DNA of 64,000 bases from Cellulomonas sp. ES6. Lineage in GTDB: Bacteria > Actinomycetota > Actinomycetes > Actinomycetales > Cellulomonadaceae. Positions 1 through 64,000 of the stretch are shown here, one piece after another. Positions within the stretch are counted from its first letter, which is position 1. Every line of letters begins with the position of its first letter. The notes beneath the pieces were generated by a model. It was not told where the DNA came from, did no database searches, and saw only the letters and a list, made by a program, of their open reading frames with translations. The position numbers and the translations under genes were made by a program. The DNA lies in assembly GCF_030053835.1 (NCBI RefSeq), contig NZ_CP125655.1, positions 3,472,001-3,536,000 on the forward strand, in the 5' to 3' direction.

Positions 1-100
1 CGGAGTCGAGCTGCGTCTTGAGCCGGCGGCAGTAGCCGCACCAGGTCGTCGAGTACATCGTCACGGTGCCCGCGGCGGGCAGGTCCTGCGTGGTGGTCAT
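1..100 (-). CDS. mrx1: Mycoredoxin (glutaredoxin-like), 5' part only
   Basis: Mycoredoxin reduces mycothiol-mixed disulfides in the actinobacterial cytosol. Only the first 33 codons are inside the window; the rest lies beyond base 1. Reading the minus strand from ATG at 100-98 gives a short lead, a beta strand (TVTMYST) and the redox motif WCGYC with cysteines at residues 21 and 24, followed by RRLKTQL, typical of Mrx1/glutaredoxin-type thioredoxin folds. It is divergent from uvrD2, as I recall for mycobacterial mrx1. The 119-bp spacer contains three GGTC tetranucleotides near 112-124. The family call rests on the active site plus the neighbours; the missing C-terminal half prevents checking the cis-proline. 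Confidence 0.85.
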   Translation of the reverse strand, partial: MTTTQDLPAAGTVTMYSTTWCGYCRRLKTQLDS

Positions 101-219
101 CGTCAGCCTTCGTCGGTCGGTCGGTCGTGCCACCGGGGCAACGCCGGGGGGCCGCGTCATCTTCCCGGGCCTGGGGACGACGGCGCGACCTGTCGGTGCG
201 GGGTGCGAGGATCGGGGCG

Positions 220-2289
220 ATGCCTGCCGACGACCTGCTCGACGCCCTCGACCCCGACCAGCGCGAGGTCGCCCGTGCGCTGACCGGGCCGGTGTGCGTG
301 CTCGCGGGCGCGGGGACGGGCAAGACGCGCGCCATCACCCACCGCATCGCGTACGGCGTGCGGACGGGCGCGTACGCGCCGACCAGCGTGCTCGCGGTGA
401 CGTTCACCGCGCGCGCCGCGGGCGAGATGCGCACCCGGCTGCGGGACCTCGGCGTCGCGGGCGTCCAGGCGCGGACGTTCCACTCCGCCGCGCTGCGCCA
501 GCTCCGCTACTTCTGGCCGAAGGTCGTGGGCGGGGCCGTGCCGTCCGTCCTCGCCCAGAAGGCGCCCGTGGTCGCCGACGCCTGCCACCGGCTGGGCCTG
601 GCGGTGGACCGCGTCTCGGTGCGGGACCTCGCGTCGGAGATCGAGTGGGCCAAGGTCTCGCGCATCACCGCCGAGGACTACGTGCGCGCGGCAGCCGCCG
701 CGGACCGGCCCGCGCCGGCGGGGCACGACCACCACGCGGTCGCGCGGCTCATCACGGCGTACGAGGACGCCAAGGACGCGCGCGGCGTCATGGACATGGA
801 GGACATCCTCTGGCTGCTCGCCGGGATGCTGGTCGAGAACGGCGCCGTCGCCGACGAGGTGCGGCGCCAGTACCGCCGGTTCGTCGTCGACGAGTACCAG
901 GACATCTCCCCGCTGCAGAAGTTCCTGCTCGAGCAGTGGCTCGGCGGGCGCGACGAGCTGTGCGTGGTCGGCGACCCGAGCCAGACGATCTACTCGTTCG
1001 CCGGCGCGACGCCGCACTACCTGACGCGGTTCACCGCCGAGCACCCGCAGGCCCAGGTCGTGCGCCTCGTGCGCGACTACCGCTCGACGCCCCAGGTGGT
1101 CGGGCTCGCGAACGAGGTGCTGCGCCGGGCCCCGAAGGACCGCTCCGCGCGCTGGGAGCCGCTGGAGCTCGTCGCTCAGCGGCCGTCGGCGGGCCCGGTC
1201 AGGTTCGCCGTGTACGACGACGACGAGGCGGAGGCCGCCGGCGTCGCGACCCGCATCGGGCGGCTGGTCGCCGCCGGGACGCGGCCCAGCGAGATCGCGG
1301 TGCTGTACCGCACCAACGCGCAGTCCGAGGCGTTCGAGCAGGCGCTCGCCGCGGTGGGCATCGGGTACGTGCTGCGTGGCGGCGAGCGGTTCTTCGCCCG
1401 GCAGGAGGTCCGCGACGCGATCGTGAGGCTGCGCGGCGCGGCGCTCGCGGCGGACCCGGAGACCCCGATGCCGGAGACCGTCCGCGACGCGCTGCGGTCC
1501 GCCGGCTGGTCCGACGAGCCGCCCGCGGCGCGCGGTGCGTCGCGCGAGCGGTGGGACACCCTGCACGCGCTGGTGGCGCTCGCGGACGACCTCGCGGCGG
1601 CCGCCGGGCGCACCGGCGGAACGGCGACCGTCGCCGACCTCGTCGCGGACCTCGACGAGCGCGCGGCCGCGCAGCACGCCCCCACCGTCGAGGGCGTGAC
1701 GCTCGCCTCGCTGCACGCCGCCAAGGGCCTCGAGTGGGACGCCGTGTTCCTCACGGGCCTGTCCGAGGGGCTGGTCCCGTGGGCGTCGGCCGACACGGCG
1801 GGCGACGTCGCGGAGGAGCGGCGGCTGCTCTACGTCGGCATCACCCGCGCCCGCGCGCACCTGGAGCTCTCGTACGCGCGGTCGCGCACGCCGGGCGGGC
1901 GGGCCACGCGCCGCCGCTCCCGGTTCCTGGACGGCCTGTGGCCGCAGGAGGGCCGCGCGCGGTTCGGCGACGGACGGGCCCGGTCGGCCCCGCGCCTCAC
2001 CGGGGACGCGGACCCCGAGCTGCTCGCCTCGCTGCACGCGTGGCGCGCCGACCTCGCGCGCCGCACGTCGAAGCCGTCGTACACGGTGCTCGGCGACGCG
2101 ACCCTCGCGGCGATCGCGGAGCTGCGGCCGTCGAGCGTGCCCGAGCTCGCGCGCGTGCAAGGGATCGGGCCGGCGAAGATCGACCGGTACGGGCCGGAGC
2201 TGCTCGCGCTCGTCGCCGGGCGCGGCGGCGGAGCGGGTGCGTCCGGGGCCTCCGGAGCCCCGGCGGACGGTGTGACGACGTCGCGCTGA
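220..2289 (+). CDS. uvrD2: ATP-dependent DNA helicase UvrD2 (SF1, HRDC)
   Basis: Superfamily 1 3'-5' DNA helicase of the actinobacterial UvrD2 type, about 689 residues. Helicase motifs appear in order: Walker A GAGTGKTR (residues 30-37), Walker B VDEYQD, motif III GDPSQTIYSFAGA, motif V SLHAAKGLEWD, and motif VI EERRLLYVGITRAR. The last ~75 residues form an HRDC-like domain ending in a helix-hairpin-like VQGIGPAKIDRYG. I chose ATG 220 (MPADDLLDALDPDQREVARAL) because the frame upstream looks non-coding and helicase homology begins directly after it. It sits between a divergent mycoredoxin and whiB7, the classic order. The role is DNA repair or recombination; UvrD2 is essential in mycobacteria by published work. 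Confidence is high for the family. Confidence 0.95.
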   Translation: MPADDLLDALDPDQREVARALTGPVCVLAGAGTGKTRAITHRIAYGVRTGAYAPTSVLAVTFTARAAGEMRTRLRDLGVAGVQARTFHSAALRQLRYFWPKVVGGAVPSVLAQKAPVVADACHRLGLAVDRVSVRDLASEIEWAKVSRITAEDYVRAAAAADRPAPAGHDHHAVARLITAYEDAKDARGVMDMEDILWLLAGMLVENGAVADEVRRQYRRFVVDEYQDISPLQKFLLEQWLGGRDELCVVGDPSQTIYSFAGATPHYLTRFTAEHPQAQVVRLVRDYRSTPQVVGLANEVLRRAPKDRSARWEPLELVAQRPSAGPVRFAVYDDDEAEAAGVATRIGRLVAAGTRPSEIAVLYRTNAQSEAFEQALAAVGIGYVLRGGERFFARQEVRDAIVRLRGAALAADPETPMPETVRDALRSAGWSDEPPAARGASRERWDTLHALVALADDLAAAAGRTGGTATVADLVADLDERAAAQHAPTVEGVTLASLHAAKGLEWDAVFLTGLSEGLVPWASADTAGDVAEERRLLYVGITRARAHLELSYARSRTPGGRATRRRSRFLDGLWPQEGRARFGDGRARSAPRLTGDADPELLASLHAWRADLARRTSKPSYTVLGDATLAAIAELRPSSVPELARVQGIGPAKIDRYGPELLALVAGRGGGAGASGASGAPADGVTTSR

Positions 2290-2335
2290 GGGGGCCGGAC
2301 GGGGGACCTGCGGGTCCCGCCGGAAGTTTCTCCGG

Positions 2336-2373
2336 TAATTCGGTTGTGCGCCCCGGGCGGGCCCCTCTACGGT
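2336..2373 (+). promoter_or_regulatory. whiB7 promoter with WhiB7-type AT element
   Basis: An AT-rich TAATT (2336-2340) stands three bases upstream of a -35 TTGTGC (2344-2349), followed by an 18-bp spacer and a -10 TACGGT (2368-2373). WhiB7-dependent promoters are known to need an AT-rich stretch just upstream of the -35, bound by the AT-hook. The arrangement therefore fits autoregulated transcription of whiB7 about 400 bp ahead of its start codon. Confidence 0.75.
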
Positions 2374-2442
2374 GATCGAGTCCTGATGGAAGGCCGCGCT
2401 GTGCGAGCAGCCGGCCCGCGAACCCGGAGGAGGTGAGGTGCG

Positions 2443-2646
2443 GTGAAGATCATGATCAACGAGATCGGCGTGGGCGCGTTCGCGCTGCCGTACCTGGCAC
2501 CGACCCCCGGCACGCACCAGGGGACCACTGTGTCCGCCGCCGTCCGCGGCACCGGCTTCGGCCCGGCGCTCGGCGGCGCTCCCCGGCTGCGCAAGCGCGA
2601 TCTGTCGCTCGCCCCCGACTCCCTCCCTGGAGGTCCGGTCATCTGA
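2443..2646 (+). CDS. whiB7 leader upstream ORF (67 aa)
   Basis: Small ORF inside the whiB7 leader. It begins at GTG 2443 behind a strong GGAGGAGG ribosome site (2427-2434); ATG 2452 in the same frame is an alternative. The peptide starts MKIMINEIGVGAFALPY and has no recognisable domain. Its stop codon (2644-2646) lies in the loop of a small hairpin and 20 bases before an intrinsic terminator, which is the geometry expected of a translation-sensing attenuator. Known whiB7/wblC leaders in mycobacteria and Streptomyces carry upstream ORFs that couple ribosome stalling to read-through. I infer the same role here. The peptide itself may not matter, only its translation. Confidence 0.7.
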   Translation: MKIMINEIGVGAFALPYLAPTPGTHQGTTVSAAVRGTGFGPALGGAPRLRKRDLSLAPDSLPGGPVI

Positions 2647-2657
2647 GTCGATGACCG
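2636..2657 (+). promoter_or_regulatory. Hairpin enclosing the upstream-ORF stop codon
   Basis: CGGTCAT (2636-2642) pairs perfectly with ATGACCG (2651-2657), leaving an 8-base loop that contains the TGA of the upstream ORF. A terminating ribosome would melt it. The TCCGGT at 2634-2639 can alternatively pair with ACCGGA at 2680-2685 inside the next hairpin, giving a possible antiterminator fold. Confidence 0.55.
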
Positions 2658-2665
2658 AGCCGACC

Positions 2666-2704
2666 AGGCCGTGGAGTCCACCGGATTCCACGGCCTTCGT
2701 CCTT
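2666..2704 (+). terminator. whiB7 attenuator (intrinsic terminator-like hairpin)
   Basis: AGGCCGTGGA (2666-2675) is exactly complementary to TCCACGGCCT (2687-2696). The helix continues inward with G-T, T-A, C-G and C-G pairs to a 3-base loop, 14 pairs in all, and is followed by a T-rich tail (TCGTCCTTCT). A second hairpin CTCCCG-CTG-CGGGAG follows at 2705-2719. Both precede the whiB7 ribosome site, so in the basal state transcription could stop here. Confidence 0.75.
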
Positions 2705-2780
2705 CTCCCGCTGCGGGAGGGGCGAGACGCGGGATCCACCCGCTCCCTCGTCTCACCTCGTCAGTCATCAGGAGGACACC

Positions 2781-3128
2781 GTGCGGCTCACCACGCTGCT
2801 CGACACGGTCAACCAGGGCGGTTCCGGACCCTGGCCCCCCGCCGAGAACGCCAGCGCCGCCGACGTGCAGTTCGACGCCCTCGTCGCCGGGCTCATCCCG
2901 TGCCGGTCGAACGACCCGGAGCTCTGGTTCGCCGAGCGCACCGCCGAGGTCGAGCAGGCCAAGGCGCTGTGCCGGACCTGCCCGCTGCTCGAGGGCTGCC
3001 TCGCCGGCGCCGTGGAGCGCCAGGAGCCGTGGGGCGTCTGGGGCGGGGAGGTCTTCGTCGGTGGCCAGGTCGTCGCCGTCAAGCGCGGCCGCGGCCGGCC
3101 CCGCAAGGACGCCAGCCCGGCGGCCTGA
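2781..3128 (+). CDS. whiB7: WhiB7 redox-responsive antibiotic-resistance regulator
   Basis: Iron-sulfur transcription factor that acts with the primary sigma factor to switch on intrinsic resistance to ribosome-targeting drugs. The 115-residue protein has four cluster cysteines (C41, C64, C67, C73 in the pattern C-x22-C-x2-C-x5-C), the WhiB beta-turn EPWGVWGGE (82-90), and a C-terminal AT-hook RGRPRK (104-109) that distinguishes WhiB7 from other WhiB proteins. The GTG start is set by AGGAGG at 2770-2775. The upstream promoter carries the AT-rich element the AT-hook would recognise, and a long leader with an upstream ORF and attenuator controls read-through. Its position beside uvrD2 agrees with the identification. 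Confidence 0.95.
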   Translation: MRLTTLLDTVNQGGSGPWPPAENASAADVQFDALVAGLIPCRSNDPELWFAERTAEVEQAKALCRTCPLLEGCLAGAVERQEPWGVWGGEVFVGGQVVAVKRGRGRPRKDASPAA

Positions 3129-3150
3129 GAACCGGCGGCCGTCCGCCGTG

Positions 3151-4128
3151 TCACGTCGCGAGGGCGGCGCACCCGCAGTCCGGGTGCGCCGCCCACCGTC
3201 GTCTCCGGGGCTCCACCGCCGGCAGCGCGATCTCGTACCGGGCGCCCGCCGTCCGCGGCGTCCCGCCGTCCAGGTGGGTCAGCACCTCCGCGGTCGCGAG
3301 CCCGGCGGCGACGTGCGCGAGCGCAGCGGGGACGCCCGCGCGGTCGCCCCGCTCGCGGAGGCCGAGCTGGGCGAGCACCAGCGGCCACGCCGGGTCGGCG
3401 TCGGCGTGGTGCAGGTCGAGGCAGCGCACGCACGCCAGCCCGGACCCCGGCCGCACGAACGGCCCCACGAGCGCGTCGGCCTCCCGCAGGACGACCGCCA
3501 GGTGCGGGACGCCGGTGGTCAGCAGGTGCAGCGCGGTGCCGGGGTCGGCGACGTCCGCGGCCACGGTCACGGCGACGTCGGGAGCCGTGCGACCGGCCGG
3601 CCGCAGCCGCACGTGCGGGGCGGCCGCGCGCAGCAGGCCGGCGGCCACCTCGTCCCGGGGCCGGCCGACGTCCGCCTCGCCCGCGCCCGTGCCGACGTCG
3701 GACGGACGGACCGGGGCGGCGTCGTCGAGGACGAGCGCACCGACACCCGCCGCCGCGAGCGACTGCGCCAGGGCGAGGCCCGTGCGACCGAGTCCGGCGA
3801 CGGCCACCGTCGCGCGGGCCCGGGCACGCAGGACGTCCCCGCCGTCCTCGTGCGCGCGGGTCAGGGCGTAGGCGTGCGCGTCCGGCGCCGATGCCGGGGG
3901 CACGCGGGCCTCACGCGGGCGCCGGGGCCGGATCGCGCCGGCCGCGGCGAGGTCCTCGAGCAGCTCGGCGGGCAGCCACGGGTCGAGCCGGCGGTCGCCG
4001 GCGCGTGCCAGCCGGTCCGCCTGCTCCGGCGTCAGTCCGCTGACCCGGACCGCCCAGCGGGTGTCCGTGCCGAGCTGCACCTCGTCCAGTGCGCGCCGGA
4101 CCACGCGGAGCCCCGCTCTGAGCTGCAC
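3151..4128 (-). CDS. ThiF/E1-like adenylyltransferase-fold protein
   Basis: 325-residue protein of the ThiF/MoeB/E1 superfamily. A nucleotide-binding segment VAVAGLGRTGLALAQSLAAAG lies around residue 110, followed by an acidic strand end VLDD. A later CVRCLDLHHADADPAWP stretch resembles the zinc-binding part of the TOMM leader-peptide-binding (cyclodehydratase C-protein-like) branch, and the protein ends with DCGC, so two CxxC/CxC pairs could hold zinc. No YcaO gene or precursor peptide is nearby, so a biosynthetic role is unsupported. A stand-alone paralogue beside whiB7 appears to be an old feature of this locus. Function unknown. Start GTG 4128. Confidence 0.7.
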   Translation of the reverse strand: MQLRAGLRVVRRALDEVQLGTDTRWAVRVSGLTPEQADRLARAGDRRLDPWLPAELLEDLAAAGAIRPRRPREARVPPASAPDAHAYALTRAHEDGGDVLRARARATVAVAGLGRTGLALAQSLAAAGVGALVLDDAAPVRPSDVGTGAGEADVGRPRDEVAAGLLRAAAPHVRLRPAGRTAPDVAVTVAADVADPGTALHLLTTGVPHLAVVLREADALVGPFVRPGSGLACVRCLDLHHADADPAWPLVLAQLGLRERGDRAGVPAALAHVAAGLATAEVLTHLDGGTPRTAGARYEIALPAVEPRRRRWAAHPDCGCAALAT

Positions 4129-4211
4129 GGCGTCCCACCCCCGTCCCGTCGGTCACCACCACGGTGGCACGCGGGACGGGGGGTGGAGCCGTCGTCCACA
4201 GGACGGGTCGG

Positions 4212-4370
4212 TCAGGCCTTGCCGAGGATGCGGTTCAGCTTGGTGCCGCACACCGGGCACGTCGCCTTGGCCATGCGGCGCCCGGACTCGGACACGACGA
4301 CCTCGCCCTCGGCCTGGCGCTTCTCCTTGCACTTCACGCAGTAGAACTCGCCGGCGTAGGTCTCGGCCAT
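4212..4370 (-). CDS. DUF5679 small zinc-ribbon protein
   Basis: 52-residue cytosolic protein with two cysteine pairs, YCVKCK near residue 10 and CPVCG near residue 41, spaced as in a rubredoxin-like zinc ribbon. It matches the actinobacterial DUF5679 family by pattern. The start ATG at 4370 follows a GGAG ribosome site eight bases away. The basic end TKLNRILGKA could touch nucleic acid, but that is a guess. It lies between the ThiF-like gene and a divergent metallopeptidase. No function is known. Confidence 0.8.
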   Translation of the reverse strand: MAETYAGEFYCVKCKEKRQAEGEVVVSESGRRMAKATCPVCGTKLNRILGKA

Positions 4371-4517
4371 GTCGCACTCCTCGTCTCGTGGTGGCACGCC
4401 GGGAGCCCGGCGCCCGGGCCAGTATCCACGCCACCGGGGTGGTCCGGCAGGAGTTCCGGCCCGCCGGACCCGGGACGTCGCTCGATCGCCCGACCCCGAC
4501 CGGCTACCGTGCTGGTC

Positions 4518-5162
4518 GTGCAGCCGTCGAGGGAGCACCACCCGGTGCCGGGCGTCCCGGCTGCCTCGGCCGCGCCCGGAGCCGCGCCGGCCGGCGACCC
4601 GGACCCCCGCCTCGGCCCCGTCGAGGTGCGCCGCTCGCGCCGCCGGTCGCGGACGGTGACGGCCTACCGCGAGGGCGGCCGGACGATCGTCGCCATCCCC
4701 GCCCGGTTCACGCGCGCGCAGGAGCGCGAGTGGGTGCGCCGCATGCTCGACCGGCTCGCCACGCAGGAGCAGCGCCGCCGGCCGTCCGACGACCAGCTCG
4801 TGCGGCGGGCGTCGGAGCTGTCCACGCGCTACCTGGGCGGGCGCGCGGTCCCGTCGAGCGTGCGGTGGTCCGGCAACCAGGGCCGGCGGTGGGGGTCCTG
4901 CACGGTGGCGGACGGCAGCATCCGGCTGTCCGACCGGCTGCGCGGCATGCCGTCGTGGGTGACCGACTACGTGCTGCTGCACGAGCTCGCGCACCTGCTG
5001 CACGCGGGGCACGGGCCGGAGTTCTGGGCCGAGCTGACGACGTACCCGCGCACGGAGCGGGCGCGGGGGTTCCTCGAGGGCTACTCGTTCGCCGAGCGCG
5101 CCCCCGGCGACCCCGTCGACGGGCCGGACGCGGAGCCCGAGCCGGACCCCGAGGCGGACTGA
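4518..5162 (+). CDS. YgjP-type (SprT/DUF45-like) zinc metallopeptidase
   Basis: About 214 residues, with a variable proline/alanine-rich start and then a domain containing SGNQGRRWGSC and the zinc site HELAHLLHAGHGPEFW. H155 and H159 of HELAH and the downstream histidine would be ligands, with E156 as base. This matches the YgjP/DUF45 family of small cytosolic metallopeptidases, whose substrates are mostly unknown. I chose GTG 4518 because a -10-like TACCGT at 4505-4510 lies seven bases upstream, fitting a leaderless message; GTG 4509 in frame would overlap that -10. The acidic C-terminus (PEPDPEAD) is probably disordered. It converges on the STAND gene with only seven bases between. Confidence 0.85.
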   Translation: MQPSREHHPVPGVPAASAAPGAAPAGDPDPRLGPVEVRRSRRRSRTVTAYREGGRTIVAIPARFTRAQEREWVRRMLDRLATQEQRRRPSDDQLVRRASELSTRYLGGRAVPSSVRWSGNQGRRWGSCTVADGSIRLSDRLRGMPSWVTDYVLLHELAHLLHAGHGPEFWAELTTYPRTERARGFLEGYSFAERAPGDPVDGPDAEPEPDPEAD

Positions 5163-5169
5163 GCGCCGC

Positions 5170-8100
5170 TCACCGGCAGGCCTGCGGGCGGTCCACCTCG
5201 CCCGCCAGGCGCTCCCACTCGTCGTCGGACAGGGACGTCCCGCGCGCGGCGGTCGCGCAGACCCGGCCGAGCGCCCCCTCGACGGTGAGGTCCCACACCC
5301 GCACCGTGCGGTCCGCGGCCGCCGCGGTGAGGTGCGTGCCGTCGGGGGAGAACTCCACGCCGTACACCGTCCCGTCGGCGCCCGACAGGCTCGCCCAGCG
5401 GGTGGGGTGTGCGGGGTCCGTCACGTCCCACACCCGCACGGTCCCGTCGGTGCGGCCGACGGCCAGCCGGTGCCCGTCCGGGGAGAAGGCGGAGTTGGTG
5501 CCGTAGCCCTCACCCCATCGCAGCGGCGGGCCGAGCGGGTCGGGCGCGGCAGGGTCCTCCACGTCCCACAGCCACACCGTGCCGTCGTTGCCCGTGGCGG
5601 CGACGGTGCGGCCGTCCGGGCTGTACGCGGCGGAGTACACGTAGCCCGCCGGTCCGGTCACGGGGTCGCCCAGCGGTCGCGGGGCGGCGAGGTCGCGGAC
5701 GTCCAGCAGTCGCACGGAGCCCGACAGCACGGCGGCGACCAGCGTGCCGCCGTCGGGGGAGAACGCCACCACGTACACGGCGCCGCCGAGGTCGCCCACC
5801 CGCCCGGTGGGCGTGGCGGGGAGACCGTCCGCGACGCCGCCGGAGAGGTCCCACGTCGTGACGGTCCCGTCGTCGGAGGACGCCGCGAGCCGCGTGCCGG
5901 TCGCGTCGAACGCCACCGTGTCGACCCAGTCGGTGTGGGCGCGCGCGGAGCCGAGCAGCACGGGGGCGCCGGGGTCGCGCAGGTCGTAGGCGTGGATCCC
6001 GCCCGTCGTGTCACCCACGACCGCGATGCCCAGGGCGTCCGAGACGGCCACGGCCCCGTCCAGCCGGGCGCCGCGCGGGGGTGCCGCGGACCCGCGGTGG
6101 CGGGCGCGGGCCGGGTCGGTGACGTCCCAGACGTGGACGCCGTCCGTCGTGCTGGTCACCACCAGCGGTGCGCCGGCCACCGTGCCGAAGGCGCCCTGCC
6201 CGGGGATGGACGCGAACCCGGCGAGCACCGGGCCCGGGTGCACCCACTCGCGCAGCACGCCGTCGGCCCCCGAGGCGTAGACCGCGCCGCCGTCGGGCGA
6301 CCAGCGGGCGGCGAGCAGCGTGGTCGGGCTCGCCGCCCCGCCCGCGACGGCGCCCGTCGCCAGGTCCCAGACCCACAGCCGCTGGTCGGAGCCTGCGGCG
6401 GCCAGCAGCCCGCCGTCCGGGCTGAACGCCACGTCGTTCACCCACGACGCCGGACCGGTGAGCGTCGTGCCCACCTCGGGTGCCGCCGGGTCGCGGGCGT
6501 CCACGACGTGCACCACGCCGGCGGTCGTCCCGGCCGCCAGCGTCGTCCCGTCGGGGGACCACGCGAGGGCGGCGACGGGGGCCTCGCCGAGGGGCGGGCC
6601 CGGGGCGGCGGCGGCCGGGGCGGCGGGGTCGCGGACGTCCCAGAGGGTGAGCGCGCCGGTGGACCCGCCCGCGGCGAGCACGCCGTCCCGGAGCGCCACC
6701 GCCTGGGTGGCGCCGCCGGGCGACACCGGCAGGACGGCGGCGGGCTCGGGCGCCGTCGGGCCGGTGCCGGGGCCGACGGTCCACAGGTGGACGGTCCCGT
6801 CGGACGCGCCCGCCGCGACCACCCCGTCGTCGACGGCTAGGTCGTACAGCGTCGCACCCGCCGCCGGCCCCTCGACGGGCAGCGGCCGGGGGTCGTCCGG
6901 GTCCTCGACCGACCAGGCGCGCAGCAGCCCCGCGTCGCCCCCGGCCAGCAGCCCGCGTCCGTCCGGCGTGAACGCGACCGCGTAGAGCGCGCCGTCGTCG
7001 ACGGGCAGCTCGCCCACCGGGTGCGGCTCGTCGCCCAGCGCCCACAGCGCCACGGCCGACCCGTCGGTGGCCGCCGCGAGCAGCGCGCCGTCGGGGCTGA
7101 CGGCGACGCCGTTGACGAGCGCGCCCACCGACCCGAGCCGGGCGGGGACGGCCGTGCCCGTCGTGGACAGCAGGGCGGACCGTGCCTCGAGGGTGCCGGC
7201 CGTCGCCAGCGCCGCGGCGGCCACCTGCGCGGACAGGTCGGGGTCCGTCGCGGCGAGCGACTGCGCCGTGACCGCGAGCTGCCGGGAGACCGCCAGGTCC
7301 CGCTCCCGCTCCCGGGTCCGGGACTGGGCCGCGGCGGCGCCTGCGAGCACCGCGGTGCTCACCGTGAGCACGGCGAGCCCGGCCGAGAGCACGCGGAGCC
7401 GGCGGGCCGAGCGCCGCTGCGCCGCAGCCTGCCGGTCCCGGGACCCGCGGCTCGCGTCGAGGTACGCGTTCTCGACGGCGGTCGCCGCCCCGCCCCCCGT
7501 GCGCCACGCCAGCGCCGCCTCGAGCTGCACACCGCGCAGCTCGAGGTCGGGGTCGCGGCCCGCGTCATCCCAGTGCCGCGCGGCCTCCGCCAGCCGGCCG
7601 TGCAGCCGCAGCGCCTCCCTGTCGTCCTCGATCCACCCGGCCAGGCGGGGCCACGCCGTGAGCAGCGCCTCGTGCGCCAGGCGGACGTGCCCGCGGTCGG
7701 CGGTGAGCAGGCGCGCGGCGACGAGCGCGTCGACCACCTCCACGGTGGCGGCCCGGCCCGGGGCGTCCGCAACGTCGCCGGCCGCGGACGTGCCCGCGAG
7801 GTCGTCCAGCGCGAGCGGGCGGCCCGCGACGTGGTGGTCGCGCACGTGGACCAGGCCGAGCAGGACGCGCCGGGCGACCGCCAGCCGCTCCGGTGGCCAG
7901 CCCCCGACGACGCCCTCCGCCGTCTGGGCGATCGCCCCGCCCAGGCCGCCCACCGCCCGGTACTGCGCGAGCGTGAGCCGGCGACCGGACGCGGCGCGCC
8001 ACGTCGCGTACAGCGCGTGGGACACCAGCGGCAGCACACCGGGGTCGAGCGTCCCGCGTCCCGCCGCCGAGGCGCCGGACGTCGCGTCGGCGACCAGCAC

Positions 8101-9075
8101 GTCGACCAGGGCCTCCTCGACGTCCAGCCCGACCCGGCGGGCCGGCTCCTCGACGACGCGGCGCAGGTCGGCGGGCGTGAGCGGTGCCACCAGCACCGGC
8201 CGGTCCGCCAACCAGCGCGCCAGGCCGTCGTGCGCGAGGGCGCGGTCCACCACGTCGGCTCGCAGGCCGACCACCACCGTCGTCCCGGCCGCGTGCAGCG
8301 CCCCGAGCCCGTCCAGCAGCGCCGCGCCCCCGTCCGGGGCGAGCAGCGCCTCCTCGAGCTGGTCGACCACGAGGACGCGCGCGCCCGTCGCCGCCACGAG
8401 GGCGTCCGGCGGCGGGTCGTCGCCCGGCGTGGTCACGACGGCCACGTCACCGGTCTCCCGCAGCCGCGCCACCAGCCCGGCGCGCAGCAGCGACGACTTG
8501 CCCGACCCGGAGGCGGCGAGCACCACGACCGGACCGGCCCCGGCGTCCGCGACCCGCGCCGCCAGGTCGTCCACCGCGGCCTCCCGGCCGACGAACAGCG
8601 CCGCGTGCGCGACGTCGTACGGCGCCAGGCCGCGGTACGGCGCCTGCGCCGACGCCGGGCGCGGACCCGGGGCGCGGCGCAGCCGGCCGACGAGGGCCAC
8701 CCACCCCGCGCGCTCCGGCTCCGGCACCCCGAGCGCGGCGAGCATCCGCTCGAACTGCTCCACGGTCGCCGGCTGCGGCAGGTGCCGGCCGGACAGGTAG
8801 CCTCCGGCGGTCCCCAGGGGCAGGCCGGCCAGCCGGGCCACGTCCCGCACGCTCAGCCCGGCGCGCTCCCGCAGCCCGGTCAGCGCCCGGGCGAGACCCG
8901 CGCGGTCGTCGACGGAGCCGGGGCCGCCGGGGAGGGCGCCGGACCGGCCCGCCGCGTCCTGCCCGTCCCGGTCCTCCTGCGCGGCGGCGGGCTGCTCCTG
9001 CGCGGCGGCGGGCTGCTCCTGCGCGGCGGCGCGGGGCTGCGGCGCGGGTCCCGCGGGCACGTCCTCGGTGTCCAT
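5170..9075 (-). CDS. HTH - STAND NTPase - TM - WD40 propeller protein
   Basis: Large 1301-residue multidomain protein. Order: repetitive Q/A-rich tail (15-35); an XRE-like helix-turn-helix (about 60-118, SVRDVARLAGLPLGTAGGYLSG); a conserved PYRGLAPYDVAHAALFVGRE linker; a STAND-type P-loop NTPase with Walker A ASGSGKSS (188-195) and Walker B VLVVDQLEE (234-242); a helical arm to ~545; one membrane span (about 562-583); then a long C-terminal region (~640-1280) of repeated [FV]SPDG and D-x-x-x-[VL]-x-[LV]-W motifs, about 14 WD40 blades and so probably two propellers. Such nSTAND1 proteins are thought to oligomerise after ligand sensing by the propeller. The output is not obvious: either the HTH or an unseen partner. 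It stands alone, with a leaderless-type -10 (TACGGT on the minus strand). Confidence 0.85.
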   Translation of the reverse strand: MDTEDVPAGPAPQPRAAAQEQPAAAQEQPAAAQEDRDGQDAAGRSGALPGGPGSVDDRAGLARALTGLRERAGLSVRDVARLAGLPLGTAGGYLSGRHLPQPATVEQFERMLAALGVPEPERAGWVALVGRLRRAPGPRPASAQAPYRGLAPYDVAHAALFVGREAAVDDLAARVADAGAGPVVVLAASGSGKSSLLRAGLVARLRETGDVAVVTTPGDDPPPDALVAATGARVLVVDQLEEALLAPDGGAALLDGLGALHAAGTTVVVGLRADVVDRALAHDGLARWLADRPVLVAPLTPADLRRVVEEPARRVGLDVEEALVDVLVADATSGASAAGRGTLDPGVLPLVSHALYATWRAASGRRLTLAQYRAVGGLGGAIAQTAEGVVGGWPPERLAVARRVLLGLVHVRDHHVAGRPLALDDLAGTSAAGDVADAPGRAATVEVVDALVAARLLTADRGHVRLAHEALLTAWPRLAGWIEDDREALRLHGRLAEAARHWDDAGRDPDLELRGVQLEAALAWRTGGGAATAVENAYLDASRGSRDRQAAAQRRSARRLRVLSAGLAVLTVSTAVLAGAAAAQSRTRERERDLAVSRQLAVTAQSLAATDPDLSAQVAAAALATAGTLEARSALLSTTGTAVPARLGSVGALVNGVAVSPDGALLAAATDGSAVALWALGDEPHPVGELPVDDGALYAVAFTPDGRGLLAGGDAGLLRAWSVEDPDDPRPLPVEGPAAGATLYDLAVDDGVVAAGASDGTVHLWTVGPGTGPTAPEPAAVLPVSPGGATQAVALRDGVLAAGGSTGALTLWDVRDPAAPAAAAPGPPLGEAPVAALAWSPDGTTLAAGTTAGVVHVVDARDPAAPEVGTTLTGPASWVNDVAFSPDGGLLAAAGSDQRLWVWDLATGAVAGGAASPTTLLAARWSPDGGAVYASGADGVLREWVHPGPVLAGFASIPGQGAFGTVAGAPLVVTSTTDGVHVWDVTDPARARHRGSAAPPRGARLDGAVAVSDALGIAVVGDTTGGIHAYDLRDPGAPVLLGSARAHTDWVDTVAFDATGTRLAASSDDGTVTTWDLSGGVADGLPATPTGRVGDLGGAVYVVAFSPDGGTLVAAVLSGSVRLLDVRDLAAPRPLGDPVTGPAGYVYSAAYSPDGRTVAATGNDGTVWLWDVEDPAAPDPLGPPLRWGEGYGTNSAFSPDGHRLAVGRTDGTVRVWDVTDPAHPTRWASLSGADGTVYGVEFSPDGTHLTAAAADRTVRVWDLTVEGALGRVCATAARGTSLSDDEWERLAGEVDRPQACR
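8974..9031 (-). repeat. 21-bp in-frame tandem repeat, 2.8 copies
   Basis: A 21-bp unit occurs at 8974-8994 and 8995-9015 and partly at 9016-9031. It encodes the QEQPAAA repeat in the N-terminal tail of the STAND protein. Copies one and two are identical, suggesting recent slippage or expansion. Confidence 0.85.
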
Positions 9076-9355
9076 CGCGGCACACCGTACGTCCCGTCAC
9101 GGCGCGGTCCCCGGGAGGTTGGGCCCACGCCCGGGTGGCGGGGATGCCCGAACGGTCCCGAACGCCGCGCGAGGTTCCGCGCACCGGTGCGCGCGGGTGA
9201 CGCTGGGGGCGGCGTGGCCGGACGCCTGCGCCGCAGGGGGGCGTGGGCGCGGTCCCGTCAGGACGCCGGCAGCGCGCCGCCCGCGGACCGCCGGGCACGT
9301 GGCGCGCGGGCCGGCCCGGGGCTCCGCCGGGGACGCTCGTCGCCCCTCGTGACGC

Positions 9356-10867
9356 TCAGCGCGCCGCTCCGCCCCCGTCGGCGTCGCCGTCGGAGCCTCC
9401 GTCGGCGTCCGTGGTGCCGTCCGCCCCGGGCCGGTCCTCGGAGGTGCCCCCGCCGGTGGGTCCCGCGGTGCCCGACCCGTCCTCGTCGAGGATCTCCGCG
9501 AGCGCGCGGTCGAGGTCGGCGTGCTCGTCCTCGGCGGCGGCGCGGCGGGTGGCGTAGCCGGTGGGGTCGTCCAGGTCCTCGGCGGTCGGCAGCAGGTCCG
9601 GGTGGTCCCACACGGCGTCGCGCGCGGCGGGACCCTGCTCGCGGGCGATGTGCGCCCACAGCGCGGCGGCGTCCCGGGAGCGGCGCGGACGGAGCTCCAG
9701 GCCGACGAGGGTGGCGAACGTCTGCTCGGCGGGACCGCCCGCGGCCCGGCGGCGGCGGATCATCTCGCGGAGCGCGACGCTGTGCGGCAGGTGGGGGAGC
9801 GCGGCGGTGGCGACGACCTCGTCCACCCAGCCCTCGACGAGCGCCAGCGCGGTCTCCAGCCGGGCGAGGACCGCCTGCTGCTCGGGCGTGGTCTGCGGCG
9901 CGAACACCCCGGACGACAGCGCGCCCTGCAGCGCGGCCGGGTCGGTGGGGTCGATGGAGCGCACCGACTCCTCGAGGCTCTCGAGGTCGATGCTGATCCC
10001 GCGCGCGTACGCGTCCACGGCCGCCAGCAGGTGCCCGCGGAGCCAGGTGACGTGCGTGAAGAGGCGGGCGTGGGCGGCCTCGCGCAGGGCGAGGAACAGC
10101 CGGACCTCCTCGAGCGGCACGTCCAGCCCGTCGGCGAACTCGGCGACGTTCCGCGGCACCAGCGCGGTCGCGGGCTCCGCGACGAGCGGCAGCCCGACGT
10201 CGGTCAGCCCGAACACCTCGCGGGACAGCGAGCCGGCCGCCTGACCGACCTGCATGCCGAACACCAGCGCACCGAGCTGGCGCATCATCGCGGCGGGGTC
10301 GAGCGCGCCGCCGCCCATCCCCGCCGGCAGCGCGAGGCCCTCGGGCAGCTGGCCCGGGAGCTGGTCGGCGAGCGTGGTGGCCAGGGCGGTGGACATGGAC
10401 GTCGCGACCGGCTCGGTGAGCGTCCGCCACGTCGGCAGCGTCTGCTCGACCCACTCGGAGCGGGACAGGGCGCGCACCCGGCCGCCGGCGGGCGGCAGGT
10501 CGGTCGCGGCGTCGAGCCAGAGCTCGGCGACGCCGAGCGCGTCCGCGGCGTGGCGGGCCTCGGCGGGGCTGACGGTCGGGTCGCCGCCCTGCACGGCGAC
10601 CTGCCGCGCCAGGTCGTGCGCGACGTCCCAGTTCACGGGGCCGTCCCCGCTGCCCGCGAGCATCCGCTGCACCTGGGCGACGACCTGGTCCACCAGCGCC
10701 GGGTCGTCCGGCAGGCCGGAGGCCCGCGCCATCTCGGCCGGGTCGAGGCCCTGCTCCCGCATCTGGCGCAGCGCCTCGTCCGCGTCGGGGCCGAACATCT
10801 GGCGCAGCATCTGCTCCCAGGCGGATCCGCCCGTGGGCTCGGGCTGGCGCGGGTCGTCGGAGGTCAT
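9356..10867 (-). CDS. DUF2342-family zinc-dependent metalloprotease
   Basis: 503-residue protein of the actinobacterial DUF2342/putative zinc metalloprotease family. The family signature begins with REAAHARLFTHVTWLRGHLLAAVDAYARGI near residue 255, an H-A-R-x-x-x-H arrangement, and continues with LARLETALALVEGWVDEVV. The N-terminus contains a helical MLRQMFGPDADEALRQM segment and the C-terminus is an acidic, Gly/Asp-rich tail. The start is ATG 10867; upstream in-frame sequence is antisense to the next gene. It is divergent from the PDZ protease, as are Rv3195 and Rv3194c in M. tuberculosis by my recollection. The substrate is unknown; an F420-biosynthesis association in some names is only genomic context. 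Confidence 0.88.
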   Translation of the reverse strand: MTSDDPRQPEPTGGSAWEQMLRQMFGPDADEALRQMREQGLDPAEMARASGLPDDPALVDQVVAQVQRMLAGSGDGPVNWDVAHDLARQVAVQGGDPTVSPAEARHAADALGVAELWLDAATDLPPAGGRVRALSRSEWVEQTLPTWRTLTEPVATSMSTALATTLADQLPGQLPEGLALPAGMGGGALDPAAMMRQLGALVFGMQVGQAAGSLSREVFGLTDVGLPLVAEPATALVPRNVAEFADGLDVPLEEVRLFLALREAAHARLFTHVTWLRGHLLAAVDAYARGISIDLESLEESVRSIDPTDPAALQGALSSGVFAPQTTPEQQAVLARLETALALVEGWVDEVVATAALPHLPHSVALREMIRRRRAAGGPAEQTFATLVGLELRPRRSRDAAALWAHIAREQGPAARDAVWDHPDLLPTAEDLDDPTGYATRRAAAEDEHADLDRALAEILDEDGSGTAGPTGGGTSEDRPGADGTTDADGGSDGDADGGGAAR

Positions 10868-11008
10868 GCGGTGCTCCCGGGGCTCGTGGTGGTGCCACCG
10901 TAACCACCGCCTCCGGCAGCGTGACCGGGCAGCCGCCGCGGTTCGCTCAGGGCGCACGGCGCCCGCCCCGGCCGTCCCGCGCACAGCGGGGTGGGGCATG
11001 ATCGTCCG

Positions 11009-12181
11009 GTGCACGCCCAGCCCGACCTGCCGCCGGAGCCGTCCGCCGCGGGGGACGACGCCCTCACCGGCCCCGTCACGGACCCTGCCGCCCCCGACGT
11101 GCCCGCGGCGCCGCCGGTGACCCGTCGCGCGGTCCTGCTGTCCGGCGGGACGCTCGCCGCGGCGGTGCTGCTGGTGGTCCTGCTGCTCATGCCGGTGCCG
11201 TACGCGGTGAACTCGCCGGGGCCGACGCTCGACACGCTGGGCTCGCACGACGGCACCGAGCTCATCACCATCGAGGGCGCGCCGACCTACGACGCGACCG
11301 GGGAGCTGCGGCTGACCACGGTGTCGACGACCGGCGGCCCGGGGTACCCCTCGAGCGTGCTGGGGGTGCTGGCGGGCTGGGTCAGCCCCTCGCAGCTCGT
11401 CGTCCCCGTCGAGACGGTGTTCCCGCAGGACGCCACGCAGGAGCAGCTCGACCAGCAGAACGAGGCCCAGATGGTGTCCTCGCAGGAGAACGCCACGGTC
11501 GCCGCGCTGGAGGAGCTCGGGTACGAGGTGCCGGTCACCCTGACCGTGCACGACGCCGTCCCGGGGTCCGGCGCCGAGGGCGTCGTCGAGCCCGGTGACG
11601 TGCTGCTCGACTTCGACGGCACGCCGCTCGCGTCGTACGGCCAGCTCATCGACCTGCTCGCGGGCACCGAGCCGGGGAGCACCGTGACGCTCGGCGTCCG
11701 GCGCGACGACGCGGACCTCGAGCTCGACGTCGTGACCGGCGAGCGGGAGGACGGCGACGGCAGCCAGCTCGGCGTCTTCATCGACCCGGAGTTCGACCCG
11801 CCGGTGGACGTGCGCATCCAGATCGACCGGATCGGCGGGTCCAGCGCGGGCACGATGTTCGCCCTGGGGATCATCGACCGCCTGACGCCCGAGGACGAGG
11901 CGGCGGGGCAGGTCATCGCCGGCACCGGGACGATGGACCTCAACGGCGACGTCGGTCCCATCGGCGGGATCCGGCAGAAGATGGCCGGCGCGCTGCGGGA
12001 CGGGGCGCGCTGGTTCCTGGCGCCGGCGGACAACTGCGACGAGGTCGTCGGGCACGTGCCGGACGGCCTGGACGTCGTGCGCATCAGCACGCTGCACGAG
12101 GCCCGGGAGGCCGTCGCGGCGATCGGGGCGGGCGAGACCGGCGACCTGCCGACCTGCACGGCGGGCGGCGCCGAGGGCTGA
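11009..12181 (+). CDS. Membrane-anchored PDZ / Lon-like S16 protease (YlbL type)
   Basis: About 390 residues: a short cytosolic lead, one signal-anchor helix (LAAAVLLVVLLLMPVPYAV, ~residues 46-65), an extracytoplasmic PDZ domain (around 175-240), and a C-terminal Lon-type proteolytic domain with a Ser-Lys dyad, S279 in GGSSAG and K324 in GGIRQKMAGA. This is the YlbL/Rv3194c family. The GTG start at 11009 is preceded by CATGAT six bases upstream, a leaderless arrangement. It would process proteins at the outer face of the membrane. It is divergent from the DUF2342 protease and convergent with the PPA1309 gene, 15 bases apart. Confidence 0.9.
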   Translation: MHAQPDLPPEPSAAGDDALTGPVTDPAAPDVPAAPPVTRRAVLLSGGTLAAAVLLVVLLLMPVPYAVNSPGPTLDTLGSHDGTELITIEGAPTYDATGELRLTTVSTTGGPGYPSSVLGVLAGWVSPSQLVVPVETVFPQDATQEQLDQQNEAQMVSSQENATVAALEELGYEVPVTLTVHDAVPGSGAEGVVEPGDVLLDFDGTPLASYGQLIDLLAGTEPGSTVTLGVRRDDADLELDVVTGEREDGDGSQLGVFIDPEFDPPVDVRIQIDRIGGSSAGTMFALGIIDRLTPEDEAAGQVIAGTGTMDLNGDVGPIGGIRQKMAGALRDGARWFLAPADNCDEVVGHVPDGLDVVRISTLHEAREAVAAIGAGETGDLPTCTAGGAEG

Positions 12182-12196
12182 GCGCCCCGGACGGCG

Positions 12197-12817
12197 TCAG
12201 GCGAAGGTCGCCCGCAGCGCCTCGACCAGCCCCGGCACCACGTCGGCGCCCTGACCCACCGCGTCGTCCCGGTCGGCCGCCCGCTGGCGCACGGCGCACC
12301 AGGTCGGCCCGTCGCGCAGCACGCCGACCGCGAGGCGCACGTCCTGCCGCTGCGGGTGCGCGAGGAGGGCGGACAGGGCCTGGTCGGGGTCGGCGGGCAG
12401 GTCCCGCTCGGCCTCGGGAGGCAGCACGATCCGCTCGACCGTCAGCGCCGCGCCGTCCACGCCGTCGGGCCACGCGATCGCACCGAGCAGCCCCTCCAGG
12501 TCGTCGCTCGCCGGCAGTCCCTCCTGCTCGACGGACGTCAGGTGGTCGGCGTCCGACGCGGCGGCGGCGAGGACCGCCGGCGGGAGCTGCGACGCGAGCG
12601 CGGGCTCGGCGTCGAGCGCGGTCTGCGTGCGCACCAGGGCGAACACGCGCACCGGCCCGTCCCAGCCGCCGGTCGCCACGTGCCGCTCGATCTCGGTGAC
12701 GGCCTCGGCGAGCGCGCGCTGCGCCGGGCCCTCGGGGCCGGCCGGCGCCGGGGCGGAGGCCGTCGGGTCGGGCTGCGGGGCGTCGGGGGTCTGCGGTGCG
12801 TCGCTCACGCCCGCCAT
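12197..12817 (-). CDS. PPA1309-family protein
   Basis: 206-residue cytosolic protein without catalytic motifs I can name. An Ala/Pro/Asp-rich N-terminus (1-35) is followed by a compact domain with WDGPVRVFALVRTQTAL, SVEQEGLPASDDLEGLLGAIAWPDGVDGAALTVERIVLPP and a C-terminal GPTWCAVRQR. This pattern matches the conserved actinobacterial PPA1309 family, which I recall being found next to the PDZ protease and UPF0182 genes, as here. ATG 12817 is used; GTG 12808 is the alternative. Function unknown; it may belong to the same membrane-quality system as its neighbours, but that is inference from location only. Confidence 0.8.
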   Translation of the reverse strand: MAGVSDAPQTPDAPQPDPTASAPAPAGPEGPAQRALAEAVTEIERHVATGGWDGPVRVFALVRTQTALDAEPALASQLPPAVLAAAASDADHLTSVEQEGLPASDDLEGLLGAIAWPDGVDGAALTVERIVLPPEAERDLPADPDQALSALLAHPQRQDVRLAVGVLRDGPTWCAVRQRAADRDDAVGQGADVVPGLVEALRATFA

Positions 12818-12963
12818 CCTCGCACCCACGGGTCCCGCACCGGTCCGGGGGCACGGGGGCACTGAGGCCCGGGGAGCGCAGCGCGGGGCGGTGGCCGGTG
12901 CCTGCGCGCCGGTCCCGGCGCCGAGGGCGGCTGGGGACCACCGGCCCGGGCCGTCCGGCGTGT

Positions 12964-12990
12964 GGGAACCTGGGTGCCACCTGGCGCGTT
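12964..12990 (+). promoter_or_regulatory. ECF-sigma-type promoter for the UPF0182 gene
   Basis: GGGAAC (12964-12969) and CGTT (12987-12990) frame a spacer equivalent to GGAACC-N16-CGTT. This is the consensus of extracytoplasmic/oxidative-stress sigma factors (SigE/SigH/SigR class) of actinobacteria. It lies about 75 bases before the UPF0182 start codon and points toward it. Confidence 0.65.
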
Positions 12991-13066
12991 GTGCCCAGCG
13001 TGTGCGCCGGGTGTGCCCGGTGCGTGCACGCTCCACCCCGTACCCGACGACGAGGACCTCAAGGCC

Positions 13067-16000
13067 GTGACCTTCGCCAACCCGTCCGCCCGACCACCGC
13101 GGGGACCGCGCCCGCCCCGGCCGCCCCGCGGGGCCGGCCGCCGCCGCCCGAGCCCCATCGCCGTCACGGTCGTCGTGCTCGCCCTCGTGGTGCTCGCGGT
13201 GCTCGTCCTCGCCCAGGTCTGGACCGAGGTGCTGTGGTTCGACCAGCTCGGGTTCTCCCAGGTGCTGTGGACCCAGTGGCTGACCCGCGCCGCGCTGTTC
13301 GTCGCCGGGTTCCTCGTCATGGGCGGGGCGGTCTTCGCCAGCCTCGCGGTCGGCTACCGCACCCGGCCCGTGTACGCGCCGTCCAACCAGGAGCAGATCA
13401 GCCTCGACTCCTACCGCGAGGCGATCGAGCCGCTGCGCCGGGTCGTGCTCGTCGCGGGGCCCGCGATCCTCGGCCTGTTCGCCGGCATCGCCGCGTCGCA
13501 GCAGTGGAGCACCATCCAGCTCTGGCTGCACAGCACGACGGTCGGCACGAAGGACCCGCAGTGGGGCATGGACCTCTCGTTCTACATGTTCGAGCTGCCC
13601 GGCATGCGGTTCGTCGTCAGCTTCCTCATGGCCGTCACCGTGCTCGCCGGCATCGCCGCGGTCGCGACGCAGTACCTGTACGGCGGCTTCCGGGTCGGCG
13701 GCTCCAGCGCCGCCCCGCGGATGACCCGCGCGGCCCGCGTGCACCTGTCGTCGATCGCGGCGGTGCTCATGGTGCTCATCGCGGCCAACTACTTCCTCGA
13801 CCGGTACTCGATCCTCACGCGCGAGGGCGACCGGTTCGAGGGCGCGTCCTACACCGACGTGAACGCCGTGATCCCGTCCAAGGGCATCCTGGCGGTCGTC
13901 GCCCTGCTCGTCGCCGTGATGTTCGTGGTGACCGCGGTGCGCGGCACGTGGCGGATCCCGGCGCTCGGCGTCGGCGTCATGGTGGTGTCCGCCATCGCCA
14001 TCGGCGGCATCTACCCGGCGGTCGTCCAGCGGTTCCAGGTGAACCCGAACCAGCAGGACGCCGAGGCGCCGTACATCCAGCGCAACATCGACGCGACGCT
14101 CGCGGCGTACGACCTCCAGGACGTGGAGATCACCGACTACGACGCGAGCGTGACGGCCGAGCCGGGCGCGCTGCGCGAGGACGCCGAGACCACGGCGTCG
14201 ATCCGCCTGCTCGACCCGCAGGTCGTCTCCGACTCGTTCCGGCAGCTCGAGCAGATCCGCGGGTTCTACTCGTTCCCCGACACGCTGTCCGTCGACCGGT
14301 ACGACATCGAGGACGAGAGCCGCGACACCGTCATCGCCGTCCGCGAGCTCGACCTGGAGGGCCTGGACGCGCAGCGCCGCAACTGGACCAACGACACCAC
14401 CGTGTACACGCACGGCTTCGGCGTCGTCGCCGCGTACGGCAACACCACGACGTCGACCGGCGCGCCCGCGTTCTGGGAGGGCGGCATCCCGTCGTCCGGC
14501 CAGATGGGGGAGTACGAGCCGCGGATCTACTTCGGCCAGAGCTCCCCGACGTACTCCATCGTCGGCGCGCCCGACGGCCAGGAGTGGGAGCTGGACTACC
14601 CGGACGACGAGTCCGGCGGCGCCGTGAACACCTCGTTCCCGACCGACGAGGTCTCGGCCGGCCCGTCCATCGGCTCCCTGTGGAACAAGCTGCTCTACGC
14701 CATCAAGTTCGGCTCCGAGCAGATCCTGTTCTCCGAGCGCGTGACCCCCGAGTCGCAGATCCTCTACGACCGCAACCCGGTGGACCGCGTGCAGAAGGTC
14801 GCCCCGTACCTGACTCTCGACGGCCGCGTGTACCCCGCGGTGGTCGACGGCCGGGTCAAGTGGATCGTCGACGGGTACACCACCTCGGACCAGTACCCGT
14901 ACGCCGCCGCGCAGTCCCTCGAGGACGCGACGACCGACTCCCTCACGCAGGCGTCCGCGACGATCGAGGCCCTGCAGCCCGAGACGGTGAACTACATCCG
15001 CAACTCGGTGAAGGCCACGGTCGACGCCTACGACGGCTCGGTCACCCTCTACGCCTGGGACGCCGAGGACCCGGTGCTCCAGTCGTGGAGCAAGGTGTTC
15101 GACACGTCGCTCTCGCCGGTGTCGGAGATCAGCTCCGAGCTCATGAACCACATCCGGTACCCCGAGGACCTGTTCAAGGTGCAGCGCACCCTGCTCGGCA
15201 CGTACCACGTGACGGACCCGGGCCAGTTCTTCTCCGGCAACGACGCGTGGCGCACGCCGAACGACCCGACCGCCGGGGACCAGAACGTCGCGCAGCCGCC
15301 GTACTACCTCACGCTCGAGATGCCCGGGCAGGACGCCGCGGCGTTCTCCCTCATGTCGTCGTACGTGCCGGCCGGTGCGAACGCCCGCGACGTGCTCACC
15401 GGGTACGTGGCGGTCGACGCCGAGGCGGGGTCCACCGCCGGTGAGCCCGCGGACGGCTACGGCCAGATCCGGCTGCTCGAGCTGCCACGCGACTCCACGG
15501 TGCCCGGGCCGAACCAGATGAACAACAACTTCACGTCGAACCCCGAGGTCTCCCAGCAGCTCAACCTGCTGCGGCAGGGCGACTCCGAGGTCATCCAGGG
15601 CAACCTGCTCACGCTGCCCGTCGGCGGCGGCCTGCTGTACGTGCAGCCCGTGTACGTCCAGGCGGCCACCGGGACCCAGTTCCCGCTGCTGCAGCGCGTG
15701 CTCGTCGCGTTCGGCGACGAGATCGGGTTCGCCAGCACCCTCGACGAGGCGCTGGACCAGGTGTTCGGCGGGGACGACGGCACCGAGGCGGGCGACGCCG
15801 GCAACGACATCGCCCCGCCGCCCACCGACGGCGACACCGGTGGGGACACCGGCGGCGACGCAGGTGACGGCACCGCCACCCCGGCGCCGACGCCGACCCA
15901 GCCCGCGGACGGCGGCGACAGCGCGGACGCGCAGACCCGGCTCAGCCAGGCGCTCGAGGACGCCAACCAGGCGATCCTCGACGGTCAGCGGGCCCTCGCG

Positions 16001-16099
16001 GACGGCGACTTCGCCGCCTACGGCGAGGCCCAGGACCGGCTCCAGGAGGCGCTGGACGCGGCCGTGGCCGCCGACAACGACCTGAACGCCGGGGGCTGA
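13067..16099 (+). CDS. UPF0182 family large membrane protein
   Basis: 1010-residue integral membrane protein. The first ~330 residues hold about seven hydrophobic spans (first VTVVVLALVVLAVLVLAQVW), followed by a large extracytoplasmic region of ~550 residues containing WTNDTTVYTHGFG and NPVDRVQKVAPYLTLDG, typical of UPF0182/Rv3193c. The end is an Asp/Gly/Thr-rich linker (~905-955) and an acidic alpha-helical tail (TRLSQALEDANQAILDGQRAL). GTG 13067 is chosen because GAGGA stands ten bases upstream. Function unknown. An ECF-type promoter upstream suggests envelope- or oxidative-stress induction. A 16-bp-stem terminator follows. Confidence 0.92.
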   Translation: MTFANPSARPPRGPRPPRPPRGAGRRRPSPIAVTVVVLALVVLAVLVLAQVWTEVLWFDQLGFSQVLWTQWLTRAALFVAGFLVMGGAVFASLAVGYRTRPVYAPSNQEQISLDSYREAIEPLRRVVLVAGPAILGLFAGIAASQQWSTIQLWLHSTTVGTKDPQWGMDLSFYMFELPGMRFVVSFLMAVTVLAGIAAVATQYLYGGFRVGGSSAAPRMTRAARVHLSSIAAVLMVLIAANYFLDRYSILTREGDRFEGASYTDVNAVIPSKGILAVVALLVAVMFVVTAVRGTWRIPALGVGVMVVSAIAIGGIYPAVVQRFQVNPNQQDAEAPYIQRNIDATLAAYDLQDVEITDYDASVTAEPGALREDAETTASIRLLDPQVVSDSFRQLEQIRGFYSFPDTLSVDRYDIEDESRDTVIAVRELDLEGLDAQRRNWTNDTTVYTHGFGVVAAYGNTTTSTGAPAFWEGGIPSSGQMGEYEPRIYFGQSSPTYSIVGAPDGQEWELDYPDDESGGAVNTSFPTDEVSAGPSIGSLWNKLLYAIKFGSEQILFSERVTPESQILYDRNPVDRVQKVAPYLTLDGRVYPAVVDGRVKWIVDGYTTSDQYPYAAAQSLEDATTDSLTQASATIEALQPETVNYIRNSVKATVDAYDGSVTLYAWDAEDPVLQSWSKVFDTSLSPVSEISSELMNHIRYPEDLFKVQRTLLGTYHVTDPGQFFSGNDAWRTPNDPTAGDQNVAQPPYYLTLEMPGQDAAAFSLMSSYVPAGANARDVLTGYVAVDAEAGSTAGEPADGYGQIRLLELPRDSTVPGPNQMNNNFTSNPEVSQQLNLLRQGDSEVIQGNLLTLPVGGGLLYVQPVYVQAATGTQFPLLQRVLVAFGDEIGFASTLDEALDQVFGGDDGTEAGDAGNDIAPPPTDGDTGGDTGGDAGDGTATPAPTPTQPADGGDSADAQTRLSQALEDANQAILDGQRALADGDFAAYGEAQDRLQEALDAAVAADNDLNAGG

Positions 16100-16114
16100 C
16101 CCGGCGGCAGGCGC

Positions 16115-16156
16115 ACGACGACGGGCCGGCTCCTGCGGGGGCCGGCCCGTCGTCGT
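16115..16156 (+). terminator. Intrinsic terminator after UPF0182
   Basis: A perfect 16-bp inverted repeat (16115-16130 with 16141-16156), GC-rich with a 10-base loop. There is no T tract, as is common for high-GC actinobacterial terminators. Confidence 0.75.
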
Positions 16157-16217
16157 CCCGGCCGGTGGTGGGACGGCCGGCGGCGGGGAGCTGTGACCGA
16201 GCGCACCACGCCCCGAT

Positions 16218-16246
16218 TTGGCCCTGGCGACACGCTGGCGTAACGT
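16218..16246 (+). promoter_or_regulatory. Promoter of tRNA-fMet
   Basis: TTGGCC (16218-16223), a 17-bp spacer and TAACGT (16241-16246) give a near-ideal primary-sigma promoter. Its expected start is about six bases before the mature tRNA end. Confidence 0.75.
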
Positions 16247-16258
16247 AGACATCACCGA

Positions 16259-16332
16259 CGCGGGGTGGAGCAGCTCGGTAGCTCGCTGGGCTCATAACCC
16301 AGAGGTCGCAGGTTCAAATCCTGCCCCCGCTA
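16259..16332 (+). tRNA. Initiator tRNA-fMet (CAT)
   Basis: A 74-base cloverleaf with acceptor CGCGGGG, D-arm GAGCAGCTCGGTAGCTC, anticodon arm CTGGG-CTCATAA-CCCAG, and T-arm with GTTCAAATC. Initiator hallmarks are visible: no Watson-Crick pair at position 1-72 (C1 opposite U72) and three consecutive G-C pairs closing the anticodon stem. The 3' CCA is not encoded. It stands as a single gene with its own promoter and a strong terminator downstream. Confidence 0.97.
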
Positions 16333-16360
16333 CTCACCAGGACGGCGCGAGCCGCTCTGG

Positions 16361-16395
16361 ACGAAGGCCCCCAGGAACTCCCTGGGGGCCTTCGT
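16361..16395. terminator. Bidirectional terminator, tRNA-fMet / aldo-keto reductase
   Basis: A perfect 15-bp inverted repeat (16361-16375 with 16381-16395) and a 5-base loop. Because of the flanking ACGAA and TTCGT ends it is symmetric, so it can serve both the tRNA and the convergent reductase gene ending at 16466. Confidence 0.85.
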
Positions 16396-16465
16396 CATGC
16401 TCCGACGGTCCCGTCCGTCGGGCTCGCCGGTCGTGCCGACGCCACCGCGGCGGTGGTGGACGGTC

Positions 16466-17488
16466 CTACCTCGCCGCGCGCTCGCTCCCCGGACGGCGTC
16501 GCAGCGCCGCGTCACCGACCTCCGGCCCGCGGTAGACCATGTCCATCGCGCCGATGCTCTCGCCCGGCGGCACGATCGCGTCGATCCGGTCGAGGACCTC
16601 GTCGGACAGCGCGACGTCGGCGCCGGCCAGGGTGTCCTCGAGCTGCTCCATGGTGCGCGGGCCGATGAGCGCGGACGTCACGCCGGGGTGGGCGATCACG
16701 AACGCCATCGCCAGGTGCGGCAGCGGGATCCCGATCTCGTCCGCGAGGGCGAGGAGCTCCTCCACCGCGGCGAGCCGCCGTTCGTCGCGGAAGTGGCGCA
16801 TCCCGGTGCCTGCCCGGAAGTTGTCGTTCGCCTGCCCGGCCCGGTACTTGCCGGTGAGGGTGCCGCCCGCGAGCGGGCTGTACACGAGGGTGCCCATGCC
16901 GTAGCGCTGCGCCACGGGCAGGATCTCGCGCTCGATCTCCCGGTCGAGGACCGAGTAGTTCGGCTGCTCGGTGCGGAACCGCTCGAACCCGCGGCGCTGC
17001 GACGCCCACTGCGCCTCGACGATCTCGGAGCCGCGCATCGACGAGGAGCCGATCGCGCGGACCTTGCCCTGCCGCACGAGGTCGGTGAGGGCGGAGAGCG
17101 TCTCCTCGATGTCGGTGTCGGGGTCGGGGCGGTGGAGCTGGTAGAGGTCGATGTAGTCGGTGCGCAGGTTCCGCAGCGAGCGCTCGACGGCCTGCACGAT
17201 CCAGCGTCGCGAGGCGCCGCGGTGGTTCACGTCGTCGTCGACCGGGCCGTAGAACTTCGTCGCGAGGACGACCTGGTCGCGGCGGCCCTGGAGCGCCTCG
17301 CCGACGACCTCCTCCGAGTCGCCGTAGCGGTCGGCGGTGTCGACGACGTTGATGCCGGCGTCGAGCGCGCGGTGGATGATCCGGATGCCCTCCCGGCGGT
17401 CGGGGTTGCCGAACGAGCCGAGCATCATGGCGCCGAGCGCGTAGGGCGTCACCTTGATGCCGGTGCGTCCGAGGGTGCGGTACTGCAT
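16466..17488 (-). CDS. Aldo/keto reductase
   Basis: 340-residue NADPH-dependent oxidoreductase of the aldo/keto reductase fold. It starts MQYRTLGRTGIKVTPYALGAMM and shows the active-site series: D in NVVDTADRYG with Y as general acid, K in VVLATKFYG, and H in YIDLYQLHRPDP. The cofactor-binding C-terminal segment is SALIGPRTMEQLEDTL. ATG 17488 has GGGAGG six bases upstream. It is divergent from a TetR gene, and two identical-type operators lie between them, so the reductase is probably the main target of that repressor. The natural substrate is unknown; detoxification of reactive aldehydes is a reasonable guess. Confidence 0.92.
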   Translation of the reverse strand: MQYRTLGRTGIKVTPYALGAMMLGSFGNPDRREGIRIIHRALDAGINVVDTADRYGDSEEVVGEALQGRRDQVVLATKFYGPVDDDVNHRGASRRWIVQAVERSLRNLRTDYIDLYQLHRPDPDTDIEETLSALTDLVRQGKVRAIGSSSMRGSEIVEAQWASQRRGFERFRTEQPNYSVLDREIEREILPVAQRYGMGTLVYSPLAGGTLTGKYRAGQANDNFRAGTGMRHFRDERRLAAVEELLALADEIGIPLPHLAMAFVIAHPGVTSALIGPRTMEQLEDTLAGADVALSDEVLDRIDAIVPPGESIGAMDMVYRGPEVGDAALRRRPGSERAAR

Positions 17489-17511
17489 GGGAGCCTCCCG
17501 TATGCTGGTCA

Positions 17512-17560
17512 CGGAACGTTGTTCCGCTTCGATCGTCCGACCATACGGAACGCTGTTCCG
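17512..17560. promoter_or_regulatory. Twin palindromic operators for the TetR regulator
   Basis: CGGAACGTTGTTCCG (17512-17526) and CGGAACGCTGTTCCG (17546-17560) are near-identical 15-bp palindromes with CGGAAC/GTTCCG arms. Their centres are 34 bp apart (about three helical turns), inside the 93-bp divergent spacer. Both continue with CTT on the right. This is typical of cooperative TetR binding. Confidence 0.8.
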
Positions 17561-17581
17561 CTTTGTCCAGCGAGGTGACCC

Positions 17582-18154
17582 GTGACGCCCTCCGCCGCCA
17601 GCCCCCGGCCCCTGCGCGCCGACGCCCGGCAGAACGCCGACGCCCTGCTCGTCGCCGCCCGCACGGTGTTCGAGCGCTCGGGCGTCGACGCGCCGGCGCG
17701 CGAGGTGGCCGCCGAGGCCGGGGTGGGCGTCGGCACCCTCTACCGGCACTTCCCGACCCGTGCGGACCTGGTGGCCGCGGTCTTCACCACGGAGATCGAC
17801 GCCACGGCGGCGGCCGCCGAGGAGCTGCTGCGCCGGCTCCCGCCGGGCGAGGCGCTGGACGAGTGGGTCGCCCGGTTCACCCAGTTCGTCGCGACCAAGC
17901 AGGGGCTCGCCGCGGCCCTCCGCTCGGGCGACCCGGCGTTCGACGCGCTGCCCACCTACCTGGAGAACGCCCTGGGCCCGGCCCTGCGCGCGCTCATCGA
18001 GGCCGCCGCGGCCGACGGCGAGGTCCGGCCGGACGTCGACCCGATGGACCTGCTCCAGGCCATCGGCGACCTCAGTCACCGCGCGCCGTCCCCGGACGGC
18101 TCGCCCAACCCGATGGTGCGGCTGCTCGTCGACGGGCTGCGGGTGCGGCGGTAG
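17582..18154 (+). CDS. TetR family transcriptional regulator
   Basis: 190-residue repressor. The N-terminal HTH (about residues 22-70) includes AREVAAEAGVGVGTLYRHFPTRADLVAAVF, and the C-terminal ligand domain is of the SCO1712/SbtR-like type (VARFTQFVATKQGLAAALRSGDPAF, PDVDPMDLLQAIGDL). The GTG start lies directly after GAGGTGACC. It is divergent from the aldo/keto reductase with two palindromic operators between, so it probably represses both genes and is released by an electrophile or aldehyde. That ligand class is inferred only from the neighbour. Confidence 0.92.
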   Translation: MTPSAASPRPLRADARQNADALLVAARTVFERSGVDAPAREVAAEAGVGVGTLYRHFPTRADLVAAVFTTEIDATAAAAEELLRRLPPGEALDEWVARFTQFVATKQGLAAALRSGDPAFDALPTYLENALGPALRALIEAAAADGEVRPDVDPMDLLQAIGDLSHRAPSPDGSPNPMVRLLVDGLRVRR

Positions 18155-18171
18155 CCGGAGCCCGTCGCGCG

Positions 18172-18205
18172 ACGAGGGCCCGGACCGGACGGCCCGGGCC
18201 CTCGT
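18172..18205. terminator. Bidirectional terminator, tetR / gadC
   Basis: A 12-bp perfect stem (18172-18183 with 18194-18205) and a 10-base loop between two convergent genes. Confidence 0.75.
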
Positions 18206-18218
18206 GCGCGCACCGGCG

Positions 18219-19901
18219 CTACCCGGTGCCGGAGCCGGTGCCGGTGCCTCCCGCCCCGTCGTCGGCAGCGCGACGCCGCGGCGCCCCGCCCGGGGCCGGC
18301 GGGTTGACGAGCACCGTGTCCGCCGTGCGGCGCTCCTCGGCCGTGCGCTGGTCCCACCCCGGCTTGCGGCGGGCGTAGAACAGCAGCGGCGGTCCGCCCA
18401 GCACGACGACGACGAGCAGGACGACCAGCGGGTACGTCGCCTCGCCGAGCCCGGTGAACCCGTCGGGGCGCACGAACGCCAGGACGAAGGCCGCCGCGCA
18501 CGCCACGAACCCCAGCCCGGCCACGAACGTCATGGCCGGCGTGCGGTAGGTGCGCACGACCTCCGGGTGGGTGCGGCGCAGCCGGATCGCGGCCGCGAAC
18601 ATGAGCATGTACATCAGCAGGTACAGGGCCGCCGCCATGTCGACGAGCGCGACGAACGCCGTGTTCCCGTTGGGGATCACGACGAACAGCAGCGCCAGCA
18701 GCGTGACGACCGCCCCCTGCGCGACGAGGATGCCGACCTGCACGCCCGCCTTGTTGCGACGCTGGAGCGCCGGCGGCAGCAGCCCGGTGCGGGCTGCGGC
18801 GAGCAGGCCGCGTGACGGCCCCGCGATCCATGTGACGACCGACGCGAAGGCGCCGAGCGCGATGAGCAGCGAGATCACGGGGGTCGCCCACCCCAGGGCC
18901 CAGTGGTCGAAGAAGTGCTGGAACGCGAGGTTGATGCCGTTGGTCAGGCCGAGCGACGCGCGGGGCACCGCGACGGCGATCGCGATCGTCGGCAGGATGA
19001 ACACCGCCAGGATGAGCCCGGTGGCGATGGCGATCGACCGGGGGAACCCGCGGCCGGGGTCGCGCAGGTCGTTCGCGTGGACCGCGTTGACCTCCATGCC
19101 CGCGAACGCGAGCACGTTGGACACGACGAGCACGATCGACGCGATGCCCGTCCACGGCGGCACGACGGCCGACGCCTCGAGGGTCGTCTCCGACCGCTCG
19201 CCCGTCGCGAGCCACACCGCGCCGAGCACGATGAGCAGCGCCGCGGGGAACAGCGTCCCGAGGATGCCGCTCCACGAGCCGACCTTCGCGAACAGCGTGC
19301 CGCCCGCGAGGGTGATGAGCGTCGAGCCCCAGTACAGGACGAGGATGACGACGGCGGTGTAGAGGCCGTTGTCCGCGATGCCCTGGTCGCCGATCACGAA
19401 CGACAGGCTCGCGGCGATGAAGGCGATCTGCGTCGGGTACCAGACGACGTTCTGGATCCACTGGAGCCAGATCGCGACGAACCCGAGCCGCCCGCCGAAC
19501 GCCTCGCGCACCCAGGTGTAGACGCCGCCCTTCCAGCCGGTCGCGAGCTCGGCGGCCACCAGCGCGGTCGGCACGAGGAACAGGATCGCCGGGACGATGA
19601 ACAGCGTCACGGAGCCCAGGCCGTACAGGGACATCGCGGGCAGCGAGCGCAGGGACGCGACGACGACGACGGTCAGCATCGCGAGCTGGACCACCGACAT
19701 GTACGCGGTGGCGCTCGCGGACGGGGCGCCGATCGCGGGCCCGGTGTGGCCCGGTGGCGTCCGGTCGTGCGGCGGCCCGTACGGGTGCGCCGCGACGTGC
19801 TCGGCGGACGGTGCCGCGGTGCCGTCGGCGCGCACGGGCGCCGACGTCGCCGGAGCCCGACCGCGAGCGGGCATGGAGGCAGGGCGGTCTGGCTGGTCCA
19901 T
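18219..19901 (-). CDS. gadC: Glutamate/GABA antiporter-like APC permease
   Basis: 560-residue amino-acid/polyamine/organocation superfamily carrier with about 12 predicted membrane spans between residues 65 and 510. It has long cytosolic ends rich in Pro/Gly/Ala; the C-terminal tail after KPGWDQRTAEERR may act as the pH-gating plug known in GadC. Helix 1 carries MSVVQLAMLTVVVVASLRSLP, and GWKGGVYTWVREAFG is characteristic of the glutamate:GABA antiporter branch. It starts 12 bases after the glutamate decarboxylase stop on the same strand, so the two form an acid-resistance operon that swaps external glutamate for internal GABA. Assignment is by homology pattern plus context. Confidence 0.85.
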   Translation of the reverse strand: MDQPDRPASMPARGRAPATSAPVRADGTAAPSAEHVAAHPYGPPHDRTPPGHTGPAIGAPSASATAYMSVVQLAMLTVVVVASLRSLPAMSLYGLGSVTLFIVPAILFLVPTALVAAELATGWKGGVYTWVREAFGGRLGFVAIWLQWIQNVVWYPTQIAFIAASLSFVIGDQGIADNGLYTAVVILVLYWGSTLITLAGGTLFAKVGSWSGILGTLFPAALLIVLGAVWLATGERSETTLEASAVVPPWTGIASIVLVVSNVLAFAGMEVNAVHANDLRDPGRGFPRSIAIATGLILAVFILPTIAIAVAVPRASLGLTNGINLAFQHFFDHWALGWATPVISLLIALGAFASVVTWIAGPSRGLLAAARTGLLPPALQRRNKAGVQVGILVAQGAVVTLLALLFVVIPNGNTAFVALVDMAAALYLLMYMLMFAAAIRLRRTHPEVVRTYRTPAMTFVAGLGFVACAAAFVLAFVRPDGFTGLGEATYPLVVLLVVVVLGGPPLLFYARRKPGWDQRTAEERRTADTVLVNPPAPGGAPRRRAADDGAGGTGTGSGTG

Positions 19902-19913
19902 GGCCGTGCCCCC

Positions 19914-21320
19914 TCAGTGGTGGAAGCCGGGGTGGTGGGCCTCGGCCGGCATGGGCCCGGTGAGGCCGTCGAGGTAGGCGACCTGCTCACCCAGCTCCGC
20001 CAGGAAGGCCTCGGCGAGGTCCCGGCTCAGCCCGTTGCGCACCACCACCCGCTGCACCGTGACGTCCGGCAGGTCGGCGGGCATCGGGTAGGCGGGCACC
20101 AGCCAGCCCTTCATCCGGAGCCGGTCCGACAGGTGGTAGAGGTTCCAGTTCTCCGTGTGGCCCTCGCGCAGCCGCCAGGCGAACACCGGGATGTCCGACC
20201 CGTCGTTCCACAGCTCGAACGCCGGCATCTGCGCGATCTCGCCGGAGAGGTAGAGCGCCACGTCCCGGGACGCGCCCTGGACGCGGGTGTATCCCTCGGT
20301 GCCCAGCCGCAGGAACACGTAGTACTGCAGCAGCACCTGGGCCCCCGGCCGCGAGAAGTTCAACGCGAACGTCGGCATCTCGCCACCGAGGTAGCTCACG
20401 CGGAACACCAGGTCGTCGGGGAGCGCGTCGGCGGTGCGCCAGACCACCCACCCGACGCCGGGGTAGACGAGGCCGTACTTGTGCCCCGACGTGCTGATGG
20501 ACGCGACCCGGTCCACGCGGAAGTCCCACGCGAGGTCGGGCTGCAGGAACGGCGCGATCATCCCGCCGGAGGCGCCGTCGACGTGGATCGGCACGTCCAG
20601 CCCGGTGGACTCCTGGATCCGGTCCAGCGCCGCCGCGACGTCCGCGACCGGCTCGTACATGCCGGTGTACGTCACGCCGAGGATGGCGACGACGCCGATG
20701 GTGTTCTCGTCGACGTACTGCTCGAGGCCGTGCCCGTCGAGCACCTTGTGCTCCCACGAGATCGGGACGGTGCGCATCTCGACGTCGAAGTAGTTGCAGA
20801 ACTTCTCCCAGCACACCTGCACCGCGCTGGACATGACGAGGTTGGGCCGGTCCGTCGGCAGACCCGCGGCGTGCCGGGCGTGCTGCCAGCGACGCTTGAG
20901 CGCCAGGCCGCCGAGCATGCACGCCTCGGACGACCCGATGGTCGAGGTGCCGATGGTGCGGTCCGGGTCGGGCGCGTGCCACAGGTCGGCCAGCATGGTC
21001 CAGCACCGCGTCTCGACGGCGGCGGTCTGCGGGTACTCGTCCTTGTCGATCATGTTCTTGTCGGCGGCCTCCAGGTACAGGCGGCCGGCGTGGTCGTCCA
21101 TCCACGTGCCGACGAACGTGGCGAGGTTCAGCCGGGCGTTGCCGTCGAGCATCGCCTCGTCGTGGACGATCTGGTAGGCGGTCTCCGGGAGGGACTCGCC
21201 GTCGGGGAGCCGGAACTTCGGCAGCTCCGTCGCCTCCCCGGGCCGGGCGAACAGCGGGTTGAGACCCACCGCGTCCTGCTCGTTCTCCTGCCGCTCCACT
21301 CTGCGCGTCGTCGTGACCAC
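19914..21320 (-). CDS. gadB: Glutamate decarboxylase (PLP enzyme)
   Basis: 468-residue pyridoxal-phosphate decarboxylase converting glutamate to GABA and CO2 with consumption of a proton. Visible motifs are the substrate region NLATFVGTWMD, ETRCWTMLADLWHAP, GTSTIGSSEACMLGG (phosphate binding), HVDGASGG (cofactor-ring aspartate), and STSGHKYG with the Schiff-base lysine K281. The length and order are those of bacterial GadA/GadB. GTG 21320 follows GGGGGA on the minus strand. The 240-bp upstream region holds a hairpin and Crp-type half-sites, and gadC follows directly. Acid tolerance is the likely role. Confidence 0.95.
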   Translation of the reverse strand: MVTTTRRVERQENEQDAVGLNPLFARPGEATELPKFRLPDGESLPETAYQIVHDEAMLDGNARLNLATFVGTWMDDHAGRLYLEAADKNMIDKDEYPQTAAVETRCWTMLADLWHAPDPDRTIGTSTIGSSEACMLGGLALKRRWQHARHAAGLPTDRPNLVMSSAVQVCWEKFCNYFDVEMRTVPISWEHKVLDGHGLEQYVDENTIGVVAILGVTYTGMYEPVADVAAALDRIQESTGLDVPIHVDGASGGMIAPFLQPDLAWDFRVDRVASISTSGHKYGLVYPGVGWVVWRTADALPDDLVFRVSYLGGEMPTFALNFSRPGAQVLLQYYVFLRLGTEGYTRVQGASRDVALYLSGEIAQMPAFELWNDGSDIPVFAWRLREGHTENWNLYHLSDRLRMKGWLVPAYPMPADLPDVTVQRVVVRNGLSRDLAEAFLAELGEQVAYLDGLTGPMPAEAHHPGFHH

Positions 21321-21335
21321 AGCACTTCCCCCTGT

Positions 21336-21358
21336 CAGTGCCGATTGCGGAGGCACTG
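21336..21358 (-). promoter_or_regulatory. Inverted repeat in the gad 5' leader
   Basis: CAGTGCC (21336-21342) and GGCACTG (21352-21358) form exact 7-bp arms around a 9-base centre, 15 bases upstream of the gad start codon. It could be an operator or an mRNA hairpin close to the ribosome site. Confidence 0.45.
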
Positions 21359-21389
21359 CTCGGGGTGGGCTCAGACGTCGGGCGGACCT

Positions 21390-21417
21390 GTCACAGCGCC
21401 GTGTGACGGATGTCACG
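21390..21417. promoter_or_regulatory. Crp-type half-site cluster upstream of gad
   Basis: GTCACA (21390-21395), TGTGAC (21402-21407) and GTCAC (21412-21416) are three half-sites. The last two make TGTGACGGATGTCACG, one base from the TGTGA-N6-TCACA consensus of Crp/GlxR-type regulators. The cluster lies about 70-95 bp upstream of gad and about 150 bp upstream of the divergent monooxygenase gene. Confidence 0.5.
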
Positions 21418-21560
21418 TCCTCGACGCTAGACCTGGTTCCCGTCGGCGGCGACCGCCGACCGGGGGTCCCGGGACGCCGGGGCCGACCCGAGCAGGATCG
21501 GGCACGGATCGCGGCGGATCCCTCTAGGGCCCCGCGACCCGGCCGTGGCTCGATGGAGGC

Positions 21561-21893
21561 ATGACCTCGCAGAGCGCCGTGACCTACGGCTTCACCTCCA
21601 CCATGACCGCCCACCCGGGCCGCGGCGACGAGCTCGTCGCCCTGCTGCTGTCCGGCCTCGACCGGGGCAACCCGGCGACGAGCGAGCACTGCCTCGTGTA
21701 CCTCGTGAGCCGCTCGGCCGCCGACCCGGACGTCGCCCACGTCATCGAGGGCTGGACGACCGAGGTGGACCACCACCGCGTGTTCGCCGGGGAGGCCGCG
21801 CAGGCGATCGTCGCCCGGTTCGCGGGCCTGCTCGCGAAGGAGCCGGAGTACACCGACCTCACGCCGGTCGGCGGGAAGGCGCTGCTCCCGTGA
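21561..21893 (+). CDS. Antibiotic biosynthesis monooxygenase (ABM) domain protein
   Basis: 110-residue dimeric ferredoxin-like-fold protein of the ABM/YgiN kind. It shows FTSTMTAHPGRGDELVALLL, CLVYLVSRSAADPDVAHVIEGWTTEVDHHRVFAGEA and a short C-terminal LTPVGGKALLP. Such proteins can be cofactor-free oxygenases or simple binding proteins; no substrate can be assigned. ATG 21561 follows GGAGG at 21553-21557. It overlaps the next gene by four bases (GTGA), so the two are translationally coupled. No antibiotic cluster surrounds it, so the family name should not be read as a function. Confidence 0.82.
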   Translation: MTSQSAVTYGFTSTMTAHPGRGDELVALLLSGLDRGNPATSEHCLVYLVSRSAADPDVAHVIEGWTTEVDHHRVFAGEAAQAIVARFAGLLAKEPEYTDLTPVGGKALLP

Positions 21894-22915
21894 CCGCGCG
21901 GCCCGTGACGGCGCGGCCCGCGACCGCGCGTCCCGCGACCACGCGCCCGGCGCGGCCCGCTGTCGACCCGGAGCTCGCCGCCCTGCTGGACGGCATGCCG
22001 GACCTCCCGGCGCTGTCCGCCGAGTCGCTGCTGCTGATCCGCCCGTACGCCGTGGGCCGGCCCGCGACGGTGCTGGCGGGCCGCGCGGTGCGGCGACGGG
22101 AGACCGAGGTCGCCGCCGCCGACGGGACGTCACTGCCCCTCACCGTGCGGTCGCCCGCCGAGCAGGACGCCACGCAGGATGCCGCGCCCTCCGGCCCGGG
22201 AGCGCCGGCGGTGCTGTGGCTGCACGGCGGCGGCATGGTGATGGGGGACCGGTTCTCCCAGCTCGACATCCCGCTGGAGTGGCTCGACGCGCTGGGCTCC
22301 GTGGTGGTGACCGTCGACTACCGGCTGGCGCCGGAGGTCACGGGCACGACGATCGTCGAGGACGGGTACCGCGCCCTCGTGTGGCTCGCGGACCACGCCG
22401 CGGAGCTCGGCGTCGACCCGGACCGGGTGGTCGTCGCCGGCACGAGCGCCGGCGGCGGGCTGGCCGCGGGCGTCGTCCTGCTGGCGCGCGACCGCGGCGG
22501 TCCGGCCGTCGCCGCCCAGGTGCTGGTGTGCCCGATGCTCGACCACCGCAGCGCGACCACGTCGGCCCGGCAGTTCACCGGGCCGGGCGTGTGGTCGCTG
22601 GAGTCCAACCGGTTCGCGTGGTCCGCGGTGCTGGGGGCGCAGCCGGCGGACGTGCCGGCGAGCGTGTCCCCGAGCGTGGCGGCCGACCTGGCGGGACTGC
22701 CGGCCGCGTACCTCGACGCGGGTTCCGCGGAGGTGTTCCGCGACGAGGTCGTGGACTACGCGTCCCGGATCTGGGCGGCCGGCGGGCAGGCGGAGCTGCA
22801 CGTGTGGGCGGGCGGGTTCCACGGGTTCGACGCGCTGTTCCCGGACGCGGCGGTGTCGCGTGCGGCGCGGGCGAGCCGGCTCGGCTGGCTGCGGCGGGTG
22901 CTGCGCGAGGGGTGA
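21890..22915 (+). CDS. Alpha/beta hydrolase (HSL-type esterase)
   Basis: 341-residue hydrolase of the hormone-sensitive-lipase-like family. It has the oxyanion motif HGGGMVMGD, the nucleophile elbow GTSAGGG, an acid region LDAGSAEVFRDEVVDYA, and the catalytic histidine in GGFHGFDAL. Residues 2-20 are a degenerate TARPVTARPATARP repeat encoded by 12-bp DNA units at the start of the gene. The GTG start overlaps the stop of the monooxygenase gene. Carboxylic-ester hydrolysis is likely; the substrate is unknown. There is no signal peptide, so it is cytosolic. Confidence 0.9.
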   Translation: MTARPVTARPATARPATTRPARPAVDPELAALLDGMPDLPALSAESLLLIRPYAVGRPATVLAGRAVRRRETEVAAADGTSLPLTVRSPAEQDATQDAAPSGPGAPAVLWLHGGGMVMGDRFSQLDIPLEWLDALGSVVVTVDYRLAPEVTGTTIVEDGYRALVWLADHAAELGVDPDRVVVAGTSAGGGLAAGVVLLARDRGGPAVAAQVLVCPMLDHRSATTSARQFTGPGVWSLESNRFAWSAVLGAQPADVPASVSPSVAADLAGLPAAYLDAGSAEVFRDEVVDYASRIWAAGGQAELHVWAGGFHGFDALFPDAAVSRAARASRLGWLRRVLREG

Positions 22916-23019
22916 CGGCGGCGTCGCGACCGGCGGGCCACGGCACCGCCGGGCTAGAGGCCGAGCGACGCCCGGACCGCCGCCTCCGTCGGCCCAGAGA
23001 CGCGCGTGCTCCTCGGGGC

Positions 23020-23832
23020 TCAGAACGGCCGCAACCGCGTCCACAGCAGCGCGGCGAGGCACTCGCGGGTCGCGGCCGAGGTCACGTCGCCGGCCGGTGG
23101 CACGACGCGGTCGTCCTCGAGGTAGGACCCGGAGGGCACGTCGGCCGTGGCGGCGTGCAGCACCCGCCGGGCGCCGCGGTCCGGGGACCCGCCGACCGGG
23201 CCGGCGAGGGCGGCGCTCAGGGCGGTCGCGTTGAGCCCCGGGCACACCGCCACCACGTCCACGCCCGACGGCCGGAGCTCGTCGGCCAGCGCCAGCGCCC
23301 AGGCGAGCATCGCGCCCTTCGCCCGGGCGTACGCGGTCACCGGGGCGTAGCCCCGCACGAGGTCGGGGTCGTCCAGGTCGAGCGGCTCGACCCGGTGCGC
23401 GGAGGACGCGACGGCCACCACGCGCGAGCCCGGGTGCAGGGCGGGCACGAGCAGCCGGGTCAGCAGCGCCGGGGCCAGCGCGTCCACCTGCAGCGTCCGC
23501 TCGGAGCCGTCCTCCGTCAGGACCCGCTCCGGCGACCCCGGCACCGCGGCGTCGTGCACGAGCAGGTCGATGCGCGGCGCGACCGCCCGCACGCGCCGGG
23601 CCGCCGCGACGACCTCGCGCAGGCGCGTGAAGTCGGCCCCCACGTAGTGCACCTCGGCGGGCCCGCCGCGTCGGACGCCCGCCAGCACGTCGGCGACGTC
23701 GTCCGGGGGCTCCGGGCCGAGCAGGACGAGCCGGGTGGCGCGCGAGGCGAGCCGGCGCGCCGCCGCCTCGCCGATGCCGCTGGTCGCCCCGGTGAGCACG
23801 ACCGTGCCCAGGGGGCCGGCGCAGGGGCTCAC
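23020..23832 (-). CDS. SDR-like oxidoreductase (divergent)
   Basis: 270-residue Rossmann protein with TGATSGIGEAAARRLASRATRLVLLGPEP at the N-terminus, DLLVHDAAVPG in place of the usual NNAG, and YARAKGAML around the catalytic Tyr/Lys (Y-A-R-A-K, i.e. YxxxK). It resembles the retinol-dehydrogenase/protochlorophyllide-reductase-like branch. The GTG start overlaps the stop of the upstream SDR by four bases. Both SDR genes are divergent from an AraC regulator that may control them. Substrate unknown. Confidence 0.82.
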   Translation of the reverse strand: MSPCAGPLGTVVLTGATSGIGEAAARRLASRATRLVLLGPEPPDDVADVLAGVRRGGPAEVHYVGADFTRLREVVAAARRVRAVAPRIDLLVHDAAVPGSPERVLTEDGSERTLQVDALAPALLTRLLVPALHPGSRVVAVASSAHRVEPLDLDDPDLVRGYAPVTAYARAKGAMLAWALALADELRPSGVDVVAVCPGLNATALSAALAGPVGGSPDRGARRVLHAATADVPSGSYLEDDRVVPPAGDVTSAATRECLAALLWTRLRPF

Positions 23833-24605
23833 AGCGCGTACCCGCCGGCGACCTGCACGTCCTGGCCGGTGATCCACCGGGCGTCGTCGGACAGCAGGAA
23901 CGCGATCACGCGCCCGATGTCCTCCGGCTCGCCGAGGCGTCCCAGGGCGGTGCGGGCCGCGATCGCCTCGGCGATCTCGGGGAAGCGCTCGAAGGCGTCG
24001 TCCGCGATGCGGGTGCGGGTCGGCCCGGGGGCGACCGAGTTGACGCGGATGCCCCGCGGGCTGAGCTCCCGCGCCAGGTAGCGCGTCGCGACGACCAGCC
24101 CGGCCTTCATCGCGGCGTACGCGGAGTAGCCCGCCTCCGTCTCGCCCGGGCGCACGGAGCTGCTCGAGACGTTGACCACCGACCCTCCGTCCGCCAGCAG
24201 GGGGAGCAGCGTCTGCGTGAGGAGGTACGGCCCGCGCAGCAGCACCCGGTAGGACGCGTCGAGGTGCTCGGGCGTCGTGTCCTGGAACGGGCGGCCGCCG
24301 CCCGCGCCGGCGTTGTTCACCAGGCCGGCGAGCGTCGGGGTGCCCCACCCGCCGAGCACCCGCGCCAGCGCTTCCCGGAACTCCGGGAAGGTCTCGGCGG
24401 CGCCGAGGTCCAGGGGCAGGGCGGCGGCCCGGGCGCCGCGCTCGTGCAGCAGCGCGACGGTCCTGCCGGCCTCGTCCGGGCGGGTGCGGTACGTGACGAC
24501 GACCGCGTGCCCGCGGGCGGCGACCTCGACGGCGGTGCCGCGGCCGATCCCGGCGGTGCCGCCGGTGACCACCACGACCTGCTGGTCCGTGCTCGGGGTG
24601 TCCAT
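23829..24605 (-). CDS. SDR family oxidoreductase (classical)
   Basis: 258-residue classical short-chain dehydrogenase. The cofactor motif TGGTAGIGRG, NNAGAGG, catalytic serine in NVSSSSVRPG, YSAYAAMKAG (YxxxK), and a C-terminal ITGQDVQVAGGYAL all match FabG-like enzymes. The conservative motif set argues for an active NAD(P)-dependent carbonyl reductase. It is the first gene of a two-gene operon, divergent from the AraC-type regulator at 24728 across a 122-bp spacer. Substrate unknown. Confidence 0.92.
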   Translation of the reverse strand: MDTPSTDQQVVVVTGGTAGIGRGTAVEVAARGHAVVVTYRTRPDEAGRTVALLHERGARAAALPLDLGAAETFPEFREALARVLGGWGTPTLAGLVNNAGAGGGRPFQDTTPEHLDASYRVLLRGPYLLTQTLLPLLADGGSVVNVSSSSVRPGETEAGYSAYAAMKAGLVVATRYLARELSPRGIRVNSVAPGPTRTRIADDAFERFPEIAEAIAARTALGRLGEPEDIGRVIAFLLSDDARWITGQDVQVAGGYAL

Positions 24606-24727
24606 GCGTCCAGCGAACCCCCGCCGGTGCGCCGGGTGTGAGGGCGATCGTCGCGCGTCCTTGCCTGATCCTGCCGGGGGCGGCCGGAACCGGCGACCCT
24701 CGCGCCGACCTCTGCTTGACTCGGGTG

Positions 24728-25693
24728 ATGGTGCTGGAGGAGCCGCGGGCGCTCGACGAGCTGCGGGCGCTCGACGAGCTGCGGGCGCTCGACGAGCTGC
24801 GGGCGCTGGTCGACCGGCACGCCCGCACCGGCACCACACCGACCGCGGTCCCGGGCGTCGTCGTGTCCCGGATGACCACCTCCGGGTCGCCGGACGAGTC
24901 GACCACCGGCACCGTGCTGGCGGTGGTGGCGCAGGGCACCAAGACGCTGTCGGTCGGCGGCACCGTGCACGGCTACGGCCCGGGGCAGTACGTCGTGGCG
25001 TCGGTGGACCTGCCCGTGAGCGGCTGGTTCACCGACGCCACGCCGGCCACGCCCGCGCTGGGGATGGGCCTGACGCTGCGGCCCGAGGTCGTCGCGGAGC
25101 TCATGCTCGGCCCGGCGGCCACCGCCTTCCCCCGGCCGGCGCCCGGTGCGGTCGCCCCCGCCGTCGCCGTCGGCCGTGCCGGTGACCGCCTGCTCGATGC
25201 GTGCGTGCGCCTGCTCCGCCTGCTCGACCACCCGCGCGACATCCCGGTGCTCGCGCCGCTGGTCGAGCGGGAGATCCTCTGGCTGCTCATGTCCGACGAG
25301 CAGGGCGCCACCGTGCGGCAGCTCGGGCTGGCGGACAGCAGCCTGAACCGCGTCCGGCACGTCGTGCGGTGGATGCGCGAGCGCTACAGCGAGCCGGTGC
25401 GGGTGGCGGAGCTGGCCCGGCTCGCCAGCATGAGCCCGTCCGCGTTCCACCGGACGTTCCAGGCGGTGACGGCGATGAGCCCGATCCAGTTCCAGAAGCG
25501 CATCCGGCTCCAGGAGGCCCGGCTCCGGCTGCTGGCCCGGCCCGGGGACGTCGCCGGGGCCGCCTACGCGGTGGGGTACGAGAGCCCGTCCCAGTTCAGC
25601 CGGGAGTACCGCCGGCAGTTCGGGGTCCCACCGAGCCGGGACGCGGCGCTGCTGCGGCAGACGCTGGACCCGACGGGGGCGGCGCCCGCCTGA
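24728..25693 (+). CDS. AraC family regulator with N-terminal cupin domain
   Basis: 321-residue regulator. The N-terminal half is an AraC_N type-2 sensor domain (VPGVVVSRMTTSG, LAVVAQGTKTLSVGG, VASVDLPVSG), and the C-terminal ~100 residues hold the double helix-turn-helix (PVRVAELARLASMSPSAFHRTFQAVTAMSPIQFQKRIRLQEAR and VGYESPSQFSREYRRQFG). A hexapeptide RALDEL is repeated more than three times near the start, encoded by an 18-bp DNA repeat. Start ATG 24728, or GTG 24725. This class often regulates adjacent SDR genes such as the divergent pair at 23020-24605. Confidence 0.92.
   Translation: MVLEEPRALDELRALDELRALDELRALVDRHARTGTTPTAVPGVVVSRMTTSGSPDESTTGTVLAVVAQGTKTLSVGGTVHGYGPGQYVVASVDLPVSGWFTDATPATPALGMGLTLRPEVVAELMLGPAATAFPRPAPGAVAPAVAVGRAGDRLLDACVRLLRLLDHPRDIPVLAPLVEREILWLLMSDEQGATVRQLGLADSSLNRVRHVVRWMRERYSEPVRVAELARLASMSPSAFHRTFQAVTAMSPIQFQKRIRLQEARLRLLARPGDVAGAAYAVGYESPSQFSREYRRQFGVPPSRDAALLRQTLDPTGAAPA
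24745..24807 (+). repeat. 18-bp in-frame tandem repeat, 3.5 copies
   Basis: An identical 18-bp unit at 24745-24762, 24763-24780 and 24781-24798, then a 9-base partial copy. It encodes RALDEL hexapeptides in the AraC protein. Perfect identity suggests recent expansion and possible copy-number variation. Confidence 0.9.
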
Positions 25694-25699
25694 CCGGCG

Positions 25700-26548
25700 C
25701 TACGAGCGCGTCGAGACGCGCTCCGACCCCAGCACCGCCAGCAGCGCGAGCTTGCTCGCGGCCTCGGTGCGGGGAGGGGCGGTGAGCACCAGCAGCACCT
25801 GCGACGCGTCCTCGGTGAACAGGGCCTGGCAGTCCACCTCGATCTCACCCAGCTCGGGGTGGACGAGCACCTTGTGGTCGGTGAACCGCCGGCTCACCTC
25901 CTGCTCGGCCCACAGGGCGACGAACTCGGGGCTGCGCCGCGACAGCTCCCGGACGATCTCCGCCGCCCGCGAGTCCGGCCCGGCGGCGCCGAGGGCCGCG
26001 CGGAGCGACGCGACCTGCGCGCGGCCCTGCCGGTCGTGGTCGTCCCGCGGGTAGCGGCGGCGCTCGGTCCCGGGGTGGGCGAACCACCGGTAGATGTCGC
26101 TGCGCTCGAGGCCGGTCAGCGAGCTCGTGTCCCCGAACAGCGCCCGGGCGGGCTCGTTCTGCACCAGCGTCTCGGCGAGCGCGGTGATGATGAGCGCCGG
26201 CGTGTCCGTGAGGCGGTCCAGCACGCGCAGCAGACCCGGGGCGATGTAGTCGGGGGCGGGGTGGCGCTCCGGCGCGCTGTGGCCGGCCACCCGGAACAGG
26301 TAGTCCCGCTCGTCGGGCATCAGCCGCAGGGCGCGCGCCAGCGAGGCGAGCATCTGCGTGCTCGGCTGCGGTCCGCGGCGCTGCTCGAGCCGGGTGTAGT
26401 AGTCGGTCGACATGGCGGCGAGCTGCGCGACCTCCTCCCGCCGCAGGCCCGCCGTGCGGCGCCGGACGCCGGCCACGAGGCCCACGTCCGCGGGCTGCAG
26501 GGCGCTGCGGCGGCTCACGAGGAACCCGGCGAGGAGGTCACGGTCCAC
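25700..26548 (-). CDS. XRE-type regulator of the MmyB-like family
   Basis: 282-residue regulator. The N-terminal HTH (about 25-75) includes RRRTAGLRREEVAQLAAMSTDYYTRLEQRRGPQPS, and the C-terminal PAS-like MmyB ligand domain includes PALIITALAETLVQNEPARALFGD and LVHPELGEIEVDCQALFTED. This pair of domains is common in actinobacteria and the regulator usually controls a neighbouring SDR gene. Here an SDR lies divergently at 26650. GTG 26548 is six bases from a CATACT -10-like element on the minus strand, suggesting a leaderless message. The gene converges with the AraC gene. Confidence 0.9.
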   Translation of the reverse strand: MDRDLLAGFLVSRRSALQPADVGLVAGVRRRTAGLRREEVAQLAAMSTDYYTRLEQRRGPQPSTQMLASLARALRLMPDERDYLFRVAGHSAPERHPAPDYIAPGLLRVLDRLTDTPALIITALAETLVQNEPARALFGDTSSLTGLERSDIYRWFAHPGTERRRYPRDDHDRQGRAQVASLRAALGAAGPDSRAAEIVRELSRRSPEFVALWAEQEVSRRFTDHKVLVHPELGEIEVDCQALFTEDASQVLLVLTAPPRTEAASKLALLAVLGSERVSTRS

Positions 26549-26649
26549 CCGTGCAGTATGGGCGCGGCCCCGCGGGCCAGCCAGGGACCGGCGATCCCCC
26601 GACGAGCGCTCTCTGGAGCGGCCCCGGGGCGACGCGGACAGTGGTGGGC

Positions 26650-27408
26650 ATGGACATCTCCGGCAACACGATCTTCATCCCCGGTGCCACGAGCGGCATC
26701 GGCCTGGCACTCGCCCTGCGCCTGCAGGAGAAGGGCAACACGGTGGTCGTCGGCGGCCGCCGCGCCGAGCTGCTCGCGCAGGTCGCCGCCGAGCACGGGC
26801 TCGGCACCGTCGTCGTCGACACCACCGACCCCGGCAGCGTCCGCGACGCCGCCGCGCAGGTCGTCCGCGAGCACCCCGACCTCAACGTGCTCGTCACGAT
26901 GGCGGGCATCATGCGCGCCGAGGACTGGACGACCCCGGGGTTCCTCGCCGACGCGGAGCAGACCGTCGTCACCAACCTGCTCGGCCCGATCCGCCTGATC
27001 GCGGCCCTCGTCGAGCACCTGCAGTCCCGGCCCGCCGCCACGATCATGACCGTGTCGTCCGGTCTCGCGTTCGCCCCGCTGCGGGTGACGCCCACCTACA
27101 ACGCCACCAAGGCGGCGATCCACATGCTCAGCGAGTCGATCCGGCTGCAGCTCGCCGGCACGTCCGTGCAGGTGCTCGAGCTCGAGCCGCCGGCCGTGCA
27201 GACGGACCTCATGCCCGGTCAGCGGGAGAACGAGCTCGCGATGCCGCTCGAGGACTTCGTCACCGAGGTGGTGGAGCTGATCGAGGCGCAGCCGGACGCG
27301 ACGGAGATCCAGGTCGAGAACGTGAAGTTCCTCCGGTACGGCGAGGCCCGCGGCGACTACGCGCAGGTGGTGGCGACGCTCAACAGCCGGGACCGGCACG
27401 CGCGCTGA
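26650..27408 (+). CDS. SDR family oxidoreductase (DltE-like)
   Basis: 252-residue short-chain dehydrogenase with PGATSGIGLALALRLQEKG, VTMAGIM in place of NNAG, catalytic serine in IMTVSSGLAF, and YNATKAAIH (YxxxK). The C-terminal part LEPPAVQTDLMPGQRENELAMPLEDFVTEV matches the DltE/YusZ-like group often paired with MmyB-type regulators, as here. It is expressed divergently from that regulator across 101 bp. Substrate unknown. Confidence 0.9.
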   Translation: MDISGNTIFIPGATSGIGLALALRLQEKGNTVVVGGRRAELLAQVAAEHGLGTVVVDTTDPGSVRDAAAQVVREHPDLNVLVTMAGIMRAEDWTTPGFLADAEQTVVTNLLGPIRLIAALVEHLQSRPAATIMTVSSGLAFAPLRVTPTYNATKAAIHMLSESIRLQLAGTSVQVLELEPPAVQTDLMPGQRENELAMPLEDFVTEVVELIEAQPDATEIQVENVKFLRYGEARGDYAQVVATLNSRDRHAR

Positions 27409-27485
27409 CGAGCCGCCGCCGCGGGGGCGGGGCGGGGTGTCGGTGGGGTCGCGTACGGTCGTGCCCCCGACCCGAGGAGCGCCCC

Positions 27486-28145
27486 GTGCCCGCGACGACG
27501 CCCACCCCCGCCGGCGCGCCGGCGACGCTGACGGTGCCCGACGTCGCCGCGTGGCGGGCCTGGCTCGACGCGCACGAGGCGGACTCCGACGGGGTGTGGC
27601 TCGTGCTCGCCAAGAAGGGCGTCACCGACCCGACGTCCCTCACGTACGCGGAGGCGCTCGACGAGGCGCTGTGCAGCGGGTGGATCGACGGCCAGCGGCG
27701 CGGCGGCGACGCCACGACGTTCCGGCAGCGGTTCGTGCCCCGGCGTGCGCGCTCGCTGTGGTCGCAGCGGAACGTGGAGCACGTGGCGCGTCTCGTCGCG
27801 GAGGGGCGCATGCGGGAGCGCGGGCAGGCCGAGGTCGACCGGGCCCGGGCGGACGGGCGCTGGGAGCGCGCGTACGCCGGCCAGGCGTCCGCCGAGGTGC
27901 CGGCCGACCTGCTGGCCGCGCTCGACGCCGTGCCGGGCGCCCGCGCCCGGTTCGACGCGCTCGGACGTCAGCAGCGGTACGCGGTGCTGCACCCGCTCAT
28001 GACGGCGCCCGGCGACGCGGTGCGTGCCGCACGCCTGGAGCGGGCGGTGCGGGCGCTGAGCGCGCCCGGGGGCGGGGACGTGCCCGGGGACGGGGGCGCG
28101 CCCGGGGACGGGGGTGCGCCCGGGGGCGACCTCGGACGGTCCTGA
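27486..28145 (+). CDS. YdeI/OmpD-associated family protein
   Basis: 219-residue cytosolic protein. It shows the family signature WLDAHEADSDGVWLVLAKKG, LTYAEALDEALCSGWIDGQRRG, RFVPRRARSLWSQRNVEHVARL and a helical C-terminal domain. Biochemical function is not established for the family (bacteriocin-protection or YdeI names are historical). The C-terminus is a low-complexity GDGGAPGDGGAPGG tail. GTG 27486 has GAGGAG upstream at 27475-27480. It stands between an SDR and the DUF4118 gene and may be expressed alone. Confidence 0.85.
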   Translation: MPATTPTPAGAPATLTVPDVAAWRAWLDAHEADSDGVWLVLAKKGVTDPTSLTYAEALDEALCSGWIDGQRRGGDATTFRQRFVPRRARSLWSQRNVEHVARLVAEGRMRERGQAEVDRARADGRWERAYAGQASAEVPADLLAALDAVPGARARFDALGRQQRYAVLHPLMTAPGDAVRAARLERAVRALSAPGGGDVPGDGGAPGDGGAPGGDLGRS

Positions 28146-28171
28146 CGCCCGGGGTCGCCGGGACCGCCGTC

Positions 28172-28190
28172 AGGGTCCTGTGAGGATCCT
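28172..28190 (+). promoter_or_regulatory. 11-bp direct repeats before the DUF4118 gene
   Basis: AGGGTCCT (28172-28179) and AGGATCCT (28183-28190) repeat at 11-bp spacing, the phasing used by OmpR/KdpE-type response regulators. They lie about 140 bp upstream of the DUF4118 start. The regulator is not in the window, so its identity is inferred only from the KdpD-like product. Confidence 0.35.
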
Positions 28191-28325
28191 GCGCACCCCC
28201 GTTCGGATCCCGTCAGGACGTCCGCCGGCCGCGCCCCCCGGGTGTGGGCTGAGCATGAGCCCGGGGCGGGCCGGATCGAGCCGGCCGCTCACGTCCCGGG
28301 CGCCTGCGGCAACGGGAGGTCCGCC

Positions 28326-29183
28326 ATGACGAGGACGACAGCGGGGACGGCGGGGACGGCCGCGCCGGCGGGGGACGCCACGACGGCACGGCCCGGTCAG
28401 GAGCTGGTGCCCCGGCGCTCGGCGGTGCTCGCGGTCGCCGTGCTCGCACCGCCCGTCGCGGCGATCGGGATGCACCTGCTCGACGTCACCGCGGTGACCG
28501 CCGTGCTGGTGCTCGTGCTCCTCGTGGTCGCGGCATCCGCCTCCGGGCTGCGCGCGGCCGGCGTGGTGGCCGCGCTCGCCGCCGGGCTGTCGTTCGACTT
28601 CTTCCTGGTGGAGCCGGTCCTCAGCTTCACGATCGCCGAGCCGGAGGAGGTCGAGGCCACCGTCCTGCTGCTGCTCACCGGTCTGGCGGTCAGCGAGATC
28701 GCGCTCTGGGGCCGCCGCCAGCAGGCCCGCGCGAGCCGCCGCTCCGGCTACCTGGACGGCGTGCTGCGCACCGCGGACGTCGTCGCGGCCCGCCCGGCCG
28801 ACCCCGGGCTGCTCGCGGTGCAGGTGGCCGACCAGGTCCGTGAGCTGCTCGGCGCCGACGACTGCCGGTACGAGGCCGCCGTCACCGTGCCGGGCCGCCG
28901 GCCGTCGTCGTCCGCGACCGTCCTGGAGCGCGACGGGTCGGTCACGCGGCGGGGTGCCGTCATCGACGTCGACCGGCAGGGGCTTCCCACCGACGACCTG
29001 GTGCAGCTCGAGGTGTCCGGGGGCGGCACGGTGCACGGCCGGTTCCTGGTGAGCGCGGCGACCCGGGTCGTGCGGCCGTCGGTCGAGCAGCGCCGGGTGG
29101 CCGCCCTCCTCGCCGACCAGGTGGGTGCAGCCTTCGCCCCGGGGGCGCCGCCCGCGGTCGCGCCGCCGTCCGCGGGCCGCTAG
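28326..29183 (+). CDS. DUF4118 (KdpD-like) membrane sensor protein without kinase
   Basis: 285-residue protein. After a 30-residue lead, four closely spaced hydrophobic spans (about residues 35-130: AVLAVAVLAPPVAAIGMHLL, VTAVLVLVLLVVAASA, AAGVVAALAAGLSFDFFLVEP, VEATVLLLLTGLAVSEIALWG) match the DUF4118 membrane module of KdpD sensor kinases. A cytosolic GAF-like region follows with GADDCRYEAAVTV. There is no histidine-kinase dimerisation or ATPase domain and no Usp domain, so it is a stand-alone sensor fragment, a known actinobacterial type. ATG 28326 follows GGGAGG. The role may be potassium or turgor related by analogy only. Confidence 0.85.
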   Translation: MTRTTAGTAGTAAPAGDATTARPGQELVPRRSAVLAVAVLAPPVAAIGMHLLDVTAVTAVLVLVLLVVAASASGLRAAGVVAALAAGLSFDFFLVEPVLSFTIAEPEEVEATVLLLLTGLAVSEIALWGRRQQARASRRSGYLDGVLRTADVVAARPADPGLLAVQVADQVRELLGADDCRYEAAVTVPGRRPSSSATVLERDGSVTRRGAVIDVDRQGLPTDDLVQLEVSGGGTVHGRFLVSAATRVVRPSVEQRRVAALLADQVGAAFAPGAPPAVAPPSAGR

Positions 29184-29193
29184 AACGGGGCAC

Positions 29194-30945
29194 GTGCCCG
29201 GTCGACGACGCGATCGTGGGCGCCCGCGCGACGCCGGCGCCCGGGACGAGGGTGCGCGGGACGAGGGTGCGCCCGACGGGGCTGCGCGGGACGAGGGTGC
29301 GCGGGATGCGGCTGCGCGGGACGAGGGTGCGCGCGACGGCGGAGCCCGCGGCCTCGAGACCTACCGGTCGATGCGGGACTTCGGGCGCACGCCCGAGCCG
29401 GCGGGGGCGCCCGGCGACGCCGGTGCGGGACGGCCGGGGGCGCGGCGGTTCGTCGTCCAGCGGCACCGTGCCCGGCGGCTGCACTACGACCTGCGGTTCG
29501 AGATCGACGGCGTCCTCGTGTCGTGGGCGGTCCCGCGCGGCCCGACGCTCGACCCGGACGTCCGCCGCATGGCCGTGCACGTGGAGGACCACCCGCTGGA
29601 GTACGAGGACTTCGAGGGCGTCATCCCCTCCGGGGAGTACGGCGGCGGCGACGTCGTCGTCTGGGACCGCGGGACGTGGGAGCCGCACGGCACGGACGAC
29701 CCGGGCGCGGCGGTCGCCGCCGGGGAGCTGCACGCCGACGTCAACGGCGAGAAGCTGCGCGGGCGGCTGGTGCTCGTGCGCCGCGCAGCCGCCGGCGAGG
29801 ACGGCAAGGAGCAGTGGCTGCTCGTCCACAAGCACGACGACCACGCGGTCCGGGGCTGGGACGCGGAGGACCACCCGCGCTCCGTGGTGAGCGGGCGCAC
29901 GAACGACGAGGTGAAGGCCGACCCGGACCGGCTGTGGCGCTCCGACCTGCCCGCTGCCGAGGCGTCCGTCGACCTGCGCCCGCCCGACGTCGCGCCGCCG
30001 ACGCCGGACGAGCTCGCCCGGCTGGACGACCTCGGTCCCGCCGGCGGCACGTGGCCGGTGTTCGGGCGGCGGCTGCGGGTGACCAACCTCGACAAGGTGC
30101 TGTTCCCGGCGCGGGACGGGCAGGAGCCGGTGACCAAGCGCGAGCTCCTGCGCTACACCGCCCGCATCGCGCCGGTCGCGCTGCCGTACCTGCGGGGCCG
30201 GGCCCTGAACATGCACCGCTACCCGCAGGGCGCCGGCAGCAGCGGGTTCTGGCACAAGGAGCTGCCGGGGCACGCCCCCGACTGGCTCCCGCGCTGGCGC
30301 AACCCCGGCGCCGACCCCGGGGAGACCGCGACGTACCTCGTGGTGGACGAGCCGGCCGCCCTGGTGTGGGCGGCCAACTTCGGCGCGCTCGAGTGGCACG
30401 CGTGGACCTCCCGCACCGACGCGCCGCACCGGCCGACGTACGCGCTGGTCGACATCGACCCCGGCCCGTCGACCGCGTGGGAGGACGTGCTGCTGCTCGC
30501 GCGCCTGCACCGCGACGCGTTCGAGCACCTCGGCGTCCGCGCCTACCCGAAGGTCACCGGGCAGCGCGGCATCCAGGTGTGGGTGCCGATCACGCCCGGG
30601 CCCACGTTCGACGAGACCCGGGCGTGGGTCGAGCGCGTGTCCCGGACGGTCGGAGCCGTCGTGCCCGAGCTCGTGTCCTGGCGCTGGGAGGTGAAGGCCC
30701 GCGGCGGTCAGACGCGGCTCGACTACACGCAGAACGCCGTCAACAAGACCCTCGTGGCTCCGTACAGCCCGCGGGCGCGGCCAGGGGCGCCGGTGTCCGC
30801 GCCGATCACGTGGGACGAGCTGGACGAGCCCTGGTTGCGGCCGGACGCGTTCACCGTGCGGACCGTGCTCGACCGGGTGCAGGAGCGGGGCGACCCGTTC
30901 CGCGGGCTGCTGCAGGGCGGGCAGACGCTGCCGCGCCTGGGTTGA
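29194..30945 (+). CDS. ligD: LigD-type 3'-phosphoesterase plus polymerase, no ligase domain
   Basis: 583-residue end-processing enzyme of the non-homologous end-joining kind. Residues ~85-215 are the 3'-phosphoesterase domain (FVVQRHRARRLHYDLRFE, DHPLEYEDFEGVIPSGEYGGG). Residues ~275-570 are the LigD primase-polymerase domain (NLDKVLFP, GFWHKELPGHAPDW, metal-binding D420-I-D422 in VDIDPG, TGQRGIQVWVPI, NKTLVAPYS). The ATP-dependent ligase domain found in mycobacterial LigD is absent, and a separate ligase (ligB) lies 846 bp downstream on the other strand. The N-terminal 50 residues are a charged RDEGA repeat. No Ku gene is visible in the window. GTG 29194. Confidence 0.92.
   Translation: MPGRRRDRGRPRDAGARDEGARDEGAPDGAARDEGARDAAARDEGARDGGARGLETYRSMRDFGRTPEPAGAPGDAGAGRPGARRFVVQRHRARRLHYDLRFEIDGVLVSWAVPRGPTLDPDVRRMAVHVEDHPLEYEDFEGVIPSGEYGGGDVVVWDRGTWEPHGTDDPGAAVAAGELHADVNGEKLRGRLVLVRRAAAGEDGKEQWLLVHKHDDHAVRGWDAEDHPRSVVSGRTNDEVKADPDRLWRSDLPAAEASVDLRPPDVAPPTPDELARLDDLGPAGGTWPVFGRRLRVTNLDKVLFPARDGQEPVTKRELLRYTARIAPVALPYLRGRALNMHRYPQGAGSSGFWHKELPGHAPDWLPRWRNPGADPGETATYLVVDEPAALVWAANFGALEWHAWTSRTDAPHRPTYALVDIDPGPSTAWEDVLLLARLHRDAFEHLGVRAYPKVTGQRGIQVWVPITPGPTFDETRAWVERVSRTVGAVVPELVSWRWEVKARGGQTRLDYTQNAVNKTLVAPYSPRARPGAPVSAPITWDELDEPWLRPDAFTVRTVLDRVQERGDPFRGLLQGGQTLPRLG
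29238..29345 (+). repeat. 15-bp degenerate repeat in the ligD 5' end
   Basis: A GCGCGGGACGAGGGT-like unit recurs about seven times, encoding ARDEG-type pentapeptides (ARDEGARDEG, ARDAAARDEG). Some units have diverged (GAPDG, ARDAA). The product is a highly charged flexible tail before the phosphoesterase domain. Confidence 0.8.
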
Positions 30946-31099
30946 GGCGGACGGGCCGACTCGGACGGGCATGCGCGGACGGGCGGCGGCGCGCCAGCGG
31001 GAGGTCGTGCTCGGGGGGCCGGAGCCGCGGACCGGCACGGGGCCGGGTCGCCGGGCGGGCGAGGGGAGGGGACCCCGGCCCGCCGCGGCGGAGGTCGGG

Positions 31100-31273
31100 T
31101 CAGGCCAGTCCGTGGCGCCGTCGCGGCGCCAGGGCGGTGAACGCGGCGGCGGTGCGGCGCGCGGCCCGCGGGCGGGATGCGTCGCGCGTGGCCTGGGAGC
31201 GGCGGTGCTCCAGGCGGCTCTCGAGCTCGCGCTCCTGCTGCCGGTAGACGATGAGGTACAGATCCGGGTGCAC
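31100..31273 (-). CDS. Short basic hypothetical protein
   Basis: 57-residue protein MHPDLYLIVYRQQERELESRL followed by an arginine-rich end. GTG 31273 has a strong AGGAGG eight bases upstream, which supports real translation despite the small size. The first 25 residues form an amphipathic helix, and the rest is basic and Ala-rich. Short actinobacterial proteins with a similar MHP[DE]L start exist in my memory, but I know no function. It lies alone between ligD and the structured spacer downstream of ligB. Nucleic-acid or membrane contact is possible, not shown. Confidence 0.65.
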   Translation of the reverse strand: MHPDLYLIVYRQQERELESRLEHRRSQATRDASRPRAARRTAAAFTALAPRRRHGLA

Positions 31274-31502
31274 GGGGTCCTCCTGCACTGATCGAGGTGG
31301 CGGGGTGCGCCACCGGCGGGTCACCGCAGAGGGACGGGTCGCGTCCTTGCGGCCTGTGGACCGGGGGTGGTGGTCCACGTCCCCAGCCTCCCGCGTCCGA
31401 GCACGTCCGCGGCCCCGCACCACCCGCTCGCCGAGGGTGATTCCGCACTCCACCCCGCCCGCCCCCCGCTCCCTCCCCGGAGTACAGGGACCAGAGTCCC
31501 AA

Positions 31503-31553
31503 CCCCACCACCCCACCACCCCGCCGCCCGCCCCGCCGCCCGCCCCCACCCCT
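31503..31553 (-). repeat. G-quadruplex-capable tract (minus strand)
   Basis: On the minus strand this is a series of G3-G5 runs separated by one to three bases, repeating GGGGTGGT and GGGCGGC units. More than four G-runs in ~50 bases meets the usual quadruplex rule, and it would be in the ligB 3' transcript. Confidence 0.7.
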
Positions 31554-31565
31554 GCGTCCGCCGTC

Positions 31566-31646
31566 GGAGGCTCCGAGGGGTCATCGTGGTGCTCCGCGGA
31601 CCACCACGATCCCGCGCGGACCCCTCCGATCCCGTTCGGAGCCTCC
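31566..31646. repeat. 81-bp three-layer imperfect palindrome
   Basis: Outer arms of 11 bp (31566-31576 with 31636-31646), middle arms of 6 bp (31577-31582 with 31619-31624) and inner arms of 9 bp (31583-31591 with 31602-31610) stack into one 26-bp hairpin. All unpaired bases except the loop lie on the right side, where GATCCCG occurs twice. It could be a terminator for ligB, a structured RNA, or a remnant repeat. Confidence 0.75.
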
Positions 31647-31659
31647 CAACGGGGAGAGG

Positions 31660-31780
31660 GTGTGCGGGCGCGCGGGTGCCCCGGTGTGCGGGTGTGCGGG
31701 TGCCGCGGTGTGTGGGTGTGCCGGACTGCTGGTGTGCGGGCGTGCAGGGGTGTGCGTGCGGGCGGGAGAGGTGGGGAGGT
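31660..31780 (+). repeat. Degenerate GTGTGCGGG tract
   Basis: About 120 bp of G/T-rich sequence built from GTGTGCGGG, GGTGCC and GCGTGC words with no reading-frame support. Probably slippage-derived spacer immediately after the ligB stop. Confidence 0.7.
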
Positions 31781-31791
31781 CGCCGCGGGGG

Positions 31792-33351
31792 TCAGCGGTC
31801 GTGGGTGGGGTCGGGGTCCGGGGAGGGGAGGATCGTGCGGACGGTGTCGATCGTGTCCGCCTCGTCGGCGGGCTTGTCGTCGCGGTAGCGGATGACGCGC
31901 GCGAAGCGCAGTGCCAGGCCGCCCGGGTAGCGGGGTGAGCGCTGCACGCCGTCGAAGGCGATCTCGACGACCTGCTCCGGGCGCAGGGTGACGGTCCAGC
32001 CGTCGTCGGCGACCTCCAGCTCGCGGAACCGCTGGGTCTGCCACGCCAGCATCTCGTCCGTCATGCCCTTGAACGTCTTGCCGAGCATGACGAAGCCCCC
32101 GGCGGGGTCGCGGGCGCCGAGGTGGATGTTCGACAGCGAGCCCACCCGCCGGCCGGACCCGCGCTCGACGGCGAGCACCACCAGGTCGAGGGTGTGGCGC
32201 GGCTTGACCTTGACCCAGGATGACCCGCGACGGCCGGCCTCGTACGGGGCGTCGGCGTCCTTGACGACGACGCCCTCCTGGCCGGCCGCGACCCAGCCGC
32301 TGAACGCCCGTCCGGCGACGTCGGGGTCGTCGGTGACGACCCGCTCGACCACGAGCCCGCCGGCGACCGCGTCGAGGGCGGCGAGGCGCTCGCGCAGCGG
32401 GGCGTCGAGGAGGTCGCGACCGTCGAGGTGCAGCAGGTCGAAGAAGAACGGGCGCAGCTCGGTGGTCGCGGCGAGGTCGGCGTCGCGGGTGGCGCTGCGG
32501 GCGGCGGTCTCCTGGAACGGGCGCGGACGTCCCGCGGCGTCGAGCGCGAGCGCCTCGCCGTCGAGCACCGCGGTCCGCAGCGGCAGCGCGCGCACGGCGG
32601 CGACCACCTCCGGGACGCGCGCGGTGATGTCGTCGAGGCTGCGCGTGAACACCCCGACCGCGTCGCCGTCGCGGTGCACCTGGATCCGGATGCCGTCGAG
32701 CTTGGCGTCCACGACGACCGGCCGGCCGTCGAAGCCGACCACGGCGGTCGCCACGTCCGGCGCGGAGGCGGCGAGCATCGGGCGCACGGGCCGTCCGACC
32801 GTCAGGCCGACCCCCTCGAGCGCGGCGCGGGCAGCCTCCGGGGAGGGCGCGGCCAGCGCGGCCACGGCGACCGGCTCGCTGGCCCCGGCGAGCATCGCGG
32901 CCCGGCGGACGACCGGCGCCGGCACTCCGGCGGCCTCGGCCACGGCGTCGAGCAGCAGGGCGTCCAGCGCGCCCTGCCGGACCTCGCCGGTGACGAGGCC
33001 CGCGAGGAACCGCTGCTCGGGCTCGGTCGCGGCACCGAACAGGTCGGCGGCCATCGCGGTGCGTGCACCGCCGGAGCCCGGTCCGGAGAGAGTCGCCAGG
33101 CGCTCGAAGGCGGCGTCGACGTCCAGCACCTCGAGGGACGCCGCCTCCGCCGGGGCAGGCAGGTCGCGCAGGGAGCGCCACCCGAGGCCGGTGCGACGCT
33201 GGCGGAGCTCGCCCGCGAGGTACCGGGCCACGACGGGCACCTCGTCGGGGGCGGTGCGGCGCAGCATGTCGACGAGCAGGGCGCGCTTGGCCAGTCGCGA
33301 ACGGGTCGCGGCCAGGCCGGCGGAGGTCGCGGCGACGTCGGCGAGCAGCAC
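31792..33351 (-). CDS. ligB: ATP-dependent DNA ligase (LigB type)
   Basis: 519-residue ATP-dependent ligase. It starts MLLADVAATSAGLAATRSRL, like Rv3062 LigB. An N-terminal helical DNA-binding domain (~1-180) is followed by the nucleotidyltransferase domain with AMP-accepting K217 in motif I (DAKLDGIR), VLDGEALA (motif III region), FFFDLLHLDG, EGVVVKD (motif IV) and WVKVKPRH (motif V), then an OB domain ending in RSPRYPGGLALRFARVIRYRDDK (motif VI). GTG 33351. It seals nicks in duplex DNA using ATP. The convergent LigD-like protein lacks a ligase domain, so the two could cooperate. Confidence 0.95.
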   Translation of the reverse strand: MLLADVAATSAGLAATRSRLAKRALLVDMLRRTAPDEVPVVARYLAGELRQRRTGLGWRSLRDLPAPAEAASLEVLDVDAAFERLATLSGPGSGGARTAMAADLFGAATEPEQRFLAGLVTGEVRQGALDALLLDAVAEAAGVPAPVVRRAAMLAGASEPVAVAALAAPSPEAARAALEGVGLTVGRPVRPMLAASAPDVATAVVGFDGRPVVVDAKLDGIRIQVHRDGDAVGVFTRSLDDITARVPEVVAAVRALPLRTAVLDGEALALDAAGRPRPFQETAARSATRDADLAATTELRPFFFDLLHLDGRDLLDAPLRERLAALDAVAGGLVVERVVTDDPDVAGRAFSGWVAAGQEGVVVKDADAPYEAGRRGSSWVKVKPRHTLDLVVLAVERGSGRRVGSLSNIHLGARDPAGGFVMLGKTFKGMTDEMLAWQTQRFRELEVADDGWTVTLRPEQVVEIAFDGVQRSPRYPGGLALRFARVIRYRDDKPADEADTIDTVRTILPSPDPDPTHDR

Positions 33352-33491
33352 GGCGCCATCCTGCCGCCGACCACCGACACCCGCCCCCCGACGCCCGCCC
33401 CTGACGCCTGCCCCCGACGCCGGTTCGTCCGCGGGGAGCCCGCCCGGCCGCGGGCCGGGCCGGTCGTCGGGTGTCCCGGGCGCGCGCCGCC

Positions 33492-34244
33492 TCAGTCCGC
33501 GCCGTCGTCCGCGCGTGCTCCGACCCGCGCCGCGGCCCTGCCGGGGACGGGCGCGAGGACGAGGGTGTGCGGGTGGCGCCGGGTGTGCGTCTCGACGGCG
33601 GTCAGCACCCCGGCGAGCACCACGGCCGCGAGCACGGTGGCGCGGGTGCCCAGGGCGTCCGGCCCGCTGGCGAGCGCGCCGGCCCCGGCCCCCGCGGCGA
33701 ACGCGAGCACGACGGCGGACAGGCGCGCGACGACGGCCCGCTGCGCGGGGTCGTAGCCGGTGAGCCACTCGTAGGCCGCCGTGACGAGCGTGCGCAGGTT
33801 GCCGGTGGTCATGGTGGTGCTGTAGCTGGTGTCGCGCACCAGGCGGAACGTCGTGACCTGCAGTGCCGCGACGAACGACACGGCACAGGTGGTGACGAGG
33901 TGGGGCGTGGCGCGCGGGAGCGCGGCGACCGCCAGCAGGACCGCGATCTCGGTGCCGAGCACCAGCCGCGTGGGGTCGTGCAGCCAGCGCCGGTGCCGGT
34001 GCGCGGCGAGGACCTCGGCGGCGACCAGACCGAGGACGAACGTCGCGATGATCGGCAGGTAGCGGGCGGCGTGGGCGCCGTCGCCGCGGGCCCAGGCGAC
34101 CGCGACCAGCACGACGTTGCCCGTCTGGGCGTTGGCGAACACGCCGTCGTGCGCGACGAACGTGTACGCGTCGAGGAACCCGCCGACGACGGCGAGCGCG
34201 ACGCCCGTGGCGGGGTGCTCGGCGCGCGACCGGACCCTCACCAC
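33492..34244 (-). CDS. YoaK/DUF1275 family membrane protein
   Basis: About 250 residues with six hydrophobic helices. The family motif GGFLDAYTFVAHDGVFANAQTGNVV stands at the start, with a second copy-like segment RDTSYSTTMTTGNLRTL in the middle, as expected for the two-fold DUF1275 repeat. The C-terminus is cytosolic and basic. It is a probable transporter or membrane scaffold; no substrate is known. GTG 34244, with GTG 34241 directly after it. It stands alone between ligB and the SRPBCC/ArsR operon. Confidence 0.88.
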   Translation of the reverse strand: MVRVRSRAEHPATGVALAVVGGFLDAYTFVAHDGVFANAQTGNVVLVAVAWARGDGAHAARYLPIIATFVLGLVAAEVLAAHRHRRWLHDPTRLVLGTEIAVLLAVAALPRATPHLVTTCAVSFVAALQVTTFRLVRDTSYSTTMTTGNLRTLVTAAYEWLTGYDPAQRAVVARLSAVVLAFAAGAGAGALASGPDALGTRATVLAAVVLAGVLTAVETHTRRHPHTLVLAPVPGRAAARVGARADDGAD

Positions 34245-34374
34245 GAGGTGCCACCGGTCGGGCGGGAGGGCCGGGTGCCGGCCGGGTCGACGTCCACGGG
34301 GCCATGGTGCACCCGGTCATCCCATGACTGGTCGGGACCCTCGGCCCAGCCGACGCCGGCCCAGCCGGCCCCGC

Positions 34375-34863
34375 TCAGCCCTCGGCCAGCAGGGCGTCCA
34401 CCTGCCCGAGCGCCTCGGACATGCCCTCGGCCATGCCCATCGCCACGACCTGCGCCATCTGCGCCGCGTCCGCGAACCGGGACACGATCGTCATGCGCGT
34501 CCCGCTGCCGAGGGGCGCGAGGTCCACGCGGATCCGGGTCACGGGCATCGAGTCGTCGGGAGCCCCGCTGCCGTCCGCGAAGCCGTCGTCGAGCTCCAGC
34601 GACCGGGGGGCGTCGACGGCGAGGACGCGCCACCACCCGTGGGCCTGCTCGCCGTCGGGGCCGGTCATCACGTACGCGGCCCGGCCGCCGGGGACGAGGT
34701 CGTGCGCGGTGAAGGTGGCCGGCCAGGTGGGCGGGCCCCACCAGCGCTCGAGCTGCCGCGGGTCGGCCCACACCTGCCAGACGCGCTCCGGTGGCGCGGC
34801 GAGCTCGGACACGATGGTGAGCGTCAGGGCGTCGGTGTCCGTGACGGTGTCGACGACGGTCAT
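34375..34863 (-). CDS. SRPBCC (AHSA1-like) domain protein
   Basis: 162-residue START/SRPBCC fold protein. It has the diagnostic SELAAPPERVWQVWADPRQLERWWGP, TFTAHDLVPGGRAAYVMTGPDGE, and a C-terminal amphipathic helix GMSEALGQVDALL. Such AHSA1-like proteins bind hydrophobic ligands in a deep cavity. ATG 34863 overlaps the stop of the upstream ArsR gene by four bases. ArsR/SRPBCC pairs are a common bacterial unit in which the regulator probably responds to the ligand bound by its partner; that link is inference. Confidence 0.9.
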   Translation of the reverse strand: MTVVDTVTDTDALTLTIVSELAAPPERVWQVWADPRQLERWWGPPTWPATFTAHDLVPGGRAAYVMTGPDGEQAHGWWRVLAVDAPRSLELDDGFADGSGAPDDSMPVTRIRVDLAPLGSGTRMTIVSRFADAAQMAQVVAMGMAEGMSEALGQVDALLAEG

Positions 34864-35210
34864 GGTGCGTCCTCTCCAGGTGCCTCGCCGAGGAGGGCGT
34901 CGATGCGGTCGAGACGGCCGCGCCAGATCTCCTCGTAGCGGTCGAGCAGCCGTGCGGCGGCCCGGACGGTCGTGACGTCGGCGTGGACGACCTGCTCGCG
35001 GCCGTGCCGCTGCTTGACGACCAGGTGCGCGCGCTCGAGCACGGCGACGTGCTTCTGCACGGCGGCGAAGCTCATGGCGTAGGACCGGGCGAGCGTGCTC
35101 ACCGACGCCTCGCGGCGCAGCACCCGGGTGACGATGTCGCGCCGGGTGGCGTCGGCCAGTGCGGCGAACACGCGGTCCACCTCGTCCGGGTCCAGCTGAC
35201 GTACAACCAT
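34860..35210 (-). CDS. ArsR family regulator
   Basis: 116-residue winged-helix repressor. HTH region: RVFAALADATRRDIVTRVLRREASVSTLARSYAMSFAAVQKHVAVLERAHLVVKQRHGREQVV; the C-terminal helix carries LDRYEEIWRGRLDRIDALL. No metal-binding cysteines are present, placing it with the non-metal ArsR proteins coupled to SRPBCC genes. The start codon ATG 35210 lies inside a 24-bp palindrome and 8 bases from a minus-strand TAACGT, so the message appears leaderless and self-repressed. It is divergent from the DUF1304 gene. Confidence 0.93.
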   Translation of the reverse strand: MVVRQLDPDEVDRVFAALADATRRDIVTRVLRREASVSTLARSYAMSFAAVQKHVAVLERAHLVVKQRHGREQVVHADVTTVRAAARLLDRYEEIWRGRLDRIDALLGEAPGEDAP

Positions 35211-35222
35211 GTGGTTGTACGT
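35199..35222. promoter_or_regulatory. 24-bp palindromic operator over the arsR start codon
   Basis: ACGTACAACCA (35199-35209) and TGGTTGTACGT (35212-35222) are exact complements around a TG centre. The palindrome covers the ATG (35210-35208) of arsR and its likely transcription start. It is the only strong dyad in the spacer to the DUF1304 gene, so it is the natural site for autorepression. Confidence 0.8.
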
Positions 35223-35282
35223 TACGCCGGTGCCCGGCGCCGCACAACGGGGTGCCGGGCACGGGGGAGCACACTGGTGCGC

Positions 35283-35678
35283 ATGATCGCCACCGGACTC
35301 GTCCTCGCGACCCTCGCGGCGCTCCTGCACGTGTACATCTTCGTGCTGGAGTCCGTGCTCTGGACCACCCCGCGCGCCCGGCGGACGTTCGGCACCACCC
35401 CCGAGCAGGCCGAGGCCACCCGCGAGATGGCCTACAACCAGGGCTGGTACAACCTGTTCCTCGCGGTGGCCACCGCGACCGGGGTGGTGCTGACGGCGCT
35501 CGGGCACGGCTCCGCCGGGGCCGCCCTCGTGATCGCCGGCTGCGGGTCGATGGCCGCGGCCGCCGCGGTGCTGCTGCTCAGCTCGCGCGGCACACCGGGG
35601 CGCGCCCGGGCGGCCGCGTCGCAGGGCCTGCTGCCGCTGCTCGCCGTGGTGGCGACCGCCGTCGGCCTGCTCACCTAG
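35283..35678 (+). CDS. DUF1304 membrane protein
   Basis: 131-residue protein with four membrane spans. The family signature LHVYIFVLESVLWTTPRARRTFG near residue 20 is followed by NQGWYNLFLAVATATG. These small membrane proteins occur widely in bacteria and have no proven role. It is divergent from the ArsR/SRPBCC operon, and the arsR operator lies 60-85 bp upstream of its start, so co-regulation is possible. ATG 35283 is used. Confidence 0.88.
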   Translation: MIATGLVLATLAALLHVYIFVLESVLWTTPRARRTFGTTPEQAEATREMAYNQGWYNLFLAVATATGVVLTALGHGSAGAALVIAGCGSMAAAAAVLLLSSRGTPGRARAAASQGLLPLLAVVATAVGLLT

Positions 35679-35706
35679 GTCCGGAGGCACCGGGGCGTCG
35701 AGGTCC

Positions 35707-36594
35707 CTACGACGTCACGTCCGCGGTGGTGAACCGCGCCCACGCCAGCGAGCCGAACACCGCCACCCACGCGACCTGCACCCCGAGCCCCTCCGCGACG
35801 ACGCCCCAGTCGACCTGCAGCCGCAGGAACTCCGCGAAGTCGAACCAGTGGTGCGTGAGCAGACCCGGGTGGATCGCGGACACCTGGGGCAGCGAGTCCA
35901 GCACGGTCGAGACGATCGCGACGACGACCGTGGCGGCCATCGCGCCGACCGGCACCTCGGTGAGCGTGGAGAAGAACAGCCCGACCGCGACCAGCCCGGT
36001 CAGGGACAGCCCCACGTAGCCCACGACGCCCAGCACCCGCAGCACGCCGTCGCCGACGGGCACGGTGGTGCCGGACAGCAGGGTCACGTCGTGCAGGCCG
36101 AAGTACACCGCGCCCACGACGAGGCCGGTCACCGCCACCGCGAGCACCGCGGCGGCCGCGAACGCCAGCGCCGCGACGGCCTTCACGGTGAGCAGGCGGG
36201 TCCGCGGCACCGGCACCACCAGCAGGTAGCGCAGCGTGCCGGCGGACGCCTCGCCGGCCACGGCGTCGCCGGACGCGATGCCGATGCACAGCGGCAGCAG
36301 GAACGGCAGGCAGAGGAACAGCGCCGCGACCACCAGGAACAGCCCGTTGCCGGTGACCTGGTCGACGAACGACGGCCCCTGTCCCGCCAGCGCGCTGTCG
36401 CGCGTGAGGAACAGGACCGTGCCGAGCAGCACCGGCACCAGCGCCAGCCCGGCGAGCAGGACGAGGTTGCGGCGCCGGCCGAAGACCAGCCGCAGCTCCG
36501 AGCGCAGCAGCCGGGCCCAGGCGACGGGCGCGGGCGCAGGGGCGGGCGTGGCGAGCGCGGGCGGCGGTGCCGCCGGGGCGTCAGCGCGCGACAT
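35707..36594 (-). CDS. ABC-2 type transporter permease
   Basis: 295-residue permease with six membrane spans and a Pro/Ala-rich cytosolic lead. It shows LRSELRLVFGRRRNLVLLAGLALVPVLLG at the first span and GEASAGTLRYLLVVPVPRTRLLTVK, the loop typical of ABC-2 exporters. It overlaps the upstream ATPase gene by 14 bases. Together with the LolA-like protein it forms a three-gene exporter operon divergent from a two-component system. The cargo (drug, peptide or lipid) is not evident. Confidence 0.9.
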   Translation of the reverse strand: MSRADAPAAPPPALATPAPAPAPVAWARLLRSELRLVFGRRRNLVLLAGLALVPVLLGTVLFLTRDSALAGQGPSFVDQVTGNGLFLVVAALFLCLPFLLPLCIGIASGDAVAGEASAGTLRYLLVVPVPRTRLLTVKAVAALAFAAAAVLAVAVTGLVVGAVYFGLHDVTLLSGTTVPVGDGVLRVLGVVGYVGLSLTGLVAVGLFFSTLTEVPVGAMAATVVVAIVSTVLDSLPQVSAIHPGLLTHHWFDFAEFLRLQVDWGVVAEGLGVQVAWVAVFGSLAWARFTTADVTS

Positions 36595-37564
36595 CGAAAC
36601 CCTCCCCGGTCAGCTCCACGAACACCTGCTCCAGGCTCGGGCGGGCCACCTCGAGCCCCACGAGGTCGACCCCGGCGTGCACGAGCGCGGCGGACGCCTT
36701 CTCCGGAGGGGTCGGGCCCAGCAGCGCCGTCACGGTCCCGGCGGCGTCCGGCCGGACCTCGTCGAGACCGAGCGCCGTGAGTACGTCCGCGGCCGCGCCG
36801 ACCTGCGCCGGCCGGGTCCGCACGACCAGGTGGGCGGCACCTCGGCCCGTCAGCTCGGCCCGCTCGCCCTGGAGCAGCAGCCGCCCGCGGCTCATGATGC
36901 CGACGTGCGAGCACACCTGCTCGATCTCCGCGAGCAGGTGGGAGGACACGAGCACGGTCGCCCCGCCGTCCGCGAGCTCCCGCACGAGGTGGCGGACCTC
37001 GCGCGTGCCCTGCGGGTCCAGCCCGTTGGTCGGCTCGTCGAGCACCAGCAGGTCCCGGGGCTGCAGCAGGGCGGCCGCCAGCCCCAGGCGCTGCTTCATC
37101 CCGAGCGAGTACTGCCGGTAGGGCTTCGTCGCGGCCGCCGCCAGCCCGACCCGGTCCAGCGCCGCGTCGGCCCGGCGCCGGGACGTCCGCGGGTCCGCGG
37201 TGGCGTCGCCCGCGTCCAGCCGGGCGAGGTTCGCGCGGCCCGACAGGTACGGGTGGAACGCCGGTCCCTCCACGAGGGCGCCGACGCGCGGCAGCACGCG
37301 GCCTGCGCCCTCGGGGATCGCCGACCCGAGCAGCCAGGCCCGCCCGGCGGTCGGCCGGGCGAGGCCCAGCAGCATGCGGATCGTGGTGGTCTTCCCCGAC
37401 CCGTTCGGCCCGAGGAACCCGTAGACCGCGCCCCGCGGCACGGCGAGGTCGATCCCGTCGACGGCGACCTGACCGGACCGGAACCGCTTGGTCAGGCCCG
37501 CGGTCCGGACGGCCAGGTCACCGGGCGCGGGGGAGGGCGACCCGGAGTCGGCGGCGACGGTCAT
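36581..37564 (-). CDS. ABC transporter ATP-binding protein
   Basis: 327-residue ATPase with Walker A GPNGSGKTT (about residues 50-58), Q-loop region PRVGALVEGPAFHPYLSG, signature YSLGMKQRLG, Walker B LLVLDEPTNGLDPQG and switch SSHLLAEIEQV. A C-terminal ~90-residue extension (HLVVRTRPAQVGAAADVL) is typical of CcmA/drug-exporter ATPases of the ABC-2 kind. It overlaps the LolA-like gene by four bases and the permease by 14, so the three are translationally coupled. It energises export through the adjacent permease. Confidence 0.95.
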   Translation of the reverse strand: MTVAADSGSPSPAPGDLAVRTAGLTKRFRSGQVAVDGIDLAVPRGAVYGFLGPNGSGKTTTIRMLLGLARPTAGRAWLLGSAIPEGAGRVLPRVGALVEGPAFHPYLSGRANLARLDAGDATADPRTSRRRADAALDRVGLAAAATKPYRQYSLGMKQRLGLAAALLQPRDLLVLDEPTNGLDPQGTREVRHLVRELADGGATVLVSSHLLAEIEQVCSHVGIMSRGRLLLQGERAELTGRGAAHLVVRTRPAQVGAAADVLTALGLDEVRPDAAGTVTALLGPTPPEKASAALVHAGVDLVGLEVARPSLEQVFVELTGEGFDVAR

Positions 37565-38805
37565 GCCGCCGCGCGCAGCACGTCCGCCGGGACGGAGCCC
37601 ACCAGCACGCGGCCGTCGTCCGTCACCAGGACGCTCAGCAGCGTCGAGGACAGCAGCCGGCCCTCGGGGACCTCGGTCGTGAGCTGCTCGTACAGCGCGG
37701 CGCCGTCCAGGCCCGGGCGGGTGACCTTGCCGTCCTCGTCGGTCGGCACGAACTCCTGGACCAGGTCCTGCGCGTGCTCGGAGCCCAGCACCCGGTCGGC
37801 GCCGGGGACGGTCGCGAGCGAGCCGGTGTCGCCGCCGACGAGGCCGGCGACGTCGACGTCGGTCAGCTCCACGACGCTCGACCACCCGGACCCGGTGACG
37901 GCCACGCCCTCCGGCAGGGCGGCGTGCTCCGGGTCGGGGACGGCGGCGGGGTCGACCTCGGGCAGCGGCACGACGACCTCCTCGATGCTCGCCCCGGCGG
38001 GCGCCGAGAACGCCAGCACCGAGTCGTCCGGGGCGCTGAACGCGACGTCCGTGAACCCGACCTCGAGCGACGGCGCCGCGGCGTCCCCGGTGGCCCAGAC
38101 CTGCACGCGCAGCGGGGCCGAGGTCTCGGCGTCCACCGCCACGACGACGCGGGACACGAGCGTGGCGTCGTCCTCGGGGCTGACGACGAGCTGGTAGGCG
38201 TCGCGGCCCGCGACGGTCGTCGGCCGGTCGACCGTCACCGTGGAGTCCTGCTCCGCGCGGGCGAGCACCTGCGAGGCGGCCTCGTCGGGGGTCGGCAGGT
38301 CCGCCGCGGCGGGCGGCGTCGCGCCGGCCTCGAGCTGCCCCGCCAGCGCGTCGTACCGGGCCTGACCGGCGTCGTCGAGCCGGTAGTGCGTCACGGCGTC
38401 GTCGGTGGAGGAGTACGTCCACGCCTGCGCGCCGTCGCGCACGACGGAGTACTCGGACGTCGCGCCGAGCAGCGCCACCCGGGAGCGGTCGCCGCCGTCG
38501 GACCACACGCGCAGCGTCGACGACCCGCCGAGCAGGTTCACCGGGTCCGCGCCGGTCATCTCCGAGACCGGCAGCTCGGGCAGGCCGAGCCGGGCGGTGT
38601 AGACGACGGTGCCCTGCACGGGCGTCGGCTCCGCGGCGGCGACCCGGGAGAGCAGCTCCTGCGCGTCCACGTCGGGCAGCCCGGCGGAGTCGGCGGTCGC
38701 CAGGGCGGGCACCGCGATCGCGGCGGCCACGGCGGCGACCACGACGCCGGGCACCGCCCAGCGGGCGCGGGGGGACAGGGTGCGGCGGGCACGGGTCTCG
38801 GACAT
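37561..38805 (-). CDS. LolA/RseB-like exported protein
   Basis: 414-residue protein with a single N-terminal anchor (VPGVVVAAVAAAIAVPALA, about 17-36) and a large extracytoplasmic domain resembling the LolA/RseB fold used by DUF2092-type proteins: QGTVVYTARLGLPELP, RVWSDGGDRSRVALLG, AWTYSSTDDAVTHYRL, AGRDAYQLVVSPED. It is the first gene of the exporter operon and may hand a lipophilic cargo to, or sense envelope state for, the ABC transporter. ATG 38805 is chosen over GTG 38814. The divergent two-component system begins 94 bp away. Confidence 0.8.
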   Translation of the reverse strand: MSETRARRTLSPRARWAVPGVVVAAVAAAIAVPALATADSAGLPDVDAQELLSRVAAAEPTPVQGTVVYTARLGLPELPVSEMTGADPVNLLGGSSTLRVWSDGGDRSRVALLGATSEYSVVRDGAQAWTYSSTDDAVTHYRLDDAGQARYDALAGQLEAGATPPAAADLPTPDEAASQVLARAEQDSTVTVDRPTTVAGRDAYQLVVSPEDDATLVSRVVVAVDAETSAPLRVQVWATGDAAAPSLEVGFTDVAFSAPDDSVLAFSAPAGASIEEVVVPLPEVDPAAVPDPEHAALPEGVAVTGSGWSSVVELTDVDVAGLVGGDTGSLATVPGADRVLGSEHAQDLVQEFVPTDEDGKVTRPGLDGAALYEQLTTEVPEGRLLSSTLLSVLVTDDGRVLVGSVPADVLRAAA

Positions 38806-38899
38806 GGCACCCACCCTGCCGTGCCGACGCTGAGGGGACGCTGAGAGGCGCCCGGCCGTCGCGCTGCCGGCCCCGCTCGCCGGGTGCCATGCTGCCGGG

Positions 38900-39553
38900 G
38901 TGCGGGTGCTGGTGGTGGACGACGAGCGCGGGCTGGTGAGCGCCCTGCGCCGCGGGCTGACGGCCGAGGGCTTCGCGGTCGACGTGGCGTACGACGGGCA
39001 GACCGGCCTGGAGCTGGCGACCGACCGGGACTACGACGTGGTGGTGCTGGACGTCATGCTGCCGCGGCGCAACGGCTACGACGTGGTCACGGCGCTGCGG
39101 GAGGCCGGCGTGACCACCCCCGTCCTCCTGCTGAGCGCGAAGGACGGGGAGCACGACGTCGCCGACGGGCTCGACGTCGGCGCCGACGACTACCTGACCA
39201 AGCCGTTCTCGTTCGTGGTGCTGGTCGCCCGCCTGCGCGCGTTGCTCCGCCGGCCCGCGCAGGTGCGGCCGGCGGTGCTGACCTCCGGGGACCTCGTGCT
39301 GGACCCCGCGGCCCGCACGGTGACCGCCGCGGGGGCGCCCGTCGACCTCACCGCGCGCGAGCTGGCGCTGCTCGAGTACCTCATGCGCAACGCCGACCGC
39401 GTCGTGGGCAAGGTCGAGCTCCGCGACCACGTCTGGGACGGCCCGGGCGAGGACGGCAACGTGGTCGAGGTGTACGTCGGCTACCTGCGGCGCAAGCTCG
39501 GCCGGGACGCGGTGCGCACGGTCCGGGGCGCGGGCTACCGGGTGGGCGGGTGA
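38900..39553 (+). CDS. OmpR-family response regulator
   Basis: 217-residue DNA-binding regulator. The receiver domain has acidic pocket VVDDE (7-11), phospho-acceptor D51 in VVLDVMLP, LLLSAKD and K in LTKPFS. The winged-helix effector domain spans ~125-217 (ELALLEYLMRNADRVVGKVEL, VVEVYVGYLRRKLG, VRGAGYRVGG). GTG 38900 lies six bases after CATGCT, a leaderless layout. It overlaps the kinase gene by four bases and is divergent from the LolA-like/ABC operon, its likely target. Confidence 0.95.
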   Translation: MRVLVVDDERGLVSALRRGLTAEGFAVDVAYDGQTGLELATDRDYDVVVLDVMLPRRNGYDVVTALREAGVTTPVLLLSAKDGEHDVADGLDVGADDYLTKPFSFVVLVARLRALLRRPAQVRPAVLTSGDLVLDPAARTVTAAGAPVDLTARELALLEYLMRNADRVVGKVELRDHVWDGPGEDGNVVEVYVGYLRRKLGRDAVRTVRGAGYRVGG

Positions 39554-40899
39554 CCCGCGTCCGCCGCTGGTCGCTGCGCGCGCGGCTGACGGTGGTGACC
39601 GCCGGGCTGCTGTGCGTGGCGCTCGCGGTCGGCGCCGTGCTGCTGAGCACGGTGGTGCAGCGCAGCCGGGTGGCGGCGCTCGACGACGCGGTGCGGGCGC
39701 GGGCGGCGACGGTCGCGGCGCTCGTCGCGGGCGACCAGGTGCCCGACGCGCTGCCGGTCGCCGAGCCGGGCGAGATCGTGCAGGTGCTGGACGCCCGCGG
39801 GCGCGTGGTGGCGACGTCGCCGACGGCGAGCCGCACCCTGCCCGTGCTGCCCGCCGCGGAGGTGGCCGGGCTGCGCGAGCGGGCGCCCGTCGTCGTGGGC
39901 ACCGCCACGGCGTACGACCGGGCCGCGCGCGTCGCCGTCGCCGACCCCGGTGACGGCTCCGTGGTGGTCGCGACGGTGCCGCTCGCCGAGGTCCAGGGCC
40001 TCGTGCGGGCGCTGCGGCTGTCGCTCGTGGGCGTCGTCCCGGTGCTCACGGCCGTGCTCGCGCTCGCCATCTGGGTGGCGCTCGGACGCGCGCTGCGGCC
40101 GGTGGAGCGGCTGCGGTCCGCCGCGGCGCAGGTGGCCCGGGCGGGCGGCCCCGGTGCGCTGCCGGACCCGGGCACGGACGACGAGGTGGGGGCGCTCGCC
40201 CGCACGCTCAACGAGATGCTCGACCGGCTCGAGGTGGCGGCCGCCCGGCAGCGCTCGTTCGTGGCCGACGCCGCGCACGAGCTGCGCACCCCGCTGGCGG
40301 CGCTCGGCGCGACGCTCGACGTCGCGCGGACCCACCCCGAGGCGTACGAGCGCGACGAGCTGGTGGCGGAGCTCGGCGACGAGGTCGCCCGCATGCAGGC
40401 GCTCGTCGACGACCTGCTGCTGCTCGCGCGGGTCGGCTCCCGGCCGCCGGCGTCGCAGCAGGTGGACCTCGGCGACGTCGCGCGCGACGCCCTGGCGCTC
40501 GCGGTCACGGCGGCGGGCCGCCCCGGCGTGCGGGCCGAGGTGGTGGGCGCCGGACGCGCGCGCGGCGACGCGGCGGCCGTCGGGCGGGTGGTCCGCAACC
40601 TCGCGGACAACGCGCTGCGCCACGCCCGGTCCGCCGTGCGGGTGCAGGTGACGGACGGCCGCGTGGCCGTGGTCGACGACGGGCCCGGCGTCCCGGCGGC
40701 CGACCGCGAGCGGGTGTTCGAGCGGTTCGTGCGCCTGGACGACGCCCGGGCCCGGGCCGCCGGGGGCAGCGGGCTCGGCCTGGCGATCGCGCGGGAGGTC
40801 GCGCGCGAGCTCGGCGGCGAGGTCGTGCTGGCGGACGGCGACGGCCCGGCGGACGACGACGCCCCGGGGCTCCGCGCCGAGCTGCGCCTGCCCGTGTGA
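39550..40899 (+). CDS. Two-component sensor histidine kinase
   Basis: 449-residue membrane kinase with two spans (about 12-36 and 152-178) bracketing an extracytoplasmic sensor of ~115 residues. A HAMP domain follows (LGRALRPVERLRSAAAQVAR), then the dimerisation domain with phospho-accepting H243 in ADAAHELRTPLAALG, then the ATPase with N-box NLADNALRHA, G1 VVDDGPGVP, F-box ERFVRLDDA and G2 GGSGLGLAIA. It is coupled to the response regulator. The ABC exporter next door suggests envelope stress or a drug as the signal, which is inferred. Confidence 0.95.
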   Translation: MTRVRRWSLRARLTVVTAGLLCVALAVGAVLLSTVVQRSRVAALDDAVRARAATVAALVAGDQVPDALPVAEPGEIVQVLDARGRVVATSPTASRTLPVLPAAEVAGLRERAPVVVGTATAYDRAARVAVADPGDGSVVVATVPLAEVQGLVRALRLSLVGVVPVLTAVLALAIWVALGRALRPVERLRSAAAQVARAGGPGALPDPGTDDEVGALARTLNEMLDRLEVAAARQRSFVADAAHELRTPLAALGATLDVARTHPEAYERDELVAELGDEVARMQALVDDLLLLARVGSRPPASQQVDLGDVARDALALAVTAAGRPGVRAEVVGAGRARGDAAAVGRVVRNLADNALRHARSAVRVQVTDGRVAVVDDGPGVPAADRERVFERFVRLDDARARAAGGSGLGLAIAREVARELGGEVVLADGDGPADDDAPGLRAELRLPV

Positions 40900-40910
40900 C
40901 GCATCTCACA
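40895..40910. promoter_or_regulatory. Crp/GlxR-type site TGTGA-N6-TCACA
   Basis: TGTGACGCATCTCACA overlaps the stop codon of the kinase and lies 45 bp before the I36-inhibitor start. It is a perfect match to the cAMP-receptor-type consensus, suggesting catabolite or cAMP control of the inhibitor gene. Confidence 0.6.
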
Positions 40911-40955
40911 CCAACGTTCTGTGACCGCTGGACGTCTGCGCGGGATGTGCAGGTC

Positions 40956-41342
40956 ATGGAGACCTCCCGCCGCAACCGTCGCGCCCGCTTCGCCGCGGTC
41001 GCCGCCCTCGCACTCGGCCTGACCGCCCTCGCGCCCGTCGCCCAGGCCGACGAGGACGGCCCCGTCGAGCCGCTGTCCAGCAGCCAGTGCGCGAGCGGCC
41101 GCTTCTGCGTCTGGTCCGGGACGAACTACAGCGGGACCTTCTGGTCCACGGCGTCCGTCGGCCTGCAGGACACCACCGTCGCCGTCGCCGGCTCCGTCTG
41201 GAACCGCATGGGGGTCGACGTCCGCATGTACTCGGGCACCGGCGGCTCCGGCACCATCCGCTGCTGGAACAACGGCCAGCAGAACGGCTCCGTCTCGGTG
41301 GGCAGCGCCTCGATCCGTACCATGACAGCCACGACGTGTTAG
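40956..41342 (+). CDS. Secreted peptidase-inhibitor (I36-like) protein
   Basis: 128-residue exported protein. A twin-basic lead (RRNRRARF), hydrophobic core and cleavage site AQA-DE near residue 32 form a clear Sec signal. The mature ~97-residue domain has four cysteines (QCASGRFCVW, RCWNN, final C) and aromatic motifs WSGTNYSGTFW and SVWNRMGVDV that match the I36 (SMI) beta/gamma-crystallin-like inhibitor family of Streptomyces. It may inhibit extracellular metalloproteases, its own or a competitor's. A perfect Crp-type site lies upstream and an ECF sigma gene follows 19 bases later. Confidence 0.88.
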   Translation: METSRRNRRARFAAVAALALGLTALAPVAQADEDGPVEPLSSSQCASGRFCVWSGTNYSGTFWSTASVGLQDTTVAVAGSVWNRMGVDVRMYSGTGGSGTIRCWNNGQQNGSVSVGSASIRTMTATTC

Positions 41343-41361
41343 CGAGCGATCTGAAGGTGGC

Positions 41362-42018
41362 GTGGGGACGGGCGGCGACGAGGGGGCTGGGCCAGCCGAC
41401 GCGGCAGGGGACGACGACGCCGCGGCCTTCGCCGCTGCCTACCGGGTGCTCGCGCCGCAGGTCCGCGGGTACGCCCGGCGCCAGGTGCCGGACGGTCTGG
41501 CCGAGGACGTCGTCTCCGAGACCTTCCTGGTGGTCTGGCGCCGTTGGCGCGAGGCGCCCCGGGACCCCGAGCAGCTCCGTCCGTGGGTGTTCGGCGTCGC
41601 GCGGCACAAGATCCTGCACGTGCGGGAGCAGCACGGCCGCGGGCTCGCGACGCTCTCCCGGGTCGCCGCCCTGGAGCCCACCCGCCCGGCGCCCGGCGAC
41701 CCGGCCGACGCCCTCGCGGCCGCGGACCGCGCTCGCCGGCTGCTCGCCGCCCTCCCGCCCGCCGAGGGCGAGGCGATGGCCCTGACCGTCTGGGCGGGGC
41801 TGACGCCGACCGAGGCCGCCGAGGTGCTCGGCTGCTCGGTCACCGCGCTCACCTCGCGGCTGTCCCGGGCGCGCGCCCGGCTGGGCGCGGTGCTCGCGGC
41901 CGACGACCCCGACGGCGCCGGCCTCGGCACCGCCGACCGCACCACCACCGACCGCACGACCCGCACCGCCGGCACCGTGTCACCGGGCCGCGCCGACCAG
42001 GAGAGGAGAGGCCGATGA
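41362..42018 (+). CDS. RNA polymerase sigma factor, ECF type
   Basis: 218-residue ECF sigma factor. Region 2 (about 25-85) includes YARRQVPDGLAEDVVSETFLVVWRRWRE and LRPWVFGVARHKILHVRE. Region 4 (~115-170) includes LPPAEGEAMALTVWAGLTPTEAAEVLGCSVTALTSRLSRARARL. The last 45 residues are a Thr/Arg/Asp-rich tail. GTG 41362. The downstream gene overlaps by four bases and encodes a one-span protein that could act as its anti-sigma factor. The target promoters are unknown. Confidence 0.92.
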   Translation: MGTGGDEGAGPADAAGDDDAAAFAAAYRVLAPQVRGYARRQVPDGLAEDVVSETFLVVWRRWREAPRDPEQLRPWVFGVARHKILHVREQHGRGLATLSRVAALEPTRPAPGDPADALAAADRARRLLAALPPAEGEAMALTVWAGLTPTEAAEVLGCSVTALTSRLSRARARLGAVLAADDPDGAGLGTADRTTTDRTTRTAGTVSPGRADQERRGR

Positions 42019-43229
42019 GCACCGACGACGACCGGAAGGCCGCCCTCGCCGAGGTGGCCGCCCTGCGCGCCGCCCTGCGCGCGCAGGGCCTGGACGCCGT
42101 GGTCGACGGCACGGACCCCTCCGACCGCCGGGACCCCGCCGACGACGACGCGGCGATCGCCCGGATCCTCGCCGCGGGCGCTGGCGCTGGAGCGGGCGCC
42201 GCGGACGAGGCCGCCGCCCCGGCCCCCAGGTCGACGGGCACGGGTGCCGACGGCGAGCCCGCCCCCGTGGTGCCGCTGCGCCGCCGGCGGGTGCGGCCGT
42301 GGTGGCTCGCCGCCACGGGTGCGGCGGCGGCCGTCGCGGTCGCGGCGGGCATCGGCCTGTCGGACCTGCGTGACCCCGCCCCGGCGGTCGCCACCGGCTC
42401 GCCGCCGATGCTGGCGTACCCGCTGGACCCCGACGACCTGGCGCACGGCGCGGGCGGGTCCGCGCGGGACACCCTGCTGGAGCTCGCGGCGGTCGCCGAC
42501 GCCCAGGTGGACCCCGCGCCGCGCGGGCAGGTGCAGCGCACGCTGTCGCAGTCGTGGCTGCTGAGCACGAACGCGCAGTGGGACGGCACGTCGGACTCCA
42601 CGGTCGACCCGACGGTGGTCGAGTCGTGGCTGGGGCCGGACGGGTCGCTCGTCTCGGCGGAGTGGCGCGGGACGCACCTCGACGCGGGCGGGCGGCTCGG
42701 GGCGGTCGACACCAGCCCCTCCGAGGCGGCTGTGGACCGGTTGCGCGCCGGCTCCGTCGACCCCGACCTGGTCGCGGGGCTCTCGCTCGACCCGGACACG
42801 CTCCGCGCGCAGCTGCGTGCGCCGCTCGCCGCCACCGGCTGCGGGACCGACGCGCCGGCGGACGCCGGGGCGTGGTGCCTCTACCGCGCCGTCACCGACC
42901 TCTCCGCGCGGTACGTGCTGCCGTCCGACGTCGAGGCGGCGATGTGGGAGGCGCTCGCGGACGAGCCGGGGGTGACCCTGGCCGGCGAGGTCGTGGACCG
43001 CACGGGCCGTCGCGCCGTGGCGGTGTCGGTGCCGGGCGCTCCGACCGACCTGGACCCGACCGTGCGCGTGCTGCTCGTGGATCGCGCGACGGGGCGGCTC
43101 TCGGGGCTCGAGGAGGTCGTGCTGTCCTCGCAGCTGCTCGGGTTCACCGAGCCCACCGTCACGCAGTTCCGCTACGTCGTGACGTCGGACTTCGTCGGGG
43201 AGGTCGGCGGCCCGGCGGCGCGGCGCTGA
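42015..43229 (+). CDS. CU044_5270-family membrane protein, possible anti-sigma partner
   Basis: 404-residue protein. A cytosolic N-terminal region (~1-90; AALAEVAALRAALRAQGLDAV) is followed by one span (about 100-118, WLAATGAAAAVAVAAGIGL) and an extracytoplasmic domain of ~280 residues containing RTLSQSWLLSTNAQWDGT, WRGTHLDAG and VVSVPG-like strands of the CU044_5270 family. The cytosolic part is small enough to sequester the co-transcribed sigma factor, but I see no zinc-binding anti-sigma motif. Coupled to the sigma gene by an ATGA overlap. Confidence 0.82.
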   Translation: MSTDDDRKAALAEVAALRAALRAQGLDAVVDGTDPSDRRDPADDDAAIARILAAGAGAGAGAADEAAAPAPRSTGTGADGEPAPVVPLRRRRVRPWWLAATGAAAAVAVAAGIGLSDLRDPAPAVATGSPPMLAYPLDPDDLAHGAGGSARDTLLELAAVADAQVDPAPRGQVQRTLSQSWLLSTNAQWDGTSDSTVDPTVVESWLGPDGSLVSAEWRGTHLDAGGRLGAVDTSPSEAAVDRLRAGSVDPDLVAGLSLDPDTLRAQLRAPLAATGCGTDAPADAGAWCLYRAVTDLSARYVLPSDVEAAMWEALADEPGVTLAGEVVDRTGRRAVAVSVPGAPTDLDPTVRVLLVDRATGRLSGLEEVVLSSQLLGFTEPTVTQFRYVVTSDFVGEVGGPAARR

Positions 43230-43230
43230 G

Positions 43231-44103
43231 TCAGGGCCGCAGCTCCACCAGCACGGCGGGCACCTCGTCGGCGAGCTCGCGGGCCAGGTAGCCCAGCGGG
43301 CCCACCCGCGCGGCGAGGCGGTCCCCGGCGGCGCCGTGCACCGCCGTGCCCCAGCACGCGGCCTGCTCGGGCGGGCAGCCCCCGGCCAGGAGGCCCGCGA
43401 CGGCCCCCGCCAGGACGTCGCCGCTGCCCGAGGTGCCCAGCCCGGCGTAGCCGGTGGCCGAGGCCCACACCCGCCCGTCGGGGTGGGCCACCCGTCCGGC
43501 GCAGGTGACGACGGCGCCCCAGCGTGCCGCCACCCGCGCGGCGGCCTCCTCCGGGGCTGGGTCGTCGCCGTCGAGCAGGCGCGCGGCCTCGGCGAGGTTC
43601 GGTGTGAGCACCACGCGGCCGGGCGGCAGCCGCACGTCGTCCGCCATCCCGGGCAGCACGCCGAGCGCGAAGGCGTCGAGCAGGACGGCCGGGGCGTCGT
43701 CGGCGTCCCCGAGCGCGGCGAGCACACCGCGGACCAGCCGGGCGCTGCCCTGGGGCTCGTCCAGCCCCGGGCCGACGACGACGGCGTCCGCCCGGCCGAG
43801 CTCGTCGGCGAGGTGCGGCGGCAGCTCGCCGGTCGGGGAGCCGTCGGCGTCCTCGGGCAGCGCGAGCACGCCGGACTCCGGCGTCGCCACCGCGAGGGCC
43901 GTCGCGACGGACCCCGCGACGGCGAGCGTCAGCCGGCCCGCGCCGATCCGGAGCGCCGTGAGCCCCGTCAGCGCCGCCGCGCCGGGGGTGCGGCGCGCGC
44001 CGCCCACGACGAGGACGCCGCCGCGGTCGTCCTTCGCCCCGTCGCGCGCGGGCAGCGGCCAGCCGCGCAGCAGGTTCGGGGTGAGGGCGGGCGCGTCAGT
44101 CAT
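43231..44103 (-). CDS. nnrD: ADP-dependent NAD(P)H-hydrate dehydratase
   Basis: 290-residue ribokinase-fold repair enzyme that converts damaged S-NAD(P)HX back to NAD(P)H using ADP. Key segments are GGVLVVGGARRTPGAAALTGLTALRIGAG, GPGLDE, LTPNLAEAARLL and the phosphate/catalytic motif GTSGSGDVLAGAVAGLLA with its aspartate. It usually follows or is fused to the NnrE epimerase, but no epimerase lies beside it here. It overlaps the phosphatase gene by eight bases. Confidence 0.92.
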   Translation of the reverse strand: MTDAPALTPNLLRGWPLPARDGAKDDRGGVLVVGGARRTPGAAALTGLTALRIGAGRLTLAVAGSVATALAVATPESGVLALPEDADGSPTGELPPHLADELGRADAVVVGPGLDEPQGSARLVRGVLAALGDADDAPAVLLDAFALGVLPGMADDVRLPPGRVVLTPNLAEAARLLDGDDPAPEEAAARVAARWGAVVTCAGRVAHPDGRVWASATGYAGLGTSGSGDVLAGAVAGLLAGGCPPEQAACWGTAVHGAAGDRLAARVGPLGYLARELADEVPAVLVELRP

Positions 44104-44824
44104 CGCCCTGCCCCGGGTGCTCGGTCACGGGCTCGCCCTGCGCGGCCAGGTGCGTCACGTCGTCGAACGTCTCGACGCGCCACCGGCCGTCCGCGCGGGT
44201 CAGCTCCGTCAGCGAGGCGTTGCGCACGCTGTGCTCGGCGACCTCGGCCATGAGCTCCTCCTCGGTCAGGCCCTCCGCCACGTAGCGCAGCAGCCAGATC
44301 ACGGCGTCGTGGCAGACCACGAGCACGGTGCGGTCGGTGCCGGACTCGGCGCGCACCAGGTCCGCCAGCAGCGACCGGAGCCGGAGCGCGACGTCCGCCC
44401 ACGACTCGCCGCCCGGGGGCCGGTAGTAGAGCTTGCCGAGGCGGTCGCGGCGGGCCGCCTCGTCGGGGAACCGGACCTCCACCCCGTGGCTGGTGAGCCC
44501 GTCGAGGATGCCGAGCTCCCGGTCGCGGAGCCGCTCGTCGACCACCGGGCGCAGGTCGAGCCCCGCCCCGGCGACCGCCAGCTCCGCGGTGCGCCGCGCC
44601 CGCACGTAGGGCGAGCACCACAGCGCCTGCGGAGCGCGGTGCGAGGGGAGCGTCGCGAGGTGCTCGCCGAGCGCGCGCGCCTGCTCCTCGCCGGTCGCGG
44701 ACAGCGGGGTGTCGGCGTCGCGGGTGGTCACGCCGACGGTCTCGTCGCCGGCGCGCTCGGCGCGCGTCGCGGCGACGTTCCCCTCGCTCTCCCCGTGCCG
44801 GACGAGCAGCAGCCTGGCGGTCAT
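44096..44824 (-). CDS. Histidine phosphatase family protein
   Basis: 242-residue phosphoglycerate-mutase-like phosphatase. The catalytic RHG motif LLLVRHGESEGN is at residues 6-17, with SPYVRARRTAEL (second arginine), ERLRDRELGILDG (acid), and VVCHDAVI (second histidine). The C-terminal domain is ~60 residues longer than minimal family members. The substrate cannot be deduced. It is the first gene of a pair with nnrD, overlapping by eight bases. Confidence 0.92.
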   Translation of the reverse strand: MTARLLLVRHGESEGNVAATRAERAGDETVGVTTRDADTPLSATGEEQARALGEHLATLPSHRAPQALWCSPYVRARRTAELAVAGAGLDLRPVVDERLRDRELGILDGLTSHGVEVRFPDEAARRDRLGKLYYRPPGGESWADVALRLRSLLADLVRAESGTDRTVLVVCHDAVIWLLRYVAEGLTEEELMAEVAEHSVRNASLTELTRADGRWRVETFDDVTHLAAQGEPVTEHPGQGDD

Positions 44825-44930
44825 GCCCCCACGGTGTCAGGCCCGCAGCGGGGGCGCATCCGCAGGTCGGACGGCGCTCCCGGTGGGCCGGAGGTCCCGT
44901 GACGTGGGACACACCCCGGGGCTACGTTGC

Positions 44931-44948
44931 TCGTGACAGCGTTCACAA
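44931..44948 (+). promoter_or_regulatory. Rex-type redox operator before adh
   Basis: TCGTGACAGCGTTCACAA differs at only three of the positions that matter from the actinobacterial Rex site TTGTGAACGCGTTCACAA; the right arm is perfect. It lies 45-62 bp upstream of the alcohol dehydrogenase start, where an NADH/NAD-sensing repressor would act. Confidence 0.65.
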
Positions 44949-44992
44949 AGTCCGCGCTCCTGCGCGACGCGCAGTGTCGAAGGAGATCTGCC

Positions 44993-46021
44993 GTGCCCGA
45001 GATGATGAAGGCCGCCGTCGTCCGCGAACTCGGAGCCCCCCTCGTCGTGGAGGAGCGCCCCATCCCGGTCCCCGGACCGCACGAGGCCCTGGTCCAGGTC
45101 GACTACTCCGGCGTGTGCCACACCGACCTGCACGCGGCGCACGGCGACTGGCCGGTGAAGCCGACGCCGCCGTTCGTGCCGGGCCACGAGGGCGTCGGCC
45201 GCGTGGTCGCCGTCGGCTCGGAGGTGCACGACGTGCAGGTCGGCGACCGGCTGGGCAACGCCTGGCTCGCCACCGCGTGCGGCACCTGCCGGGACTGCCT
45301 GCGCGGCTGGGAGGCGCTGTGCACCCGGCAGCAGAACTCCGGCTACTCCGTGGACGGGTCGTTCGCCGAGTACATGCTGGTCGACTCCCGCTACGCCCCG
45401 CGCATCCCGGATGGCGTGGACGCGGCCGGCCTCACGGCCGTGCTGTGCGCCGGCGTCACGGTCTACAAGGGCCTCAAGGTGGCCGACGCCCACCCGGGCG
45501 ACTGGGTGGTCGTGTCGGGCATCGGCGGGCTGGGTCACATGGCGATCCAGTACGCCGCGGCCATGGGCTACCGGGTCGTGGCCGTGACGGGCTCCGAGAG
45601 CAAGCGCGCCTCGGCGCTCGAGTACGGCGCCGAGCTGGTCGTGAACTACCGCGACGGCGACCCGGGCGAGGCCGTGCACGACCTGGTCGGCGGGGCGCAC
45701 GCGGCGCTCGTCACCGCGGTGAGCGAGTCGACGTTCCCGCAGGCGCTGTCGATGCTGCGCCGGGGCGGGACGGTGTCGCTGGTCGGCCTGCCGCCGGGGA
45801 CGTTCCCGCTGTCGATCTTCGACACCGTCCTGCGCGGGCTCACGGTGCGCGGCTCGATCGTCGGCACCCGGCTGGACATGATCGAGGCGATCGACTTCTT
45901 CGCCCGCGGCGTCGTGCACACCAAGTACGAGCTGCGGCCGCTGGACGCCGTCAACGACGTCTTCTCGCGGATGGAGACCGGGACGATCGACGGTCGTGTC
46001 GTCCTCGACATGGGCCTCTGA
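44993..46021 (+). CDS. adhP: Zinc-dependent alcohol dehydrogenase
   Basis: 342-residue medium-chain dehydrogenase oxidising or producing primary alcohols with NAD(H). The catalytic zinc ligand is C42 in GVCHTD, with GHEGVGRV behind it, the structural-zinc loop CGTCRDCLRGWEALC, and the Rossmann motif GIGGLGHMAIQYAAAMG. The sequence follows the AdhP/AdhA pattern closely. GTG 44993 has AAGGAG nine bases upstream; extending to 44927 would run through the operator. A Rex-like operator upstream predicts induction when NADH builds up, that is, fermentative ethanol formation. Confidence 0.93.
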   Translation: MPEMMKAAVVRELGAPLVVEERPIPVPGPHEALVQVDYSGVCHTDLHAAHGDWPVKPTPPFVPGHEGVGRVVAVGSEVHDVQVGDRLGNAWLATACGTCRDCLRGWEALCTRQQNSGYSVDGSFAEYMLVDSRYAPRIPDGVDAAGLTAVLCAGVTVYKGLKVADAHPGDWVVVSGIGGLGHMAIQYAAAMGYRVVAVTGSESKRASALEYGAELVVNYRDGDPGEAVHDLVGGAHAALVTAVSESTFPQALSMLRRGGTVSLVGLPPGTFPLSIFDTVLRGLTVRGSIVGTRLDMIEAIDFFARGVVHTKYELRPLDAVNDVFSRMETGTIDGRVVLDMGL

Positions 46022-46026
46022 CGACA

Positions 46027-46042
46027 TGTGACGCACGTCACA
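46027..46042. promoter_or_regulatory. Crp/GlxR-type site TGTGA-N6-TCACA (between convergent genes)
   Basis: TGTGACGCACGTCACA is a perfect symmetric match, four bases after the adh stop. No gene starts on either side (mqo ends at 46217 on the opposite strand), so either it is fortuitous or it serves an unrecognised transcript. Confidence 0.5.
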
Positions 46043-46216
46043 CGTCCTGCGTGTGACAGATCGAGTCCCCCTGCGGATCTCACGGGTGTACGGCCGGACG
46101 GTGTGGAGGGCACCGGCCGGACGTGAGGTGGCCCGTCCGAGCCCGCAGGGGGCGGCTCGGCCGGGCCACCTGTCTGTCCGGCGCCGCCCGTCCGTCAGGG
46201 GCGACGGCGAGGGCGG

Positions 46217-47878
46217 TCAGGCGACCGGGGTGTCCCGGCGGCGCGGGAGCGTCGGCCGCGCGGGGCGGCGACCGGTCGTGCGGGCCCGGGGGGCTGCGTC
46301 CGCGGCCTCGTCCGGCCCGTCCGGGGTCGCGCCCGCCGGGTTCGCGTCCGCCGTGCCCGCCGCATCCGCCGTGCCCGCCGGGGCGGCCGCGCCGGGCTCC
46401 GTCGGGTCGTCGGTCTCCAGGTCCGAGTCCGCGTGCGCCGCGCCCGCGTCCGTGGCGGCCGGGCCGTCCTGCGCGAGGCTCGGCATCATGCGCTCCAGCT
46501 CGGGCTCCCAGGCGGCGTAGCGCTGCGGGAAGCAGCGGTGCAGCAGGTCGAGCATCGCGGACGCCGCGGTGGACGCCCCGGGGGAGGCTCCGAGCAGCCC
46601 CGCGATGGAGCCGTCGGCCGCGGTGACCAGCTCGGTCCCGAACTCCAGGACGCCGCCGCCGCGGCCCCGCTTGATGACCTGCACGCGCTGGCCGGCCGTG
46701 ATGAGCTCCCAGCTCGAGTCGCGCGCCGTCGGCATGAAGGCCCGCAGGGTGCACATCCGGGCGCCGCGCGTGGCGAGGACCTCCGTGACGAGGTACTTCA
46801 GCAGGTCGAGGTTGTGCAGCGCGACCGCGACCAGCGGCACGAGGTTCCCCGGTCGGACGGTGCGCAGCAGGTCGGTCCAGGACCCCTGCTTGAGGAACTT
46901 CATGCTCCAGCCCGCGTACGGCCCGAACAGCAGGGCGGGGGAGCCGCCGACCACCCGCGTGTCGAGGTGCGGCACCGACATCGGCGGCGAGCCGACGGCG
47001 GCCTTGCCGTAGACCTTCGCGCGGTGCTGCCCGACGAGCGCGGGGTCGGTGGTGCGCAGGAACTGCCCGCTGATCGGGAAGCCGCCGTAGCCCCGGATCT
47101 CGTCGATCCCGGACGACTGCAGCAGCCGCAGCGCCCCGCCGCCGGCGCCGATGAACACGAACCGGGCGTCCAGCGTGGTGCGCCGCGGGCTGGCGTTCCA
47201 CGAGCGGTCCACCAGGTGCAGGCGCCAGCCGCCGTCGCGCCGCCGGCGGATCCGGCGGACCTCGTGCTGCAGGCGGACGTGCGCGCCCCGGGCGACGACG
47301 GCGTCCACGAGGTGCCGTGCCAGGGCGCCGTAGTCCACGTCGAGGCCGTCGGACGCCCGCGTGGCCGCGACGGGCTCCCCCGGGTGGCGGCCCTCCATGA
47401 CGAGCGGCGCCCACTGCGCGATCGTCTCCGGGTCCTCGGTGTACTCGAGGTGGGCGAACCGCGGGTGGGCGGCGAGGGCGGCGTGCCGCCGGCGCAGGTA
47501 GTCGACGTCGTCCTCGCCGCGCACGAACGTCAGGTGCGGGACCGGCGAGCGGTACCCGTCGTCGGGCAGCATCCCCGCCTCGCGCAGGTGGTCCCAGAGC
47601 TCGGTGGAGAGCTGGAACTGCTCGTTGATCGTGACGGCCTTGGCGATGTCGATGCTGCCGTCGGGCCGCTCGGGCGTGTAGTTCAGCTCGCAGAGCGCGG
47701 CGTGACCCGTGCCCGCGTTGTTCCAGGCGTCGGTGCTCTCCAGCGCGATCCCGTCGAGCCGCTCGACGACCTCGATGCGCCACGAGGGCTCGAGCTCCGA
47801 GAGCAGCGCGGCGAGGGTGGCGGACATGATGCCGCCACCGACCAGGACGACGTCGACCGGCTCAGCACTCGAGGACAC
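46217..47878 (-). CDS. mqo: Malate:quinone oxidoreductase
   Basis: 553-residue FAD-dependent peripheral membrane enzyme oxidising malate to oxaloacetate and passing electrons to menaquinone. The FAD motif VDVVLVGGGIMSATLAALL begins at residue ~8, with ESTDAWNNAGTGHAALCELNYTP (Mqo signature), FIGAGGGALRLLQ, GGFPISGQFLRT, and a C-terminal LLGASPGASTAASAMLDLL. The last ~85 residues are an Ala/Pro/Asp-rich extension ending in a basic stretch. GTG 47878 is six bases from a minus-strand TAGCAT, a leaderless layout. It replaces or complements malate dehydrogenase in the TCA cycle. Confidence 0.96.
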   Translation of the reverse strand: MSSSAEPVDVVLVGGGIMSATLAALLSELEPSWRIEVVERLDGIALESTDAWNNAGTGHAALCELNYTPERPDGSIDIAKAVTINEQFQLSTELWDHLREAGMLPDDGYRSPVPHLTFVRGEDDVDYLRRRHAALAAHPRFAHLEYTEDPETIAQWAPLVMEGRHPGEPVAATRASDGLDVDYGALARHLVDAVVARGAHVRLQHEVRRIRRRRDGGWRLHLVDRSWNASPRRTTLDARFVFIGAGGGALRLLQSSGIDEIRGYGGFPISGQFLRTTDPALVGQHRAKVYGKAAVGSPPMSVPHLDTRVVGGSPALLFGPYAGWSMKFLKQGSWTDLLRTVRPGNLVPLVAVALHNLDLLKYLVTEVLATRGARMCTLRAFMPTARDSSWELITAGQRVQVIKRGRGGGVLEFGTELVTAADGSIAGLLGASPGASTAASAMLDLLHRCFPQRYAAWEPELERMMPSLAQDGPAATDAGAAHADSDLETDDPTEPGAAAPAGTADAAGTADANPAGATPDGPDEAADAAPRARTTGRRPARPTLPRRRDTPVA

Positions 47879-48012
47879 CGCTCGATGCTATCCGCCGCGC
47901 GGCGGGCCGCGCGCACCATCCCCGGCCCGCGGACACCAGGGACGCAGGTCCCGGGTGGCGCTGGCCGGCCCCACGACGTGCGGGCGGGGGTCCCCGGTGC
48001 GACCGTGGGCAG

Positions 48013-48204
48013 ATGAGCACCGACGACACCACCGGCACCGGCTACGACCCCGCCGAGGACCCGGACTCCGACCCGGCCATGCTCAACCCGCGCGAGGGCG
48101 CGCAGGCCGCCGGTGACGCCGGCGCCGACGTCGACACGGACGCCGAGCCGGCCAACCTGAACCCCCGCGGCGACGCGGTCGACGGCGACGCGGACACCCC
48201 GTGA
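48013..48204 (+). CDS. Small acidic hypothetical protein
   Basis: 63-residue strongly acidic protein (start MSTDDTTGTGYDPAEDPDSD) without cysteines or aromatic core, likely disordered. It contains a duplicated motif, DPAMLNPREG (~20-30) and EPANLNPRGD (~45-55), which looks like a repeated short linear interaction element. ATG 48013. It overlaps the next gene by four bases, so it is part of a coupled operon. I do not recognise the family; no function can be proposed beyond a binding or adaptor role. Confidence 0.7.
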   Translation: MSTDDTTGTGYDPAEDPDSDPAMLNPREGAQAAGDAGADVDTDAEPANLNPRGDAVDGDADTP

Positions 48205-48737
48205 GCCCCGCGCGCCGGCTCGACCGGTCGCTGCTGCAGACCTACCTCGGGGACCACCTCGCGGGGGCCACTGGCGGCAGCGCGCGGTTCGTCCGCATGG
48301 CCGACGCCTACGCGCGGACGCCGCTCGGGCCGGACCTCGCGCGCATCGCCCGCGAGGTCGTCGACGAGCGCGAGTGGCTGCGCGAGACGGCGTACCGCCT
48401 GGACGCGCGTCCCAGCGCGCTCAAGCGCCTCGGCGTGGCGGTGGCGGAGCGGGCCGGCCGCCTGAAGCCGAACGGCCGGCTCACGACGCCGTCGCCGCTG
48501 TCGGCCGTGATCGAGCTCGACCTGATGCGGGCCGCCGTCGTCGGCAAGCGGGGCCTCTGGGAGACGCTCGACGCGTGGGCCGACGAGCTGGGGCTGGGGC
48601 GCGAGCAGCTCGCGCGGCTGCTCGCGCAGGCCGACGAGCAGGCGCAGACGCTCACGCGGCTCGGGGCGGTCGCGCGGGAGCAGGCGTTCACCCGGGAGGC
48701 CGAGCCGGGCGGCGGCCGGGACGGCGGCGACCGGTGA
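48201..48737 (+). CDS. Uncharacterised helical (ferritin-like) protein
   Basis: 178-residue, almost fully alpha-helical protein. It reads LLQTYLGDHLAGATGGSARFVRMADAY, then EREWLRETAYRLDARPSALKRLGVAVAERAGRLKPNG, then SPLSAVIELDLMRAAVVGKRGLWETL. The spacing of acidic and His residues recalls a four-helix bundle of the ferritin-like kind seen in conserved actinobacterial hypotheticals, but I cannot confirm a metal site. The GTG start overlaps the preceding stop, and its own stop overlaps the next start, so three genes are coupled. Function unknown. Confidence 0.75.
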   Translation: MSPARRLDRSLLQTYLGDHLAGATGGSARFVRMADAYARTPLGPDLARIAREVVDEREWLRETAYRLDARPSALKRLGVAVAERAGRLKPNGRLTTPSPLSAVIELDLMRAAVVGKRGLWETLDAWADELGLGREQLARLLAQADEQAQTLTRLGAVAREQAFTREAEPGGGRDGGDR

Positions 48738-49765
48738 GGGTCGTCGTGGTCGGCGCCAGCGGCAACGTCGGCACGGCGCTGCTGCGGCGCCTGCGCGACG
48801 ACGAGACGGTGACGTCCGTCGCCGGCGTGGTGCGACGCGTCCCGCAGGGTCCCCCGCCGGCCCCGTACGACACGGTGGAGTGGTCGGCGGCGGACGTCGG
48901 CGCCCGCGGGCCGGACGCGCCCGTCGTGCGCCGGCTGGCCGCCCTGTTCGCGGGCGCGGACGCCGTCGTGGACCTGGCCTGGCTCATCCAGCCCAGCCAC
49001 GACCGCGACGCCCTGCGCCGCGTCAACGTCGACGGCATGCGCCGGGTGGTCGCCGCGGTCGTCGAGGCTCGGGTGCCGCACCTCGTCGTCGCGTCGTCCG
49101 TCGGGGCGTACTCGCCGTCGTACGGCGACGAACCGCGCGACGAGAGCTGGGACACCGCAGGGGTGCGGTCGTCCGACTACAGCGTGGACAAGGTCGCCGT
49201 CGAGCGCCTCCTCGACGAGGCCGAGCTGCGCCACCCCGCGCTGACGATCGCGCGCCTGCGTCCGGCGCTGGTGTTCCAGCACGCCGCCGGGCACGAGATC
49301 CAGCGGTACTTCCTCGGCCCGTTCGTGCCGGGGTGGCTGCTGGGCAACCGGCTGCCGGTGCTGCCGTGGCCCGCCGGGTTCCGGCTGCAGGCCGTGCACG
49401 CCGACGACCTGGCGGACGCGTTCCGCGAGGCGGTCGTGCGGCAGGCGGCGGGGCCGTTCAACGTCGCGGGCCCCGGCGTGATCCGCGCGGCCGACGTCGC
49501 GGACGTCGTGAGCCGCGGACGCTGGCGGGAGGTCCCGCACGCCCCGGTGCGCGCGGCGATGTCGGCCGGCTGGCACGCGCGCGTGGTCCCGGTGGGCCCC
49601 GGGTGGTTCGACATGGGCGCGTCGGCGCCGGTGATGGACACCTCGCGCGCCGAGCGGGAGCTCGGCTTCCGGCCCCGGTACCCGGGCGTGCAGGCGATGC
49701 GGCAGCTCGTCGCGGGCATCGTGCGCGGCGCCGGGACGGCGAGCCCCCCGATGCGGCCGCGCTGA
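48734..49765 (+). CDS. NAD-dependent epimerase/dehydratase family protein
   Basis: 343-residue extended SDR. The N-terminal VVVVGASGNVGTALLRRL is the dinucleotide-binding motif. VDLAWLIQPS, VNVDGMRRVVAAVVEARVPHLVVASSVGAYSP and a modified active site (S in ASSVGAYS, Y-S-V-D-K giving YxxxK) follow. The C-terminal part FNVAGPGVIRAADVADVV is substrate-binding. NAD-dependent sugar or ketone chemistry is possible; the substrate is unknown. Third gene of the operon with 48013 and 48201. Confidence 0.88.
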   Translation: MRVVVVGASGNVGTALLRRLRDDETVTSVAGVVRRVPQGPPPAPYDTVEWSAADVGARGPDAPVVRRLAALFAGADAVVDLAWLIQPSHDRDALRRVNVDGMRRVVAAVVEARVPHLVVASSVGAYSPSYGDEPRDESWDTAGVRSSDYSVDKVAVERLLDEAELRHPALTIARLRPALVFQHAAGHEIQRYFLGPFVPGWLLGNRLPVLPWPAGFRLQAVHADDLADAFREAVVRQAAGPFNVAGPGVIRAADVADVVSRGRWREVPHAPVRAAMSAGWHARVVPVGPGWFDMGASAPVMDTSRAERELGFRPRYPGVQAMRQLVAGIVRGAGTASPPMRPR

Positions 49766-49782
49766 TCGGCGATGCTGGTCGC

Positions 49783-50292
49783 ATGTCCGACGCGCGCCTC
49801 GTCCTCGGCGACCCCGCCGCCCCGGTGACCATCACCGAGTACGGCGACCTCGAGTGCCCGTACTGCCGGCAGGCCGAACCGGTCCTGCGCCGCCTCGTGG
49901 AGGAGTCCGACGGCGGTGTGCGCCTGGTGTGGCGGCACTTCCCGCTGTTCCAGGTGCACCCGCACGCGCTGGTCGCGGCGCTCGCCGCCGAGGCCGCCGC
50001 GGAGCACGGCCTGTTCTGGGAGATGCAGCGGGCGCTGTTCGCGCAGCAGGACCGGCTCGCGGAGCCGGACCTGCGCGCCGTGGGGGCCCGCCTCGGACTG
50101 GACCCCGTCGCCGTCGCCGGGCCGGGCGCGCAGCGGTTCGCGGACCTGGTGGAGGCCGACTACGTGACCGGGCTCGGGCTCGGCGTGCGGGGCACCCCGA
50201 CGCTGTTCGTGCAGGACGAGCAGTACCGCGGGCGGCTGGACCTCGACGCGCTGCGCGCGGCCGTCGCCGCCGCGGCGCCCGGCCGGGGCTGA
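49783..50292 (+). CDS. DsbA-family thiol oxidoreductase (cytosolic)
   Basis: 169-residue thioredoxin-fold protein with active site C25-P-Y-C28 in DLECPYCRQAEPVL, an inserted helical domain (~60-125), and the cis-proline loop VRGTPTLFV. There is no signal sequence or anchor, so unlike classical DsbA it should act in the cytosol. It resembles the DsbA-like proteins often found next to Na+/H+ antiporters; nhaA is indeed convergent 16 bases away. ATG 49783 follows GATGCT by six bases, a leaderless layout. Confidence 0.9.
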   Translation: MSDARLVLGDPAAPVTITEYGDLECPYCRQAEPVLRRLVEESDGGVRLVWRHFPLFQVHPHALVAALAAEAAAEHGLFWEMQRALFAQQDRLAEPDLRAVGARLGLDPVAVAGPGAQRFADLVEADYVTGLGLGVRGTPTLFVQDEQYRGRLDLDALRAAVAAAAPGRG

Positions 50293-50308
50293 GCGACCCG
50301 CGGGGCGG

Positions 50309-51697
50309 TCAGGCCGTGCCCGGCCCCCACGGGCGCGGCGGCAGCGCCGGCGGCGGGTCGTCGTCGGGGGAGCACAGCGGCAGCCGGTCCCCGAGGATCC
50401 GCAGCAGCACCGTCCCGAGCACGGCCGCCACGAGCGAGCCCGCGAGGATGCCGATCTTCGCCTGCTCCCGGAGCTCGCCCTCGAACGCGAGCTCCGCGAT
50501 GAACAGCGAGATGGTGAAGCCGATGCCCGCGAGCACGGCGCCCCCCACCAGGTGGCCCCAGCGCACCCGCCCCGGCAGCCGTCCCAGGCCGGTCCGGATC
50601 GCGAGCGTCGCGGCCCCCGTGATGCCGAGCGTGTTGCCGGCGACGAGCGCGACGGCGACGCCGATCGTGACCGGCGACGTGGCGGCGGCCCGCAGCGCCT
50701 CGGTATCCAGGCGCACGCCGGCGTTCGCGAGCCCGAACACCGGCACGACCACGAACGCCGACCACGGGTGGAGCACGCGCTGCAGCCGCTCGCTCGCCGG
50801 CACCGCCGCGCGCGCGGCGAGCTCCGTGAGGTGCTCGCGGTCCGCGGTGGTGTCCGCCACCAGCCCGTCGGCCCACTGCGGCACCTGCTCGACGTGGGCG
50901 CGCGGCATCGCCCGCGACGGCAGCAGCAGCCCGACCAGCACCCCGGCGAGCGTCGCGTGCACCCCGGACGCGTTGACCGCGAGCCACAGGGCGACGCCGA
51001 CCACCGCGTACGGCGCGAGGCGCCACACCCGCAGCCACCGCAGCGCGAGCAGCGCCACCACCAGGGCCCCGGCGACGCCCAGCGCCGCCACGTCGACCCC
51101 GTCGTTGTAGAACACCGCCATCACGGTGATCGCGCCGATGTCGTCGACGATGGCCAGCGTCAGCAGGAACAGCCGCAGCCGGTCCGGGCACGCGGGCCCG
51201 AACAGCGCGAGGATGCCGACCAGGAACGCGGTGTCCGTCGACATCACGACGCCCCAGCCGTGGGCGGCCTCCGTCCCGGCGTTGAACAGCAGGTAGATCA
51301 GCGCGGGGACCGCCAGGCCGCCGAGCGCCCCGAGCGCCGGGACCGCCACCGTGCGCCGGTCGCGCAGCTCGCCGCTGGTGACCTCGCGGTTGATCTCCAG
51401 GCCCACGACGCAGAAGAACACCGCCATCGCCGCGTCGTTCACCCAGTGGTGCAGGTCGAGGTCGAGGCCGACCCCGCCGACGTGGAACCCGGCCGAGGTC
51501 GACCACAGCGCGTCGTACGCCCCCGCCAGCGGGGAGTTCGCCCACACGAGCGCCACGACGGTCGCCCCGAGCAGGAACACCGCGCTGCCCGCCTCGGTGG
51601 CCAGGAAGTCCCGGACGGAGGGGCTGACCGACGGCAGCCGCAGGCGCAGCGGGGGTCCCGGGACGGAGCGGGCGGGGTCGATGGCGTCGGTGGCCAC
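50309..51697 (-). CDS. nhaA: Na+/H+ antiporter NhaA
   Basis: 462-residue sodium/proton antiporter with about 12 membrane spans. Characteristic segments are FFCVVGLEINREVTSGEL, MSTDTAFLVGILALFG, the ion-binding double aspartate in LAIVDDIGAI, FGLANAGV and GIGFTISLFIAELAF. N- and C-terminal cytosolic ends are Pro-rich. GTG 51697 precedes ATDAIDPARS. It exports sodium in exchange for protons to control pH and salt. NhaA-DsbA pairs, including fusions, are known in actinobacteria, which fits the convergent DsbA gene. Confidence 0.95.
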   Translation of the reverse strand: MATDAIDPARSVPGPPLRLRLPSVSPSVRDFLATEAGSAVFLLGATVVALVWANSPLAGAYDALWSTSAGFHVGGVGLDLDLHHWVNDAAMAVFFCVVGLEINREVTSGELRDRRTVAVPALGALGGLAVPALIYLLFNAGTEAAHGWGVVMSTDTAFLVGILALFGPACPDRLRLFLLTLAIVDDIGAITVMAVFYNDGVDVAALGVAGALVVALLALRWLRVWRLAPYAVVGVALWLAVNASGVHATLAGVLVGLLLPSRAMPRAHVEQVPQWADGLVADTTADREHLTELAARAAVPASERLQRVLHPWSAFVVVPVFGLANAGVRLDTEALRAAATSPVTIGVAVALVAGNTLGITGAATLAIRTGLGRLPGRVRWGHLVGGAVLAGIGFTISLFIAELAFEGELREQAKIGILAGSLVAAVLGTVLLRILGDRLPLCSPDDDPPPALPPRPWGPGTA

Positions 51698-51823
51698 GGG
51701 CGGCTCCCAGCGGTCGGTGGTCGGGCGGGGGCGCGGGCCGTCCGCGGGCCCGGCGCTCTCGTCCCGAACGTCGCGGGTGGCGCCAGTATGCCGAGGGACG
51801 TGCCGGTGCGCGACGATGAGGGC

Positions 51824-52648
51824 ATGACGACCACTCCGCGCACTGCTGTCGTGACCGGAGCCGGACGGGGGATCGGCCGCGGCCTCGCCCTCGGGCTGGT
51901 GGGGGCCGGCTGGGACGTGGCGCTGCTCGGCCGCAGCCCCGGGCCGCTGGCGGCCGTTGCGGCGGAGGCGGCTGCCGCCCGGCCCGGCGCCCACGTCGTG
52001 ACGGAGGTCGCCGACGTGGTGGACCGCGCGGCGGTGGAGGCGGCCGTCGCCCGCGTCGAGGCGGCGTTCGCGGCGCAGGGCGGGGTGGGGCTGCTCGTCA
52101 ACAACGCCGGCGTGATCGAGCACCAGGAGGTCGACCTGGTCCGCGACGACCCGGACGACGTGTGGCGCGTGATCGAGACCAACGTGCGCGGCCCGCTGCT
52201 GCTCAGCCACGCCGTGCTGCCGGGGATGCTCGCGCGCGGCGCCGGGTACGTCGTCAACATCAACTCCGGGTCGGGGCACCGCCCGTCGCCGGTCTACACC
52301 GGCTACGGCATCAGCAAGGGCGCGCTGGCCCGGCTCACCACGATGATCGACCGGCAGTACGCGGACCGCGGCGTGCGGGTGCTGGACGTCGCGCCGGGCG
52401 TCGTCGTCACCGACATGACCCGCGCGATGCCGCTGCACGACGACCGCACGCAGTGGACGCCGGTGGAGGACACCGTCGCGCTCGTGGACGCGTTCGGGTC
52501 CGGGCGGCTCGACGCGCTGTCCGGGCGGTTCGTGCGCGCGGGCACGGACACCGAGGAGTCGCTCCGGGAGGTCGCCGCCCGGGTGGTGGAGGCCGACGCC
52601 CGGACGCTGCGGCTCGTGCCCTACGGCCCGGACGACCCGGTGGCGTAG
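51824..52648 (+). CDS. SDR family oxidoreductase
   Basis: 274-residue classical SDR with TGAGRGIGRGLALGLVGAG, NNAGVIEHQ, NINSGSGHRPS (catalytic serine) and YTGYGISKGAL (YxxxK). The C-terminus VVVTDMTRAMPLHDDRTQWTPVEDTVALV is an NAD(P)-enzyme tail with an added ~35-residue segment. It is divergent from nhaA across 126 bp. Substrate unknown. Confidence 0.92.
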   Translation: MTTTPRTAVVTGAGRGIGRGLALGLVGAGWDVALLGRSPGPLAAVAAEAAAARPGAHVVTEVADVVDRAAVEAAVARVEAAFAAQGGVGLLVNNAGVIEHQEVDLVRDDPDDVWRVIETNVRGPLLLSHAVLPGMLARGAGYVVNINSGSGHRPSPVYTGYGISKGALARLTTMIDRQYADRGVRVLDVAPGVVVTDMTRAMPLHDDRTQWTPVEDTVALVDAFGSGRLDALSGRFVRAGTDTEESLREVAARVVEADARTLRLVPYGPDDPVA

Positions 52649-52688
52649 GGCAGCCGGCGTCCCGGTCGCCGCGGGGCGGAACCCGGGG

Positions 52689-53135
52689 TCAGAGCGCGGC
52701 GGACGTGAGCGTCGGCGGCACGTGCGCCCCGTGCCCCGCCGCCCGCAGCGCGTCCCGCAGGCGCTCGGCGGCCGCGTCGAGCTCGTCGGCCGGCACGTCG
52801 TGGCGCGCGGCCGAGAAGCTCAGCTCGGCCTCGCCCCAGGCCGGCAGCACGTGCAGGTGCAGGTGCGGCACCTCGAACCCGGCGACCAGCAGCGCCGCAC
52901 GCGGGGCGTCCCACGCGGCCTGCTGCGCCCGCCCGACGGTCTTCGCGACGCGCACCAGGTGGGCCAGCAGGTCGTCGTCGGCGTCGGTGAGCTGGGCGAC
53001 CTCCTCACGGGTGACCACCAGCACGTGCCCGTCGGAGATGGGGGCGATCGTCGCGAACGCCACCGCGCGGTCGTCGGCCCACACGAACCGGCCCGGGAGC
53101 TCGCCGTCGATGATGCGGGTGAACAGCGTCGTCAT
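52689..53135 (-). CDS. HIT family nucleotide hydrolase/transferase
   Basis: 148-residue histidine-triad protein. The catalytic triad is HLHLH in FEVPHLHLHVLPAW, with ISDGHVLVVTREEV ahead of it. HIT proteins hydrolyse or transfer nucleoside phosphates (AMP-lysine, Ap4A and related). ATG 53135 is chosen (MTTLFTRIIDGELPG); a minus-strand TACCGT seven bases upstream fits a leaderless message. It is convergent with the SDR gene. Confidence 0.93.
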   Translation of the reverse strand: MTTLFTRIIDGELPGRFVWADDRAVAFATIAPISDGHVLVVTREEVAQLTDADDDLLAHLVRVAKTVGRAQQAAWDAPRAALLVAGFEVPHLHLHVLPAWGEAELSFSAARHDVPADELDAAAERLRDALRAAGHGAHVPPTLTSAAL

Positions 53136-53171
53136 GCCGCCCACGGTACCGACGGGCGGGCCGCCGCGGGG

Positions 53172-53762
53172 TCAGCCCGCGAGCCGGTCCCGCAGCGCCA
53201 GCACCGTGCGCCAGTTGCGCGCGGTCCCCGAGCGGCCCGCGAGCCGGTCGAGCACCGGAGAGGTGACCTTCGAGCGCCCGATCCCGTCGGGGTAGTGCAC
53301 GTAGCCCTCGGTCCCGCTCCAGGTCGCGCGCTCGCGGCCGTACCGCGCGAGGTCCGCGGGCCCGTCCGCGGGGGCCGGTCCGTCGAGGAACACGACCACC
53401 AGGTGCGACGGGTCGGTCGCGGCGGCCTCCGCGTACGGGTTGCCCGCGACGACCGCGTCGACCTGCTCCCGGGTGCGCACGGTCAGCGCGAGCGGCCGAC
53501 CCAGCCGGTCGGCGAGGTCCGCCGCGAGCCGCTCCGCCAGCGCGCCCGTCGTCGCGGGGGAGCCGGGCGCGGGCACGAGGAGGAGGTTGCCGGTCGCGAG
53601 GTGCGTGGCGACGTCGGCGTGACCCAGGGACGTCGCCGCGTCGCGGAGGTCCGCCATGGGCAGCGCCGACGCCCCGCCGACGTTGACGGCGCGCAGCAGC
53701 ACCAGGACGCGCTCGCCCTCGGGGACGGGCCGGTCGTGCGCGGCGGTCCGGGTCGGGGCCAC
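53172..53762 (-). CDS. DUF1697 family protein
   Basis: 196-residue protein. Family signature: VLVLLRAVNVGGASALPMADLRDAATSLGHADVATHLATGNLLL; then VAGNPYAEAAATDPSHLVVVFLDG and a C-terminal SKVTSPVLDRLAGRSGTARNWRTVLAL. DUF1697 proteins are common, cytosolic and uncharacterised; a nucleic-acid or nucleotide role has been suggested by fold only. GTG 53762 follows GAGGAGG at short distance. It lies between the HIT and NYN genes on the same strand. Confidence 0.9.
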   Translation of the reverse strand: MAPTRTAAHDRPVPEGERVLVLLRAVNVGGASALPMADLRDAATSLGHADVATHLATGNLLLVPAPGSPATTGALAERLAADLADRLGRPLALTVRTREQVDAVVAGNPYAEAAATDPSHLVVVFLDGPAPADGPADLARYGRERATWSGTEGYVHYPDGIGRSKVTSPVLDRLAGRSGTARNWRTVLALRDRLAG

Positions 53763-53819
53763 GGGGTCCTCCTCGGGCGGGGCCGGCGGGTCGCCCCGCG
53801 GGGTCCGGGCAGCGACGGC

Positions 53820-54383
53820 TCAGAGGTAGCGCAGCGGGTCGAACTCGTCGAGCGGGATGATCCGCAGACGCGGCAGCGTCACGTTGAACGCCTTGACGTC
53901 CGACTCCAGGTCGAACGCCTCGAGCCCGCGGTCGGCCAGGTGCGCCAGGGACGTGCTCGTGAACTCCCGGAACGCCAGCAGCCCGACGCGCCGGTCGGTG
54001 CCGAGCAGCGCCTCGACCTCCGGGGCGAAGTCGCCGTCGTGCGACGCCAGCATCACGTCGCCGTCCCGGCCGGCGAGCGCCTCGAGCGTCCGCTTGATGC
54101 CGATGTCGACGACCTTGCCCTCGCCGGCCAGCGGGATGGGCTGGTAGCCGATGGCCAGCAGCGCCTGCACGAACGACATGGGCAGCGTGCCGCTGGTGGC
54201 GTTGAGGAAGAACAGCCCCTTGGTCGGGCGTCCCCAGGTGCGCTCCGCGAAGTCCAGCACGCGCTCCCACCGCGGGCGCTGCTCCGGCGTCGGGCGCCCG
54301 TTGAGGATCGACGACCCGAGCGTCGCGTCGATGTTCTCGCCGTCGACCAGCACGTACGTCGAGCGCACCCCGTCGTTCTGCAT
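53820..54383 (-). CDS. NYN (PIN-like) domain putative ribonuclease
   Basis: 187-residue NYN/LabA-type nuclease-fold protein. The acidic metal-binding residues are visible: D in YVLVDGENIDA near the start, D in VVDIGIKRTLEAL, and D-G-D in VMLASHDGDFAPEVEAL. NYN domains are ribonucleases acting on tRNA or mRNA. ATG 54383 is six bases from a minus-strand TACGCT, a leaderless layout. No nucleic-acid-binding extension is present. The RNA target is unknown. Confidence 0.9.
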   Translation of the reverse strand: MQNDGVRSTYVLVDGENIDATLGSSILNGRPTPEQRPRWERVLDFAERTWGRPTKGLFFLNATSGTLPMSFVQALLAIGYQPIPLAGEGKVVDIGIKRTLEALAGRDGDVMLASHDGDFAPEVEALLGTDRRVGLLAFREFTSTSLAHLADRGLEAFDLESDVKAFNVTLPRLRIIPLDEFDPLRYL

Positions 54384-54550
54384 CCCGTCAGCGTAGCCGC
54401 GCCCCTCCGCCCCCCGCCCGCCCGGTCCCCGGACGTGCAGCGCCGCCGGGCGCGACCGGACGCCCGCGCCCGGCCGCGGGCGGGAACAGGGGCGGGCGTC
54501 GCACGGTTGGGCAGGTGTATGCAGACGCATGGACCGAGCGGGGAGCGCGC

Positions 54551-55075
54551 GTGATCGAGCAGGCGGAGCGGGCCGGAACGGACCCGAGGGTCGGGGCTGA
54601 TGTGCGGGCGGCCGCGACCGCGTGGGAGGAGCTGTTCCGCGCGCAGGTGGCGATCATGCGCCGGCTGCAGCGCGACCCCATCTGGGACCGCATCTCGCTG
54701 CGCGAGTACGACGTGCTCTTCACGCTGAGCACCGCGCCGGACGGCCTGCGCCTGCGCGACCTGGGCGAGTCGAGCCTGCTCAGCCAGCCGAGCCTCAGCC
54801 GCATGGTCGAGCGTCTGGAGGACTCCGGGTGGGTGCGTCGCGCGCCCGCCCCCGAGGACGGCCGCGGCGTGGTCGTGGCCCTGACCGACGCCGGTGCGGC
54901 GCTGCAGCGGGAGGTCGGCCGGCGGCACGTGCAGGCCATCGCGCACTACGTCGGCGGCGCCCTCCCGGCGGAGGACCTCGCGGAGCTGACCCGGGTCGCC
55001 GGGGCGCTGCGGGGCGCTCAGGCGGGCATCGCGGACCTGGACCGCGGGACGCCGCCGGCGCCCGCCGCCCGGTGA
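54551..55075 (+). CDS. MarR family regulator
   Basis: About 174-residue winged-helix regulator. The DNA-binding region runs from ISLREYDVLFTLSTAPDGLRLRDLGESSLLSQPSLSRMVERLEDSGWVRR into the wing AAPAPEDGRGVVVALTDAGAALQ, and dimerisation helices are at both ends. I use GTG 54551 because GGGAG lies five bases upstream; GTG 54515 is a longer alternative (12 extra codons). It may control the following flavodoxin gene, 151 bp downstream, or the divergent NYN gene. Ligand unknown. Confidence 0.9.
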   Translation: MIEQAERAGTDPRVGADVRAAATAWEELFRAQVAIMRRLQRDPIWDRISLREYDVLFTLSTAPDGLRLRDLGESSLLSQPSLSRMVERLEDSGWVRRAPAPEDGRGVVVALTDAGAALQREVGRRHVQAIAHYVGGALPAEDLAELTRVAGALRGAQAGIADLDRGTPPAPAAR

Positions 55076-55226
55076 TGACGCTGGTCACACCCGTGAGGTG
55101 CGGCCGGGGGGACCTCCGGCCCACGACTTCCGCGCAGGCGCCGCCGACGATGGATCAGGCGATCAGGGGCACGGGCCGGGGGTCCCGCGTCGATTCGCCG
55201 GACGAGCAGCCGTGGAGGGCAGAGCG

Positions 55227-55736
55227 ATGAGGATCCTGGTGACGGTGGCCTCGCGTCACGGCGCCACCGCGGAGATCGGCTCGGCGGTCGCGGACGTGCT
55301 GCGGGCCGACGGGCACTCCGTCGACGAGGTGGCACCGGACGAGGTCACGGACGTGACGCCGTACGACGCCGTCGTGCTCGGCTCGGCCGTCTACACCGCG
55401 CACTGGCTCCCGGCCGCCCGCGAGTTCGGGTCCCGGTTCGCCCCGGACCTCCGGCACCGGGTGGTGTGGGTGTTCTCGTCGGGACTCGCCACGCAGCCGG
55501 CGGCGTCCGCCAACAGCCCGCACGAGCTGCTGGCCCTCATGCAGAACATCGGGGCGCTCGGCCACCGCGCGTTCGCGGGCCGGCTGCTGCGCAGCGAGCT
55601 GGCGTTCGCCGAGCGCGCCCTCATCGCCGGTGCGCGCGCGAAGGAGGGCGACCACCGGGACTTCGACGCGGTGCGCGCCTGGGCCGGGCAGCTCGCCGAG
55701 CACCTGCGCACGCTCGCCCCGGCGGCGACGGCCTGA
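55227..55736 (+). CDS. Flavodoxin-domain protein (HemG/MioC-like)
   Basis: 169-residue FMN-binding protein. The phosphate loop ASRHGATAEIGSAVADVL is near residue 8, with VVLGSAVYTAHW as the isoalloxazine loop and WVFSSGLA following. It matches the flavodoxin type also named menaquinone-dependent protoporphyrinogen oxidase, although this organism's coproporphyrin pathway does not need HemG. A general electron-transfer or quinone-reductase role is more likely. ATG 55227 follows GGAGGG at 55214-55219. Confidence 0.88.
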   Translation: MRILVTVASRHGATAEIGSAVADVLRADGHSVDEVAPDEVTDVTPYDAVVLGSAVYTAHWLPAAREFGSRFAPDLRHRVVWVFSSGLATQPAASANSPHELLALMQNIGALGHRAFAGRLLRSELAFAERALIAGARAKEGDHRDFDAVRAWAGQLAEHLRTLAPAATA

Positions 55737-55764
55737 CGCGGCCCCGCCCGGGGCTCGCACGTCG

Positions 55765-55779
55765 CGCAAGCGGCTTGCG
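55765..55779. promoter_or_regulatory. LacI-type operator upstream of the regulator gene
   Basis: CGCAAGCGGCTTGCG is a perfect 15-bp palindrome (CGCAAGC / GCTTGCG) ending 24 bases before the regulator's start codon. A further CTTGCG lies at 55795-55800 next to a TAGACT -10. Autorepression is the natural reading. Confidence 0.75.
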
Positions 55780-55803
55780 TGATCACGTCGTAGACTTGCG
55801 CTC

Positions 55804-56814
55804 ATGGCTGGCAGGCTGGCGGAGGTCGCGCAGAAGGTCGGGGTGTCCGAGGCGACGGTGAGCCGCGTGCTCAACGGCCGCACAGGGGTCTCCGAGCAGA
55901 CGCGCCAGGCGGTGCTCACCGCCCTCGACGTGCTCGGGTACGAGCGGCCGACGAAGCTCCGCGGCGAGCGCGCCCGGCTGGTGGGCCTCGTTCTGCCCGA
56001 GCTGCAGAACCCGATCTTCCCCGCGTTCGCCGAGGTCGTCGGCGGCGCGCTCGCGCAGCAGGGCTACACGCCCGTGCTGTGCACGCAGACGGCGGGTGGG
56101 GTGTCCGAGGCCGACTACGTCGACCTGCTGCTCGCGCAGCAGGTGTCGGGCATCGTGTTCGCCGGCGGCAACTTCGCGCAGCGCGGCGCCGACCACGACC
56201 ACTACGGCCTGCTCGTCGACCGCGGGCTCCCCGTCGTGCTCATCAACGCGGCCATCGAGGAGCTGCCGTTCCCGCGCGTGTCCTGCGACGACGAGGTGGC
56301 GGTCGAGCAGGCCGTCGGCCACCTCGCGTCCCTCGGCCACACCCGCATCGGCCTGGTGCTCGGCCCCGTCGACCACGTGCCGTCCGAGCGCAAGCTGCAC
56401 GCCGCGCGCGCCGCGGCCGAGCGGCTCGGTCTGACGCTCGACGACGACGTCGTGGCCCGCAGCGCGTACTCCCTCGAGGCCGGGCAGGCGGCGGCGACCC
56501 GGCTGCTGCGCCAGGGCGTGACCGGGCTGGTGTGCGCCTCCGACCCGCTCGCGCTCGGGGCCATCCGCGCCGCCCGCCGTGCGGGCCGGCGCGTCCCGGA
56601 GGACGTGTCCGTGGTGGGGTACGACGACTCGCTGTTCATGAACTGCACCGAGCCGCCGCTCACCACCGTGCGGCAGCCGATCGAGCCCATGGGGCGCGCC
56701 GCGATCGACCTGCTCGTCGGGCAGATCGGCGGGCACCCCGTGTCGACGGACGAGCTGCTGTTCGAGCCGGAGCTGGTGGTCCGCGGCAGCACGGGGCCGG
56801 CAGCCGGGGCCTGA
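55804..56814 (+). CDS. LacI family transcriptional regulator
   Basis: 336-residue repressor. The HTH (about 5-50: LAEVAQKVGVSEATVSRVLNGRTGVSEQTRQAVLTALDVLGYER) and hinge are followed by a sugar-binding periplasmic-protein-like domain (LPELQNPIFPAFAEVVGG, VLINAAIEELPFPRVSCDDEVA, VVGYDDSLFMNCTEPPLTTVRQP). ATG 55804 is seven bases from TAGACT, a leaderless layout. It lies upstream of the GH13-ABC operon on the same strand; shared GCAA/TTGC operators suggest it represses both itself and the operon until an alpha-glucoside binds. Confidence 0.95.
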   Translation: MAGRLAEVAQKVGVSEATVSRVLNGRTGVSEQTRQAVLTALDVLGYERPTKLRGERARLVGLVLPELQNPIFPAFAEVVGGALAQQGYTPVLCTQTAGGVSEADYVDLLLAQQVSGIVFAGGNFAQRGADHDHYGLLVDRGLPVVLINAAIEELPFPRVSCDDEVAVEQAVGHLASLGHTRIGLVLGPVDHVPSERKLHAARAAAERLGLTLDDDVVARSAYSLEAGQAAATRLLRQGVTGLVCASDPLALGAIRAARRAGRRVPEDVSVVGYDDSLFMNCTEPPLTTVRQPIEPMGRAAIDLLVGQIGGHPVSTDELLFEPELVVRGSTGPAAGA

Positions 56815-56843
56815 GCGGAGTCGGCGCCGGGGCGCCCGGGGGG

Positions 56844-56920
56844 CCTGCGCCGTCCGCGCCGGCCCCTGCGCCGTCCGCGCCGGGCTGCCCGGGTCTCCGC
56901 GCCGGGCCGCCCGGGTCTCC
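56844..56920 (+). repeat. Two tandem direct repeats with hairpins after lacI
   Basis: A 19-bp unit occurs at 56844-56862 and 56865-56883. A following 22-bp unit occurs at 56877-56898 and 56899-56920 with one mismatch. Each 22-bp unit contains a CCGGGC-N-GCCCGG palindrome (56880-56892, 56902-56914), giving two adjacent hairpins that could terminate lacI transcription. Confidence 0.75.
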
Positions 56921-57075
56921 GCCCCGCCCGCGCTCGGTCCCGCACCTGCCCCGCCCTGCGCGGGGCGGGTTCCGTCGTCGCGCCTCCCGCGCGCCTCCCG
57001 CGCGCCGTCCGTGCCGGCCGCGCCGCGCTCGTCGCACCCCGGATCGCCGACACCCGGACGACGGTCGCGTTTTGA

Positions 57076-57112
57076 TAACGTCGCTGTCGAGTTCTTGCGC
57101 GCAACACGTTGC
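57076..57112 (+). promoter_or_regulatory. Promoter and operators of the GH13-ABC operon
   Basis: A -10-like TAACGT (57076-57081) is followed by TTGCGCGCAA (57095-57104, perfect palindrome) and GCAACACGTTGC (57101-57112). The GCAA/TTGC words match the operator before the lacI gene. Binding just downstream of the start would block transcription. Confidence 0.6.
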
Positions 57113-57202
57113 AGGATTTAGTGTCCCTGCTGCGCGGCCGACGACGGTCGCGGACGGAGATGCCGCAGCTCGACCCCGCGGCCGGCGAGAACGAGGCACG
57201 AC

Positions 57203-58882
57203 GTGGTGCACCCCCCGACCGACGACCCGACCTGGTGGCGCGACGCGGTGATCTACGAGGTCTACCCGCGCTCCTTCGCGGACGGCGACGGGGACGGCAC
57301 CGGGGACCTGGCGGGCGTCCGCAGCCGGCTGCCGTACCTGGCGGACCTCGGGGTCGACGCGATGTGGTTCACGCCCTGGTACGTGTCGCCGCTGGCCGAC
57401 GGCGGGTACGACGTCGCGGACTACCGGGCGATCGACCCGGCCTTCGGCACCCTCGAGGAGGCCGAGGCGCTGATCGCGGACGCGCTCGCGCTCGGCATCC
57501 GCACGATCGTCGACGTGGTCCCGAACCACGTCTCGGACCAGCACCCGTGGTTCCGCGCCGCGCTGGCCGCGGGCCCGGGTTCGCCCGAGCGGGAGCGGTT
57601 CTGGTTCCGGCCCGGGACGGGCCCCGACGGCGACGGCATCCCGACGCACTGGGTGTCGAGCTTCGGCGGGTCGACGTGGACGCGCACCACCGACCCCGAC
57701 GGCACGCCGGGGGAGTGGTACCTGCACCTGTTCGCGCCCCAGCAGCCGGACCTCAACTGGACGCACCCCGACGTCTGGGCGGAGCACGAGGACGTGCTGC
57801 GGTTCTGGTTCGACCGCGGCGTCGCCGGCATCCGCATCGACTCCGCGGCGCTGCTGGTGAAGGACCCCGCGCTGCCGGAGCTGCCGCCGGCGGGGTCGGT
57901 GCCCGCCGCGGGCGCCCACCCCCACGTCGACCGCGACGAGCTGCACGACGTCTACCGGGCGTGGCGGAAGGTCGCCGACTCCTACGCCGGCACCCGCGTG
58001 CTGGTGGGCGAGGTCTGGCTGGAGGACACGGCCCGGTTCGCGGCGTACCTGCGCCCCGACGAGATGCACACCGCCTTCAACTTCGACGTCATGACCCAGC
58101 CGTGGGACGCCGCGGCGCTGCGGGCGTCGGTCGACCGGACGCTCGCCGCGCACCGGGAGGTCGGCGCGCCGGCCACCTGGGTGCTGTCGAACCACGACGT
58201 CACGCGCCCCGTCACCCGGTACGGGCGCGCGGACTCGGCGTTCAGCTTCGCCACCAAGCGGGCCGGCACCCCGACCGACCTCGCGCTCGGCACCCGGCGG
58301 GCACGCGCCGCCGCGCTGCTCACCGCCGCGCTGCCCGGGTCGCTGTACGTCTACCAGGGCGACGAGCTCGGGCTGCCCGAGGTCGAGGACCTGCCGCCGG
58401 AGGTGGTGCAGGACCCCATGCACGAGCGCTCCGGCGGCGTCGACCCCGGGCGGGACGGCTGCCGGGTCCCGCTGCCCTGGTCCGGCGACCGGCCGCCGTT
58501 CGGCTTCGGCCCCGGGACGGGCCAGCCCTGGCTGCCGCAGCCGGCGTCGTGGGCCGCGCTCACCGTCGAGGCCCAGCAGGCCGACCCGGCGTCGATGCTC
58601 GCGCTGTACCGCGCGGCCCTCGCGCTCCGGCGGGCCGAGCCCTGCCTGGGCGACGGGGAGCTGCGGTGGCTGGACGCCGGCCCGGACGTGCTGGCCTTCA
58701 GCCGCGGCGACGTGCTCTGCGTCGTCAACCTGTCCGACCGCCCCGTCCCGCTGCCCGAGCACGCGGGCGTGCTGCTCGCGTCCGACGGCACGGGGAGCGC
58801 GGGCGTGGCGGGCGTGGCGGACCACGCGGACGGCGCCGCGCTGCCGCCCGACACCGCCGTGTGGCTCCGCGCCGCGTCCTGA
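57203..58882 (+). CDS. GH13 alpha-glucosidase
   Basis: 559-residue (beta/alpha)8 glycosidase acting on alpha-1,4 or alpha-1,6 glucosides in the cytosol (no signal peptide). Conserved regions: DVVPNH (I), GIRIDSA with nucleophile D213 (II), VGEVWL with acid E270 (III), SNHDVT with D332 (IV), and YVYQGDELGL near residue 385. The start GTG 57203 (GTG 57206 next) follows a weak GAGG. It is the first gene of a LacI-controlled operon with an importer, so it would hydrolyse maltose- or isomaltose-like sugars after uptake. Confidence 0.93.
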   Translation: MVHPPTDDPTWWRDAVIYEVYPRSFADGDGDGTGDLAGVRSRLPYLADLGVDAMWFTPWYVSPLADGGYDVADYRAIDPAFGTLEEAEALIADALALGIRTIVDVVPNHVSDQHPWFRAALAAGPGSPERERFWFRPGTGPDGDGIPTHWVSSFGGSTWTRTTDPDGTPGEWYLHLFAPQQPDLNWTHPDVWAEHEDVLRFWFDRGVAGIRIDSAALLVKDPALPELPPAGSVPAAGAHPHVDRDELHDVYRAWRKVADSYAGTRVLVGEVWLEDTARFAAYLRPDEMHTAFNFDVMTQPWDAAALRASVDRTLAAHREVGAPATWVLSNHDVTRPVTRYGRADSAFSFATKRAGTPTDLALGTRRARAAALLTAALPGSLYVYQGDELGLPEVEDLPPEVVQDPMHERSGGVDPGRDGCRVPLPWSGDRPPFGFGPGTGQPWLPQPASWAALTVEAQQADPASMLALYRAALALRRAEPCLGDGELRWLDAGPDVLAFSRGDVLCVVNLSDRPVPLPEHAGVLLASDGTGSAGVAGVADHADGAALPPDTAVWLRAAS

Positions 58883-58890
58883 CCCCTGCC

Positions 58891-58960
58891 CGACCCCACC
58901 TCCCACCCGACCCCACCTCCCACCCGACCCCGACCCCGACCCGACCCGACCCCCGAGACC
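58891..58960 (+). repeat. C-rich, G-poor repeat tract between GH13 and binding-protein genes
   Basis: A 17-bp unit is repeated twice (58891-58907, 58908-58924), followed by (CGACCC)n. The + strand has long C runs and few G's, resembling a Rho utilisation site in the mRNA. It may tune the expression ratio of glucosidase to binding protein. Confidence 0.6.
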
Positions 58961-59007
58961 ACCCGCACGACCGCCCATCCCCGCACCACCCGACACGAGG
59001 AGTGACG

Positions 59008-60399
59008 ATGAGGTCCTCACGCACCACCGCGATCGCCCTGAGCGGCGCGCTGTCCTTCACCCTGCTGGCCGCGTGCAGCAGCGGCTCCGACGACGCCGGC
59101 GACGGCGAGAGCGCGGGCGGGAAGACCGTCCTGCGCGTCGTCTCCCTGCTGCCCGGCTCGGAGCAGGAGGCGTTCGACGCCTTCGACGAGCAGGTCGCGC
59201 AGTTCGAGGCCGCGAACCCGGACATCGACATCCAGCCGGAGGAGTACGAGTGGAAGGCGACGACGTTCGCCGCCCAGCTCGCCGGCGGCACGCTGCCGGA
59301 CGTGTTCGAGATCCCGTTCACCGACGGCAAGACGCTGATCGAGAACGGCCAGCTCGCCGACATCGACGCGCAGTTCCGCGAGCTGCCGTACGCCGGCGAC
59401 TTCAACCCGAACGTCCTGGACGCGGGCACCGGGGCGGACGGCAAGGTCTACGCGATCCCGGCGAAGTCGGTCTACGGCATCGGCCTGCACTACAACCGCG
59501 CGCTGTTCGAGCAGGCCGGGCTGGACCCGGACGACCCGCCGACCACCTGGGACGAGGTCCGCGACGACGCGAAGGCGATCGCCGACGCGACCGGCCAGGC
59601 GGGCTACGCGACCATGACGCAGAACAACACCGGCGGCTGGCAGCTCACCGTCGCGACGTACGCCCGCGGCGGTCGCGTCGAGACGACGGGCGACGACGGC
59701 ACCTACACGGCCACGCTCGACAACGACGGCACGAAGGCCGCCCTGGAGTACCTGCACGACCTGCGCTGGGAGGACAACTCCATGGGCGCGAACTTCCTGC
59801 TCGACTGGTCGTCCATCAACCAGGCGTTCGCGGCCGGCCAGATCGGCATGTACACGTCCGGGTCGGACGTCTACACCTCCCTGGTGCAGACCAACGCGAT
59901 CAACCCCGACGACTACGGCCTGACCGCCGTCCCGCTCGAGGGCGACGACGCGGGCGTGCTGGGCGGCGGCACGCTGGCCGCGGTGAGCACGTCGGCCTCC
60001 GACGCGCAGAAGTCCGCCGCCGTGAAGTGGATCGACTTCTACTACCTGCGCAAGCTGACCGACCAGGACGCGGCGGTCAAGGACGCCGAGACGCTCGTCG
60101 CCTCCGACCAGCCGGTCGGCACCCCGGTGCTGCCGATCTTCAGCCAGGAGCAGTACGACCAGTCCCAGGAGTGGATCGCCGACCTCATCAACGTGCCGCT
60201 CGACCAGATGACCGGGTTCACCGACGTCATCTTCGACCAGCCGCTGATCCCGGAGCCGTCCGGCTCCACCCAGGAGCTGTACGGCGCCCTCGACACCGTG
60301 GTGCAGGCGGTGCTGACCGACGAGGACGCCGACATCGACCAGCTCCTGGCGGACGCGAACGCCTCCGTCCAGGCGATCCTCGACAAGAACGCGGGCTGA
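59008..60399 (+). CDS. Extracellular solute-binding lipoprotein (sugar ABC)
   Basis: 463-residue family-1 solute-binding protein. A lipoprotein signal ends in LLAAC with lipidated C23, so it is anchored outside the membrane. The mature domain shows VLRVVSLLPGSEQEAFDAF, EYEWKATTFAAQLAGGTLPDVFEI, YAIPAKSVYGIGLHYNR and GQIGMYTSGSDVYTSL. ATG 59008 follows GAGGAG at 58997-59002. It captures oligosaccharides for the permeases encoded next, probably alpha-glucosides given the GH13 enzyme. The spacer upstream is C-rich. Confidence 0.95.
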   Translation: MRSSRTTAIALSGALSFTLLAACSSGSDDAGDGESAGGKTVLRVVSLLPGSEQEAFDAFDEQVAQFEAANPDIDIQPEEYEWKATTFAAQLAGGTLPDVFEIPFTDGKTLIENGQLADIDAQFRELPYAGDFNPNVLDAGTGADGKVYAIPAKSVYGIGLHYNRALFEQAGLDPDDPPTTWDEVRDDAKAIADATGQAGYATMTQNNTGGWQLTVATYARGGRVETTGDDGTYTATLDNDGTKAALEYLHDLRWEDNSMGANFLLDWSSINQAFAAGQIGMYTSGSDVYTSLVQTNAINPDDYGLTAVPLEGDDAGVLGGGTLAAVSTSASDAQKSAAVKWIDFYYLRKLTDQDAAVKDAETLVASDQPVGTPVLPIFSQEQYDQSQEWIADLINVPLDQMTGFTDVIFDQPLIPEPSGSTQELYGALDTVVQAVLTDEDADIDQLLADANASVQAILDKNAG

Positions 60400-60400
60400 C

Positions 60401-61342
60401 GTGACGTCCCTCCCTCACGGGGCCCGCACCACCCGGCGGACCCAGGCGCGGCGGACCCCCGCCGCCTGGGTCCGCCGCGGCGGCGCGAGCACGCTCGTCT
60501 TCGCGCTGCCCGTCCTGGTGGTGTTCGGGCTGTTCTCCTGGCTGCCGATCGGCCGCGCGGTCGTGATGAGCCTGCAGGAGACCAACCTCGTCACGACGGC
60601 CTGGGTCGGGCTCGAGAACTTCCGCACGGTGCTGGCCGACCCGCTGCTCGCGACCGCCGTGAGGAACACGCTGTGGTTCGCGGCCCTCGCGCTGCTGTTC
60701 GGCTACCCGGTGCCGCTGCTCGCGGCGGTGCTCATGAGCGAGGTCCGGCGCGCCAAGGGCCTCTTCAGCGCCCTCGCGTACCTGCCGGTCGTCGTGCCGC
60801 CCGTCGTCGCCGTGCTGCTGTGGAAGTTCTTCTTCGACGCGCGGCCCGAGGGCGTGTTCAACACGATGCTCGGCTGGGTCGGCCTCGGGCCGGTCCCGTG
60901 GCTGCAGGACGCGTCCTGGGCGATGCCGTCGCTCGTGCTCGAGGCCACGTGGGCGGGTGCGGGCGGCACGATCATCATCTACCTGGCCGCGCTGACGTCC
61001 GTGCCCGGCGAGCTGTACGACGCCGCCGAGGTCGACGGGGCGTCCGTGTGGCGCAAGATCTGGCACGTGACGATGCCGCAGCTGCGCGGCGTCCTGCTCA
61101 TCACGTTCATCCTGCAGATCATCGGGACCGCGCAGGTGTTCCTCGAGCCGTACCTGTTCACCGACGGCGGCCCCGCGAACGCCACCATCACCGTGCTGCT
61201 GCTGGTCTACCGCTACGCGTTCGGGCAGAGCCTCGGCGGGGACTACGGGGCGGCGACCGCGCTGAGCCTCATGCTCGCGGTCGTGCTGGCCGTGCTGTCC
61301 GTCGTGTACTTCCGCCTCACCCGGTCCTGGAGCCAGTCATGA
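60401..61342 (+). CDS. Sugar ABC transporter permease (MalF type)
   Basis: 313-residue inner-membrane permease with six spans. The EAA loop, where the ATPase docks, reads YDAAEVDGASVWRKIWHVTMPQL. Other landmarks are VFALPVLVVFGLFSWLPIG (first span), FRTVLADPLLATAVRNTLWF and VFLEPYLFTDGGPANAT, typical of MalF/UgpA-class carbohydrate permeases. GTG 60401 starts just after the binding-protein stop, and the stop overlaps the next permease by four bases. Confidence 0.95.
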   Translation: MTSLPHGARTTRRTQARRTPAAWVRRGGASTLVFALPVLVVFGLFSWLPIGRAVVMSLQETNLVTTAWVGLENFRTVLADPLLATAVRNTLWFAALALLFGYPVPLLAAVLMSEVRRAKGLFSALAYLPVVVPPVVAVLLWKFFFDARPEGVFNTMLGWVGLGPVPWLQDASWAMPSLVLEATWAGAGGTIIIYLAALTSVPGELYDAAEVDGASVWRKIWHVTMPQLRGVLLITFILQIIGTAQVFLEPYLFTDGGPANATITVLLLVYRYAFGQSLGGDYGAATALSLMLAVVLAVLSVVYFRLTRSWSQS

Positions 61343-62343
61343 CGACCTCGACGACCTCGACGACCCCGGCCGGCGGCGCGACATCCGCGCTCGCGGTGCC
61401 ACCGGCCGGCGACCCCGTGCCGGCCCGCACCCGCGCCCCGGGCCGGCGCCGCCACCCCCGCGACGAGGAGGACCGCGGCGCGCTCTCGCCCGCGGACTGG
61501 CGCCGCCCGGCGGTGCGCCGCTCGATGCGGCTGTCGCACGGCGTCCTGCTCGCGCTGCTCGTGCTGTGCGGCCTCGGCCCGCTGGTGCTGCTCGCGAAGT
61601 TCGCGGTCACCCCGACGCAGGACATCCTGCGCACGCCGCTCGCCGTCTTCCCGCACGGCATCGCGTGGGAGAACCTCGGCGCGGCGTGGAACGACGTGCA
61701 GGTCAGCCGGTACTTCCTCAACACGGTCGTCATCGCGGCCGGGTCGTGGGCGAGCCAGATCCTCGTCGCCACCACCGGCGGCTACCTGCTGTCCGTGCTG
61801 CGGCCGCGGTACGCCCGGCTCGTGCAGGGGGCCGTGCTGGCCACGCTGTTCGTGCCCGCCGTCGTGCTGCTCGTGCCGCTGTACCTGGTGATCCTCGACC
61901 CGCCGGTGCTCGGCCGGTCGCTGATGAACTCGTACTGGGCGGTGTGGCTGCCCGCGGGTGCCAGCGCCTTCAACGTGCTGCTGGTGCAGCGCTTCTTCGA
62001 CTCCCTGCCGCGGGAGGTGTTCGAGGCGGCGCGCGTCGACGGCGCCGGACCGTTCCGGCTGTTCTGGTCGATCGTGCTGCCGATGAGCCGGCCCATCCTC
62101 GGCGTGGTGTCGGTGTTCGCCGTCATCGCGTCGTGGAAGGACTTCCTGTGGCCGCTGCTCGTGCTGCGCGACCCGGACATCCAGCCGCTGTCCGTGCGGC
62201 TGCCGTCCCTGCAGGCCACCACCGACCTCGGCGTGCTCATGGCGGCCCTGGCGATCTCGACGCTGATCCCCGTGCTGCTGTTCCTGGTGTTCCAGCGGCT
62301 GTTCCTGCGGGGCGCCGGGCTCGGCGGGGCGGTGAAGGGCTGA
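61339..62343 (+). CDS. Carbohydrate ABC transporter permease (MalG type)
   Basis: 334-residue permease. A long Thr/Pro/Arg-rich cytosolic lead (1-55) precedes six spans. EAA motif: EVFEAARVDGAGPFRLFWSIVLPMSRPI. It pairs with the MalF-type partner to form the channel. No ATPase gene follows, so, as in Streptomyces, a shared MsiK-type ATPase encoded elsewhere probably powers it. ATG 61339 overlaps the preceding stop. Confidence 0.95.
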   Translation: MTTSTTSTTPAGGATSALAVPPAGDPVPARTRAPGRRRHPRDEEDRGALSPADWRRPAVRRSMRLSHGVLLALLVLCGLGPLVLLAKFAVTPTQDILRTPLAVFPHGIAWENLGAAWNDVQVSRYFLNTVVIAAGSWASQILVATTGGYLLSVLRPRYARLVQGAVLATLFVPAVVLLVPLYLVILDPPVLGRSLMNSYWAVWLPAGASAFNVLLVQRFFDSLPREVFEAARVDGAGPFRLFWSIVLPMSRPILGVVSVFAVIASWKDFLWPLLVLRDPDIQPLSVRLPSLQATTDLGVLMAALAISTLIPVLLFLVFQRLFLRGAGLGGAVKG

Positions 62344-62356
62344 TCTGACGGCGCGT

Positions 62357-62371
62357 CGTGACAACGTCACG
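62357..62371. promoter_or_regulatory. 15-bp palindrome upstream of hemH
   Basis: CGTGAC-AAC-GTCACG (62357-62371) lies 14 bases after the permease stop and 58 bp before hemH. It may be an operator, or a short transcription-stop hairpin with the GC-rich sequence that follows. Confidence 0.4.
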
Positions 62372-62428
62372 CCCCGGGGCGCCGCCGCCCGGCCGCGGCC
62401 GCCGCGGGGGCGATGGGATGATGGATCG

Positions 62429-63652
62429 GTGCCTGCCCCCACCCTGACGGCGTCGTCGCTCGCCCCGTACGACGCGGTGATCCTGCTCTCGTTCGGCGGC
62501 CCGGAGAAGCCCGAGGACGTCCTGCCGTTCATGCGCAACGTGACGCGCGGCAAGGGCATCCCGGAGGAGCGGCTCGTCGAGGTCAGCCGCCACTACGCCC
62601 TCTTCGGCGGGCGGAGCCCCATCAACGACCAGAACCGCGCCCTGCTCGCCGCGCTGCGGGCCGAGATGGACGCCCGCGGCCTCGACGTGCCGCTGGTGTG
62701 GGGCAACCGGAACTGGGAGCCGTACACCGAGGGCGCCCTGGCGGACCTGCGCGGGCGCGGCGCCGGCCGGGTGCTGGCCCTCGTCACGTCGGCCTACGGG
62801 TCGTACTCCGGGTGCCGGCAGTACCGCGAGCACGTCGCGGCGGCGCTCGCGGGCGTCGCCGGCGCCGACCCCGTGCCGGCCGACGCGGAGGCCGTCGCGG
62901 GCGTCCGCGTCGACAAGCTGCGGCACTACTTCAACCACCCCGGCTTCGTCCGGGCGAACGCCGACGCCGTCGTCGAGGCGTTCGGCGAGCTCGCCGAACG
63001 CACCGGCCGGCCGGTCGCGGACGTCGTCGCCGACGCCCCGCTGCTGTTCGTCACGCACTCCATCCCGCTCGCCATGGAGGCCGGCTCCGCCGCCGCCCGC
63101 CCCGGCTACGTCGCGCAGCACGAGGACGCGTGCACGCAGGTCGCCGCGCTCGTCGCCGCCGAGCTCGGCGTCGAGCCCTCGTGGAGCCTCGCGTTCTGCT
63201 CCCGGTCCGGGCCGCCGTCGCAGCCGTGGCTCGAGCCCGACGTCAACGACGTGCTGACCGAGCGCGCCGCGGCCGGCGTCACCGGCGTCGTCATGTCCCC
63301 GATCGGCTTCGTCTCCGACCACATGGAGGTGGCCTACGACCTCGACACCGAGGCCATGGCGACCGCCCGCGAGCTCGGCGTGACCGCGGTGCGCGCCGGC
63401 TCGGCGTCCACGCGCGCGCCGTTCGTCGCCGGGCTCGTGGACCTCATGGTCGAGCGCGCCGCCGCCGAGCGCGGTGAGCAGCCCGAGCGCGTCACCGTCG
63501 GCGCCCTGGACGCCTGGCCCGACCGGTGCGCCGTCGGCTGCTGCTTCCAGCGCGCCGGCGTCGACACGGGCATCCCCGCGGTCTCCGGCTCGGACGAGCC
63601 GCGACCCCGGCCCCAGCAGCAGGACGGCAGCGAAGGAGCAGCAGCACGATGA
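62429..63652 (+). CDS. hemH: Ferrochelatase (coproporphyrin type)
   Basis: 407-residue chelatase inserting iron into the porphyrin. Motifs: AVILLSFGGPEKPEDVLPFMRNVTRG at the start, YGSYSGCRQYREH, LLFVTHSIPLAMEA (catalytic histidine), WLEPDVNDVL and PIGFVSDHMEVAYDLDTEA. Cysteines in SGCRQ and the C-terminal RCAVGCCF fit the [2Fe-2S] site known in actinobacterial ferrochelatases. In this lineage coproporphyrin III is the substrate, followed by HemQ, which overlaps it by four bases. GTG 62429 is six bases after GATGAT, a leaderless layout. A ~25-residue acidic/Gln-rich tail is extra. Confidence 0.95.
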   Translation: MPAPTLTASSLAPYDAVILLSFGGPEKPEDVLPFMRNVTRGKGIPEERLVEVSRHYALFGGRSPINDQNRALLAALRAEMDARGLDVPLVWGNRNWEPYTEGALADLRGRGAGRVLALVTSAYGSYSGCRQYREHVAAALAGVAGADPVPADAEAVAGVRVDKLRHYFNHPGFVRANADAVVEAFGELAERTGRPVADVVADAPLLFVTHSIPLAMEAGSAAARPGYVAQHEDACTQVAALVAAELGVEPSWSLAFCSRSGPPSQPWLEPDVNDVLTERAAAGVTGVVMSPIGFVSDHMEVAYDLDTEAMATARELGVTAVRAGSASTRAPFVAGLVDLMVERAAAERGEQPERVTVGALDAWPDRCAVGCCFQRAGVDTGIPAVSGSDEPRPRPQQQDGSEGAAAR

Positions 63653-64000
63653 CCAGCACCACCCCCCCGGTCGGCGGGCACACCCCCGAGGTCGCGGACG
63701 AGATCAACAGCTCGATCCACTACGCCATGTACGCGGTGTTCGAGACGGCGTCCGCGCTGCCCGCCGACGCCGACGTCCGCGCGCGCCTGGTCGCCGAGAC
63801 CCTCGACGCCCTCACCGGGCCGGACGCGCCCGAGGGCCTCGTCGTGCGCGGCTGGTACGACGTCGCCGGCCTGCGCGCCGACGCCGACCTCATGGTGTGG
63901 TGGCACGCCCCGACGATCGAGGCCGTGCAGGACGCGTTCCACCGGCTGCGCGCCGGCGGCCTCGGCGAGCACCTGCTGCCCGTGTGGTCCGTCGCCGCGA
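63649..64000 (+). CDS. hemQ: HemQ coproheme decarboxylase, 5' part only
   Basis: First 117 codons of a chlorite-dismutase-like protein; the rest lies beyond base 64000. The N-terminal part shows VADEINSSIHYAMYAVFETAS and LVVRGWYDVAGLRADADLMVWWHAPTIEAVQDAFHRLR, the family's first ferredoxin-like half. It converts coproheme to haem b by two oxidative decarboxylations, completing the coproporphyrin-dependent pathway. ATG 63649 overlaps the hemH stop (ATGA). The haem-binding histidine region is outside the window. Confidence 0.93.
   Translation, partial: MTSTTPPVGGHTPEVADEINSSIHYAMYAVFETASALPADADVRARLVAETLDALTGPDAPEGLVVRGWYDVAGLRADADLMVWWHAPTIEAVQDAFHRLRAGGLGEHLLPVWSVAA

What the first reader, a model, noticed from the sequence alone, without database searches (positions are those of the whole stretch)
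2336..2780. Complete whiB7 control region: WhiB7-type promoter, upstream ORF, attenuator
In one ~440-bp leader I can see an AT-rich element 3 bp before a TTGTGC -35, an 18-bp spacer, a TACGGT -10, a 67-codon ORF with a strong ribosome site, and a 14-pair terminator hairpin with a T-rich tail before whiB7. This is how whiB7/wblC genes are known to be switched on by ribosome stress. Here the parts can be mapped base by base in a Cellulomonas-like genome.
Basis: partly seen in the sequence, partly recalled or inferred. Interest (0 to 1): 0.75.

Follow-up and report, generated by a model that had tools for sequence, protein, structure and literature searches.

The report
Antibiotic-stress switch before whiB7
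This stretch is the control region of a bacterial antibiotic-resistance regulator, of a known kind in which a small upstream gene senses ribosome trouble; it also carries a conserved sequence that looks like a built-in pause signal for RNA polymerase, which I did not find described for this gene.

Summary
Window 2336-2780 carries a WhiB7-type promoter, a 67-codon uORF with a strong ribosome site and a 14-pair terminator before whiB7, in a Cellulomonas near C. hominis. These parts recur across the genus (promoter in 76 of 77 leaders; hairpin in all 69 distinct aligned rows). It is the published whiB7/wblC uORF attenuator; the core is not new. Two missed parts were worked out. (1) An antiterminator: the uORF end pairs with the terminator's 5' arm, with the UGA in its apical loop. 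Leaders mostly pair better with their own arm than with foreign ones; column covariation is inconclusive. (2) A nucleotide element inside the uORF (2517-2535) fits the elemental RNA-polymerase pause consensus. It is conserved in the genus (74 of 77) and in part of the class. Its T falls on a wobble base in 63 of 66 rows (about 1.3 expected), and some lineages read the same bases in another frame. That points to nucleic acid rather than peptide as the constrained object. Pausing itself is untested.

The parts
2336..2340 (+). AT-rich WhiB7-binding element (TAATT), 3 bp before the -35
   Evidence: sequence; promoter found in 76 of 77 genus leaders; binding inferred from published relatives
2344..2349 (+). 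-35 hexamer TTGTGC
2368..2373 (+). -10 hexamer TACGGT; start site expected about 2380-2381 (7-8 bp downstream, S. coelicolor rule in PMC7157823; inferred)
2428..2436 (+). Shine-Dalgarno AGGAGGTGA of the uORF
2443..2646 (+). uORF, GTG start, 67 codons, TGA stop
2517..2535 (+). pause-like element CCAGGGGACCACTGTGTCC; predicted paused RNA 3' end at 2531, next base G2532
2617..2661 (+). antiterminator 5' side and apex: 2617-2623 and 2626-2630 pair downstream, 2632-2634 pairs with 2659-2661; apical hairpin 2636-2643/2650-2657 with stop codon UGA 2644-2646 in the loop
   Evidence: fold -37.9 kcal/mol, z -4.58; own-arm test
2664..2678 (+). antiterminator 3' side (2664-2668, 2671, 2673-2678), overlapping the terminator 5' arm
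2666..2696 (+). intrinsic terminator hairpin, 14 pairs, loop ACC
2697..2708 (+). interrupted T-rich tail (5 T of 12)
2770..2775 (+). Shine-Dalgarno AGGAGG of whiB7
2781..3128 (+). whiB7 (115 aa, GTG start)

Best explanation
The region is a complete whiB7/wblC-type, ribosome-controlled transcription attenuator behind an autoregulated WhiB7 promoter. The primary sigma factor, with WhiB7 bound at the AT element, starts transcription near 2380. RNA polymerase probably slows at the pause-like element (RNA end at 2531, about 150 nt into the transcript and 89 nt from the uORF start), giving a ribosome time to load and catch up. If translation runs normally, the ribosome reaches the UGA at 2644-2646 and covers the antiterminator 5' strand, so the terminator 2666-2696 forms and the transcript ends near 2697-2708. 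If ribosomes stall or fail early in the uORF, the end of the uORF pairs with the terminator 5' arm, polymerase reads through, whiB7 is made, and it raises its own promoter. Shown here by computation: all parts, their conservation, and mutually exclusive folds. Inferred from published relatives: drug-dependent read-through and autoregulation. Inferred from sequence only: the pause (about 0.6 likely).
For: Gene identity. Promoter, uORF spacing and terminator conserved across the genus; promoter plus uORF called in 49 of 60 family/order loci and 58 of 60 class loci. Terminator z -7.19; 91.3% of cells paired against at most 90.7% in 500 row permutations. Antiterminator z -4.58 with the stop codon in the apical loop. 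In one search the leader interacts better with its own terminator arm than with the mean of up to 30 foreign arms in 39 of 50 genus, 24 of 29 family/order and 47 of 52 class leaders; window -17.6 versus -10.7 kcal/mol, matched by none of its foreign arms. Pause element: 63 of 66 distinct rows have T at the wobble base, 1.35 expected from codon usage; 74 of 77 genus uORFs at p up to 0.02 (matrix trained on the genus).
Against: No expression data for this organism. The antiterminator helices show no covariation beyond composition (84.9% paired versus 84.8% permuted for one, 72.2% versus 71.6% for the other). The 9 double-sided changes in the terminator come from two groups of three related leaders. 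In the genus the antiterminator is on average not more stable than the terminator (-25.9 versus -26.8 kcal/mol), although it is in the window. In L065, L066 and L068 the own arm is about equal to foreign arms (the script cut the L065/L066 arms to 10 nt). With codon-shuffled controls the simple duplex test was weak (mean z -0.59, 37 of 109 below -1). The terminator tail is poor in T. A strict hairpin was missed in 44 of 184 leaders.
Confidence: 0.86

Rival explanations
1. The conserved mid-uORF motif (QGxxVP/S) is a nascent-peptide arrest sequence that makes ribosomes stall with certain drugs, so the peptide, not the nucleic acid, is the signal.
For: The motif is in frame 0 in all 66 strict genus matches and in 31 of 44 outside matches at p up to 0.02, and the residues Q, G, V/L and P/S recur (the G is required by the search pattern).
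Against: The conserved wobble T stays while the residue it belongs to varies over A, G, T, S, R and P (63 of 66). Ten outside leaders (p up to 0.05; 8 at p up to 0.02) carry the same consensus in frame 2 and mostly encode TGEVRP-like peptides instead (found with a matrix trained on frame 0). Peptide changes are mostly non-synonymous.
Confidence: 0.15
2. The mid-uORF element is an RNA structure, for example a short hairpin of G-11 G-10 G-9 with Y+2 C+3 C+4, or a binding site for a protein, rather than a polymerase pause signal.
For: GGG and YCC are both conserved and Y (C or T) can pair with G.
Against: Only 3 pairs with a 9-nt loop. Where -9 is C (10 of 31 outside frame-0 leaders) the partner stays C or T, so that pair is broken. 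It does not explain T-3, Y-1 and G+1, which lie in the loop. No Rfam family reaches its threshold here. A protein site was not tested.
Confidence: 0.2
3. The element is an internal ribosome start (SD-like AGGGG plus GTG/CTG) that restarts translation inside the uORF.
For: A chance copy elsewhere in the genome (L143) would serve as SD plus GTG start of another ORF (my reading).
Against: At the start-codon place 5 of 66 genus rows hold GCG or CCG (a sixth, ACC, is the misplaced L021), and 9 of 10 outside frame-2 leaders have Y-1 = C, which destroys a start codon but keeps the pause consensus. It does not explain the wobble T.
Confidence: 0.07
4. Control is mainly at whiB7 translation: the structured spacer between terminator and whiB7 hides its ribosome site and the upstream hairpin is only a weak terminator.
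For: whiB7 SD pairing probability 0.92 versus 0.75 in controls, higher in 54 of 61; post-terminator spacer more structured than shuffles (mean z -2.34, 42 of 63 below -1.64).
Against: Published relatives are described as controlled by transcript termination (PMC4128351, PMC13393426, passages); the terminator is the most conserved part of the alignment.
Confidence: 0.1

Closest known systems
whiB7/wblC uORF attenuator of mycobacteria and Streptomyces (Lee 2022, not held; described in PMC11550727, PMC13393426, PMC4128351, PMC13236596, passages)
   Same: WhiB7-type promoter, uORF with strong SD, intrinsic terminator before whiB7, antiterminator formed when uORF translation fails
   Different: Mapped here in Cellulomonas with its own antiterminator rod; a pause-like element inside the uORF. 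The passages I read describe no pause site in the whiB7 leader (PMC13236596 does link a slow polymerase to weaker whiB7 induction). A search for whiB7 with two pausing terms (10 of 118 papers listed) gave two papers holding all three terms, both with whiB7 only in references.
tlrB (yxjB) leader of Bacillus subtilis (PMC6851288, passages)
   Same: Polymerase pause gives the leader-peptide ribosome time to load in an antibiotic-responsive attenuator
   Different: There the pause is NusG-dependent with a T-rich motif and a pause hairpin; here it is a G-rich elemental-type consensus, predicted only, and lies within the uORF coding sequence
his/leu leader pauses of Escherichia coli (PMC9291695, passages)
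   Same: G-10 Y-1 G+1 consensus in a leader; the leu pause was proposed to synchronise translation and transcription
   Different: Those have an upstream pause hairpin and belong to amino-acid operons; no run of codons for one amino acid is evident here (my reading) and no pause hairpin was tested

Membership tests
whiB7/wblC attenuator leader | Downstream gene is WhiB7 (four cysteines, EPWGVWGG, AT-hook) | tested here: met
   motifs read from sequence; the next-best match in the genome is E 7.2e-8 at 40% identity
whiB7/wblC attenuator leader | AT-rich element 3 bp before the -35, 16-19-bp spacer | tested here: met
   motif definition from PMC7157823 passages
whiB7/wblC attenuator leader | Translated uORF between promoter and whiB7 | tested here: met
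   frame, SD and spacing conserved; translation itself not measured
whiB7/wblC attenuator leader | Intrinsic terminator between uORF and whiB7 | tested here: met
   termination not measured; not found by the consensus scan
whiB7/wblC attenuator leader | Antiterminator mutually exclusive with the terminator | tested here: met
   fold and own-arm test; column covariation inconclusive
whiB7/wblC attenuator leader | Read-through induced by ribosome inhibitors | not testable with these tools
   needs RNA from drug-treated cells
Pause-assisted leader attenuator | Elemental pause consensus G-11 G-10 T-3 G-2 Y-1 G+1 at a fixed place | tested here: met
   73 of 74 significant genus leaders fit the five positions without G-2, 46 with it; TSS to pause median 154 nt, IQR 152-155, for an assumed TSS; consensus from a PMC6062546 passage
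Pause-assisted leader attenuator | Pause-stabilising hairpin 10-13 nt upstream of the RNA end | not tested
   not examined
Pause-assisted leader attenuator | Measured polymerase dwell | not testable with these tools
   needs NET-seq or in vitro transcription

The most novel reading that the evidence does not exclude
whiB7/wblC leaders across many actinobacterial lineages carry a programmed RNA-polymerase pause site written into the uORF codons, conserved as nucleic acid even where the reading frame over it differs. It would hold polymerase about 150 nt (genus) to 200 nt (class) from the start until the sensing ribosome arrives, so this resistance switch would measure ribosome speed against a built-in polymerase stop.
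Probability: 0.5. Interest if true: 0.68.

Novelty: new variant of a known kind. Interest (0 to 1): 0.5.

Why it matters
whiB7/wblC is a central switch for intrinsic antibiotic resistance in actinobacteria. A base-by-base map in Cellulomonas, with an antiterminator and a candidate pause site, turns the question of how one unspecific leader responds to many ribosome drugs into a testable timing model. If the pause is real, synchronising polymerase and ribosome would be part of the sensor, and uORF sequence conservation in such leaders should be read as polymerase signals as well as peptides.

Tried and rejected
Peptide-arrest, internal-start and local-hairpin readings of the mid-uORF element were weighed and ranked lower (see rivals). 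The codon-shuffle duplex test for the antiterminator was too weak because everything is GC-rich, and in L017, L019 and L026 it used the wrong arm; it was replaced by the foreign-arm test. The first run of that test lost most genus terminators through a scoring fault and was redone. Column covariation exceeds permutation for the terminator but not for the antiterminator. The regex that collected motif rows requires a glycine codon, so G at -11 and -10 is 100% by construction; it missed L058 and L079 and took a wrong place in L021, which stays in the 66 rows and was dropped from the matrix. The matrix was trained on the genus, so genus significance is not independent, and related leaders are not independent rows. 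In one search the relaxed pattern in 20 class uORFs (6, against a shuffle mean of 2.5 and maximum of 8) was not beyond the shuffles, and the strict pattern was in 0 of those 20. Frame-1 hits (5, of which 1 fits the consensus) look like chance. Rfam had no leader family at its thresholds. NCBIfam gave no hit for WhiB7.

Full report
Observation. The promoter is TAATT (2336-2340), 3 bp, TTGTGC (2344-2349), an 18-bp spacer and TACGGT (2368-2373). The uORF runs from GTG 2443 to TGA 2646 (67 codons) behind AGGAGGTGA (2428-2436). The hairpin 2666-2679/2683-2696 has 14 pairs, one of them G-U; 2662-2710 folds at -29.2 kcal/mol with z -7.19. Its tail holds 5 T in 12, and a simple consensus scan finds neither promoter nor terminator. 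The gene at 2781-3125 is WhiB7 (Pfam Whib; PDB WhiB7 E 2.9e-27). The gene before it is a UvrD-type helicase with an HRDC domain.

Context. The window lies in a 4.12-Mb single-contig genome with one WhiB7 match at E 5.1e-76 and four weaker matches, the best at E 7.2e-8. 77 of 81 genomes of the genus have a match at E up to 1e-20. Among named records (best 80 of 376 kept) the closest are a Micrococcales MAG at 99% and Cellulomonas hominis at 95% identity. In the 77 genus leaders the promoter is found in 76 (75, which used another AT window). The uORF start lies a median 100 nt after the -35 (IQR 99-101, n=76) and the uORF has 50-97 codons. A CCG(C/T)GG match follows the stop in 77 of 77 (three of these hit the 3' arm; 8 of 49 outside leaders had none), and all 69 distinct rows of the alignment show the hairpin. 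Outside the genus, promoter plus uORF was called in 49 of 60 family/order loci and 58 of 60 class loci. This is the published whiB7/wblC leader: WblC motif 3 bp upstream of -35 with a 16-19-bp spacer (PMC7157823, passages), and uORF, terminator and antiterminator (PMC11550727, PMC13393426, PMC4128351, passages). The primary paper, Lee 2022, is not held and I did not see it.

The uORF as a peptide. Over all pairs of 10 close leaders the differences fall about evenly on the three codon positions (550, 549 and 428), with 892 non-synonymous and 190 synonymous codon changes, while frame and stop persist. Translation seems to matter more than the peptide, apart from the two stretches below.

Antiterminator. 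The genus alignment shows a GGACTCC-like segment near the uORF stop facing GGAGTCC in the terminator 5' arm. In the window, 2614-2682 folds into one rod at -37.9 kcal/mol, z -4.58: 2617-2623 with 2671 and 2673-2678, 2626-2630 with 2664-2668, 2632-2634 with 2659-2661, and an apical hairpin 2636-2643/2650-2657 whose loop holds the UGA. It uses most of the terminator 5' arm, so the two folds exclude each other, and a ribosome at the stop would sit on its 5' side. In one search a leader pairs better with its own arm than with the mean of up to 30 foreign arms in 39 of 50 genus, 24 of 29 family/order and 47 of 52 class leaders (Wilcoxon p 8e-8, 6e-7 and 3e-9; related rows are not independent). The window scores -17.6 versus -10.7 kcal/mol. 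Against: in fixed alignment columns one helix shows 84.9% paired cells versus 84.8% after permuting rows and the other 72.2% versus 71.6%, so covariation is inconclusive. The terminator shows 91.3% versus at most 90.7% permuted, but its 9 double-sided changes come from two groups of three related leaders. L065, L066 and L068 do not favour their own arm, although by eye and in the duplex L065 and L066 carry matching changes on both sides (GGGCTTC facing GAAGCCC). In the genus the antiterminator is on average not more stable than the terminator (-25.9 versus -26.8 kcal/mol).

Pause-like element. Mostly at uORF codons 22-29 the genus shares CCAGGGGNNNNNT(G/C)(T/C)GYCC; in the window it is 2517-2535. 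It fits the extended elemental pause consensus G-11 G-10 T-3 G-2 Y-1 G+1 (quoted in PMC6062546, passage; shorter form in PMC12288461 and PMC9291695, passages), with the RNA end at 2531 and the next base G2532. Tests: 63 of 66 distinct rows have T at a wobble position, where 1.35 is expected from codon usage (2,430 codons of four window ORFs); 10.9% of wobble bases are T elsewhere in the same uORFs, which would give about 7; the residue at that codon varies. GGG is used in 62 of 66 rows against 19.5 expected. The strict pattern occurs in 66 of 77 genus uORFs, always in frame 0, and 0 times in 66,690 nt of flanking sequence; it occurs 5 times on both strands of the whole window. The relaxed pattern occurs in 73 of 77 genus uORFs, against a codon-shuffle mean of 8.7; in 11 of 30 other-genus (2.9), 8 of 19 other-family (1.9) and 6 of 20 other-order uORFs (2.5, maximum 8, so not beyond chance there). 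With a matrix trained on the genus and codon-shuffled controls, p is at most 0.02 in 74 of 77 genus, 7 of 30 other-genus, 12 of 19 other-family and 25 of 58 other-order uORFs; 2% would be expected. Of the 44 outside hits 31 are frame 0 (28 fit the five-position consensus), 8 are frame 2 (10 at p up to 0.05, all fitting), and 5 are frame 1 (1 fits; probably chance). Many outside leaders show no such element. Frame-2 lineages mostly encode TGEVRP-like residues where frame-0 lineages encode QGTGLP-like residues, over the same consensus. From an assumed TSS the predicted pause lies a median 154 nt away in the genus (IQR 152-155). In the genus start to motif varies less (sd 11) than motif to stop (sd 30); in other genera of the family it is the reverse (40 and 28). 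A local hairpin is not supported by co-change, and variants with Y-1 = C rule out a required start codon.

Mechanism. Pausing that gives a leader ribosome time to load is known for B. subtilis tlrB (PMC6851288, passages), and mycobacterial NusG is pro-pausing (PMC12288462, passages). I therefore propose that the element synchronises polymerase and ribosome in whiB7 leaders. This step is inferred from sequence. In print: the search for whiB7 with two pausing terms found 118 papers with at least two terms, of which 10 were listed; the two holding all three mention whiB7 only in their references. The search for Cellulomonas with whiB7 gave one review, listing only seen. Most subscription papers are not in that library, so absence there is weak evidence.

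Verdict. The finding is real and correctly interpreted; its core is a known system, here in a new member. The added value is the antiterminator map and a conserved nucleotide element with the signature of a polymerase pause site.

Noticed in passing
window 2709-2780: The spacer between terminator and whiB7 is more structured than shuffles in the genus (mean z -2.34, 42 of 63 below -1.64) and the whiB7 Shine-Dalgarno is paired more than in controls (0.92 versus 0.75, 54 of 61): a possible second, translational layer.
   Followed up: partly
window 2386-2436: A 16-codon ORF (ATG, SD-like match of 7) lies before the uORF and its stop overlaps the uORF ribosome site; among the genus leaders it is seen in this form only in the near-identical L001, L006 and L007.
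   Followed up: no
L143 (genome C1 1352547-1352563): A second copy of the pause-like pattern in this genome would be the ribosome site plus GTG start of another ORF, a coincidence that shows how SD plus start can mimic the motif.
   Followed up: partly
window 5170-9075, - strand: A 1301-codon ORF whose translation looks like a helix-turn-helix plus NTPase plus WD40-repeat protein (impression from the translation; no family search).
   Followed up: no
window 16259-16332, + strand: A tRNA gene, the only Rfam match in the window at gathering thresholds.
   Followed up: no
order-level search: Only 102 of 198 genomes searched in the order have a WhiB7 match at E up to 1e-15; loss or divergence was not separated.
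   Followed up: no
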